Of a stretch of 36,494 nt of DNA, positions 1 through 36,494 are shown piece after piece (within the stretch, counting starts at the first letter, position 1; each line of letters opens with the position of its first letter). Under the pieces are notes generated by a model. The model was not told the DNA's origin, made no database searches, and saw only the letters and a program-made list of their open reading frames with translations. The translations under genes were made by a program, and so were the position numbers. Source of the stretch: a virus; the IMG/VR virus record IMGVR_UViG_3300047369_000126, positions 1-36,494 of that record; one strand, written 5' to 3'.

Positions 1-226
1 TATGAACTTAACAAGATTTTAACAATACAGATAAGGCAAAAGTTACGCTATTGCCGTTTATTTTTGCGCTTATTATTATGATTTTTGAATGGCTGATAGG
101 CTAAAAAATTCTTTTTAATAAGCAAAGAAACAAATATTTAACGCACTTTTTACAAGTTTTGACGGATTTTCTTATAGATTTTCCGTCAATTTTTTTGGTC
201 AGGATGTGTAGCCACATATACGCAAC
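1..226. repeat. Left copy of 226-bp terminal direct repeat
   Basis: The first 226 bases recur at 36269-36494, the last 226 bases of the window. The only differences I see are two adjacent positions: AG at 126-127 here and TT at 36394-36395. The repeat is non-coding. It contains a hairpin with a T-tract (159-196) and a small hairpin at 204-217 (ATGTG, loop TAGC, CACAT). The repeat means the contig either closes into a circle or has short direct terminal repeats. Which of the two cannot be decided from sequence alone. Confidence 0.9.
159..196 (+). terminator. Hairpin terminator in terminal repeat
   Basis: TTGACGGA (159-166) and TCCGTCAA (182-189) form a perfect 8-bp stem around a 15-nt loop, followed by seven T residues (190-196). 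On the closed genome it lies about 180 nt downstream of the last gene, so it most likely ends the rightmost transcript. The second copy is at 36427-36464. Confidence 0.6.
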
Positions 227-439
227 CATAACAAAATGAAATCCAATTTTATAAGTTAGTAAATAGTGTGATATGTTGAGAGATATATTCCTTTTAGGGG
301 ATTCGTTTATTCAACGTTGCAAGGAAAGTACGCAAGTTAGTAAAATAAAAAGAAAGTCTTTCGCAAAAGTAAGGGGACAGAGTAAAAAGTTATATTAAAA
401 AGCAAAAATGACCCCCATATAATACAAAAAAAATTTTAA
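227..439. other. Non-coding left region, no clear gene
   Basis: No convincing gene lies here. A 41-codon open frame (273-398, basic, one Cys) starts with ATG but has no promoter, start context or recognisable motif. An 11-nt direct repeat AAGTTAGTAAA occurs at 253-263 and 334-344. The stretch lies between the terminator in the terminal repeat and the composite element upstream of the terminase promoter. It could hold packaging or regulatory sites, but I see no specific signature of one. Confidence 0.4.
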
Positions 440-522
440 AAGGGTATTTTATAGTTAAAGGGTTATTGAAGGGTTTGTGAAGGGTATAATATACCCTACA
501 TAATAAAGCTAAAGATAAAGCT
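440..522 (+). repeat. Composite repeat element, copy A (terminase promoter)
   Basis: AAGGGTA at 440-446 is followed by AAGGGTT at 458-464 and 469-475 and AAGGGTA at 480-486; the last three are spaced exactly 11 bp. The last overlaps a 17-bp palindrome, AGGGTATA-A-TATACCCT (481-497). Seven AT-rich bases follow (498-504), then three hexamers AAAGCT, AAAGAT, AAAGCT (505-522). The -33 TTTG of the terminase promoter begins at 524. The same architecture recurs at 26320-26413 and 31262-31356. Helical-phase spacing suggests a protein bound to one face of the DNA. Whether the role is operator, activator site or replication origin is inference. Confidence 0.75.
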
Positions 523-523
523 A

Positions 524-555
524 TTTGTATATGTATAGTATTTTATTTAGTTTTG
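524..555 (+). promoter_or_regulatory. Bacteroidota-type promoter for terminase genes
   Basis: TTTG at 524-527, a 20-nt spacer, and TAGTTTTG at 548-555 match the Bacteroidota -33/-7 consensus (TTTG...TAnnTTTG). The -7 box ends only 4 nt before the ATG at 560, so the transcript should be leaderless or nearly so. The -33 box directly follows the hexamer run of composite element A, which suggests control by whatever binds that element. It is the likely promoter for the packaging/structural block. Confidence 0.75.
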
Positions 556-559
556 TATT

Positions 560-940
560 ATGAGTGAAGAAAAAAAGAAAGTTGTAGGCAGACCATTTTC
601 TGTTGGCAATACTGTTGGCGGTAGAACTAAAGGCGCTTTGAATAAGACCACTAAGTTCTCAAGAGAGGTTCTTACTTTAGCTCTAGCAGGGCAGGAAGAA
701 AATATTAGACAAGCACTAGAAAAATTATCTAAAAAAAATCCTGAAGCATATATCAATGCTGTCGCTAAACTTCTAAACTATGCAATACCAAAACTTCAAT
801 CTACTGAAATAAGTTCAAACGGAAACGCTAAGATAGAGATAACTCTTGATGATAGTATGAGTGTTGATGACCTTAAAAGGCGAATGGCTGAAATGGAAGC
901 CGAAGATGCAGACTTTGAAGATATAGATGGACAAGACTAA
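560..940 (+). CDS. Small terminase subunit (putative)
   Basis: The 126-codon product starts with a basic region containing GRPFSVGN (10-17) and GGRTKGALNKT (20-30). This resembles the GRPKGSxNKxT motif of DUF5681-type proteins often found next to large terminases. The middle looks helical and the C-terminus is very acidic, ending EDADFEDIDGQD. It would recognise phage DNA and hand it to the large subunit for packaging. The stop overlaps the large terminase start by 14 nt (927-940), which supports translational coupling. The ATG is chosen because it lies 4 nt after a strong -7 box. The assignment rests on the motif and position; I see no strongly diagnostic small-terminase fold. Confidence 0.65.
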   Translation: MSEEKKKVVGRPFSVGNTVGGRTKGALNKTTKFSREVLTLALAGQEENIRQALEKLSKKNPEAYINAVAKLLNYAIPKLQSTEISSNGNAKIEITLDDSMSVDDLKRRMAEMEAEDADFEDIDGQD

Positions 941-2354
941 AAAGGAACAACTGCTTAAAGCGATGGAGAAAGCCATCTGCGAGAAATCATTCTATGAGTT
1001 CTTTGTCAAAGCCTTCCCCATAGCAGAACCCTCAGTTCCTTTATCCACAAACTTCCACCATAAATACCTTTGCGATATTCTGCAAGGAGAAGCAGAAAGA
1101 ATAATAAAAGGAGAAAGAAAGGGTAAGGATATAATTATCAATATTCCCTTCCGTAGCACTAAGTCCTTACTTGTTACTGTTATGTTTCCCGCTTGGTGTT
1201 GGGCAGTATATCCCAAGATGAGGTTTATCACAGCATCATACTCGGCTGAGATTAGCATAGAACACGCAACAAAGTCAAGAGATATAATAAATAGCGAATG
1301 GTATCAAGGGCATTGGGCAGAAACATTTCAAATCAAAAAAGACCAAAACCTAAAAGCTAGATACGAAAATACACATCTAGGAGTTAGGAGAGCAACATCT
1401 GTTGGTGGTTCGGTAACAGGACAGGGTGGAGATATAATTCTAGTCGATGACCCTACATCACCAAAAAATGCTGCATCGGAAACAGAAAGAGATAATGCTA
1501 ACGAATGGTATAAGTCAACATTGTATTCACGACTTAATAATCCAACAACGGGAGTTAGGATAATTATTATGCAAAGAGTACACGAAGATGACCTTAGCGG
1601 TTACCTTCTATACAACTCACCCGACAAACATCATCATATCTGCATACCCGCAGAGCTTTCTAGCGACCTGAAGCCATATTCACTACACGAACACTATCAA
1701 GAAGGTTTATTTTGGAAAGAAAGATTCTCAAGAGAGGTTTTAGAGGACTATAAGTCAGCTTTGGGTAGTTATGGCTATGCAGGACAGCTACAACAAAGAC
1801 CAACACCTGCCGATAGTGGTATGTTACAGAAAAATTGGTTTAGAATAGATGATGAAAAGGTAGAAGATGTAGTAAACTTCGTTATTGACCCCGCATATAC
1901 CGCAAGTCAGAAAAATGACCCCTCAGCATTGATGGCATACACATATAGCGAGGGTAAATGGCAAATTAGAGAGGTTCAGAACGTAAGATTGGAGTTTCCT
2001 GACCTTGTAAAGCATATTGTTAAGTTTGTAAACAAAAATGGCTACACAAAACAATCAAAAATATTTGTAGAGCCTAAAGCTAGTGGTAAATCTATTGTTC
2101 AAACCCTAGTTAGAGAAACAGGACTTAACATAAAAGAAGATAAACCACCAACAAAAGATAAGGTGGCAAGAGTGCAAGATATTAGCGCAAGTATAGAAAC
2201 AGGAAGGGTATCACTACTAAAAGGTCATTGGAATGAAGAATTTCTTATGCAATGCCAAACATTTCCTGCTGCAAAGCACGATGATATGGTAGATTGCCTT
2301 GTAATGGCACTAAATAGACACTTTAACGGAAAAAAAATAGTATTTTTTGGCTAA
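927..2354 (+). CDS. terL: Terminase large subunit
   Basis: A 475-residue packaging motor with ATPase and nuclease domains. The Walker A region is a variant, IPFRSTKS (73-80). Walker B is DIILVDD (169-175), and the coupling motif is QRVHEDD (216-222). The C-terminal RNase H-like nuclease has D321 (VIDPAY), E382 (FVEPKASG) and D452/D453 (KHDDMVD) as probable metal ligands. The protein pumps DNA into the prohead and cuts the concatemer. Length and motif order fit the family. It overlaps the small terminase and is followed by a 71-nt gap holding the next promoter. The phosphate-binding loop lacks the usual glycines, which is common among phage terminases. Confidence 0.95.
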   Translation: MDKTKKEQLLKAMEKAICEKSFYEFFVKAFPIAEPSVPLSTNFHHKYLCDILQGEAERIIKGERKGKDIIINIPFRSTKSLLVTVMFPAWCWAVYPKMRFITASYSAEISIEHATKSRDIINSEWYQGHWAETFQIKKDQNLKARYENTHLGVRRATSVGGSVTGQGGDIILVDDPTSPKNAASETERDNANEWYKSTLYSRLNNPTTGVRIIIMQRVHEDDLSGYLLYNSPDKHHHICIPAELSSDLKPYSLHEHYQEGLFWKERFSREVLEDYKSALGSYGYAGQLQQRPTPADSGMLQKNWFRIDDEKVEDVVNFVIDPAYTASQKNDPSALMAYTYSEGKWQIREVQNVRLEFPDLVKHIVKFVNKNGYTKQSKIFVEPKASGKSIVQTLVRETGLNIKEDKPPTKDKVARVQDISASIETGRVSLLKGHWNEEFLMQCQTFPAAKHDDMVDCLVMALNRHFNGKKIVFFG

Positions 2355-2412
2355 ATGACCTATAAAATTGAAATTTGCACAAAAATTGCGACAGATAACT
2401 AACATATATAAT

Positions 2413-2420
2413 TAATTTTG
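2413..2420 (+). promoter_or_regulatory. -7 box TAATTTTG before 2426 gene
   Basis: TAATTTTG matches TAnnTTTG and ends 5 nt before the ATG at 2426, implying a leaderless mRNA. The best upstream partner is ATTG at 2385-2388, with a spacer of 24 nt. That is longer than in the other promoters here, so the -33 assignment is weak. Confidence 0.5.
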
Positions 2421-2425
2421 CAGAA

Positions 2426-2821
2426 ATGAGTGAAATCATATACATAAACGAAGAACACGAGCAGATAGTCCTAGATTATCTAACATTTGTTCAGAAACAA
2501 GTGTATAACGCTACTGAGATGGCTGAAAGTGGAAAATACCACGATTTTCAAGATATTCTTAGCGATATACTTATGTATCACAATGATTTCTCTGATTTTG
2601 GCTTGAAAGACGATAGTGTAAGCGAATGGTTATTTTCTATACCAAATTTAGCTATGTTCACTACTTTAGGCTTCTTTGCAGGATTAAAAAATAAGTCCAA
2701 TAGCGATTTATTAGACAAATGCTCAACCAATATACATAGTGCAACTATGGAAATGGTGGGCAGACTGTCAGATATGTTAAAAGACATAGAAGAAGAAAGT
2801 AAAGTAGAAAAACAATGTTAG
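2426..2821 (+). CDS. Hypothetical protein, probable tail-region protein
   Basis: A 131-residue acidic, largely helical protein with no motif I recognise. It has a hydrophobic stretch around residues 73-86 (PNLAMFTTLGFFAG) and a charged C-terminus. It is the first gene of the tail block, starts from its own -7 box, and its stop overlaps the tail-chaperone start by 7 nt (2815-2821). That coupling suggests a role in tail assembly, but no function can be assigned. Confidence 0.7.
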   Translation: MSEIIYINEEHEQIVLDYLTFVQKQVYNATEMAESGKYHDFQDILSDILMYHNDFSDFGLKDDSVSEWLFSIPNLAMFTTLGFFAGLKNKSNSDLLDKCSTNIHSATMEMVGRLSDMLKDIEEESKVEKQC

Positions 2822-3459
2822 TAATAGAAATAGAAGGTAAAGAGTACAGTATTCCTGATTGTTGGGAGGAAATGACTTTGGACTATTATTGTGGATTACA
2901 CCATATAATATCAAAGTATCAGAAAACCCAAGATGAAGAAGAAAGTGAAAATGATTTAACAAAATATTTCTTTCATCAAGAAAGTAAGATGCACAAAGAA
3001 CTTTTTTGTTATATGACGGGATTGAGCGAGAAAAAGGTTAATAGTATATCTATGCAGAGCATAAACTCTGTTTTAAACTGCTTAGAGTCTATTATGAATA
3101 ATTACGAACCAAAAGGTGTTGATTCTTTTAAGTTTGAGGGAGATATTTATTATTTTCCAATAGACTTTCTTAGAACAGGTACTTTTGGAGATTATATAGA
3201 AAGTCAACAACTTGAAATAAACACACAATACCTTAAAAATGGTAGGTTTGATGTTTTGCCTGAACAAATGGCAATATTATGCAAACAAGTTGATGAAGAG
3301 GTTGACCTTGACAATATTGATGAAAAGGCGAATAATTTTCGCAGGTTAACAATGGACATCGTATGGGAGTTCAGTTTTTTTTTGAACAAACAAACGATAG
3401 CATCGTTAGGCGCTATAAAAATCTTTTCAGAGATGGCGGCACAAAAAGTATCGCAGTAG
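2815..3459 (+). CDS. Tail assembly chaperone, G-like (frameshift donor)
   Basis: A 214-residue protein with no sharp sequence motif, recognised by architecture. Near its 3' end a T9 tract (3375-3383) is read as AGT TTT TTT TTG, giving the slippery heptamer T TTT TTT at 3375-3381. Slipping back by one base enters an open frame that runs to 3671, giving a fusion of about 285 residues (189 from this frame plus 96). This is the layout of the G/GT tail assembly chaperones of long-tailed phages, where a minority of ribosomes frameshift. A weak hairpin (ATAGC 3397-3401, GCTAT 3412-3416) lies downstream. Unusually, the tape measure gene does not follow directly. Family assignment is inferred from the frameshift layout and tail context. 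Confidence 0.6.
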   Translation: MLVIEIEGKEYSIPDCWEEMTLDYYCGLHHIISKYQKTQDEEESENDLTKYFFHQESKMHKELFCYMTGLSEKKVNSISMQSINSVLNCLESIMNNYEPKGVDSFKFEGDIYYFPIDFLRTGTFGDYIESQQLEINTQYLKNGRFDVLPEQMAILCKQVDEEVDLDNIDEKANNFRRLTMDIVWEFSFFLNKQTIASLGAIKIFSEMAAQKVSQ

Positions 3460-3671
3460 CGAAGGCAAGTAAGATAATGAAGCCGTTTGGTTGGCTAAAC
3501 ACCTTATACGACCTATCACTTGATGGAGTATTTACTAGAGATGGTAAAGATGCTATACAAAGTGTAAAAGATGAAAAGTTGTATAAAGTTATGACATATT
3601 TGTCTTGGAAAACTGCAAAAGGAGATTATGAACTAGCTGTTAATGAAGAGCAGCAGAAGCAAATAAAATAA
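3363..3671 (+). CDS. Tail chaperone frameshift extension (GT part)
   Basis: This frame is -1 relative to the gene at 2815 and overlaps its last 97 nt. It is probably expressed as the C-terminal extension of a -1 frameshift product, joined at 3381, and not from the ATG at 3363, which lies inside the upstream gene. The extension contributes about 96 residues, including a KPFGWLNTLYDLSLDGVF segment, and ends Lys/Gln-rich. In the family, the T domain contacts the tape measure while G multimerises along it. Its TAA is immediately followed by the next gene, with overlap in the form TAATG at 3671. Confidence 0.6.
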   Translation: MGVQFFFEQTNDSIVRRYKNLFRDGGTKSIAVAKASKIMKPFGWLNTLYDLSLDGVFTRDGKDAIQSVKDEKLYKVMTYLSWKTAKGDYELAVNEEQQKQIK

Positions 3672-4846
3672 TGAGTTTTACAAAACTTAGAGAAATAAGA
3701 GATAGGTTTGAGCAACAATGGATTAATGGTGGCTTTATTTTTGGTTATGAGAATGAAATAAACGAGAATCATAACAATGACTACCCATTATTAGTTGTTT
3801 TACCTCCAACATCAGAGCTTCCTGCTACGGAAGGTGATGTGCAAGAAGAATACACTTTTGAGTGCTTTATAACAAAACCTTACTACCAAAACCAATCAGG
3901 TTCGCTTGATGTGGTGTTTAGTCTATTGGAACAAGAAGGCTTGACTTGGCTGCAAAGGGTGTTGGATAGCTACACAAGTAAAGAAGTAATTTTAAGTCCT
4001 GACAGTATATCTGTCGAACGAGAAAAAGAGTTGTATAACGACAAGTTGATACAAGTCAGGCTTACTTTTACTTTAAATACCTTCTCTCACAGTCTTTTGG
4101 CTATGGATGAAGCACTTGTTATGTCTTACAACCCAAAAGTGTGGCTAAAGGCAGATATGGGCGTTAAAACGGAGTTCTTTGGCGGTAACGAAGTGGTTAA
4201 CAAGTGGATTGACCAAAGTAGTAATGGTAATGACTTTGTGCAGGCTACTAGCACAGCAAAGCCAATATACAAGTATGAGAATACAGATAATGGCTACCCT
4301 TACCTAGAGTTTGATGGTGCTAACGACTTTATGAGTTGCATAAACAATTCTATTGACGGTAGCAATGGTCTTAATCACGAATACACAATTATTTGGGTGG
4401 CTAAACCGATAAATGAATCCAACAGGTCTTTTTTAAGTAAAAATGGTGAAGAAACTAATATGCAAAGAATAAATATTGATGTTTCAAGAAATATTAATGA
4501 TATTAACATTAGTGGTTTTTTGTATGACCCTCAAGGTGAGGAGATAGAGTTAGATTCTGATTACGAGTATGGAACTTCAGTAGTTGGATTTGACTTTCAC
4601 AACAAAGGATTTCACTTGTTTGCAAATCAAACACAAATAGGACACGATAATGTAAACGATTGGATGCACAGCACTTGGTATTTTGGCAGCCTTTCTCCTA
4701 TTGTATTGGGTGCTAATAAATACATATCACCAACAAACTTCTTTCAAGGTAATGTGCAGGAGCTTATAATATTTAATCACGATGCTGTTACTCACGACCA
4801 AGTAAAACAGATAAATAGATACTTACAACATAAATACAAAATATAA
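3671..4846 (+). CDS. Tail protein with C-terminal lectin (LamG-like) domain
   Basis: The 391-residue product has two parts. Residues 1-145 form a globular phage-type domain with no clear family, possibly a tail-terminator-like protein by position. Residues 150-391 look like a concanavalin A-like/LamG jelly roll: WLKADMG, a V-KWIDQSSNGNDF motif, P-YLEFDGANDFM, and a C-terminal strand ending ELIIFNHDAVTHDQVKQINR, all typical of this superfamily. Such domains usually bind glycans, so the protein may add a host-binding decoration to the tail. It overlaps both neighbours by one base, typical of a translationally coupled tail operon. Confidence 0.65.
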   Translation: MSFTKLREIRDRFEQQWINGGFIFGYENEINENHNNDYPLLVVLPPTSELPATEGDVQEEYTFECFITKPYYQNQSGSLDVVFSLLEQEGLTWLQRVLDSYTSKEVILSPDSISVEREKELYNDKLIQVRLTFTLNTFSHSLLAMDEALVMSYNPKVWLKADMGVKTEFFGGNEVVNKWIDQSSNGNDFVQATSTAKPIYKYENTDNGYPYLEFDGANDFMSCINNSIDGSNGLNHEYTIIWVAKPINESNRSFLSKNGEETNMQRINIDVSRNINDINISGFLYDPQGEEIELDSDYEYGTSVVGFDFHNKGFHLFANQTQIGHDNVNDWMHSTWYFGSLSPIVLGANKYISPTNFFQGNVQELIIFNHDAVTHDQVKQINRYLQHKYKI

Positions 4847-7065
4847 TGCCTGATTATCAGTTAACAGACTACCCTGCAAATACTTTTCAAAGCGTATATC
4901 AGCCAATAAAGTTTAATGCTAGAGCCGAAACCACAAATAGAGATGCTTATGTAAGCTCAAAGGTTACTATAACCCCATTCGATAATATTACGGATGCAGA
5001 GTTGACAGACCAAAAAGTTTCTATTAGAGTGCAGCCTAGTATAAATATACCCAACTTCAATGCAGCAGGTAATACACCAAACAATAACTACCTGTATTAC
5101 TCCATAGATGTTTCTTCAATATGTAGAGATTTCTTGTCATACAATCTAAGACCTTGTACGCACGATTTAAGCACAATGGTTAGAAGGGATATAACACAAG
5201 GTGAGATATCAAACAATGTATATCAGAAGTTTACTGTAACGTTTCAGTTAGAGGTCATATCAGGCGGAGAGCTTGTAGATTCAGGAGAAATCATTGATGT
5301 TGAAGGTGAAGATGTATTTGTTCCTGACGAAGATTCAGGAACATTTATAGCAACAAATAGTGCTTTACTTCACGAGGAAGAACATTATCTTAATATTGGC
5401 GAAAAGCTGTTTAATGATAGTGATTTTGTGTATCAAGGGGCAGGTCTATCAAATGTGTACTTGCATAGTGCGTACTCACTTAGGGGTCTTAGCAGACAAA
5501 AGTATTTAACTACTAAACCAACAAGTTATAGAATTATAGGTGTAGATGAGTGTGAGTATTTGTCATTCCTAAACTATGATGACGGAACTGATATTCGTGG
5601 TATTATTAGATTTTACGGTTTTAACGGTAGTTCAATAGGTACTGACGTGTCAGGTTCAACTAATGATTACACTATGGTAATATCAAAAACAGTAGATGGT
5701 CAGGGAAATAGTGGCAGCAACCTAAACTCTTGGGCAAATAGCGGTAGTACTGATGAGCCATTCTCTGTCTGTCAAGTAGGTATAGGAACAAGAAACATAA
5801 AAGAAACAAATAGAGCAAGATTTAACGATGAATGTGCTGTTACGGACTTTACAAACATTAAGTTTTACGATGTATATACTGAAGTTGCACAAAGCGACCA
5901 AATAGGTGAAACTGTTAGATATTACATTGACCATAATAGACAAAGAGTTGATGGCGTAAGGTTTCATTGGCAGAACAGACTAGGCGGTATAGATAGCTAC
6001 ACTTTTGACGGAACATTTAGCGAGGGCATAAACATATCTTCTAAATCTTACGAGCAAAGCATATATCCTGACTTTAGAGGACAGCTAGGTCAGTCAACAA
6101 GCGACACTAAAGTTGTTGTTGGTGAGAATCCTTTGTATGCACAAGATTATGGTGCTTTAGTTCCTAGAGTAGCAGGTCTTACTGATGATAAATACCCTTC
6201 TGTTAGAAAGTCGCAAGTAAAAGCTGTAAAGGAAGGAACTGCTGTTTCAAGACCTTATGGTGTTGGTGAGCAGGATATGTTTGAGGATTTATTAGCATCA
6301 CCAAATGTATGGATAGAGAAGGGATGGGTAGGCAAAGAAGTATTTAGAGAAAGTTTTGACTATGCAGATTTTGCTGCTTATAATACAGATTGGTATGCTA
6401 GTGGTGGAGGTTCAGGAGATGTATCATTTAGCACAGCCGATGGTCAGTTGTCAGGAACAAAAACTATTTTAATTGGTAATGATTCAGGCAATGATGAGCT
6501 TTTTTCTTATCACAGAAAGGCTATACCCTACAATCCTAAAAGTATTTACGAAATAGAGATAAGAATGAAAAGTAGCGGAACTAGCAATGGCACACATTAC
6601 TGTGGGTTTGTTGGACTTGCTGCTGATGGAACGACACTAATTAGTTCTAATGGAACAGAAACCTTATCACCCGCACATTATGTTACGCTAAGTGCTTACG
6701 ACCAAACTGCTAATGATAGATGGGAAACATTTAGAGGTTACGTTTCAGGGAACTCTGATTCGTACACATCAAACTCACACGACCCTAATAACCCGTCAAC
6801 AGCATACACAGGTGTAAGATATATAAAGCCAATGTTCTTGGTTAACTATAATGACCAAAGTGATATTACTCAGATAGACTACATTGTGGTAAGGGAATAT
6901 CAAACAGACATACCTAACTCTAAAGGTTGGTATTCTACACTAAATAGAAACTACTATGTTCCTGTTGTAATTAAGGATGCTAGTGTTACTACGTTTGACA
7001 ATGAGAACTTGCAAAGATGCACAGTAAATTATATAGAAAGTAAAGCTAAAAGAACCATACAATAA
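4846..7065 (+). CDS. Large tail/baseplate protein with inserted carbohydrate-binding-like domain
   Basis: A 739-residue protein. Residues 1-150 and about 370-500 form a repetitive beta-rich tail framework. Residues about 500-690 look like a separate jelly-roll insert (VFRESFDYADFAAY start, ESFDY.. and RYIKPMFLVNYND-like strands) of the kind seen in carbohydrate-binding modules. The last 50 residues return to the framework type (RNYYVPVVIKDASVTTFDNENLQR). Another probable insert spans about 175-350. It lies between two tail genes with one-base overlaps. A structural role at the tail tip or baseplate is likely. The exact equivalent in model phages is unclear. Confidence 0.6.
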   Translation: MPDYQLTDYPANTFQSVYQPIKFNARAETTNRDAYVSSKVTITPFDNITDAELTDQKVSIRVQPSINIPNFNAAGNTPNNNYLYYSIDVSSICRDFLSYNLRPCTHDLSTMVRRDITQGEISNNVYQKFTVTFQLEVISGGELVDSGEIIDVEGEDVFVPDEDSGTFIATNSALLHEEEHYLNIGEKLFNDSDFVYQGAGLSNVYLHSAYSLRGLSRQKYLTTKPTSYRIIGVDECEYLSFLNYDDGTDIRGIIRFYGFNGSSIGTDVSGSTNDYTMVISKTVDGQGNSGSNLNSWANSGSTDEPFSVCQVGIGTRNIKETNRARFNDECAVTDFTNIKFYDVYTEVAQSDQIGETVRYYIDHNRQRVDGVRFHWQNRLGGIDSYTFDGTFSEGINISSKSYEQSIYPDFRGQLGQSTSDTKVVVGENPLYAQDYGALVPRVAGLTDDKYPSVRKSQVKAVKEGTAVSRPYGVGEQDMFEDLLASPNVWIEKGWVGKEVFRESFDYADFAAYNTDWYASGGGSGDVSFSTADGQLSGTKTILIGNDSGNDELFSYHRKAIPYNPKSIYEIEIRMKSSGTSNGTHYCGFVGLAADGTTLISSNGTETLSPAHYVTLSAYDQTANDRWETFRGYVSGNSDSYTSNSHDPNNPSTAYTGVRYIKPMFLVNYNDQSDITQIDYIVVREYQTDIPNSKGWYSTLNRNYYVPVVIKDASVTTFDNENLQRCTVNYIESKAKRTIQ

Positions 7066-9623
7066 TGGCAGAAATAAGAGTTGAATTAAGAGATTTTACA
7101 GATGGCATATTAGGTAATCTTGATATTACATCAAGCGATGACTTTCCTTTGTCATTAAGTTTTCAGAACTTTGATGTTAGGGATTTCAACTCAAGAAACG
7201 GAAGTTTTAGTAAAACCTTTAACATTCCTGCGTCTAAAAATAACAATAGACTTTTTAACCACATATATAAAGATGGTAATATTGATGTTAAAAAAGTAAG
7301 AAAAGATATAAAATCATCAATATACGTTGACAACATACCTGTTATAAATGGCAGTCTGCGTGTAACAAAAATAACAAAGAACGAGAGTGTTTTAAGTTAT
7401 GACTGTTTATTTTTGGGTGATAATATGGATTGGGCAAATCCAATAAAAGAGAAAGAGCTAAAAGATTTAGTCTTTACAACAACATATACATTTGAAAACC
7501 CGAATGGCTATAATCCAAACGGTCAACTTACCAATTTCCCTGATGGCAATAGAAGCCACGATGATTTCGCAAGTAATCAAGATAAATTAGTTTATCCTCT
7601 TTTGTCGGTTGGAGAGGGTGATAGTCCTAAATCACAGGTGGTAGAAGGTGATTTTGTTCCTTGTTTATACTTAAAAAACATATGGGATAAAATATTTGAG
7701 TCAGAAGGATATACTGTTGAATCTACTTTTTGTGATAGCGACTTCTTTAAATCATTAATAGTTCCATTGATATTTGAAAAAAACCCTGAAGTAATTAGCG
7801 AAAAGTTTGGTAAAATATCAAGAAATACTGATGAGGATGTTACTTCTGAAATAAACCTGTTTAACGCTAACGATGGTACGCAAACTCTTAATAGGGCTGT
7901 TGGCAACCCAAGTGTAAACATATCGGCAGACCCTTTAGATGATGTGTACTATGTGTTTGGTGGAGATTCTTCTGTGGATGCTTATAATGGAGGAGATACA
8001 TCAGGAACAACGGGCAATGTGCAGAATGGAAGCTCAGGTCTTACAAGTATGCTTGTAAAGAATACTAGCGGTGAAATGAATTTAGAGTGGGATATAGATG
8101 TAGAGTTGTTTGGTAACGCATTTAATGTTTTGTCTGACCCTGTTTTAGATTTTGAAGTTCAGGGATATATGGCTAGGGTTTCTGACGATGACGATTCTAG
8201 TGTTTATGATGCTGCAAATAAGATTTGGGAAAGTGATGTTATAGATGTTAACTTCACAGAACAAGGTATGCCTGATTCTATCATAAGAAATTTTAGCGGG
8301 GCAACAGAGGTTACTGATGTTGCAGGCACTAAGTATGTGTTTTATTTGAGGTTTAAACTTATAGATTATGCAGGTGGTCAGTTTGGTGATGATGCAGGTA
8401 GTGTTGGAATAAAATATACGGAAGGTAGCTTCATACAGATATATGAAACTGACGAATATGAAATAAACGAAGAAATAGGTAATCCTGCTTTTCTCTTACC
8501 GCAAGGCAAACAATCAGAATTTATTAGTGGTGTAGCACAGCTATTTAATCTTCAGTTTGAAACAGACCCTATTGAAAAAAAGGTCAAGGTAGAGCCATAC
8601 AATAATTTCTACAAAACAACAAGTGAATCTGTAAATTGGACTGAAAAAGTTGACCACTCTAAAAACGTAGAAGATGAGTTTTTATATGACTTAAAATCTA
8701 AAACAACTTTTAAATATAAAGACGCTAGTAATGACGCATTTCTTGACAGGTACAACAAAAAGAACTTTGTTCATTGGGGTGCTTATGAAGAAACAGACGA
8801 TACAAATTCTTTTTTAGAAGGCGAGTATAAAATAGAAAACAAATTCTTTTCCGCAACATTTAACTATAATGAAAGAGCCTATGTAGATACAACAGCAGGA
8901 CACTCTACATTGTTTACTCCTTTCATACCAATTTATCACACAGAGTACTCAGAGTTGTCGCAAAACACAGATAGGTCTGAGAAAGATTTTAATATTGGTG
9001 CTAGAATACTTTTGTTGCCGCCTAGAAATCAAACCGCTATTGATGAAGGTTTTTTGGGGGGTGTTCACGTTATGCATTCGTCAGAAAGCAATTTACCGAC
9101 AGGATATTCTTTAGCACCGCTTCCTAGCAATGATACATCAGCTACAAGTATTGCTAACACTAATTTTGCTAGAGCAAACTTTATAAACATAGATAATATA
9201 TTTTATAATTATACGGATGATGAAAAGCAATTTGCAAAGCTAAATAATGGACATGAAGATGTTGACTTAAATCTATCTTTTTCAGATGTTAAGTATGATG
9301 TAGCAGGAAGTATTGATGCTAGTGGTGAGCATAAAATAAACGGCTTATATCACTATTACTACGCTAGTATGATAAAGCAGTTGAGAGCTAAACCTAGAAT
9401 AAAAAAACTATACGTTAACTTAACTAAAACAGATATAGCTTTATTAGACTTTCAAAAACTTATTTTTATTGATGGTGTATATTATAGGCTAAACAAGGTT
9501 ATTGATTATAAGCCACAAGAAAATACACCTACAAAAGTAGAGTTGACTGAGTACTACAACTTAGGAGTAGATGTTGTTAAATTTGGTGAGGATATGGATA
9601 TGGTAAACGGTATAAATTTATAA
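7065..9623 (+). CDS. Large tail hub/baseplate-like protein (putative)
   Basis: An 852-residue protein. Its N-terminus contains FNSRNGSFSKTFNIPASKNN (48-67), a pattern I associate with large tail proteins of Bacteroidota phages. The N-terminal 120 residues look like the first hub domains, the middle (about 270-480) is beta-rich with acidic loops, and the C-terminus (about 790-852) again resembles hub-type strands, with YRLNKVIDYKP. It is probably part of the tail tip complex, the counterpart of tail-associated hub proteins. It overlaps its neighbours by one base at each end. No enzymatic motif is visible. Confidence 0.6.
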   Translation: MAEIRVELRDFTDGILGNLDITSSDDFPLSLSFQNFDVRDFNSRNGSFSKTFNIPASKNNNRLFNHIYKDGNIDVKKVRKDIKSSIYVDNIPVINGSLRVTKITKNESVLSYDCLFLGDNMDWANPIKEKELKDLVFTTTYTFENPNGYNPNGQLTNFPDGNRSHDDFASNQDKLVYPLLSVGEGDSPKSQVVEGDFVPCLYLKNIWDKIFESEGYTVESTFCDSDFFKSLIVPLIFEKNPEVISEKFGKISRNTDEDVTSEINLFNANDGTQTLNRAVGNPSVNISADPLDDVYYVFGGDSSVDAYNGGDTSGTTGNVQNGSSGLTSMLVKNTSGEMNLEWDIDVELFGNAFNVLSDPVLDFEVQGYMARVSDDDDSSVYDAANKIWESDVIDVNFTEQGMPDSIIRNFSGATEVTDVAGTKYVFYLRFKLIDYAGGQFGDDAGSVGIKYTEGSFIQIYETDEYEINEEIGNPAFLLPQGKQSEFISGVAQLFNLQFETDPIEKKVKVEPYNNFYKTTSESVNWTEKVDHSKNVEDEFLYDLKSKTTFKYKDASNDAFLDRYNKKNFVHWGAYEETDDTNSFLEGEYKIENKFFSATFNYNERAYVDTTAGHSTLFTPFIPIYHTEYSELSQNTDRSEKDFNIGARILLLPPRNQTAIDEGFLGGVHVMHSSESNLPTGYSLAPLPSNDTSATSIANTNFARANFINIDNIFYNYTDDEKQFAKLNNGHEDVDLNLSFSDVKYDVAGSIDASGEHKINGLYHYYYASMIKQLRAKPRIKKLYVNLTKTDIALLDFQKLIFIDGVYYRLNKVIDYKPQENTPTKVELTEYYNLGVDVVKFGEDMDMVNGINL

Positions 9624-10531
9624 TGAGAAAAATTAAAACAAGAATACAGGAAGCTAAATCTAATCCAAAATCTTTGGGTTATGAGGTTTACTGCACTATT
9701 GATGGTGTTGTAACACCTATTGTTTACCAAAGGTCAGAATTTGATGGTAGCTTATACTATGAAACAGTTAATGTTACTAAATCTAAAAGATTAAGAAGGC
9801 AAAAATCTTTGACAGGCACTAAATCTTTACTAACACCCGTTAAACAAAATGGAGCTACTATACTTCCTATATGTGTGTTTGACTATGACTATGGTGTTAC
9901 GGATTCTAGTAATAATGTAATTAAGTGGATAAGCTCTTACGACAGGTCTTTATTTGAGCAAAGCACCTCAGCTAATCAACCTAGTCTTGGTGTTAGAGGG
10001 GGAGGAGTAAATGGTTTTACACCTATTTACTTTAACAGAAGCGAATCTGATTTTATGTTGCTTAATTCACCAATAACAATTACGGGAGATTTTACTATGT
10101 TTTTTTACATAGAGCCTGTTGCAGTACCAATACATAAGCAATATAGACTACTAGGAAAAAGTGATGACAACGATATGTATCTTTCTATTGGAGAAGGTTA
10201 TAATGAAACTTATAATTTGAGCTTCTCATCTAGTAGTGAGGTTGTGGTTTCAACAACAGGATATTGGCAACCTAGTAGTAGAAAGCTGCTAATTACTATT
10301 CAAAGAAGCGGAAGCAATATATATATAAGAGAGAACGGAACTCAGATTCATACAGGCACAACGCCTACTAGCGACTTTACATTTGACCAAATAGGCAAGA
10401 TAGGAAACATAGCTATACCTACATTTAGTGGTTCTATGTATCACTTCTCAGCTTATGACGGATATATAACAACTAGACTTTCTGAAATGGAGAACTCAAT
10501 AATTAAAAAGGCAGCCTTAGCAAAAGAATAA
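9623..10531 (+). CDS. Tail protein with LamG-like domain
   Basis: A 302-residue protein. The basic N-terminus (1-75) is followed by a jelly-roll-like region at about 80-290 with recognisable LamG-type strands: SPITITGDFTMFFYIEP, LLGKSDDNDMYLSI, LLITIQRSGSNIYIRENG and a final SMYHFSAYDGYIT segment. It likely binds glycan or packs on the tail tip. It follows the hub-like gene with a one-base overlap and precedes the gp10-like gene by one base. It is one of five lectin-like proteins in this genome. Confidence 0.6.
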   Translation: MRKIKTRIQEAKSNPKSLGYEVYCTIDGVVTPIVYQRSEFDGSLYYETVNVTKSKRLRRQKSLTGTKSLLTPVKQNGATILPICVFDYDYGVTDSSNNVIKWISSYDRSLFEQSTSANQPSLGVRGGGVNGFTPIYFNRSESDFMLLNSPITITGDFTMFFYIEPVAVPIHKQYRLLGKSDDNDMYLSIGEGYNETYNLSFSSSSEVVVSTTGYWQPSSRKLLITIQRSGSNIYIRENGTQIHTGTTPTSDFTFDQIGKIGNIAIPTFSGSMYHFSAYDGYITTRLSEMENSIIKKAALAKE

Positions 10532-10532
10532 T

Positions 10533-11060
10533 ATGGCAGAGATTAGTTTAAATAAGATGAGAAGTATTCTTCAAGATATTGGAGATGACTTAATAGATGG
10601 CATAAGAGGCGAATTAAGTAGGCAAGGGCATAACAACACGGGAACTCTTTCTGACAGCATTAGGTATGAGATAGAAGAGTTTGGGGGCAATATGTCTTTA
10701 CTTGTTATAGCGGACGATGTTGAGTACGCTCAATATGTAAACGAAGGGTTCTTTCCTAACTCACTACCAAATATGGATGCCATACAGGAGTGGGTTAATG
10801 AAAGAGGTATAACTCCTAGTAGTCAAAAAATGAAAAACTCTAAAGACCCTCAAAGAGCTTTAGCCTTTGCAATAGCTAAGGCAATAATGAGTGAGGGTTC
10901 TCCTACAAGAGGCGCTTTTAAATATTCAAACAATAGAAAGAGAAGAGGTTTTGTTAATAGACCTTTTGGCTCAAGGAAAAGGGGCATAGAAAGAAAAATA
11001 GTAAACGGTATGTCTGTTGAGATAGATATATCTATGGATTCAATAATTAAAAAAGCATAA
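10533..11060 (+). CDS. HK97 gp10-like head-tail/tail completion protein
   Basis: A 175-residue protein with the gp10-like layout: an N-terminal helix, then NNTGTLSDSIRYEI (the conserved TG.L..SI segment), VIADDVEYAQYVNEG (the Y..YV..G pattern), and a C-terminal region with RALAFAIAKAI and a basic tail. In HK97-type phages this protein sits at the head-tail interface or tail completion ring. Here it lies directly upstream of the tape measure, overlapping it by one base, and not among the head genes. Confidence 0.7.
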   Translation: MAEISLNKMRSILQDIGDDLIDGIRGELSRQGHNNTGTLSDSIRYEIEEFGGNMSLLVIADDVEYAQYVNEGFFPNSLPNMDAIQEWVNERGITPSSQKMKNSKDPQRALAFAIAKAIMSEGSPTRGAFKYSNNRKRRGFVNRPFGSRKRGIERKIVNGMSVEIDISMDSIIKKA

Positions 11061-13828
11061 TGGCAAAAAAGGTAAATACTTTAATTGAGGTTACTATAAA
11101 GGGTAACGACAAGCTAATAGAATTAAGAAAAGAAGTAGAGCTTTACTCTAAGAATCTTAAAGACTTAAAGAAAGAAAATAAAGATGTAAAAAACATTAGC
11201 GATGAAACCGCTCGTGCTTTTGCTGAACAAGAAACAAGCCTTAAGAAAGCTAGGAGAGAATATGGTAACGCTCAGAAAGAACTAAAAGGATTTAGCGAAA
11301 CGACAAAGAAGTCAACAGGATTTGTTACTAAAATGGCTAAAAGCTTTGGTCTTGCTCAGATTGGAGCTACTCTATTTATGAGGGCTATGAACTCTGTTAG
11401 ACAAGCTGTGTTAGATGCTGTAAATACTATTGCTGACTTTGACTTTCAAATGGCTAAGGTAAAGGCGATAACAGGAGCAAACGCTAAGGAGTTTGCTAAG
11501 TTAGAGTCGTCTGCAATGAGATTGGGTAGGACAACTTTCTTTACAGCTACACAGGTGGCTGAAATGCAAGAATCTTTGTCAAGGCTAGGTTTTACTACAA
11601 CAGAGGTTGTTGCTGCTCAAGAAGCTATATTAGAGCTGTCTACCGCAATGAGTTCTGACTTAGGAAGAACGGCTACTATTGTTGCTGCTGCCATAAGAGG
11701 TTTTGGTGCTGACGCTAACCAAACACAAAGGTTTGTTGATGTTATGGGTAAATCTTTTACAAGTTCTGCATTAGACCTTGAAAAGTTTCAAACGTCAATG
11801 ACTAAAGTTTCAGCTATTGCTGCTGATTCAGGATTTACTTTTGAGGAAACAACATCTATGTTAGGTTTGTTAACAGATAGAGGTATTGAAGCGTCTATTG
11901 CAGGTACATCTTTGCGTAACATACTTCTTAAAATGCAAGACCCTACATCTGACCTTTCAAGAAGGCTAGGTCAAACTGTTCACTCAGGAGAAGATTTTAT
12001 AAAAGCTCTAAGAACATTAAAATTAGAAGGTACTGAAATGGCTGATGTAATGGGGATTGTTAACGTTAGACAGGCTAACGCATTTACATCTTTCATAAAC
12101 AGTGCTGACGCTTTAGAGCTTTTTAACAAAAGACTAGAAGAGGCTAATGGCTCAACGGGAGAAATGGCTGAAATTATGGAGGACACCCTAAAGGGTTCTA
12201 TAAACAAAGCTAAGTCAGCTTGGGAAGGATTTATTTTGTCGTTGGACAAAGGTAGAGGAACTGTTGCTACAACACTAAGAGGTGTTTATGGTGCTGCTAC
12301 ATATTGGCTAAATAGGTGGGCAGACCAAATGGCTACAACAAGTCAAACAGCAGAAGGCATTGTTGATAATCAGCTAAAAATAGCTCAATATCAAATATCG
12401 GAAACATCAAGGCTTTACGGAGAAGAGGCTGCGGGAACTTTGTCAACTCAACTAAAGATTCAATCTGAAGATTTAAAAAAGTCTTTAGAAGGTATGCAGA
12501 AAGAGTATGAAAAGCAGTTGGAAATATCTCAAAATGATAATTTTGGAATAGCTAGACAAAATGCTAAAGAAGAAGCTGAAAGACTCAAAAAAAGGATTCA
12601 ATCTTATCAAATAGCCACTCAAGAGATTATAAGAATGTCTGAGGAGGAAGCTAAAAAAGAAGAGCTTAATCAAAAGAAAAGAGAGCAAGACAGGCTAAAT
12701 GAGTTGGCAAGACAAAAAGACTTAATAGCAATACAGGAGGATTTGTTAAACCAAGCTAAACTTATGCCTCAAACAACAGAAGCTGAGATTGCCGCTAAGA
12801 ATAGAAAGATTGGCGTCATTGAAACTGAAATAGCAAGATTAAAAGCACTAGGAAAAGAACAAAAGAAAACAACAGGTAAGACTGAATCGCCTATTGCTGA
12901 TGATTTTAGTGGTCAAGCCGACAAAATAGCCAAACAAAGGTTCTCTATTATAGAGCAAGATATGTTTGACAAGGAGCAAATTCTTAGGCAGCAATATATT
13001 GACGGAACTATCTCTACTGAAGAGATTCTAAATCAAAAGATTTTTAAAATGAAAACTAAACACCTTCAAGATTCTTTAGTTGAAGAGCAAGGGTTCTTGG
13101 ATAGTATGTTTAGTGCTAATGAAATTGTGTCAAACGCTCTCATAGAACTAAAGCATAAGGAAAAGTCAGCCACAGAAAAATCTCAGATTGCTAAGGATAA
13201 AGCAACTCAAGATGAAATACAAAACATAATACTTCACTCAGCAACAGCTCAAGAAGCTTTTTCTCAAATAATATCAATGAAAATTAATGAGATATTATTA
13301 GACGCTATGGGTTCTCTTTGGGGTGATAAAACAATACCTTTCTTAGCTAAAGTTGGATTAGCTATTGGTATGAAGTCTTTAGTAACACCCTTAATAAACA
13401 ATCTTCTTGGAGGTGGAGGAAGTGATAATTCAGCTACGAAATCGAGCGAAGGAACTTACTTTGCTAACGGTGGTCTTACAAATGGAGGTATGTTTCAAGG
13501 TGCATCACACGCTAATGGCGGTGTTAAATTTAGAGTTGGTGGTAGAATACACGAAGCTGAGGGTGGTGAAGCAATTATCAACAAGAAATCAACAAGTATG
13601 TTTAGACCTGTGCTATCAGCAATAAACAGTTACAATGGTAATGGTGTAAAGTTCGCTGATGGCGGTTTACTCAATAGTGGAGAGAAGTTTGCGATGGGTG
13701 GTGAACTAAGGTCTGCACAACAATTAATAAGCGGAGGAATGGGAAGTTCTAAGGTTGTAATCGTAGAAAGTGATATGACAGATGTGCAGAATAGAATATC
13801 TGCTATTGAAAGTCAGGCTACTTTTTAA
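11060..13828 (+). CDS. Tail tape measure protein
   Basis: A 922-residue protein. N-terminal coiled coil (about 1-90), a hydrophobic patch, then a TP901-type tape-measure core at about 115-310: FDFQMAKVKAITGA, AMRLGRTTFFTATQVAEMQESLSRLGF, SSALDLEKFQTSMTKVSAIAADSGFTFEETTSMLG. A long coiled coil follows at about 440-620, then a Gly/Asn-rich C-terminus with ANGG repeats. It sets tail length and is ejected ahead of DNA. At about 0.15 nm per residue, 922 residues predict a tail near 140 nm. It is followed at once by a promoter and HTH gene. Confidence 0.95.
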   Translation: MAKKVNTLIEVTIKGNDKLIELRKEVELYSKNLKDLKKENKDVKNISDETARAFAEQETSLKKARREYGNAQKELKGFSETTKKSTGFVTKMAKSFGLAQIGATLFMRAMNSVRQAVLDAVNTIADFDFQMAKVKAITGANAKEFAKLESSAMRLGRTTFFTATQVAEMQESLSRLGFTTTEVVAAQEAILELSTAMSSDLGRTATIVAAAIRGFGADANQTQRFVDVMGKSFTSSALDLEKFQTSMTKVSAIAADSGFTFEETTSMLGLLTDRGIEASIAGTSLRNILLKMQDPTSDLSRRLGQTVHSGEDFIKALRTLKLEGTEMADVMGIVNVRQANAFTSFINSADALELFNKRLEEANGSTGEMAEIMEDTLKGSINKAKSAWEGFILSLDKGRGTVATTLRGVYGAATYWLNRWADQMATTSQTAEGIVDNQLKIAQYQISETSRLYGEEAAGTLSTQLKIQSEDLKKSLEGMQKEYEKQLEISQNDNFGIARQNAKEEAERLKKRIQSYQIATQEIIRMSEEEAKKEELNQKKREQDRLNELARQKDLIAIQEDLLNQAKLMPQTTEAEIAAKNRKIGVIETEIARLKALGKEQKKTTGKTESPIADDFSGQADKIAKQRFSIIEQDMFDKEQILRQQYIDGTISTEEILNQKIFKMKTKHLQDSLVEEQGFLDSMFSANEIVSNALIELKHKEKSATEKSQIAKDKATQDEIQNIILHSATAQEAFSQIISMKINEILLDAMGSLWGDKTIPFLAKVGLAIGMKSLVTPLINNLLGGGGSDNSATKSSEGTYFANGGLTNGGMFQGASHANGGVKFRVGGRIHEAEGGEAIINKKSTSMFRPVLSAINSYNGNGVKFADGGLLNSGEKFAMGGELRSAQQLISGGMGSSKVVIVESDMTDVQNRISAIESQATF

Positions 13829-13836
13829 TATATTTG
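13806..13836 (+). promoter_or_regulatory. Promoter for late HTH gene
   Basis: TTG at 13806-13808 (ATTG in context), a 20-nt spacer, and TATATTTG at 13829-13836. The boxes overlap the last codons and stop of the tape measure gene. Only 3 nt separate the -7 box from the ATG at 13840, so the mRNA should be leaderless. Confidence 0.6.
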
Positions 13837-13839
13837 CAT

Positions 13840-14157
13840 ATGATAAGACAGAATAGTGCTGATATTGTTGATGAGTTCATAGACATCATATACAATGAAG
13901 TCAAAGCACGATACTCTGAGGAAGCAGGAATAAAAAATGTCCTGAACCATTTATCAGAGAAAGGTCTTATCGAGCCTAGAAAGCTAAGGGATTATATGAT
14001 AATAAGAGATTTTGACAGAATACTCTTGGAGAATGACAACAACTATACTTATACCTATATGGATATATCTATTAAGTATGATGTTTCAGAGAGAACTATA
14101 CAGAATATAATCTATAAGCACAAGCGTAAATACAACAAGGATTACAACATTAGGTAG
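13840..14157 (+). CDS. Small HTH DNA-binding protein
   Basis: A 105-residue protein whose C-terminal third, YMDISIKYDVSERTIQNIIY, fits a helix-turn-helix of the sigma region 4/Mor-like kind and is followed by a basic tail (KHKRKYNKD). It sits between the tape measure and the prohead protease, the usual boundary of two transcription units. Both this gene and the next have their own -7 box, so it may regulate structural transcription. I chose the ATG at 13840 because an in-frame TTG at 13834 lies inside the -7 box. The target is unknown. Confidence 0.6.
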   Translation: MIRQNSADIVDEFIDIIYNEVKARYSEEAGIKNVLNHLSEKGLIEPRKLRDYMIIRDFDRILLENDNNYTYTYMDISIKYDVSERTIQNIIYKHKRKYNKDYNIR

Positions 14158-14196
14158 TTTTGACCATTTCTGCGAAAGATATTAACTATTAATAAT

Positions 14197-14204
14197 TAAA
14201 TTTG
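14197..14204 (+). promoter_or_regulatory. -7 box TAAATTTG before protease gene
   Basis: TAAATTTG matches TAnnTTTG and ends 4 nt before the ATG at 14209, again implying a leaderless mRNA. No TTTG lies at the expected distance upstream, so the promoter may need an activator, for instance the HTH protein encoded just upstream. Confidence 0.5.
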
Positions 14205-14208
14205 CAAA

Positions 14209-15213
14209 ATGAACAAATGGTATTCAATAGAAAATAAAGCGGATAATAACGTAGAAATATCTATCTATGATGAGATAGGTGATTACGGAACATCTGCTAA
14301 AAACTTTATAGAAGAAGTAAAGGCTGTTGGAACTGCTGACATCACATTACGCATCAACTCTGTTGGTGGTAGTGTATTTGATGGTTTAGCTATTTACAAT
14401 ACTTTACGTTCTCACAATGGATATGTAAACATTAAGATTGAAGGTTTAGCTGCATCTATATCAACTGTCATTGCTATGGCAGGAGATAATATTGAGATGT
14501 CAGAAAACGGATTCTTTATGATACACAATCCTTTTGGACAATCGGCAGGTGAAGCAGGTGATATGCGTAAGACTGCTGATTTACTTGACAAGATAAAAAA
14601 TGAAATTATCGAAATATATTCTAAGAAGTCAAACCTTTCGTTTGAAACTCTTTCTGATATGATGGATAAAGAAACTTGGTTGTCTAGTCAAGAAGCAATG
14701 GACTATGGCTTTATAGATACAATTACAGAGCCTATGAAAGTTGCAGCATCTTTTGACTTATCTAAGTTTACAAACGTAAACGAGAAAGAAGTTAAGGATA
14801 AATTAGAATTAATTACTAACAAAAAATCAATTAAAATGACCGAAGAATTAAAAACTTGGTTCAACGGTGTTAAAGAGGAAATCTTAAACGCTGTTAAAGG
14901 AGAGGAAGTTTCTACTCCTGCTGAAGAAGTTTCTATTTCTATTTCAGATAATGAGGTTATCGTTAACAAGTTCGAAGAGCTTGAGGAAAACGCTAAATCT
15001 CTAACAGAAGAAAAAGAAGAATTAGCAGGTCTTGTTGGAGAAAAAGAAAGCGTTATCGCTAACTTAGAAAACAAGGTTGCTGATATGGAAGCTAAACTAG
15101 CGAAATTAGAAGCTACTGAAACTAACGTAGAAGCTGATGCCGACCCTGCAATCAATGAAAATGATGTTGTAGTGAACAAGTGGGATGCTTTTGCTAAATC
15201 AATTTTAAAATAA
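14209..15213 (+). CDS. ClpP-like prohead protease with scaffold-like C-terminus
   Basis: A 334-residue protein. Residues 1-185 are a ClpP/S49-like serine protease: RINSVGGSVFDGLAIYN (49-65), nucleophile S83 in GLAAS, H106 in FFMIHNPFG, and an acidic residue at D153 or E155 in MDKETWLSS, followed by EAMDYGFID. Residues 210-334 are acidic and coiled-coil rich, like a scaffolding domain. The protease would cleave scaffold and capsid during head maturation. An in-frame ATG at 14836 (M210), preceded by an A-rich stretch like that before the capsid gene, may start a separate 125-residue scaffold, as lambda Nu3 arises inside gene C. The major capsid gene follows after 14 nt. Confidence 0.85.
   Translation: MNKWYSIENKADNNVEISIYDEIGDYGTSAKNFIEEVKAVGTADITLRINSVGGSVFDGLAIYNTLRSHNGYVNIKIEGLAASISTVIAMAGDNIEMSENGFFMIHNPFGQSAGEAGDMRKTADLLDKIKNEIIEIYSKKSNLSFETLSDMMDKETWLSSQEAMDYGFIDTITEPMKVAASFDLSKFTNVNEKEVKDKLELITNKKSIKMTEELKTWFNGVKEEILNAVKGEEVSTPAEEVSISISDNEVIVNKFEELEENAKSLTEEKEELAGLVGEKESVIANLENKVADMEAKLAKLEATETNVEADADPAINENDVVVNKWDAFAKSILK
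14836..15213 (+). CDS. Possible nested scaffolding protein (internal start)
   Basis: In-frame internal start M210 of the prohead protease gene. The context TCAATTAAAATG resembles that of the capsid gene (TTAATAAAAAATG), and it falls exactly at the domain boundary. The 125-residue product would be acidic and mostly coiled coil (about 50-115), as expected of a scaffold. Lambda C/Nu3 is the known precedent. No separate scaffold gene is visible elsewhere in the head block. Expression is inferred only. Confidence 0.35.
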   Translation: MTEELKTWFNGVKEEILNAVKGEEVSTPAEEVSISISDNEVIVNKFEELEENAKSLTEEKEELAGLVGEKESVIANLENKVADMEAKLAKLEATETNVEADADPAINENDVVVNKWDAFAKSILK

Positions 15214-15227
15214 TAAATTAATAAAAA

Positions 15228-16259
15228 ATGGGATTTAATATAACAACAGCAGGTTTACCAACTGTTGAACAGTATGATGTAAACAGAAGCATTATCGAGC
15301 CTATCTTTATGGGTCAAGATTATATGCAATATATGGAAGTATTACCTAACATTAAAGGTACTACTGTAATAGACAAGTTCAATCAATTAGGAAAGATTAC
15401 TAAGGCTTTCACTAATGGTGCGTTTGATGGTGATTCTTCAACAGCAGCACAAGGTGCAACAATCACAATCACTCCTTCTCGTGTAGAAGCTGAGATTGAG
15501 TTTAGAGCAAACGAGCTTTTCAATAAAATGAAAGGTCAATTAATGAGAGGTCAGCACGACTTTGACAACGTTGACGGTACTATCGTTAAGAACATTCTTC
15601 TTGACTTAATCGGACAAGGTGTTAAAGCTGACTTTAACCGTCAAGTATGGTTATCGGATGTTGCAGAAGCTGACGCTAACTACGGTATCTATGATGGTAT
15701 CTTCCAAGTAGCAAGAGAAGCAGGTGCAACAGCACTAACAAGTGCTTCTTTAGACGCTTCTACTCAAGATGATGGTGCAGCTTTAGTTGCAGGTAACGCT
15801 TTAGATATTCTAAAGAAATTATATGACAATGCTTCTCCTGAATTGTTAGAAGCAGGAAATCACGTTTTCTTCGTATCAGGTGATATCGCTGATGACTATA
15901 TGGCTTCTACGTTAGAATCTTCTAACTTTGCAGCAGCAGGTTACGGTGCATTAGTAAACGGTGTTCCTCAGTTAACTTACAGAGGTATTCCTTTAATAGT
16001 TCGTAGAGATTGGGATGTAGCTATTGCTGCTGACTTTGCTGAAATTAATGGTCAAAACGCTGCTGCTGAAACTCACAGAGCAATGCTAACTACAAAAGAT
16101 GCTTTCGTTGTAGGAACTGACTTTGATGAAAACTCTGTTGAGCAATGGTATTCACAAGATAACAAGGCTTACAGATTCAGAGTATCTTATATGGTTGGTG
16201 TAGCATTAAAAGATGCTAAATTAGCTGTATATTACACTCCTGATGCAATAGCTGTATAA
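15228..16259 (+). CDS. Major capsid protein
   Basis: A 343-residue protein directly downstream of the prohead protease. It has a typical layout: N-terminal arm with EPIFMGQDYMQYMEVLPNIK, a central region with SRVEAEIEFRANELFNKMKG, and a C-terminal half with QLTYRGIPLIVRRDWD and the end VGVALKDAKLAVYYTP, a pattern common in Bacteroidota phage capsid proteins. Codons favour GCT, GGT and AAC and it is flanked by a strong terminator, fitting very high expression. An HK97 fold is expected from the protease and terminase context but is not proven by sequence here. Confidence 0.8.
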   Translation: MGFNITTAGLPTVEQYDVNRSIIEPIFMGQDYMQYMEVLPNIKGTTVIDKFNQLGKITKAFTNGAFDGDSSTAAQGATITITPSRVEAEIEFRANELFNKMKGQLMRGQHDFDNVDGTIVKNILLDLIGQGVKADFNRQVWLSDVAEADANYGIYDGIFQVAREAGATALTSASLDASTQDDGAALVAGNALDILKKLYDNASPELLEAGNHVFFVSGDIADDYMASTLESSNFAAAGYGALVNGVPQLTYRGIPLIVRRDWDVAIAADFAEINGQNAAAETHRAMLTTKDAFVVGTDFDENSVEQWYSQDNKAYRFRVSYMVGVALKDAKLAVYYTPDAIAV

Positions 16260-16268
16260 TTCAATTTA

Positions 16269-16303
16269 ATTAATGGGGGATGAAACACTCCCCCTTAATT
16301 TTT
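16269..16303 (+). terminator. Terminator after major capsid gene
   Basis: GGGGGA (16275-16280) and TCCCCC (16289-16294) form a 6-bp GC-rich stem with an 8-nt loop. TTAA on both sides extends it past a one-base bulge, and a TTTTT run ends at 16303. It starts about 10 nt after the capsid stop. It probably reduces read-through so that capsid mRNA exceeds downstream mRNA. Confidence 0.75.
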
Positions 16304-16324
16304 AACTTTTAATAACACAAGAAA

Positions 16325-16891
16325 ATGGCAATCGAAAATTTAAGTATAGCACACAGCGATTTAGAAATCAGAGGTGGTTTGCAGTATGTAGGTTTGATGT
16401 TAAGAGGTGATTTAGGTGATGTTACATTTGATGTAGCTGCTGATGACCACAGCGTTGCTTTGGCTTCTAATGACGTATTTCAGTTGTTTGATTTAAAGCA
16501 GGGTACAGGCTCTCTTAGTACAGCAGGTAGTAAAGAAGGTGGTACTATAATGTTTGAACACACAGTATCTTTTTACGTTCCTAGCATTTCAACTATTCAC
16601 TTGAGCAACTTAGAAACATTACTAAATGAAAATTTAGTTGTTTACTGTCAAGATTATAATGGCGGTAAATATGTATTAGGTGTTTCTGAAGCGTATGCCT
16701 TAGAGGATAGTACGGTAGGTAACATTCAAATGTATGCAAGAGTTTCATCTATTGAAGGTGGAACGGGTGCTGCTTTAGGTGATGAGAACGGTGTAACCGT
16801 AACAATCACTTGTTCAGCAGGTGAGCTTCCAAGAGTTTGTTCAAGTACAATGACACTTGATACATCAGGCGGAACAGCAACAGTAGCTTAA
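16325..16891 (+). CDS. Major tail tube protein (putative)
   Basis: A 188-residue beta-rich protein. The C-terminal part, GAALGDENGVTVTITCSAGELP (about 149-170), resembles the G-A-L-D-NG-T-T pattern I know from tail tube/major tail proteins of Bacteroidota phages. It lies between two terminators (16269-16303 and 16901-16942), as a highly expressed single-gene unit should. It would polymerise around the tape measure. A head decoration protein is the main alternative. Confidence 0.5.
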   Translation: MAIENLSIAHSDLEIRGGLQYVGLMLRGDLGDVTFDVAADDHSVALASNDVFQLFDLKQGTGSLSTAGSKEGGTIMFEHTVSFYVPSISTIHLSNLETLLNENLVVYCQDYNGGKYVLGVSEAYALEDSTVGNIQMYARVSSIEGGTGAALGDENGVTVTITCSAGELPRVCSSTMTLDTSGGTATVA

Positions 16892-16900
16892 TATTAACTA

Positions 16901-16942
16901 AAAAGGATGGGTTAGGGCGATTTGCCCTTTCCTTCTTTTTTT
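16901..16942 (+). terminator. Terminator after putative tail tube gene
   Basis: AGGGC (16914-16918) and GCCCT (16924-16928) form a 5-bp stem with a GATTT loop. AAGG (16903-16906) and CCTT (16931-16934) can extend it past an internal loop, and a T-run follows to 16942. The loop and 3' arm overlap the TTTG -33 box of the next promoter. Confidence 0.65.
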
Positions 16943-16952
16943 ATTATACTTG
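16921..16952 (+). promoter_or_regulatory. Promoter for 16957 gene and portal
   Basis: TTTG (16921-16924), a 20-nt spacer, and TATACTTG (16945-16952), one base off TAnnTTTG. The -7 box ends 4 nt before the ATG at 16957, so the mRNA is predicted leaderless. The -33 box is inside the terminator hairpin of the upstream gene. Confidence 0.6.
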
Positions 16953-16956
16953 CACT

Positions 16957-17157
16957 ATGTATAAATCTAAACTAAACAAAGGAACAACTTTTTTTGATGG
17001 TTTCAAAGTAAGTTGGTCTAAGGCAACTCAAGCAGAACTAAAAAAGGTTTATGACTTGGGATTTACTAATTTTGTAAGCAAAGAAGATGCAAAACCAAAG
17101 AAAACCAAAGCAAAAGCACAAGAAGAATCAGTTAAAGACAGCTCAGACAAAGAGTAG
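16957..17157 (+). CDS. Small hypothetical protein upstream of portal
   Basis: A 66-residue protein with an ordered N-terminus (MYKSKLNKGTTFFDGFKVSW, ATQAELKKVYDLGFTNFV) and a Lys/Glu/Ser-rich tail. The tail region overlaps the portal reading frame by 71 nt in a different frame. It starts from its own leaderless-type promoter. A role in head-neck assembly is suggested only by position. Confidence 0.6.
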   Translation: MYKSKLNKGTTFFDGFKVSWSKATQAELKKVYDLGFTNFVSKEDAKPKKTKAKAQEESVKDSSDKE

Positions 17158-18376
17158 TTTTAACACTAAGTATGCTTTTGTAAACCTATCTACTCCTACG
17201 GTAGATACTGAGGTTAAAGACTTAGACAGATTAAGAGAAGATTGGATTCCTTTTGGAAAAGACAATCTATTTCCACAATATCTAGCTGAGTTAAAAAGAC
17301 AATCTTCTACACATCGTTCTGTATTAGCACAAAAGACTACATTCACTACGGGTGGTGGTTTCTTGACTTCTAACGAATCATTAGCTGATTTCATAGAAGA
17401 TGTTAATGCTAACGGAGAAAGTCTAAAGGACTGCTTTAAAAAACTAGCAGACGATTATTATACTTATGGTAACGCATACCTAGAAGGCGTTATATATGAG
17501 GGTGGTGTAAACTTCTATCATAAAGATGCTTCAACAGCTAGACTAGCCAAAAACAAGAAGCACGTTTTCTTCAATCCTGATTGGGAAAACCATAAGAAAA
17601 ACCAAAAGACACAAAGAATACCAATCTATCCGCAAGTATCAGCTAATAGATTTATCATACATTATAAGGATTACGAAAGTACATTTAACTTTTACGGATT
17701 ACCTGACTATGTAGCTGCATTAGAACACATAGCAATAGACTATGAGATTGGTAAATTTAATCACACATCATTTAAGAACGGATTTAGTCCTTCTGCTATT
17801 GTTACCGTTAACGGTGATTTTGGTGAAGCAGAAGCAGAGAAGTTTGTTGAAACTGCCAAAGACACATTAACAGGTAGCGGTAACAACTCAAAGATATTAT
17901 TCCTTGTAAAGAACGGTGAGGACAGTAGAGGTACTGACGTTCAGATTATAAGCAACAAGGAAGATGGTGATTTCCTAGATTTACAGAAGTTAACTGACCA
18001 AAACATAATTACTGCTCACAGATGGCAACCCGCCTTGAGTGGTATCGTATCATCAGGAAAGATGAACAATACGGGTAGTGAGATTAGAATAGCTTATGAC
18101 TTAGCTATGTCAACTGTTATTAGAGATACTACTAACATCTTATTAGACCCTATAAAGAGAGTTATCACTGCTGAGGTAGGAATTAATACCGATGACCTAA
18201 CAGTTGCTTACGAGCCACCTATTTCATTCCTATCGGACATTGACCCTAAGCAAGTATTGACTATCAATGAGCAAAGAGCAATGCTTAATAAAGACTTAGA
18301 AGATATTGAGGATGGTCATATGCTCTTATCAGACAGACAGACAATTAGAGTAGAAAGAAACGAAACACAAGACTAA
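17087..18376 (+). CDS. Portal protein
   Basis: A 429-residue protein with portal-like features: WIPFGKDNLFPQYLAELKRQSSTHRSVLAQKT near the N-terminus, YYTYGNAYLEGVIY (about 125-138), the helical stem region around QNIITAHRWQPALSGIVSSGKMNNTGSEIRIAYD (about 305-338), then LDPIKRVITAE. As a dodecamer it forms the DNA channel and docks the terminase. The first 25 residues are basic and overlap the previous gene; no later in-frame ATG precedes the conserved part, so 17087 is the likely start. The gene lies after the capsid gene and not between terminase and protease, an unusual order. Confidence 0.8.
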   Translation: MQNQRKPKQKHKKNQLKTAQTKSSFNTKYAFVNLSTPTVDTEVKDLDRLREDWIPFGKDNLFPQYLAELKRQSSTHRSVLAQKTTFTTGGGFLTSNESLADFIEDVNANGESLKDCFKKLADDYYTYGNAYLEGVIYEGGVNFYHKDASTARLAKNKKHVFFNPDWENHKKNQKTQRIPIYPQVSANRFIIHYKDYESTFNFYGLPDYVAALEHIAIDYEIGKFNHTSFKNGFSPSAIVTVNGDFGEAEAEKFVETAKDTLTGSGNNSKILFLVKNGEDSRGTDVQIISNKEDGDFLDLQKLTDQNIITAHRWQPALSGIVSSGKMNNTGSEIRIAYDLAMSTVIRDTTNILLDPIKRVITAEVGINTDDLTVAYEPPISFLSDIDPKQVLTINEQRAMLNKDLEDIEDGHMLLSDRQTIRVERNETQD

Positions 18377-18377
18377 T

Positions 18378-18905
18378 ATGGCAAATGTAAGACAATACAA
18401 CAAGTTTGTAACAGCATCAGAAGTTATATCAACTTCATTTACTAATCAAGCAACAGATACTGCTTTGATAAGTGATGCTATACTTGAAATTGCTGAACTT
18501 GCACACATTAAACCTGAGCTTGGATTAGATATGTTTGAAGAGTTAAAGACACAACACCATAACGGTACTTTGACAACTGCTAACTCTGACTTGTTAACAC
18601 ACTACCTAAAACCTGCATTATGTTGGTTTGTTAGGTTTGAGGTTATGAACGAGATACAATACAACACAACATCGGCAGGATTAGTTGTTAATGTTTCTGA
18701 CTTTAGCACACCCGCAAGTGTAGAGCAGTTCAATCAAATGAAAAGCGACACATTTAGAAAGGCTAAGGTATTGTTGGATGATATGATTGCTTATATCACT
18801 CACAATGACCAATCAAACGATTACCCTTTGTACGGACACGATGGAGATAGCTCAATGCCTGATACGGATATAGCTAGTAAGATGAACGGTATAATATTCT
18901 ACTAA
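18378..18905 (+). CDS. Head-tail connector-like protein (putative)
   Basis: A 175-residue, mainly helical protein following the portal by one base. It has repeated amphipathic helices (ALISDAILEIAELAHIKPELG, LLTHYLKPALCWFVRFEVMNEI) and KSDTFRKAKVLLDDMIAYI near the C-terminus. Size, position and helical make-up suit an adaptor or head completion protein of Bacteroidota phages. The stop overlaps the next ATG by one base. Assignment is by context and general pattern. Confidence 0.5.
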   Translation: MANVRQYNKFVTASEVISTSFTNQATDTALISDAILEIAELAHIKPELGLDMFEELKTQHHNGTLTTANSDLLTHYLKPALCWFVRFEVMNEIQYNTTSAGLVVNVSDFSTPASVEQFNQMKSDTFRKAKVLLDDMIAYITHNDQSNDYPLYGHDGDSSMPDTDIASKMNGIIFY

Positions 18906-19426
18906 TGAAAGAGGAAGAAAACGTATTTAGAGAAAACAAAGAGTGTCCTGATGGTTATGAGCATCAAATGCCTGATGGTAGTTGGATGTGCGGAAAGGAA
19001 CACGATGCTTATGATGAGTTTGATGAGAATCAACTTGACCTTATGGATTTAATCAACGAGATGATGAGTGATTTAGTTTCTGAGGTTAAGTCTGCTAAAA
19101 ACGCTTTCTCACAAGAGGAGATTGATGAAACATATACAGAATATAAGAAGTCTGTAAATATGAGTTACTCAGAACTAAAGAGATGGTCTGAGAATAAATG
19201 TAGTAAGAAAGCTAGTTTAGGTAGAGATGCTATAAACAGAAACTTAAAACTACTTTCTAAGAAGAAAGCTGATTGGACATCTAACGATGCTACTGAAGCA
19301 AGAAAAGCTATTGCATATATTGCAAGAGCAATTAAACAACCACAAGGCAAAGATGTGAGTAAAGAATGCCCTTACTCTAAGAATTATATTGCTTTAAAGA
19401 ATTGGGCATACGATAGAAACAAATAA
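18905..19426 (+). CDS. Hypothetical virion-region protein with CPDGYEHQMPDG motif
   Basis: A 173-residue protein. The N-terminus has an unusual segment, CPDGYEHQMPDGSWMCGKEHD, with two Cys, then an acidic helical linker. The C-terminal half has SELKRWSENKCSKKASLGRDAINRNLKLLSKKKADW and ATEARKAIAYIARAIKQP, a compact helical domain with many charges. I do not recognise the family with certainty. It follows the connector-like gene with a one-base overlap. A head morphogenesis role is possible but unproven. Confidence 0.6.
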   Translation: MKEEENVFRENKECPDGYEHQMPDGSWMCGKEHDAYDEFDENQLDLMDLINEMMSDLVSEVKSAKNAFSQEEIDETYTEYKKSVNMSYSELKRWSENKCSKKASLGRDAINRNLKLLSKKKADWTSNDATEARKAIAYIARAIKQPQGKDVSKECPYSKNYIALKNWAYDRNK

Positions 19427-19437
19427 AATAATATAAA

Positions 19438-19716
19438 ATGGCAACAGGATTTTTAGATGATAATGTATCGTTAATGCGAATGGTAGGTCATTCTCCTAGT
19501 GGTGATGTTGAGGTATTCACTACTGCTGCACAAACAGGCAAAAGATATTACTGCTTACACTTCCCTGTGGAGAGTGTTATAGCTAGTATTACTGCTAACG
19601 AGTGTACGGGTGAAGATGCTCTACAAACAACTGTACCTGCGGGAACTACATTGTTCTTAGGAAAGGTTACAGATATTACATTGACAAGTGGAATCTGCAT
19701 AGGATATAAATCTTAA
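19438..19716 (+). CDS. Small virion protein, decoration/fibre-associated (putative)
   Basis: A 92-residue beta-rich protein. The C-terminal half, VPAGTTLFLGKVTDITLTSGICIGYK, has the PAGTTL..G....I.L.SG..I.Y pattern found in many small phage head decoration or fibre proteins. It is followed after one base by another likely virion protein. A structural role is inferred from pattern and position. Confidence 0.5.
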   Translation: MATGFLDDNVSLMRMVGHSPSGDVEVFTTAAQTGKRYYCLHFPVESVIASITANECTGEDALQTTVPAGTTLFLGKVTDITLTSGICIGYKS

Positions 19717-19717
19717 T

Positions 19718-20326
19718 ATGGCTAGTAACGAACATAGTAGTTTAGAGGATTCGCAACTGCACGTTCCTAAAGGCTTTAGTACAGCTAGTAATGATACTGT
19801 GCTTACTAAGAACTCTAGCGGTGCTTTACAATGGCAAGATGACAATTTAAGGAAAACTCATTTTGTTAGGGTTAGTGGATTTTTAAACAGAGTAAGAAGG
19901 GCAGATGAACACGCACCCGCTTATGGGGGTAACGTTACCTATTCTTGGTCGTCAGTCGTTACTGACCCTACTGCTGATGCACAAGATGCACTACAACAAG
20001 CACAACTATATTGCACTAGAGATGGTTTTGTAAACTCTTTTAGTGGATTAGTTGGAGGAACAAGTGGTAAGACTGTAAGTTTTAAAGTATATAAAGGTAC
20101 TCCTTCTGATGAAAGTTCTGCTGCTATCGACCTTACACAACTAGGCGATACTGCGAGTGAAACTTTAGGAGGTGATACCACTACCGACTTCTTCTCAACT
20201 ACATCTTTAGGTAGTAGTGCTACGTTTGCAGCGGGTGATGTTCTTATAGTTACAGTAGCGCCGTCAACAGCACTTGAAACAACAGTAAGGTTTAACGCTA
20301 CTATGGAGGTAGTATATACATCATAA
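19718..20326 (+). CDS. Head fibre/decoration-like virion protein (putative)
   Basis: A 202-residue protein. The N-terminus, SNEHSSLEDSQLHVPKGFSTASNDTVLTKNSSGALQW, is a conserved phage pattern: a short trimeric attachment region followed by a distal beta domain. The remainder is Ser/Thr/Gly/Asp-rich with regular strands, as in head fibre or decoration proteins. It follows the 92-residue gene by one base and precedes the large fibre protein by one base, fitting a surface-protein cluster. Confidence 0.45.
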   Translation: MASNEHSSLEDSQLHVPKGFSTASNDTVLTKNSSGALQWQDDNLRKTHFVRVSGFLNRVRRADEHAPAYGGNVTYSWSSVVTDPTADAQDALQQAQLYCTRDGFVNSFSGLVGGTSGKTVSFKVYKGTPSDESSAAIDLTQLGDTASETLGGDTTTDFFSTTSLGSSATFAAGDVLIVTVAPSTALETTVRFNATMEVVYTS

Positions 20327-20327
20327 T

Positions 20328-22760
20328 ATGTTAGGATTAAGTTTAGCAATTAGAGTAGGTAAAAGAGTATTAGGAAGTCTAATAGATTCTTTAATGTCGG
20401 CTGTTAAGGGTCGTGCTACTTATAGCGAGAATATTGCTGATAGTAAGCAAGTAGTTAAGGATATTGATAACTACGAGTTGCTAGACAAAGCATCTATACT
20501 ACTTACGCCTACTGCATATTCTGATGCAAGGGTACACTCTGTAAAGACTTATACAGGTGATGAACTTGTTGTTAATGGAGGTTTCGATGCTGATAGTGAT
20601 TGGACAAAAGGTACAGGTTGGTCTATTGCTAATGGAAAAGCTAGTAATGATGGTTCAAGTGGCTCTAATAATCTAACACAAGGTGGCGTTTTAGTCGTTG
20701 GTAAAAATTATAAAATTACTATAACTGTTTCTGATTATGTTTCAGGAAACGTTGAGGTATCAGCAGGTGCAGCACCTAGAAATACAATGTCAGCTAATGG
20801 TACTTATACTTTTTATCAAACTTGTACTCCTGCTACTAGCTTTTATATTATTGCAAACGCTTTTGAAGGCTCAATAGACAACGTATCTGTATCAGAAGCA
20901 GATGCAGACTTTGACTTCGATAGAGCAAGTAGTGCTACAAGAATAAACTCTGATGGTTTAGTACAAGATATGCAGAGTATTACTGATGTAGATTTAGTAC
21001 AGAATGGTGATTTTGAGGAGTTGGGTGATGATGCAGTTACTAACGGTACGTTTGATACTGATAGTGGTTGGTTTAAGAGTAGTCAATCTACTATATCGAA
21101 CGGTACTGCTAGAATTTTAAGTACAGACGGTAGTTATCAGTACATATCTCAAACTAAAATAGAATACACTAACACGCAAAGTAAGTATGTAAAAATAACC
21201 TTAGATATAGTCAATTACGTTAGTGGTACTTTAAAGGCTCAATTTAGTGGTGGTACAAGCTACTCATTTCCTACGTCAGTTGGCACACACACAATATATG
21301 TCTTAAATGATGGCTCATCAGGAACTTTTAACTTAGCTAGAGTAGCAGGTGTAACAGACATCACAGTAGACAACGTATCAGTACAACAAGTTGACCCTAA
21401 CGATAGGTGGAGTGCAGGTGCTAAGTGGACTATTGCCAATGGAGTTGCAAGATTAGTTAGTAGTGATAGTAGCGGTAGTGGTTTTATCCAAAGTTCAGTA
21501 TTTACAATCGGAAACACATATAACATAACTTTTGATGCAGTAGTTGTTTCAGGTAGTGCTAAAGTTGAAGCTCTAGGTGGTGCTACTCTTATTGAGATTG
21601 ATGAAACAAAAACTTACAATCACACTTTTGTAGCAGATAGAACTGATTTATATTTTAATAGAGTTACATCTGTATCTGATATATCATTAGACAACATATC
21701 AGTAAAAGACATTACATTTAGTGAAGATGTAGATTTAGCTAGAATAAACTATGATAGTAATGGAGAGAATGGGCATTGGTTGTTAGAGCCTACTTCTACT
21801 AATGAAATTACATATTCAGAGGATTTTAGTCAAACTATTTGGACAAAAAATGATGTACTTGTAGAAGGTGGTTATACTGCACCTGATGGAAGTAATACTG
21901 CTTATAAAGTAACAAACGATGGTGGCAATGCACATCTTGTAGGTTATTATAATATAAACACAGGTAAGCGTAAGTCTATATGGGCGAAAACTGTTAGTGG
22001 TACAGGAGATGTAGATTTATTAAATCAAAATGGCAATAATTTGTTTACTTTGACAAATGAATGGCAAAGATTTGATGCTACTCACGCAGGAGCAGCTAAC
22101 TTTTTTTACGCAGTAGATTTTAGAGGTGCATCAACTACATTAAGTGAAGTTATTGTATGGGGTTGTCAATTAGAAGATTTATCCTACGCTACATCATACA
22201 TACCAACATACGGTAGTACAGTTACAAGAGCAACAGAAACACTAAGAAATAGTGGTAATAGTACATTAATAAACTCAACAGAGGGTGTGTTATATGTAGA
22301 AGCTCTTATGCAAGATACGGGTGCTTTCAAAACTGCTGCTCGTATAACTGCAACCGATACAAGTACTACTGATGGGTTGTGGATATATTTTAGAAATGAC
22401 AATAGCATACAAAGTGTTTTAAGGGTTGGAGGTGTTGACCAAACAGGTATTAATTCAAGTGTTAAAACTACAAATGAATATTATAAAGTGGCTTTTAAAT
22501 ATAAAGAAAATGATTTTGCTTTATGGGTAGATGGTGTAGAGGTTGCTACCGACACAAGTGGTAATACTTTTTCAGCAGGTACTTTGTCTAATTTAGGTTT
22601 TGTATTAGCAACAAATACAAATCCTTTCTACGGAAAAGTTAAAGCACTAGCAGTATTTGATGAAGCACTAACAGATGACGAACTAGAACTACTAACAGGA
22701 ATAACTAACTACGGTTCATTTAACGAACTAGCACAAGCTAACGGATATACAATTATATAA
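20328..22760 (+). CDS. Fibre-like protein with three carbohydrate-binding modules and LamG-like C-terminus
   Basis: An 810-residue protein. Residues 1-28 are amphipathic and basic. Three related jelly-roll modules follow at about 80-190, 236-355 and 358-461; two open with NG.FD.DS.W and all end with a (I/V/L)DN(V/I)SV strand, resembling CBM4/9-like modules. After a linker with LLEPTSTNEITYSEDFS comes a second beta region, then a LamG-like C-terminus (about 660-800) with YKVAFKYKENDFALWVDG and FYGKVKALAVFDEALTDDEL. It most likely binds surface polysaccharide as a side fibre. Paralogous to the next gene, which it overlaps by one base. Confidence 0.65.
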   Translation: MLGLSLAIRVGKRVLGSLIDSLMSAVKGRATYSENIADSKQVVKDIDNYELLDKASILLTPTAYSDARVHSVKTYTGDELVVNGGFDADSDWTKGTGWSIANGKASNDGSSGSNNLTQGGVLVVGKNYKITITVSDYVSGNVEVSAGAAPRNTMSANGTYTFYQTCTPATSFYIIANAFEGSIDNVSVSEADADFDFDRASSATRINSDGLVQDMQSITDVDLVQNGDFEELGDDAVTNGTFDTDSGWFKSSQSTISNGTARILSTDGSYQYISQTKIEYTNTQSKYVKITLDIVNYVSGTLKAQFSGGTSYSFPTSVGTHTIYVLNDGSSGTFNLARVAGVTDITVDNVSVQQVDPNDRWSAGAKWTIANGVARLVSSDSSGSGFIQSSVFTIGNTYNITFDAVVVSGSAKVEALGGATLIEIDETKTYNHTFVADRTDLYFNRVTSVSDISLDNISVKDITFSEDVDLARINYDSNGENGHWLLEPTSTNEITYSEDFSQTIWTKNDVLVEGGYTAPDGSNTAYKVTNDGGNAHLVGYYNINTGKRKSIWAKTVSGTGDVDLLNQNGNNLFTLTNEWQRFDATHAGAANFFYAVDFRGASTTLSEVIVWGCQLEDLSYATSYIPTYGSTVTRATETLRNSGNSTLINSTEGVLYVEALMQDTGAFKTAARITATDTSTTDGLWIYFRNDNSIQSVLRVGGVDQTGINSSVKTTNEYYKVAFKYKENDFALWVDGVEVATDTSGNTFSAGTLSNLGFVLATNTNPFYGKVKALAVFDEALTDDELELLTGITNYGSFNELAQANGYTII

Positions 22761-24715
22761 TGGGAAAAGGTATAGTAAAATTAGGTGAAGGTCAATGGGC
22801 AGTTAAAGATGGTAATTTACTAGCTGCTAAAGAAACCAATGGTAGATTTAAGAATACTGAATTTACTGTTTCTAGGGGTACTAGAGCATCTTATGTAGGT
22901 AGAGATGGTTTAATCAAAGAAAGTAACTTACAAGACGTTAATTTAGTTAATAACGGTGATTTTAGTGAGTTAGGTAGTGAGGTGGTTGTAAATGGAACTT
23001 TTGACACAGATAGTGATTGGATAAAGGGTAGTGGTGCTACTATAAGTGATGGCACAGGAAATATAATAGGTGATGGCTCATCTTTTACATCATTAACACA
23101 GTCTAATGTTTTTACTGTTGGAAAAGTTTACAAAGTTACTGTTGATGTAACAATAAATAGTGGATTAGGATTAAAGTTTCAAGATGGCTCTACTAACGAA
23201 AATTTTGGTTTTGCAACAACATCAGGCTCATATACTTTTTATGGTACTGCTAATAATGCAGATTTTGTAATAGGCAGAAGAACAGGTGGTACTGCTTTTG
23301 ATAGTACAGTTGACAACGTATCAGTTAAAGAGGTTGACCCTAATGACTATTGGACTTTTTCAGGTGATAGCTTTACTTTTCCTGACGGTGCAGCTAGAAT
23401 AGCTAGAACAACTAACACTACATTTATACAACAAAATGTATTAACAAGTGGTAAGCTATATAAAGTAGAATTTGATGTATTAGATAAAGATGACAACAAT
23501 GGTACTTTTATAGTTAGATTAGGTAGTAATAATGTTTACGATGTATCTACTTACGAAGGCACAAGGTTTTCTAAGTATATAACATCAGCAGGTATTGACT
23601 TTAGAATTTACTCATCATCAGATAATGGTGTAATATATGTAGATAACATTGTTGTAAGCGAAGTAAAAACAGATACACCTCGTATAGACTTTACAGATAA
23701 TACTGATGGTCATTTATTACTTGAACCACAGAGTACAAACTTAGTAACTTATAGTGAAGATTTTAGCGAATGGTCGCCAACTAATGCAACTACAACTCAA
23801 AATGTAGTAACATCACCTGATGGAACTGTTAATGCTGATAAATTAATTGGTACATCTACAACAATTCAACACAGAATTAATTTTACATCATCTAACGCAA
23901 GTGGTTCAACAACATTTAGCTTTTTTGCTAAATCAGCAGAATATAATTCTTGTTGGGCAAGAATAGGTTTAGATGGTGCTTATTTTGATTTAGAAAACGG
24001 ATTGACAGGTGGTCAATCATCAGGTATTACATCAAGTATTGTAAACTACGGAAATGGTTGGTATAGATGTATTATTACTAAAGCAAGTTCAAGTGTCAAT
24101 GAAGTGTGTAGAATTAATCTTACTGCATCTTATCTTGGTGGTGGTGATTTTTTAGGAGATGACACAAGTGGTATATACATTTATGGTGGGCAACACGAAC
24201 AACTATCACACCCAACTTCTTACATACCTACTAATGGCTCAACAGTTACTAGAGATGCAGAAACTTGCACAGGTGCAGGTTCATCTGCTGACTTTAATAG
24301 TGAAGAAGGAGTATTGTATGCAGAGATAGCTGCTTTTTCTGATGACTTAACTAATAGATTTATTTCATTAACTGATGGAACTGATAGTAATAGTGTTACC
24401 ATTTATTATGGTGGTGTGTCTAATAGAATTAGGTATGAAGTAAAATCAAGTTCGGCTGTTCAAGCAAATGTGGTAACAACTAGCTATGATATAACAAATT
24501 ATAATAAAATAGCAGTAAAATACAAGGCTAATGATTTTGCGTTATGGGTAAACGGAACAAATGTGGCTCAAGACGCAAATGGCTTAACACCTGTTGGTTT
24601 AAATGATTTATCTTTTGATAGAGCTAGTATATTGGATTTCTACGGAAAAGTCAAAGCAGTAAGAGTATATAAAGAAGCATTAAGCGATACAGATTTACAA
24701 AATTTAACAAGTTAA
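22760..24715 (+). CDS. Fibre-like protein with two carbohydrate-binding modules, paralogue
   Basis: A 651-residue protein with the same plan as its upstream neighbour but two, not three, N-terminal modules (about 76-192 and 195-305). The first opens VNGTFDTDSDWIKGSG, and the shared linker NLVTYSEDFSEW follows. The C-terminal LamG-like part has SEEGVLYAEIAAF, KIAVKYKANDFALWVNG and FYGKVKAVRVYKEALSDTDL, closely matching the paralogue. It probably arose by duplication with module loss or gain and contributes to host range. Confidence 0.65.
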   Translation: MGKGIVKLGEGQWAVKDGNLLAAKETNGRFKNTEFTVSRGTRASYVGRDGLIKESNLQDVNLVNNGDFSELGSEVVVNGTFDTDSDWIKGSGATISDGTGNIIGDGSSFTSLTQSNVFTVGKVYKVTVDVTINSGLGLKFQDGSTNENFGFATTSGSYTFYGTANNADFVIGRRTGGTAFDSTVDNVSVKEVDPNDYWTFSGDSFTFPDGAARIARTTNTTFIQQNVLTSGKLYKVEFDVLDKDDNNGTFIVRLGSNNVYDVSTYEGTRFSKYITSAGIDFRIYSSSDNGVIYVDNIVVSEVKTDTPRIDFTDNTDGHLLLEPQSTNLVTYSEDFSEWSPTNATTTQNVVTSPDGTVNADKLIGTSTTIQHRINFTSSNASGSTTFSFFAKSAEYNSCWARIGLDGAYFDLENGLTGGQSSGITSSIVNYGNGWYRCIITKASSSVNEVCRINLTASYLGGGDFLGDDTSGIYIYGGQHEQLSHPTSYIPTNGSTVTRDAETCTGAGSSADFNSEEGVLYAEIAAFSDDLTNRFISLTDGTDSNSVTIYYGGVSNRIRYEVKSSSAVQANVVTTSYDITNYNKIAVKYKANDFALWVNGTNVAQDANGLTPVGLNDLSFDRASILDFYGKVKAVRVYKEALSDTDLQNLTS

Positions 24716-24717
24716 TT

Positions 24718-25083
24718 ATGAATAAGATAGGAAAATACGAATTTGATAGCTTAGAACAAGCAGAAGATAAAATAACTGCTTTAGGAGTAGCTACTGATGA
24801 TGATGGTAACACATACCCAACACATAAGCATTGTATCGTTAAACTAGGCTATATAGTCTTAGAGCAAGGAGAATACAATGAAGAAGGCGAAGAAGTAAAA
24901 GCACCTGTACTTTCTGACAAGTATCACCTAGACGTACTATGGAAAGGTTTAGAACCTGTTGATGCAGAAGCAGAGGTATTATCTTATGTTGAGCCTAATG
25001 ATTGGGCAGATAACAGAGTAGTTATTGAAGGAAACGGAGTACACTCATTTATGGGGTTAGATTACCAAGAATACAAATTCTAA
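24718..25083 (+). CDS. Hypothetical protein
   Basis: A 121-residue acidic protein with no family I recognise. Features include ATDDDGNTYPTHKHCIVKLGYIVLEQGEYNEEGEE and KYHLDVLWKGL. It follows the fibre genes by 2 nt and overlaps the next gene by one base. It may be a fibre chaperone or a small virion protein; position is the only evidence. Confidence 0.6.
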   Translation: MNKIGKYEFDSLEQAEDKITALGVATDDDGNTYPTHKHCIVKLGYIVLEQGEYNEEGEEVKAPVLSDKYHLDVLWKGLEPVDAEAEVLSYVEPNDWADNRVVIEGNGVHSFMGLDYQEYKF

Positions 25084-25334
25084 TGGCACGAGCAACAGCA
25101 GCACAAGAAATAGCACTTATGAAGCAAAGGATGGATTCTATGGAGGAGAAACTAGACAAGATGGATGACAAGTTAGATATGCTAACTAAGAATCTTCTTG
25201 ACCCTGACAATGGGGTGGTATCTCGTGTGAACAGAAACACATCGGCTAGGGTGGCTATGCAAAGGGGGCTATGGGGGCTATGGACTATTGTAGTTGGTAC
25301 GATAGTTGCTTATTTTTTTAGTAAAAATGGCTAA
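25083..25334 (+). CDS. Small coiled-coil protein with C-terminal membrane helix (XhlA-like)
   Basis: An 83-residue protein. Residues about 5-45 form a coiled coil (MKQRMDSMEEKLDKMDDKLDML). A C-terminal hydrophobic helix, GLWGLWTIVVGTIVAYFF (about 62-79), ends just before the stop. This is the layout of XhlA/haemolysin-type holin accessory proteins. It starts the lysis region, overlaps the fibre-linked gene by one base and the next small basic gene by 8 nt. A role in lysis or membrane attachment is inferred. Confidence 0.55.
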   Translation: MARATAAQEIALMKQRMDSMEEKLDKMDDKLDMLTKNLLDPDNGVVSRVNRNTSARVAMQRGLWGLWTIVVGTIVAYFFSKNG

Positions 25335-25458
25335 AGGTGTATCATTTGCATTCAGAAAGAAGGCTAAGGTAAAGAGAAAAGGAATACACTCTAAGAACAA
25401 AAGCAGAACAAAAAGCGGTAAGCAATACAACAAACCTTACAATTCACAAGGAAAATGA
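25327..25458 (+). CDS. Tiny basic protein (43 aa)
   Basis: A 43-codon gene between two lysis-region genes, overlapping the upstream one by 8 nt and the downstream one by 4 nt (ATGA). The product is very basic, with KKAKVKRKGIHSKNKSR and KSGKQYNKPYNSQGK. The KVKRxGxHSKxKxSxxKxSKxYxKxYxGQGK-like pattern occurs in small proteins of many Bacteroidota phages, which supports it as a real gene. The function is unknown; nucleic-acid binding is plausible. Confidence 0.7.
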   Translation: MAKGVSFAFRKKAKVKRKGIHSKNKSRTKSGKQYNKPYNSQGK

Positions 25459-25682
25459 TACAGAAAGACTTAACTTTGTCAGTAGGTAATATTATTTGGA
25501 TAATAGGTATTATCTTTACAATGGGTATTGCATATAGTCAGATAGCACAGTTAGGTGAAGATATAACTGTATTGGAGCAAAGACTAGAAAAAAAGATTAA
25601 GATTATAAACGAGTGCGAAGATAGAATCGTAGAGTTAGAAAAAGAAATAGCTACTTATAAAAATTGTAAACATCATAGATAA
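25455..25682 (+). CDS. Small membrane protein with coiled coil (lysis region)
   Basis: A 75-residue protein with one N-terminal hydrophobic helix (NIIWIIGIIFTMGIAYS, about 12-28) and a C-terminal coiled coil (about 32-67). A short N-terminal cytoplasmic part, one membrane span and a periplasmic coiled coil is the i-spanin-like topology; a holin accessory role is the alternative. It overlaps its neighbours by 4 nt and 1 nt. No lipoprotein o-spanin partner is evident. Confidence 0.5.
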   Translation: MIQKDLTLSVGNIIWIIGIIFTMGIAYSQIAQLGEDITVLEQRLEKKIKIINECEDRIVELEKEIATYKNCKHHR

Positions 25683-25846
25683 TGAATTGTAACTGCACAA
25701 ATAAAGACAAATGCCAAAAAGGCTGTGAAACTGCTGAAACTGCTGAACATATAGGTTTTGATGCTTGGATAGATGATATGGAAGAACAGGAACAACCTAC
25801 TTGCAATATCGAGAATCAAGAGGACTGCGAAAACTGCGGTAGCTAA
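25682..25846 (+). CDS. Cysteine-rich small protein (54 aa)
   Basis: A 54-codon gene joined to both neighbours by one-base overlaps. The product has seven Cys (3, 5, 11, 15, 41, 49, 52) in two clusters, CNC...C...C and C.......C..C, separated by an acidic middle with a single Trp. There is no signal peptide, so metal binding in the cytoplasm is more likely than disulfides. The function is unknown. A tandem TGAAACTGC repeat (25726-25743) encodes the ETAETAE part. Confidence 0.65.
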   Translation: MNCNCTNKDKCQKGCETAETAEHIGFDAWIDDMEEQEQPTCNIENQEDCENCGS

Positions 25847-26328
25847 TGAAACTTCTTTGCTTACGTTACAACAACTCTGTTGACAGTACTAACGGTATAT
25901 TGTTCTACGAAGGGTTTAGTGGTTACGATTTTATCTGTTACACTCTTGAGGATGAGTATAGAAAAGATAAGGTCAAAGGCGAAACAATGATACCTTATGG
26001 AACGTATGAAATTAAATATAGAAAAGAAGGTGGCTTCCATAATAAATATTCTAAAAGATTCCCTGATATTCATAGCGGTATGTTGCATATCACTAACGTT
26101 CCTAATTTTGAGTATATTCTTATACATTGCGGAAATACTGATGAGCATACTAGCGGATGTTTGCTTGTGGGTGATTCACAAGAGAATAATGATTTTGTTA
26201 CTAACGGTTTTATAGGCAAGTCAACACAAGCCTACAAGAGATTGTATAGAATGGTTGCTGAGGTTTTAGACAGAGGAGAGCAAGTATTCATAGAATATAA
26301 ACACACAAATGATTTTTTTAAGGGTTAA
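25846..26328 (+). CDS. DUF5675 family protein, probable lysis enzyme
   Basis: A 160-residue protein with the conserved pattern of DUF5675: STNGILF near the N-terminus, CYTLEDEYR (about 31-39), KGETMIPYGTYEI (about 44-56), GMLHITNVPNFEYILIHCGNTDEHTSGCLLVG (about 78-109), then STQAYKRLYRMV. The invariant H, C and GN residues suggest an active site. In Bacteroidota phages the family often sits next to holins where an endolysin would be expected, and that is the case here. No other muralytic enzyme is visible in this window. The exact activity is not established. Confidence 0.75.
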   Translation: MKLLCLRYNNSVDSTNGILFYEGFSGYDFICYTLEDEYRKDKVKGETMIPYGTYEIKYRKEGGFHNKYSKRFPDIHSGMLHITNVPNFEYILIHCGNTDEHTSGCLLVGDSQENNDFVTNGFIGKSTQAYKRLYRMVAEVLDRGEQVFIEYKHTNDFFKG

Positions 26329-26413
26329 CTAACCCTTGCCAAAGGGTTTACATAGGGTAGTTTATACCCTATATAATAAAGCTAAAGCTAAGGTTAAAGA
26401 TAAAGTTAAAGAT
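26320..26413 (+). repeat. Composite repeat element, copy B (holin leader)
   Basis: AAGGGTT (26320-26326), AACCCTT (26331-26337, inverted), AAGGGTT (26342-26348) and TAGGGTA (26353-26359) sit at exact 11-bp steps. The last overlaps the 17-bp palindrome AGGGTA-GTTTA-TACCCT (26354-26370). Seven AT bases (26371-26377) and six hexamers of AARGNT type (26378-26413) follow, abutting the holin ATG. The first site overlaps the end of the DUF5675 gene. The architecture matches copies at 440-522 and 31262-31356. Confidence 0.75.
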
Positions 26414-26803
26414 ATGAGTATATTAAAAAAAATATTTAGCAGCGGTGCAAAAGAGTTGGTTGATAGTGTAGGCAATGCTATTGACAAGATACACACAAGT
26501 GCCGAAGAAAAAGAGCTTGTAAAGGCTGAGGTAAACAGGGTGGTTCAGGAGTTTGAGGAGAAGATGCAGGTTGAGGTAACTAAGAGGTGGGAAGCTGATA
26601 TGCAGGGTAATTGGCTTACTAAGTCGATAAGACCACTATCACTAGCTTTCTTACTACTTGTACTTACTGTATTCACTCTAATTGACTTTGGATATGTCGA
26701 TATGGACATCAAGGATTCTTGGATTGACCTGTGGCAACTACTAGCCATAACTGCCTTTGGTGCGTACTTCGGAGGAAGGTCGTACGAAAAAATAAAGAAA
26801 TAA
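26414..26803 (+). CDS. Holin-like membrane protein
   Basis: A 129-residue protein. The N-terminal half is a charged helix/coiled coil (AEEKELVKAEVNRVVQEFEEKMQVEV). The C-terminal half has two probable membrane helices, PLSLAFLLLVLTVFTLIDFG (about 72-91) and LWQLLAITAFGAYFGG (about 103-118), then a basic end (RSYEKIKK). This is typical of 2-3-TM holins of the "holin of 3TMs" type. I chose the ATG at 26414. An in-frame TTG at 26336 would add 26 residues encoded by composite element B (KAKAKVKDKVKD) and is less likely. It follows the lysis gene and ends the late block. Confidence 0.7.
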   Translation: MSILKKIFSSGAKELVDSVGNAIDKIHTSAEEKELVKAEVNRVVQEFEEKMQVEVTKRWEADMQGNWLTKSIRPLSLAFLLLVLTVFTLIDFGYVDMDIKDSWIDLWQLLAITAFGAYFGGRSYEKIKK

Positions 26804-26826
26804 CTTTTAACTTACTTCTTTTTTAT

Positions 26827-26834
26827 TATCTTTG
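26827..26834 (+). promoter_or_regulatory. -7 box TATCTTTG upstream of short hairpin unit
   Basis: TATCTTTG is identical to the -7 box of four early promoters, and TTATCTTTGCTTCA is shared with the promoter at 30670-30702. No TTTG is present at the expected -33 distance. The unit downstream runs only about 70 nt before a strong terminator at 26878-26910. Confidence 0.45.
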
Positions 26835-26835
26835 C

Positions 26836-26910
26836 TTCATACGTCTGTATGAATAATCGTTTTTGTTTTTAGTTTTGAATGGGGTGCTTCGGCACTCCAT
26901 TTGTTTTTTT
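26836..26910 (+). ncRNA. Candidate small RNA, about 70 nt
   Basis: Following the -7 box at 26827, the sequence can fold into a 7-bp hairpin (TTCATAC 26836-26842, loop GTCT, GTATGAA 26847-26853), a U-rich single strand, and a strong terminator hairpin with a TTCG tetraloop (26878-26901) plus a T-run. No ORF is present. A promoter directly joined to a terminator with no gene between suggests a small RNA. The alternative is that the promoter serves the downstream gene with attenuation. Confidence 0.3.
26878..26910 (+). terminator. Strong terminator with TTCG tetraloop
   Basis: AATGGGGTGC (26878-26887), loop TTCG (26888-26891), and GCACTCCATT (26892-26901) form a 10-bp stem with one G-T pair, followed by TG and T7 (26904-26910). 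It separates the late block from the early block. Its 3' end overlaps the -33 box TTTG (26900-26903) of the next promoter. Confidence 0.85.
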
Positions 26911-26931
26911 ATATATTTTTTTTTATATTTG
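26900..26931 (+). promoter_or_regulatory. Promoter for metallophosphoesterase gene
   Basis: TTTG (26900-26903), a 20-nt spacer, and TATATTTG (26924-26931) fit the Bacteroidota consensus exactly. Transcription would begin about 26937, giving a short leader of about 11 nt before the ATG at 26948. The -33 box overlaps the upstream terminator. Confidence 0.7.
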
Positions 26932-26947
26932 CGAAAACCAAACCGCA

Positions 26948-27712
26948 ATGAAACAGTACAGACCAAGACTAACAGAAACGGAATACGAGGTAATACAGAA
27001 GATGCGACACAATGAAGTTCGCAACGTACTCATCATAGGGGATTTACACGCACCATTTATCAAAGGACAATGCAATGACGGTGGCTCATACCTAGAGCAT
27101 TGCTTAGATGTATATGAAAATAACAACTGCAATGATGTAATCTTTATCGGAGATTTAATTGATTCACATTTTTCTAGCTTCCACGAAACACATCCTGATG
27201 GATTTGGTGCAGGAGAAGAATTAGATAGAGCAATTAACCAACTAAAGACTTGGCACGATGCTTTTCCTAACGCAAGAGTTTGCATAGGTAATCACGATGC
27301 TATAATCTCTCGTAAGGCAGTAGCTATGGGGATATCACAAAGATGGCTTAAAGACCTTTCAGAAGCCTTACAAGTACCTACTTGGACATTTGACGATAGC
27401 TTTGAACAAGATGGTGTTATCTATACTCACGGAACAGGTAGTAGTGGGGCAAGAGGAGCGCATAATCGTATGGTAAATTGGGGCAAGTCGGTAGTACAAG
27501 GTCATATACACACAGAATGTTCTGTATCTTGGCATTGCACCAAGACCGCTAGACACTTTGCTATGCAGGTCGGATGTGGTGTAACTAACACAAATCAGTA
27601 TGCACTTGCATACGCTAAGAACTTTACTAAGCGTTCTATAATAGCTTGTGGTGTTGTATTAAACAACGGCACATTGCCAATTACCTACCCAATGCACTTG
27701 GGAGAAGAATAA
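26948..27712 (+). CDS. Calcineurin-like metallophosphoesterase
   Basis: A 254-residue protein with all five metallophosphoesterase motifs: D32 and H34 in GDLHAPF, GDLIDSH (68-74), GNHD (114-117), H161 in YTHGTG, and GHIH (185-188). These bind two metal ions in the active site. The likely activity is hydrolysis of a phosphodiester or phosphomonoester; the substrate (nucleic acid or nucleotide) cannot be told from sequence. The ATG at 26948 is used because the promoter -7 box ends at 26931, so any start upstream would be untranscribed. It opens the early block. Confidence 0.85.
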   Translation: MKQYRPRLTETEYEVIQKMRHNEVRNVLIIGDLHAPFIKGQCNDGGSYLEHCLDVYENNNCNDVIFIGDLIDSHFSSFHETHPDGFGAGEELDRAINQLKTWHDAFPNARVCIGNHDAIISRKAVAMGISQRWLKDLSEALQVPTWTFDDSFEQDGVIYTHGTGSSGARGAHNRMVNWGKSVVQGHIHTECSVSWHCTKTARHFAMQVGCGVTNTNQYALAYAKNFTKRSIIACGVVLNNGTLPITYPMHLGEE

Positions 27713-27717
27713 TCTAC

Positions 27718-27741
27718 ACTCTAGTAGAGTAAACTTTTTTT
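27718..27741 (+). terminator. Weak terminator after metallophosphoesterase
   Basis: ACTCT (27718-27722), loop AGT, AGAGT (27726-27730), then AAAC and T7 (27735-27741). The stem is only 5 bp, so termination may be partial. It lies 5 nt after the stop codon and upstream of the next promoter. Confidence 0.4.
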
Positions 27742-27760
27742 ACATTTTTACAATTTATTT

Positions 27761-27791
27761 TTTGGTAGTTTGAATTTATTTACTAACTTTG
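27761..27791 (+). promoter_or_regulatory. Early promoter for 27821 operon
   Basis: TTTG (27761-27764), a 19-nt spacer, and TAACTTTG (27784-27791). A leader with the early-gene pattern TTATTAATTAAAACAAAAC leads to the ATG at 27821. It probably drives the genes from 27821 to about 30679, which are closely packed. Confidence 0.7.
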
Positions 27792-27820
27792 TCGAAGTTA
27801 TTAATTAAAACAAAACGATT

Positions 27821-28045
27821 ATGTCAACAGAATTAAAAGTAGAAACTGTAAAGAAAGGCGATGTGCTTTTCTATTTAGAAAGTAAGTTATCATTATTTGA
27901 AAAGTTATTGTCTTTTGATGAGCAATCACAGGTTGAGTTCATAGATAACAACAATCTAAAAGAATGGTATGATGGTAGAATATCTGCAAGAACATCAAGT
28001 ATAGAAAGCATCAAAGAACTAAGAACACTAATCAGTAACCTTTAA
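27821..28045 (+). CDS. Hypothetical early protein
   Basis: A 74-residue, charged and mainly helical protein with no recognised motif (GDVLFYLESKLSLFEKLLSFDEQ; C-terminal ESIKELRTLISNL). It is the first gene of an operon with an early-type promoter and leader. The next gene starts 11 nt downstream. Confidence 0.6.
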   Translation: MSTELKVETVKKGDVLFYLESKLSLFEKLLSFDEQSQVEFIDNNNLKEWYDGRISARTSSIESIKELRTLISNL

Positions 28046-28056
28046 TAAATATTATT

Positions 28057-28452
28057 ATGTCAGAAATTAAAACAGAAACTAAGAAAGAAACACTAAGAAG
28101 ATTGTTTACAGAAAACGGTCTAGTGCAAGAAGATGTGTATAAAGACAAACGTGGCTTTGTGATTATCACACGAACAGGTATTGATAAGATTATCAGTAAA
28201 CGTGGCATCAGAGTTGCTTATGAGCCAATCATTATGGAAAGAGAATGGGTTGTGTTAAGATGTGTAGCAGAGATGTCAGAGAATCAACGTAGAGTAGAAT
28301 CCTTTGGAGAATGTAGCAAAGAAAACACTATGGGTATGGCAGGTAAGTTTCCTGTTGCTATGGCAGAGAAGAGGGCAAAGTCAAGAGCAGTACTAATGCT
28401 TACAGGCTTTTATGAGGAAGGTGTATTCGGTCAAGACGAAATGGCTGACTAA
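28057..28452 (+). CDS. Hypothetical early protein, possible recombination-related
   Basis: A 131-residue protein. The distinctive C-terminal part is ESFGECSKENTMGMAGKFPVAMAEKRAKSRAVLMLTGFYEEGVFGQDE. The MAEKRAxxRAVL.LTGFYE.GV...DE pattern recurs in phage proteins near recombination/replication genes and slightly recalls the AEKxAxxxAxKRAL segment of Rad52-type annealing proteins. That resemblance is weak. It overlaps the next start by one base. Conserved early protein of unknown function. Confidence 0.6.
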   Translation: MSEIKTETKKETLRRLFTENGLVQEDVYKDKRGFVIITRTGIDKIISKRGIRVAYEPIIMEREWVVLRCVAEMSENQRRVESFGECSKENTMGMAGKFPVAMAEKRAKSRAVLMLTGFYEEGVFGQDEMAD

Positions 28453-28682
28453 TGGATTGGATAGAAGATATACTTGCAAGTGAGCCTATCAGTAATAGTC
28501 AGATAGCTGTTATTGAAGGTTTACTTACAAGTGTTCCCTACGAACTAGACACCATACGAGATATAGAGAACGGTCTGCTACATCTTACCTATCAGGAAGC
28601 ATACGAGTTAATCGTTAAGCTAAAAGAGGATTACATACCAAAAGACCCTAGAGAACAATTTAATAAAAGAAGTAGATTATGA
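28452..28682 (+). CDS. Hypothetical small helical protein
   Basis: A 76-residue protein: SNSQIAVIEGLLTSVPYE, LTYQEAYELIVKLKEDYIPKDPREQF. Two helical segments suggest a small compact domain. It overlaps both neighbours by one and four bases and so is translationally coupled. Similar small proteins are common in early regions of Bacteroidota phages. No function is assignable. Confidence 0.65.
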   Translation: MDWIEDILASEPISNSQIAVIEGLLTSVPYELDTIRDIENGLLHLTYQEAYELIVKLKEDYIPKDPREQFNKRSRL

Positions 28683-28882
28683 AACTAAAACACGCATTAA
28701 CAAAAGAAGGTGCAATTATGGCAATAACTAGAAAGCAGGTAGCTAAATTATCTGATGGAGAAGCACCTAGAGGTATATTAAAGTCTTTCATAGACTTATA
28801 TATGGAGCAACCAAATGAAAGGATTATGGAAACATATCAGCAGGAGTTTGGAAAAGAATTAGTAATAGTAGAATATAAATAA
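28679..28882 (+). CDS. Hypothetical small protein
   Basis: A 67-residue protein from the ATG at 28679, which overlaps the upstream stop by 4 nt. An internal ATG at 28718 would give 54 residues starting MAITRKQVAKLSDGEAPRGILKSFI. The latter part looks like the core; the first start is preferred for coupling. No motif is recognised. Confidence 0.55.
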   Translation: MKLKHALTKEGAIMAITRKQVAKLSDGEAPRGILKSFIDLYMEQPNERIMETYQQEFGKELVIVEYK

Positions 28883-28884
28883 TT

Positions 28885-29121
28885 ATGACAAAGATAGCAA
28901 ACAATGAGTTTCACAAATTAGTGAGAATAACAGGAATGACTAAGCGTAGGTTTAGTGAAGTAACAGGACTGAAAGGAACAAGTATAGACAAGTATCTTCA
29001 AGACCCCACAATGCTTAGGCTTAAACATTTACAGCTACTAGCTGATGCAGAAGAGTTTAAGAAGCAAGAGCTTGGAGATGTTGAACTATTAAATATGATT
29101 AAGCAAGATGACAAGTTATAG
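28885..29121 (+). CDS. Putative HTH DNA-binding protein
   Basis: A 78-residue protein with a Cro/XRE-like helical pattern at about 10-55: FHKLVRITGMTKRRFSEVTG, LKGTSIDKYLQDP, LRLKHLQLLADA. The SxxTGLKGTSIDKYL part fits a recognition helix region, though the layout is not fully canonical. It lies in the early operon and overlaps the DnaA-like gene by 14 nt. It could act as a small regulator. Confidence 0.5.
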   Translation: MTKIANNEFHKLVRITGMTKRRFSEVTGLKGTSIDKYLQDPTMLRLKHLQLLADAEEFKKQELGDVELLNMIKQDDKL

Positions 29122-29536
29122 AGAAGAGATTTTAAAAAAAGCTGTTTGTAAGTATTACAATATAACAGACAAAGAACTACATTCTAAATCTAGGAGGTCT
29201 GATATTGTAGGCGCGAGAAGAATGTTTTACTATATGGCTAGGAAGCATTTTGACCAAACATATAAGTCAATAGGCAGAAAGTTTAATCAAGACCACGCAA
29301 CAGTAATATTTCACGAAAAGAAATTAGCATCTTTCTTAACATTTGACAAATCAGAGATAAGAAGGTATATCAAAGTAAGGGATATGGTGTTTGACGAGGT
29401 TACATATCTTAATATAAAAGATGAAATGGATTCCCTATTAAGAGATAAAATAATTATAGATGATAGGTTATTTGAAATAAAGAATGAATTAACAGCAATT
29501 AGTAATCAAAACAATTTTAACTATTATGGAAATTAA
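29108..29536 (+). CDS. DnaA domain IV-like DNA-binding protein
   Basis: A 142-residue protein whose first 75 residues match the DnaA C-terminal DNA-binding domain: VCKYYNITDKELHSKSRRSDIVGARRMFYYMARKH (about 13-47), IGRKFNQDHATVIFHEKKL (55-73). The DHATV signature that contacts the DnaA box is intact (D62-V66). There is no AAA+ ATPase part, so it binds DNA but cannot form an ATP-dependent initiation filament alone. The C-terminus (about 80-142) is helical. It probably marks an origin or competes for host DnaA boxes. Followed by an SSB-like gene with an 11-nt overlap. Confidence 0.8.
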   Translation: MTSYREEILKKAVCKYYNITDKELHSKSRRSDIVGARRMFYYMARKHFDQTYKSIGRKFNQDHATVIFHEKKLASFLTFDKSEIRRYIKVRDMVFDEVTYLNIKDEMDSLLRDKIIIDDRLFEIKNELTAISNQNNFNYYGN

Positions 29537-29837
29537 AGGAACTTTAGAAGCAAAGTTTGAAACTAAAACTTTCAACAGCGGATTTAGAAAAAGAGAGTTT
29601 GTGGTAAACACAGGAGGAGAATACCCTCAGTCAATAAAGATGGAAGTTGTAAAAGACAACATAGAAAAGATTGATAGCGTGGAGGTGGGAACTGAGGTCA
29701 CTTGCAAGATTGACATCAGAGGTCGCCTATATGAAGGTAACTACTACAATAACATTTTGGCTTGGGCAGTAAATGTCGGAGGTGCTAAGACAGAAAAAGC
29801 CAATACTGTAAAAGAAGAATCAGACTTACCCTTTTAA
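29526..29837 (+). CDS. DUF3127 single-stranded-DNA-binding-like protein
   Basis: A 103-residue OB-fold-like protein with the DUF3127 pattern: GFRKREFVVNTGGEYPQSIKMEVVKD (about 19-44), VGTEVTCKIDIRGRLYEGNYYNNILAWAV (about 55-83). It ends in the acidic ESDLPF, resembling the SSB C-terminal tip (DDDIPF) that recruits partner proteins. It probably coats ssDNA in phage replication. It overlaps the DnaA-like gene by 11 nt. Confidence 0.75.
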   Translation: MEIKGTLEAKFETKTFNSGFRKREFVVNTGGEYPQSIKMEVVKDNIEKIDSVEVGTEVTCKIDIRGRLYEGNYYNNILAWAVNVGGAKTEKANTVKEESDLPF

Positions 29838-29866
29838 GGTTAAGGAACTGATAAAACAATTTGATT

Positions 29867-30085
29867 GTGAAATCGAATCTTAGAAGAAAGAACGTTAAGA
29901 GGGTGGATAAGCTATTACAAGCCAATGCTGCCCTCAACGCTTCTCTCGGTACTGATAGCACCAAAACCGAGATTGAAGGAGTTAGAAGGGATATAAGAGC
30001 CAATATACGCAAGATTAAGGACTTGTGTACATACACTCACTCCATAATAGATATAGATGATAACCACAAAACAGTTAATAAATGA
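29867..30085 (+). CDS. Hypothetical small basic helical protein
   Basis: A 72-residue basic helical protein, with KSNLRRKNVKRVDKLLQANAALN and VRRDIRANIRKIKDL. No ATG is available; GTG at 29867 is used, with TTG at 29861 as an alternative. The stop overlaps the next ATG in the ATGA form. No function is assignable. Confidence 0.5.
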   Translation: MKSNLRRKNVKRVDKLLQANAALNASLGTDSTKTEIEGVRRDIRANIRKIKDLCTYTHSIIDIDDNHKTVNK

Positions 30086-30249
30086 ATTGGAATAGTAGAA
30101 CTAAAAAATACACAGGACTTGTAAAGTTCAAGACAAAACTAAAAAGAAGTTTAGCAAGGTTTTTATATTTTTATAATTGGGATGTAAAAGAGATAGCTGA
30201 ACTTTTTGGTATGAGTAAGAGTAGAATATATCAATACTTAAAAAAGTAA
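30082..30249 (+). CDS. Tiny HTH protein (55 aa)
   Basis: A 55-codon gene linked to its upstream neighbour by a 4-nt overlap and to the next gene by one base. The C-terminal part, YNWDVKEIAELFGMSKSRIYQYLKK, is a clear helix-turn-helix of the sigma region 4/resolvase kind (W-V.EIA.LFGMS.SRIYQYL). The N-terminus is basic (NSRTKKYTGLVKFKTKLKRS). It probably binds DNA as a small early regulator. Confidence 0.75.
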   Translation: MNWNSRTKKYTGLVKFKTKLKRSLARFLYFYNWDVKEIAELFGMSKSRIYQYLKK

Positions 30250-30250
30250 A

Positions 30251-30679
30251 ATGGCTAAGTACGAAACAGCACAGGATAGGAAGCGACAAGAGAGAGCATC
30301 TAGGCTATTCTGCCACGCATTTGACCTAGTAAGCATAGATAGAGGAGAGTTTGCTGCTGTTGACTATGACCTAGTTAATAAACAACAAGACCTTATCGGT
30401 GCTTTAGAAGTCAAGGGATGTCCTGACAGGAATATAGATGATGATTTGGTAGTGCAGGTGGCTATAAGAAAGTTAGTTGACTTACAGAATCATCAGAAGA
30501 AAACCAATAGACCTGTGGCAATCTGTTGGGCATTTGATGATGGAATAGTATATGAGAGAATATCAAATCTATTTGGTAATTTTAGGCTAGGTGGTCGTAA
30601 GCCAAGAGCAGGAGGTTACAATGATATTGAGATAATGGCTAGGATAGAAATAAAAAATCTTAAAAAAGTTTTGTATTAA
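30251..30679 (+). CDS. Putative PD-(D/E)XK nuclease
   Basis: A 142-residue protein with the core AAVDYDLVNKQQDLIGALEVKG. D38/D40, E53 and K55 can form the D...ExK active site of the PD-(D/E)XK superfamily, followed by VQVAIRKLVDLQ (helix) and AICWAFDDG (strand), which fit the fold order. A role as a Holliday-junction or repair nuclease is plausible. It ends just before an early promoter. Confidence 0.55.
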   Translation: MAKYETAQDRKRQERASRLFCHAFDLVSIDRGEFAAVDYDLVNKQQDLIGALEVKGCPDRNIDDDLVVQVAIRKLVDLQNHQKKTNRPVAICWAFDDGIVYERISNLFGNFRLGGRKPRAGGYNDIEIMARIEIKNLKKVLY

Positions 30680-30702
30680 TTAAAAAATTTTACTTATCTT
30701 TG
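30670..30702 (+). promoter_or_regulatory. Early promoter for 30732 operon
   Basis: TTTG (30670-30673), a 21-nt spacer, and TATCTTTG (30695-30702), followed by the shared leader TATTAATTTAAAACAAAAAC and ATTATG. The -33 box overlaps the end of the nuclease gene. It likely drives 30732-32204. Confidence 0.75.
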
Positions 30703-30731
30703 CTTCAGTATTAATTTAAAACAAAAACATT

Positions 30732-30929
30732 ATGACAAGCAAATTTAATTACAAACTATTTACCGATGTAACTTTTGAGGGTATCGACCACAGAGATTAT
30801 CCTGACTACTGCGATGCTTTCATTGCAAGTGCAGAGTACGATGGTAGAGATTTATCTGATGAGGAGTTAGATGAACTAAACGAAGATTCTGATTTAGTTT
30901 ACGAATTATTAACTGATAACTTATACTAA
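30732..30929 (+). CDS. Small acidic early protein
   Basis: A 65-residue, very acidic protein (NYKLFTDVTFEGIDHRDYPDYCDAFIASAEYDG; DEELDELNEDSD). Similar NYKLF.DVTFEGID.RDYPD.CDAFI proteins occur in Bacteroidota phages. High negative charge suggests a DNA mimic or binding partner of a basic host protein, which is inference. It has its own promoter and precedes the replication gene by 4 nt. Confidence 0.65.
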   Translation: MTSKFNYKLFTDVTFEGIDHRDYPDYCDAFIASAEYDGRDLSDEELDELNEDSDLVYELLTDNLY

Positions 30930-30933
30930 GACA

Positions 30934-31602
30934 ATGGCAAAACGAATGACAGATACAGACAAGTGGAAGAAACGCTTTCTGAAAGAACTAAAACCTGAAC
31001 ACAAGCTACTATGGTTCTACATATTAGACGACTGCAATCACGCAGGAATATGGGATGTAGATATAGAAGTAGCGTCAATTAGAATAGGTGCAGACCTTAT
31101 TTACGATATGCTACCACAGGCATTTCTTGACAAGATAGTAATCTTTGACAATGGCGACAAATGGTTTATTCCTGACTTTATTGAGTTTCAATATGGCGAA
31201 CTTAATCCAAACTCTAATGTGCATAAGTCGGTAATTGCATTACTTGACAAATATAATCTTGAAGGGTATGGGAAGGGTTCACAAGGGGTACAAAGTACCC
31301 TTAATAATAAAGATAAAGATAAAGATATAGTTAAAGCTAAGGTTAAGGCTAAGAGGTTTGTAAAGCCAACAATCGAAGAAGTTGCAGACTATTGCGAAGA
31401 AAGAAACAACAATGTAGATGCTGAGAAGTTTTACGACTACTACTCATCTAATGGATGGAAAGTTGGTAAGAACGCAATGAAAGATTGGAAAGCATCTGTA
31501 AGAACGTGGGAGAAGAATACAACCCAAGAGCAAAAAGTATCACAACCAAAACAAGTACTAACGTCTTGGCAACAAGCAAGAGAACAAATAAACAATGGCT
31601 AA
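30934..31602 (+). CDS. DnaD-like replisome organiser / replication initiator
   Basis: A 222-residue protein. The N-terminal half (1-105) resembles a winged-helix phage replisome organiser: WKKRFLKELKPEHKLLWFYILDDCNHAGIWDVD, DKWFIPDFIEFQYGELNPNSNVH. A Lys/Asp/Ala linker (about 125-143, KDKDKDIVKAKVKAKRF) is encoded by composite element C. The C-terminal part (PTIEEVADYCEERNNNVDAEKFYDYYSSNGWKVGKNAMKDWKASVRTWEKN) is characteristic of replication proteins of Bacteroidota phages. As in lambda O, the linker DNA may serve as an origin. It overlaps the next gene by 8 nt. Confidence 0.75.
   Translation: MAKRMTDTDKWKKRFLKELKPEHKLLWFYILDDCNHAGIWDVDIEVASIRIGADLIYDMLPQAFLDKIVIFDNGDKWFIPDFIEFQYGELNPNSNVHKSVIALLDKYNLEGYGKGSQGVQSTLNNKDKDKDIVKAKVKAKRFVKPTIEEVADYCEERNNNVDAEKFYDYYSSNGWKVGKNAMKDWKASVRTWEKNTTQEQKVSQPKQVLTSWQQAREQINNG
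31262..31356 (+). repeat. Composite repeat element, copy C (inside initiator gene)
   Basis: AAGGGTA (31262-31268), AAGGGTT (31273-31279) and AGGGGTA (31284-31290) sit at exact 11-bp steps. The last overlaps a 17-bp palindrome, GGGGTAC-AAA-GTACCCT (31285-31301). After seven AT bases (31302-31308), eight hexamers of AARGNT/ATAGTT/AAGAGG type (31309-31356) code in frame for alternating Lys-X. The same order is found at 440-522 and 26320-26413. Location inside the initiator gene suggests an origin of replication. Confidence 0.75.
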
Positions 31603-31816
31603 TTACACAAAAGAATTTTGGAACGATTATAACAAAAACCGCAAAGGCGCTAGTAAAGAAACCATCAAATTTGTTAGGGGTATGTTTAACAATCCTACAT
31701 TAAAGAACAGAAAGAACATTAAATGGTGCAACTACTATATGGTTACAGGATATGTAACGCACGATAAGGATGACTTTAGAAGAATGGCAACTAGATTAAA
31801 ACACATAGATGGATAA
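31595..31816 (+). CDS. Hypothetical small protein
   Basis: A 73-residue basic protein: FWNDYNKNRKGASKETIKFVRGMFNNPTLKNRKNIKWCNYYMVTGYVT. It starts 8 nt inside the initiator gene and overlaps the next gene by 8 nt, so it belongs to the replication operon. No family is recognised. Confidence 0.6.
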   Translation: MANYTKEFWNDYNKNRKGASKETIKFVRGMFNNPTLKNRKNIKWCNYYMVTGYVTHDKDDFRRMATRLKHIDG

Positions 31817-32204
31817 GACTAAACAAATTTGGTATAGATTTACCAACGATAGAGAGCAGTTAAATGTTGACTGTGTAGATGTATTGAGCAAGTGCTACCT
31901 AATGTTAGGTCAGAAGCCTGATACAGAACAGATAGTAATTATGTCTAAACTGCTAGTAGATGACCTATCAAGATTTTATGGTAGTATGGATATGAATGAG
32001 GTGCTGTTTGCTTTTGAGCAGGGTATAAGACATTCTGATAGCGGTGGCTTTGTCAACGTTCGTAATTGGAATATATGGCTCAAGGAATACAAGGCTAAGG
32101 CAAATCTTAAAAGGCAACAACGACAACTAACCGACTATCAGAAAGACAGGGATAATCAGAAGATGATGGGCGACACTATCAATAAAGCAAAAAGATTAAA
32201 ATAA
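31809..32204 (+). CDS. Putative helicase-loader-like protein
   Basis: A 131-residue helical protein. The region DLSRFYGSMDMNEVLFAFEQGIRHSDSGGFVNVRNWNIWLKEYKAK (about 57-98) has the DL..fyg.m...EV..Af..G.r......F.NvrtWn.WL..YK pattern of small phage replication proteins found beside replisome organisers. It may help recruit host helicase. No AAA+ motif is present. Ends just before an early promoter. Confidence 0.45.
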   Translation: MDKTKQIWYRFTNDREQLNVDCVDVLSKCYLMLGQKPDTEQIVIMSKLLVDDLSRFYGSMDMNEVLFAFEQGIRHSDSGGFVNVRNWNIWLKEYKAKANLKRQQRQLTDYQKDRDNQKMMGDTINKAKRLK

Positions 32205-32205
32205 T

Positions 32206-32236
32206 TTTGGTATTCCAAAAAAAAGTTATATCTTTG
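32206..32236 (+). promoter_or_regulatory. Early promoter for M20-type peptidase gene
   Basis: TTTG (32206-32209), a 19-nt spacer, and TATCTTTG (32229-32236). The leader carries the shared pattern GTATTAATCAAACAAAAACA before the ATG at 32268. Confidence 0.75.
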
Positions 32237-32267
32237 CAGAGTATTAATCAAACAAAAACAAAACTAT

Positions 32268-33344
32268 ATGAACTACAAACAACTACTTATAGACACATTA
32301 TCGGTGCAATCTTATTCAGGACAAGAAGATTTAATGATTGCATACATACAACAATTCGTCAAAGACAATGTTCCTCAAGCCACCATCGAGGTTAAGGACA
32401 ACAACATCTATGTCACCAAAGGTACTGCTGACTACTATCCTTGCATTGTATCTCACACAGATACAGTACACAATATACATCAAGACTTCGGTGTTTACGA
32501 AAGAGATGGTGTATTGTTTGCGTTTAGCAACGATGTAGAAGCGCAGGTAGGTATAGGTGGCGATGACAAGGTAGGCGTATGGATTGGCTTACAGATGCTA
32601 TTAGACAAAGATGTTGTCAAATGTGCTTTCTTTCACAGCGAAGAGATAGGTTGTGTAGGTAGCTCTGCTGCGGATATGAACTTCTTCAAAGATGTAGGCT
32701 ATTGCTTTCAGTCAGACAGACGGGGCAATAAAGACTTCGTAAACAACATATACAATGTTGAGTTGTTCAGCGAGGAGTTCTCACATAAGATTTCATCTAC
32801 ACTTAAAAAGTATGGCTACGCAGAAACATCAGGTGCATTGACAGATGTATATCAACTAAAGCTAAATGGCTTAGATGTATGTGTTGCTAATATGTCTAGC
32901 GGCTACTATGCTCCACATACAGACAAAGAGGTTGTAGATGTTGCAGATGCTACTAACTGCTGTGATATGATTTCATCACTTATAGATTTGTTAGGTTGCA
33001 ATCTATATGTACAGAAATCTGCAGCCCCATCTTGGGATGAGTGGTCTGATTGGAAGCCTAGAAAGAAAAGTAAAGATAAGTTATCAAACAGAGTTACATA
33101 CAAAGAAACGTACGACAGCTTAGGATATGCTTATGTAAATGGAAACCTAGTAGGAAACAAGTCTTACAACGATTGGGATATGCAGCAGCAGTACGACTAC
33201 GAAGATGACAATATGCTTACCAATGTCGGTAAGTGCCAATGGTGCGACAGCAACGTCTATGTATCTGATGCGATAGCAGATGACTGTAAGTATTGCATAG
33301 GCTGTGATATGATAGTAGATGATAGTCAAGTAGTAAAAATATAG
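32268..33344 (+). CDS. M20-type zinc metallopeptidase with C-terminal zinc-ribbon-like domain
   Basis: A 358-residue protein. Residues 1-245 carry the M20/PepT-type metal site: H63 and D65 (SHTDTVH), D99 or D100 (GGDDKVG), E125/E126 (HSEEIG), D150 (QSDRRGN) and H217 (PHTDKE). All five ligands and the general base appear intact, so it is probably an active di-zinc aminopeptidase or amidohydrolase. The usual lid/dimerisation domain seems reduced or missing. Residues about 320-348 have C323, C326, C340, C343, C346, a zinc-ribbon-like end. It has its own early promoter. The role in infection is unknown; host peptide breakdown or a defence-related target are possibilities. Confidence 0.8.
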   Translation: MNYKQLLIDTLSVQSYSGQEDLMIAYIQQFVKDNVPQATIEVKDNNIYVTKGTADYYPCIVSHTDTVHNIHQDFGVYERDGVLFAFSNDVEAQVGIGGDDKVGVWIGLQMLLDKDVVKCAFFHSEEIGCVGSSAADMNFFKDVGYCFQSDRRGNKDFVNNIYNVELFSEEFSHKISSTLKKYGYAETSGALTDVYQLKLNGLDVCVANMSSGYYAPHTDKEVVDVADATNCCDMISSLIDLLGCNLYVQKSAAPSWDEWSDWKPRKKSKDKLSNRVTYKETYDSLGYAYVNGNLVGNKSYNDWDMQQQYDYEDDNMLTNVGKCQWCDSNVYVSDAIADDCKYCIGCDMIVDDSQVVKI

Positions 33345-33348
33345 TTCT

Positions 33349-33795
33349 ATGGAAACAATACTTATAACACTATTGCTTATTTCTATTTTATATCTTATAT
33401 TCGCACTTAGAGATTTAAAAGCTGATGTATCTGACGTGGAGTTCAGGATGGATATTCTAAAGCAGACCTGTGCAGATTACGAGAAGCGTATTAAGGAATT
33501 AGAATATGGCAAAGCAAGAGAGGTTAACAGAAGAAAGAGTGCAAATAAATATCGTAGATTATATAAAGCTACAATATCCAAATGCACTATTTACTGCAAC
33601 AATGGGTGGTCAGTTTCAAAGACATTACTCACAAAGGCTAAAAGCCAAGCGTACAGGATATTTGAGAGGGGTATCAGACCTACTTATATTCGAGCCAAAC
33701 GAAACGTACAACGGCTTGTTTATAGAGCTAAAGAAGGACAAGAAGTCCTATCCCTCCAAAGAGCAAAAGACATTCATTCAGAACGCCTTAGATAG
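33349..33795 (+). CDS. Small membrane-anchored coiled-coil protein overlapping VRR-NUC gene
   Basis: The frame opens 4 nt after the peptidase stop. The first about 55 residues look real: an N-terminal membrane helix (ILITLLLISILYLIFAL, about 4-20) and a coiled coil (ADVSDVEFRMDILKQTCADYEKRIKELE). From 33506 it runs 290 nt across the VRR-NUC gene in another frame, giving a very basic tail with no domain character. Either the full 148-residue product is made, or an original stop near 33506 was lost by mutation. Confidence 0.45.
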   Translation: METILITLLLISILYLIFALRDLKADVSDVEFRMDILKQTCADYEKRIKELEYGKAREVNRRKSANKYRRLYKATISKCTIYCNNGWSVSKTLLTKAKSQAYRIFERGIRPTYIRAKRNVQRLVYRAKEGQEVLSLQRAKDIHSERLR

Positions 33796-33874
33796 GGGTT
33801 ATTACGCAATCTGTTGCAAAGGCTTTGACCAATGTAGGGAAACAATAGATAAGTATTTTAAAAACGAATTATGA
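33506..33874 (+). CDS. VRR-NUC domain nuclease
   Basis: A 122-residue protein that is a minimal VRR-NUC domain of the PD-(D/E)XK superfamily: RGVSDLLIFEP (54-64, D58), YNGLFIELKKDKK (68-80, E74 and K76), PSKEQKTFIQNALDRGYYAICCKGFDQC (about 83-110). The stand-alone domain acts on branched DNA in known phage members. It overlaps the upstream membrane-protein frame by 290 nt and the next gene by 4 nt. Confidence 0.85.
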   Translation: MAKQERLTEERVQINIVDYIKLQYPNALFTATMGGQFQRHYSQRLKAKRTGYLRGVSDLLIFEPNETYNGLFIELKKDKKSYPSKEQKTFIQNALDRGYYAICCKGFDQCRETIDKYFKNEL

Positions 33875-34179
33875 AACATTCAAAATATTATTACGACTAC
33901 AAAAGAAATATGGACACAAACAATAAGACAGCATTGGAAACTGCTAAGGAAAGAAACGTGCCTGACTACTACATTGGCTCAGTATATGGCTATGAGGCTC
34001 GTAAGGTAGTAGAGGATTGGAATTTATCATACAACATAGGTACTGCTGTTACATATTTACTGAGAGCAGGCAAGAAGGTAGAGCAGGGTATGGATAACAA
34101 TGCAAAGCATATTGACGATATTAAAAAGACTATTAATCACCTCAAGTTTGAGATAGAAAGATTAGAGAATGAGCATTAA
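33871..34179 (+). CDS. DUF3310 family protein
   Basis: A 102-residue protein with the DUF3310 core: YYIGSVYGYEARKVVEDWNLSYNIGTAVTYLLRAGKK (about 33-69), HIDDIKKTINHLKFEIERLE (about 80-99). This small phage family is sometimes annotated as nucleotide kinase-like, but an activity is not established. It overlaps its neighbours by 4 and 11 nt. Confidence 0.8.
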   Translation: MKHSKYYYDYKRNMDTNNKTALETAKERNVPDYYIGSVYGYEARKVVEDWNLSYNIGTAVTYLLRAGKKVEQGMDNNAKHIDDIKKTINHLKFEIERLENEH

Positions 34180-34366
34180 TATATACGACAGGAAAGACCG
34201 TAGAGGTGGGGGATATGCCAAGCGCAAGTTTACCCTAGAGGAGGCGGAGGCTATACGGGGGGAGTATAGGGAGGGGGGTATAAGTCAGACCAAACTCGCT
34301 AAGAAGTACGGCGTATCTCAACCCATAATCAATATGATTATCAAAGGCAAAACATATAATAGTTAA
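34169..34366 (+). CDS. Small HTH protein
   Basis: A 65-residue protein: basic N-terminus (DRKDRRGGGYAKRKFT), then EEAEAIRGEYREGGISQTKLAKKYGVSQPIINMIIKGKTY, a clear helix-turn-helix (SQTKLAKKYGVSQPIINMII). The G-rich segment at 34205-34280 is more GC-rich than its surroundings. It ends the operon; a promoter follows at once. Likely a DNA-binding regulator. Confidence 0.75.
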   Translation: MSINIYDRKDRRGGGYAKRKFTLEEAEAIRGEYREGGISQTKLAKKYGVSQPIINMIIKGKTYNS

Positions 34367-34371
34367 ATAAA

Positions 34372-34403
34372 TTTGCATAACTAAAAAAAAGTTTGTATCT
34401 TTG
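34372..34403 (+). promoter_or_regulatory. Early promoter for 34444 gene
   Basis: TTTG (34372-34375), a 20-nt spacer, and TATCTTTG (34396-34403), then a leader with the shared TATTAATCAAAT and CTAAAAACATTATG elements. Confidence 0.75.
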
Positions 34404-34443
34404 TGTTGTATTATTAATCAAATAAACTAAAACTAAAAACATT

Positions 34444-34656
34444 ATGAAATCAAATAGAAGCATCAAAGACTCTTATTACATAGAGCAAGACAACTACACA
34501 CTAGAAGTGTTCTACCACTACTACTCAGAGAGAGACACTAACTATGAAGAGTTAGAGATAGAAAAGGTTATACTCAATGGAGATACTGACGTAACAGACC
34601 TGTATTGGGATTACATTGACCTAGAAGATACAATCATACAATCATTAGATTTGTAA
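34444..34656 (+). CDS. Small acidic early protein
   Basis: A 70-residue acidic protein (YYIEQDNYTLEVFYHYYSERDTNYEELEIEKVILNGDTDVTDLYWDYI). Two strands and an acidic C-terminal helix are likely. It is a single-gene unit with its own early promoter and a terminator (34671-34710). No family is recognised. Confidence 0.65.
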   Translation: MKSNRSIKDSYYIEQDNYTLEVFYHYYSERDTNYEELEIEKVILNGDTDVTDLYWDYIDLEDTIIQSLDL

Positions 34657-34670
34657 TTATGTTTTTGTTT

Positions 34671-34710
34671 AGAGGGTCGGTGAAACTGCTTTGCCGCCCT
34701 CTTTTTTTTT
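34671..34710 (+). terminator. Strong terminator after 34444 gene
   Basis: AGAGGG (34671-34676), bulged T, CGG (34678-34680), a 13-nt loop, then CCG (34694-34696) and CCCTCT (34697-34702), and a T-run to 34710. This gives a 9-bp stem with one bulge. The loop contains the first TGAAACTGC repeat. Confidence 0.85.
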
Positions 34711-34756
34711 ACAGCCATTGAAACTGCCAACGCCCTGAAACTGCCCTGAAACTGCC
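34681..34756 (+). repeat. TGAAACTGC(C) repeats in intergenic region
   Basis: Four direct copies of TGAAACTGC lie at 34681-34689, 34719-34727, 34736-34744 and 34747-34755; the last three extend to TGAAACTGCC and the last two are 11 bp apart. The segment is richer in C and G than its surroundings and lies between a terminator and an early promoter in a 273-nt gap with no gene. Two tandem copies also occur in the 54-codon gene at 25726-25743. A protein-binding site is possible. Confidence 0.6.
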
Positions 34757-34869
34757 ATAGACCTGCTTTTTTTTACCATTGCCCATTTTTGAGTTTTCAA
34801 CATTTTCATTGTTAATAACTTTTTATTGTATTTTTCTTGCATATTAAAAAGTTTTGATTCTGTAAATTT

Positions 34870-34902
34870 TTTGTTGTATGTATTAAATTTTTTGTATCTT
34901 TG
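34870..34902 (+). promoter_or_regulatory. Early promoter for 34930 genes
   Basis: TTTG (34870-34873), a 21-nt spacer, and TATCTTTG (34895-34902). A short leader, ATATTAATAAACAAAAAC plus ATATT, leads to the ATG at 34930. Confidence 0.75.
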
Positions 34903-34929
34903 AGGCATATTAATAAACAAAAACATATT

Positions 34930-35118
34930 ATGAAAAATTTATTGCAATTATTACACCAATACGCAGACGAAAACGGCGTTGAAAAATTAGGTGATTTACT
35001 AGGGTCGAACGGATACAATAGAGAATATTTTCTTTACTTATCTAAACCTCAATTTATAGAATATAAAGAAAGTCTTATTGACTTACTAGAATCTAACCTT
35101 GAACAATTACCTTTTTAA
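34930..35118 (+). CDS. Small hypothetical early protein
   Basis: A 62-residue protein: NLLQLLHQYADENGVEKLGDLLGSNGYNREYFLYLSKPQFIEYKESLIDLLESN. It is helical and acidic. An upstream TTG at 34900 would overlap the -7 box, so the ATG at 34930 is the start. The next gene follows after 28 nt, probably in the same transcript. Confidence 0.65.
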   Translation: MKNLLQLLHQYADENGVEKLGDLLGSNGYNREYFLYLSKPQFIEYKESLIDLLESNLEQLPF

Positions 35119-35146
35119 TCTTTAACCCCTTTAAACTTTTAATACT

Positions 35147-36247
35147 ATGAGATATTCAGTTAATAAACTATTCAAGAGAGCCATTAAGGAAATAAGTTCT
35201 TTAGGCTTTAATCGTAAGGAGTATAATACAGCCACCCCAATTAAATTGGGCTTTAGTCAATCGGATTTTAGAAAAATCAGTTATATTACAGAAAAAAAGC
35301 AGAATGAGTTACTAGAGTATAAGCAAAAAGAAAACAAAATTTTCACCAAAGAAGAGCGAAAAAAGTTTTTCTATCATACTACAATTGAAAAATTAGTTAA
35401 TAAATTTTTTACTGACGCTGTATCTGATAGCTACAAATGTCAAGAAATTATCGAGCAATTAAAAAAGAATTTATTTGACTTAAAAAAGTTAGATTTAAAA
35501 GTATTTGAGGGTAATGATATTGCAACGATATACGCTAGCGATTCAAACGCAATCGGTTCTATGTCTTGTATGCAGGGCAAACCTATGGAGTATTTTCAAA
35601 TCTATTCTGATTTACCGGTAAAACTTTACACCATTTTAGAAAATGGTACTTTGTACGCTAGATGTTTAGTTTGGCAAGTCAACCGCTCTTATTGGGCTAA
35701 TCCAAGAATATATATTGATAGGATTTACACATATGCCCATAATGAACCGCTATCGAATCATATTTATAAAAGAATGATTCAAGCAATAATGAAAGCCAAC
35801 AAGATAGATAAGACTGAAACTATACACGCTTATAATTTCAAACACATAAAATCTGACGATTTAAAAGGGTATGGCTTTTGCCCATTTGGGCAAGTTTATT
35901 TTAAATCTATGAAACTAACCGATTTTGATTCATTCCCTTATATGGATTCATTTCAATATGGTAGCGATTCAGATGATTGCATATCTACTCACAAAGAAGA
36001 TGATTCTTCACATTTTTTCGATTGTACAAGCGGTAGTTATTCAGATGTTGAGCAAATATATTGCGAATGTTGTGGTGCTAATGTTAATGAAGATGAGCAA
36101 ATAATTTGCGAAGATGTTGGCGAAACAAGGTGCGAAGATTGTGCTAGATATTCAGAGACTGACGATTGCTACTATTCAGAAGAGAATGTGACTTATATTG
36201 GTGGTAACGTCAATAGCTATGTGCATAACGGCGATATAAGAAGCTAA
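35147..36247 (+). CDS. Conserved phage protein with Cys-rich C-terminus, unknown function
   Basis: A 366-residue protein. N-terminal 130 residues are charged and helical. The central region has SMSCMQGKPMEYFQIYSDLP, a segment with ARCLVWQVN and then IDRIYTYAHNEPLSNHIYKRMI. The (G)SCM...F.iY...V.l......l.aR.LvW.......DRIYt pattern is one I know from many phage proteins of unknown function. The last 50 residues are Cys-rich (CECCGANVNEDEQIICEDVGETRCEDC), suggesting one or two zinc-binding knuckles. It shares the promoter at 34870 and ends shortly before the right terminal repeat. Confidence 0.65.
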   Translation: MRYSVNKLFKRAIKEISSLGFNRKEYNTATPIKLGFSQSDFRKISYITEKKQNELLEYKQKENKIFTKEERKKFFYHTTIEKLVNKFFTDAVSDSYKCQEIIEQLKKNLFDLKKLDLKVFEGNDIATIYASDSNAIGSMSCMQGKPMEYFQIYSDLPVKLYTILENGTLYARCLVWQVNRSYWANPRIYIDRIYTYAHNEPLSNHIYKRMIQAIMKANKIDKTETIHAYNFKHIKSDDLKGYGFCPFGQVYFKSMKLTDFDSFPYMDSFQYGSDSDDCISTHKEDDSSHFFDCTSGSYSDVEQIYCECCGANVNEDEQIICEDVGETRCEDCARYSETDDCYYSEENVTYIGGNVNSYVHNGDIRS

Positions 36248-36268
36248 TTTATTAACCTAATTTTATAC

Positions 36269-36494
36269 TATGAACTTAACAAGATTTTAACAATACAGAT
36301 AAGGCAAAAGTTACGCTATTGCCGTTTATTTTTGCGCTTATTATTATGATTTTTGAATGGCTGATAGGCTAAAAAATTCTTTTTAATAAGCAATTAAACA
36401 AATATTTAACGCACTTTTTACAAGTTTTGACGGATTTTCTTATAGATTTTCCGTCAATTTTTTTGGTCAGGATGTGTAGCCACATATACGCAAC
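36269..36494. repeat. Right copy of 226-bp terminal direct repeat
   Basis: Matches 1-226 except for TT instead of AG at 36394-36395. It begins 22 nt after the stop codon of the last gene and runs to the end of the window. The T-tailed hairpin at 36427-36464 lies inside it and would terminate the rightmost transcript. Confidence 0.9.
36427..36464 (+). terminator. Hairpin terminator, right copy
   Basis: Second copy of the 8-bp TTGACGGA/TCCGTCAA hairpin with a T-tract, about 180 nt downstream of the stop codon of the 366-codon gene that ends at 36247. It probably terminates that transcription unit. Confidence 0.6.

Follow-up and report, generated by a model that had tools for sequence, protein, structure and literature searches.

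In the phage SPP1, the repeats and the AT-rich strip of oriL lie inside the gene of the initiator gp38. The same initiator binds a second, similar site in the late region, oriR, at a distance of about 12-13 kb; oriR has been proposed to stall forks and to bring about the change to concatemer synthesis (PMC6316719, PMC3485210). Phage lambda has a single ori, located in gene O, where 19-bp iterons are bound by the N-terminal half of O and adjoined by an AT-rich, highly strand-asymmetric strip; extra copies of this ori on a plasmid arrest the phage (PMC4488673). In oriC of B. subtilis a strand-specific repeat of short period, the DRE, stands beside the initiator boxes and recruits DnaD (PMC10201434). 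Plasmid origins of the RepE/RepA type combine phased iterons with a repeated DUE strip. In the satellite phage P4, one initiator binds both ori and a distant cis site, crr, which is needed for replication.

We analysed a marine phage DNA record of 36,494 bases (below, the window) which carries three copies of a composite element. The ends of the record, 1-226 and 36269-36494, repeat directly (226 nt, 99% identical), and because they match each other the window is probably a complete genome, circular or terminally redundant. The promoter type and the terminase relatives, which infect Croceibacter and Cellulophaga, suggest a Bacteroidota-type host. All three copies, A, B and C, lie on the + strand (Table 1), and each runs from phased GGG/CCC half-sites through a palindrome of 17 bp and a spacer of 7 nt to the AWRGHT hexamers.

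Table 1. Features of the three-copy element and neighbouring genes in the window.
Feature	Position	Strand	Details
Copy A, whole element	458-522	+	
Copy A iteron array	458-497	+	AAGGGTT 458, AAGGGTT 469, AAGGGTA 480, in 11-bp steps; inverted TACCCT 492-497
Copy A palindrome	481-497	+	from the core search
Copy A spacer and hexamers	498-504; 505-522	+	spacer ACATAAT; hexamers AAAGCT AAAGAT AAAGCT, purine-rich, weakly paired
Promoter TTTG-N20-TAGTTTTG	524-555	+	Bacteroidota-type; starts 1 nt past the hexamers; for the terS/late block
Probable terminase small subunit (terS)	560-940	+	by position, directly 5′ of terL
Terminase large subunit (terL)	927-2354	+	PHROG phrog_38, E 3e-100; Pfam Terminase_6C
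Copy B, whole element	26320-26413	+	
Copy B iteron array	26320-26370	+	AAGGGTT 26320, inverted AACCCTT 26331, AAGGGTT 26342, TAGGGTA 26353
Copy B closing half-site and palindrome	26365-26370; 26354-26370	+	inverted TACCCT; palindrome
Copy B spacer and hexamers	26371-26413	+	spacer ATATAAT; six hexamers, abutting the holin ATG (26414)
Holin	26414-26803	+	PHROG phrog_3427, lysis/holin, E 2e-24
DnaA domain-IV-only protein with tail	29108-29536	+	Pfam Bac_DnaA_C, E 6.9e-20
DnaD-like replication initiator	30934-31602	+	AlphaFold model, fold comparison, weak PHROG match
Copy C, whole element	31262-31350	+	
Copy C iteron array	31262-31301	+	AAGGGTA 31262, AAGGGTT 31273, AGGGGTA 31284; inverted TACCCT 31296-31301
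Copy C palindrome	31285-31301	+	within the initiator gene
Copy C spacer and hexamers	31302-31350	+	spacer TAATAAT; seven hexamers: AAAGAT x3, ATAGTT, AAAGCT, AAGGTT, AAGGCT

When up to 3 mismatches are allowed, the core AGGGTA-N5-TACCCT-N2-ATAATAAAG has three matches in the window, all on the + strand, and none in 100 dinucleotide shuffles of it. An independent repeat search of the window recovered A, B and C as one 73-nt family with 70-74% identity. Three successive AWRGHT hexamers occur in A, B and C only, always on the + strand, while the reversed pattern used as control has 0 matches. The three-copy element reported in a first-pass annotation of this DNA is thus real, and the spacer of form NNATAAT given there is exact in 3/3 copies. 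Its description of uniform AAGGGTW sites at exact 11-bp steps needs correction. The steps hold for the sites at 458, 469 and 480, but a further site at 440 stands 18 bp from the next one, and most relatives have TCTATTTTATAG or CCTATTTTATAG there instead. Because this site is out of step and mostly not kept, we let copy A begin at 458. Neither are the sites uniform, since copy B includes an inverted AACCCTT (26331-26337) and TAGGGTA, and the third site of copy C is AGGGGTA. The spacing of 11 bp is that between the centres of direct half-site pairs, whereas inverted pairs are 11-13 bp apart, and the same distances are found in the relatives. The strip adjoining the half-sites is AT-rich and strand-asymmetric, with purine-rich hexamers in a locked register. 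When the 50-bp windows of this genome are ranked by stability, the hexamer regions fall in the lowest 0.3-2%; this instability is weaker in several relatives, where up to 15% of windows are less stable.

The element can be set beside the described origins, and the earlier statement that no described system has such a structure was too strong, as the lambda and SPP1 origins are comparable. As in SPP1, repeats and an AT-rich strip lie within the initiator gene and further copies of the module are found at a distance in the late region, so that the earlier suggestion of multiple origins fits the oriL/oriR pair. The window, however, has three sites, of which two occupy conserved functional positions (the late promoter and the holin start), and differs in half-sites, palindrome and hexamer strip; the likeness described here is one of layout. 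As in lambda, the repeats stand inside the initiator gene between the DNA-binding and the C-terminal parts, but lambda has one ori with longer iterons and is arrested by extra copies, of which the window phage carries two natively. The P4 initiator is of a different class from that of the window. The complement of AAAGAT repeats contains 5′-TnnT-3′ motifs like those of the DRE, and the hexamer strip may work in a similar way. This comparison stays an analogy because some hexamers break the TnnT rule, their variation falling on the very positions which make TnnT, and only the C-domain of the initiator resembles DnaD, weakly. As an identification of the hexamers, TnnT fits AAAGAT only and fails at the degenerate positions, and the period of the DnaA-trio, compared by eye, does not fit either. 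Taken by its sequence, the module fits the known kind of intragenic, initiator-bound origin; what appears new is the third site, together with the conserved positions at the late promoter and at the start of the holin gene. In the open-access literature we found no report of such an element in Bacteroidota phages.

Our best explanation is that the module is an origin-type element bound by an initiator and read by the phage's own DnaD-like initiator, and we put the probability of this at about 0.75. The winged-helix N-domain would bind the GGG/CCC half-sites, which lie one helical turn apart. Its cooperative binding, ended by the inverted half-site, would strain the adjoining AT-rich spacer and AWRGHT hexamers; the strained spacer and the purine-rich hexamers would then open, and the exposed strand could receive the C-domain of the initiator or the host helicase. 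Copy C would be the likely main origin, in the arrangement of lambda O and SPP1 oriL. Copies A and B would bind the same initiator too and would most likely act late, as secondary origins or in the control of forks, which is what has been proposed for SPP1 oriR; initiator bound at A may also adjust the late promoter. We infer binding, strand opening, firing and any promoter effect, and grade the parts separately: origin firing at A or B seems to us a little short of an even chance, and that A switches the late promoter is doubtful. GC skew around the copies, which had been proposed as a check, is flat across the window without a switch at A, B or C, and firing is therefore unsupported by composition.

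The AlphaFold model of the initiator shows a winged-helix-like N-domain (residues 4-113), a disordered linker (114-140, pLDDT<50) and a C-domain (141-197). Copy C fills exactly this linker between the two folded domains, and its hexamers translate as K-D/V/A codons. A PHROG match to DnaD-like helicase loaders is weak (E 7.8e-4 for the window initiator), and 16/29 relatives match; the initiator's other PHROG matches are to unnamed families. There was no DnaD match in a Pfam search of the initiator, no relative in a PDB sequence search with its family, and no Foldseek match under E 1. Fold matches obtained with VIA-align are weak (best Z 6.3). Because Foldseek had none under E 1, the winged-helix call relies on these matches and the model. 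For the N-domain they include RepA (1hkq), Rep (8ac8) and a DnaD model at Z 4-6, with many others equal. The iteron plasmid origins thus share with the window phased iterons, a repeated strip and weak N-domain fold matches, but no sequence relation was found and many winged-helix proteins score equally. The replication block also holds a putative PDDEXK_14 endonuclease (30251-30679) and a DUF3127 single-strand-binding-like protein (29526-29837).

How far copy C is constrained as DNA was evaluated in 71 distinct initiator genes, with the linker boundary set independently of the hexamer pattern and synonymous-codon entropy expressed relative to each gene's own codon usage. The iteron codons (109-123) had an entropy ratio of 0.09 and the hexamer codons (124-141) one of 0.35, compared with 0.54-0.74 for the other parts of the gene. 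Gly111 is GGG and Gly115 is GGT in 71/71 genes, and Lys114 is always AAG. In the linkers Ile is written ATA in 96/96 cases versus 388/827 elsewhere in the same genes, and GAT serves for 204/206 Asp, GTT for 159/171 Val and GCT for 100/103 Ala. The amino acids of the linker vary inside the hexamer rule, while the DNA rule is constant. The silent sites of copy C are frozen; therefore selection acts on DNA, and by this codon evidence copy C is selected as DNA and not for its codons alone.

Relatives were collected by an initiator protein search of viral contigs (157 relatives, 80 kept) and by a DNA search with the core (79 stretches), the way in which the loci were fetched by DNA pattern favouring those with the element. 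Some 150 distinct hexamer arrays were counted in about 2 Mb of loci: the initiator gene accounts for 69, the position before the holin for 46 (one truncated at a contig start) and that before terS for 30; three are cut by contig ends and two lie in unrelated coding sequence. All those in the initiator (69), before the holin (45) and before terS (30) have half-sites upstream. The conservation search proposed beforehand thus finds the element kept at the three places, in dozens of contigs from marine phages. Genome-length contigs of the window's group have B and C wherever they hold the region and A in most cases, in counts which ignore kinship (contigs are not independent events) and from contigs which may be incomplete. 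Outside these places the genomes contain no cluster of at least three AGGGT/ACCCT at close spacing. Measured from the last CCC centre, the first hexamer begins at 10 nt or at a distance which differs from this by multiples of six, and this is so in the non-coding copies A and B as well. Two losses were seen within the group: copy A is absent at terS from the clade G009/G013/G025, which keeps its terS, and copy B was not found at the holin of contig L066, so the extra copies are not indispensable. Co-variation of half-sites among A, B and C in this group is uninformative because the AGGGT core hardly varies. The isolated flavobacterial phages nearest in terminase, P2559Y and P2559S, yielded no iteron-hexamer element, and the collections contained no isolate belonging to the window's own group.

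The first half-site of copy B overlaps the 3′ end of the upstream DUF5675 gene, and the copy is non-coding, with an in-frame stop 12-37 codons 5′ of the holin ATG in 51/51 relatives. A promoter box after copy B was found in 0/50 loci examined, so that the coupling of replication to late transcription proposed earlier is inapplicable here. For copy A, whose position at the terS promoter recurs in two phage groups, such a coupling would agree with the placement. The pattern TTTG-N20-TAGTTTTG is matched 10 times in the window, where 2.4 matches would be expected. The distance of 1 nt between hexamers and TTTG, given in the first-pass annotation, holds in the window and one sister clade but not in other relatives. 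The protein encoded at 560-940 has PHROG matches solely to families of unknown function. Directly 5′ of copy A lies a conserved AT-rich block (about 400-457 in the window, CACAAAAAAAATTTTAAAAGTCTATTTTATAG in relatives), possibly a bend or a terminator.

It is instructive to follow the layout in more distant phages. In Pseudanabaena phage Pan5 the N-domain of the initiator is 62% identical and the C-domain unrelated, and the linker carries ATGGGGC-ATCTATCCCCCAT-AAATGGGGG followed by hexamers. The phages that share the N-domain only, Pan5 and the distant relatives L157-L214, have half-sites with other letters (ATGGGGG, AAGCCCCTT/AAGGGGCT) in an unchanged layout; L157-L214 use AAGCCCCTT/AAGGGGCT or AAGGGTT. 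Copies in the initiator linker are the commonest form in distant phages. A search by DNA layout only (AGGGGYTAARGATAARGATAARGA) returned 43 stretches, 33 distinct, and 25/33 distinct sites lie inside an ORF whose protein matches the initiator N-domain. Since the layout travels with the N-domain and the DnaA domain-IV-only protein was not found in the element carriers Pan5, G018 and G019, the N-domain is, by this association, the best candidate reader of the element. The earlier proposal that one protein binds all three places is accordingly well supported by inference, with the DnaD-like initiator as the probable common binder.

Some non-coding sites from the layout search stand directly 5′ of a different terS, Terminase_4 (Pfam E 8e-20). 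A protein search with this TerS, which is independent of the element and so unbiased, gave 57 loci with 39 distinct upstream regions, and GGG/CCC sites accompanied by one or more hexamer steps occur in 33/39 of these unselected regions. Ten genome-length contigs of this second group encode the initiator (E about 1e-25 to 1e-29), with no array in its linker. Exactly one array, 5′ of the Terminase_4 terS, is found in 8/10 contigs; the exceptions are G061, with a variant (AAGAAT steps), and G062, where none was found. The module can therefore leave the initiator gene, and judged from these contigs it is separable from that gene and can stand alone at a terS promoter. Contigs G052-G059 (loci L414-L429) have the same initiator domains, an empty linker and a single module before the Terminase_4 terS.

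The recurrence at terS can be read in other ways. The element could serve mainly to control transcription, the initiator or a small HTH protein switching the late promoter at A and autoregulating at C, with replication incidental. A TAnnTTTG box follows copy A in 27/28 relatives, in agreement with the promoter earlier placed beside this copy, and follows the module in 25/28 loci of the second group, a hand-made list of loci having an element; these selected sets compare with 7.7% of random background windows. However, copy B has no such box, copy C is situated in the middle of a gene, it is not obvious what an operator would need the hexamer strip and its locked register for, and the linker copies prevail in distant phages; we consider mainly transcriptional control improbable. 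A pac or recombination site, with A as the start site of the terminase or the copies as junctions for exchange of gene modules, would agree with adjacency to two different TerS families and with the divergence of TerS (53-97% identity) immediately past the conserved copy A. Against it stand identical modules before the holin and within the initiator gene, distant phages that carry the module solely in the initiator, and the clade that retains terS without copy A, and such a site is very improbable in our estimation.

Main reading by the DnaA domain-IV-only protein or by host DnaA, in an oriC-type array of DnaA boxes, appears highly improbable. The protein does match Bac_DnaA_C, and it co-occurs with the element and the initiator family in many of these phages (it is diverged in G009 and G013). 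Yet TTATNCACA boxes are at chance level (4 vs 2.95 expected) with 0 inside any element, so that no DnaA-box cluster is present, and no Bac_DnaA_C match was found in Pan5, G017, G018 and G019; the element is clearly present in Pan5, G018 and G019. A helper role of this protein is possible, and it is disfavoured as main reader. We give next to no credence to the view that A and B are functionless decayed duplicates of the initiator linker, or that the hexamers merely encode a K-D linker. The hexamers of copy C do encode residues of lysine-aspartate type, common in flexible linkers, but half-sites, spacer and hexamers, with their register, persist in the non-coding A and B of dozens of divergent phages, the codon choice in C is frozen far past the need of the protein, and the second group has its array outside the initiator gene and none within. 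Thus the refutations offered in the first-pass annotation fail, because the element is conserved in relatives and a coding or decayed-copy explanation does not hold for all three copies.

If the module is an origin-type element of the phage initiator, as we prefer, then phased GGG/CCC half-sites with AWRGHT hexamers provide a DNA-only signature by which candidate origins and initiators can be located in a large number of Bacteroidota phages, most of them uncharacterised. Phages with the module in the initiator only, in the initiator and two more places, or only before terS would serve as natural experiments, and with conserved extra copies standing at the late promoter and at the start of the holin gene, the way phages time replication, packaging and lysis can be tested directly. 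It is conceivable, with odds well under even, that initiator at A is a switch from replication to late expression which turns on the packaging genes, and that B acts as a local signal, of dose or timing, for lysis. Were this true, the module at promoters of two unrelated terS families would represent a general design of Bacteroidota phages.

Two minor observations concern the position of the module. In the second group, many independent contigs (L360-L382) start close to the module, 250-600 nt 5′ of terS, perhaps because of a packaging end or an assembly break. The module also occurs between the tape-measure gene and a 77-residue ORF (L284:6765-6830, L287, L290, L312, L317, L321); near the L284 module, this ORF is cysteine-rich and has a weak PHROG match to a function-unknown family.
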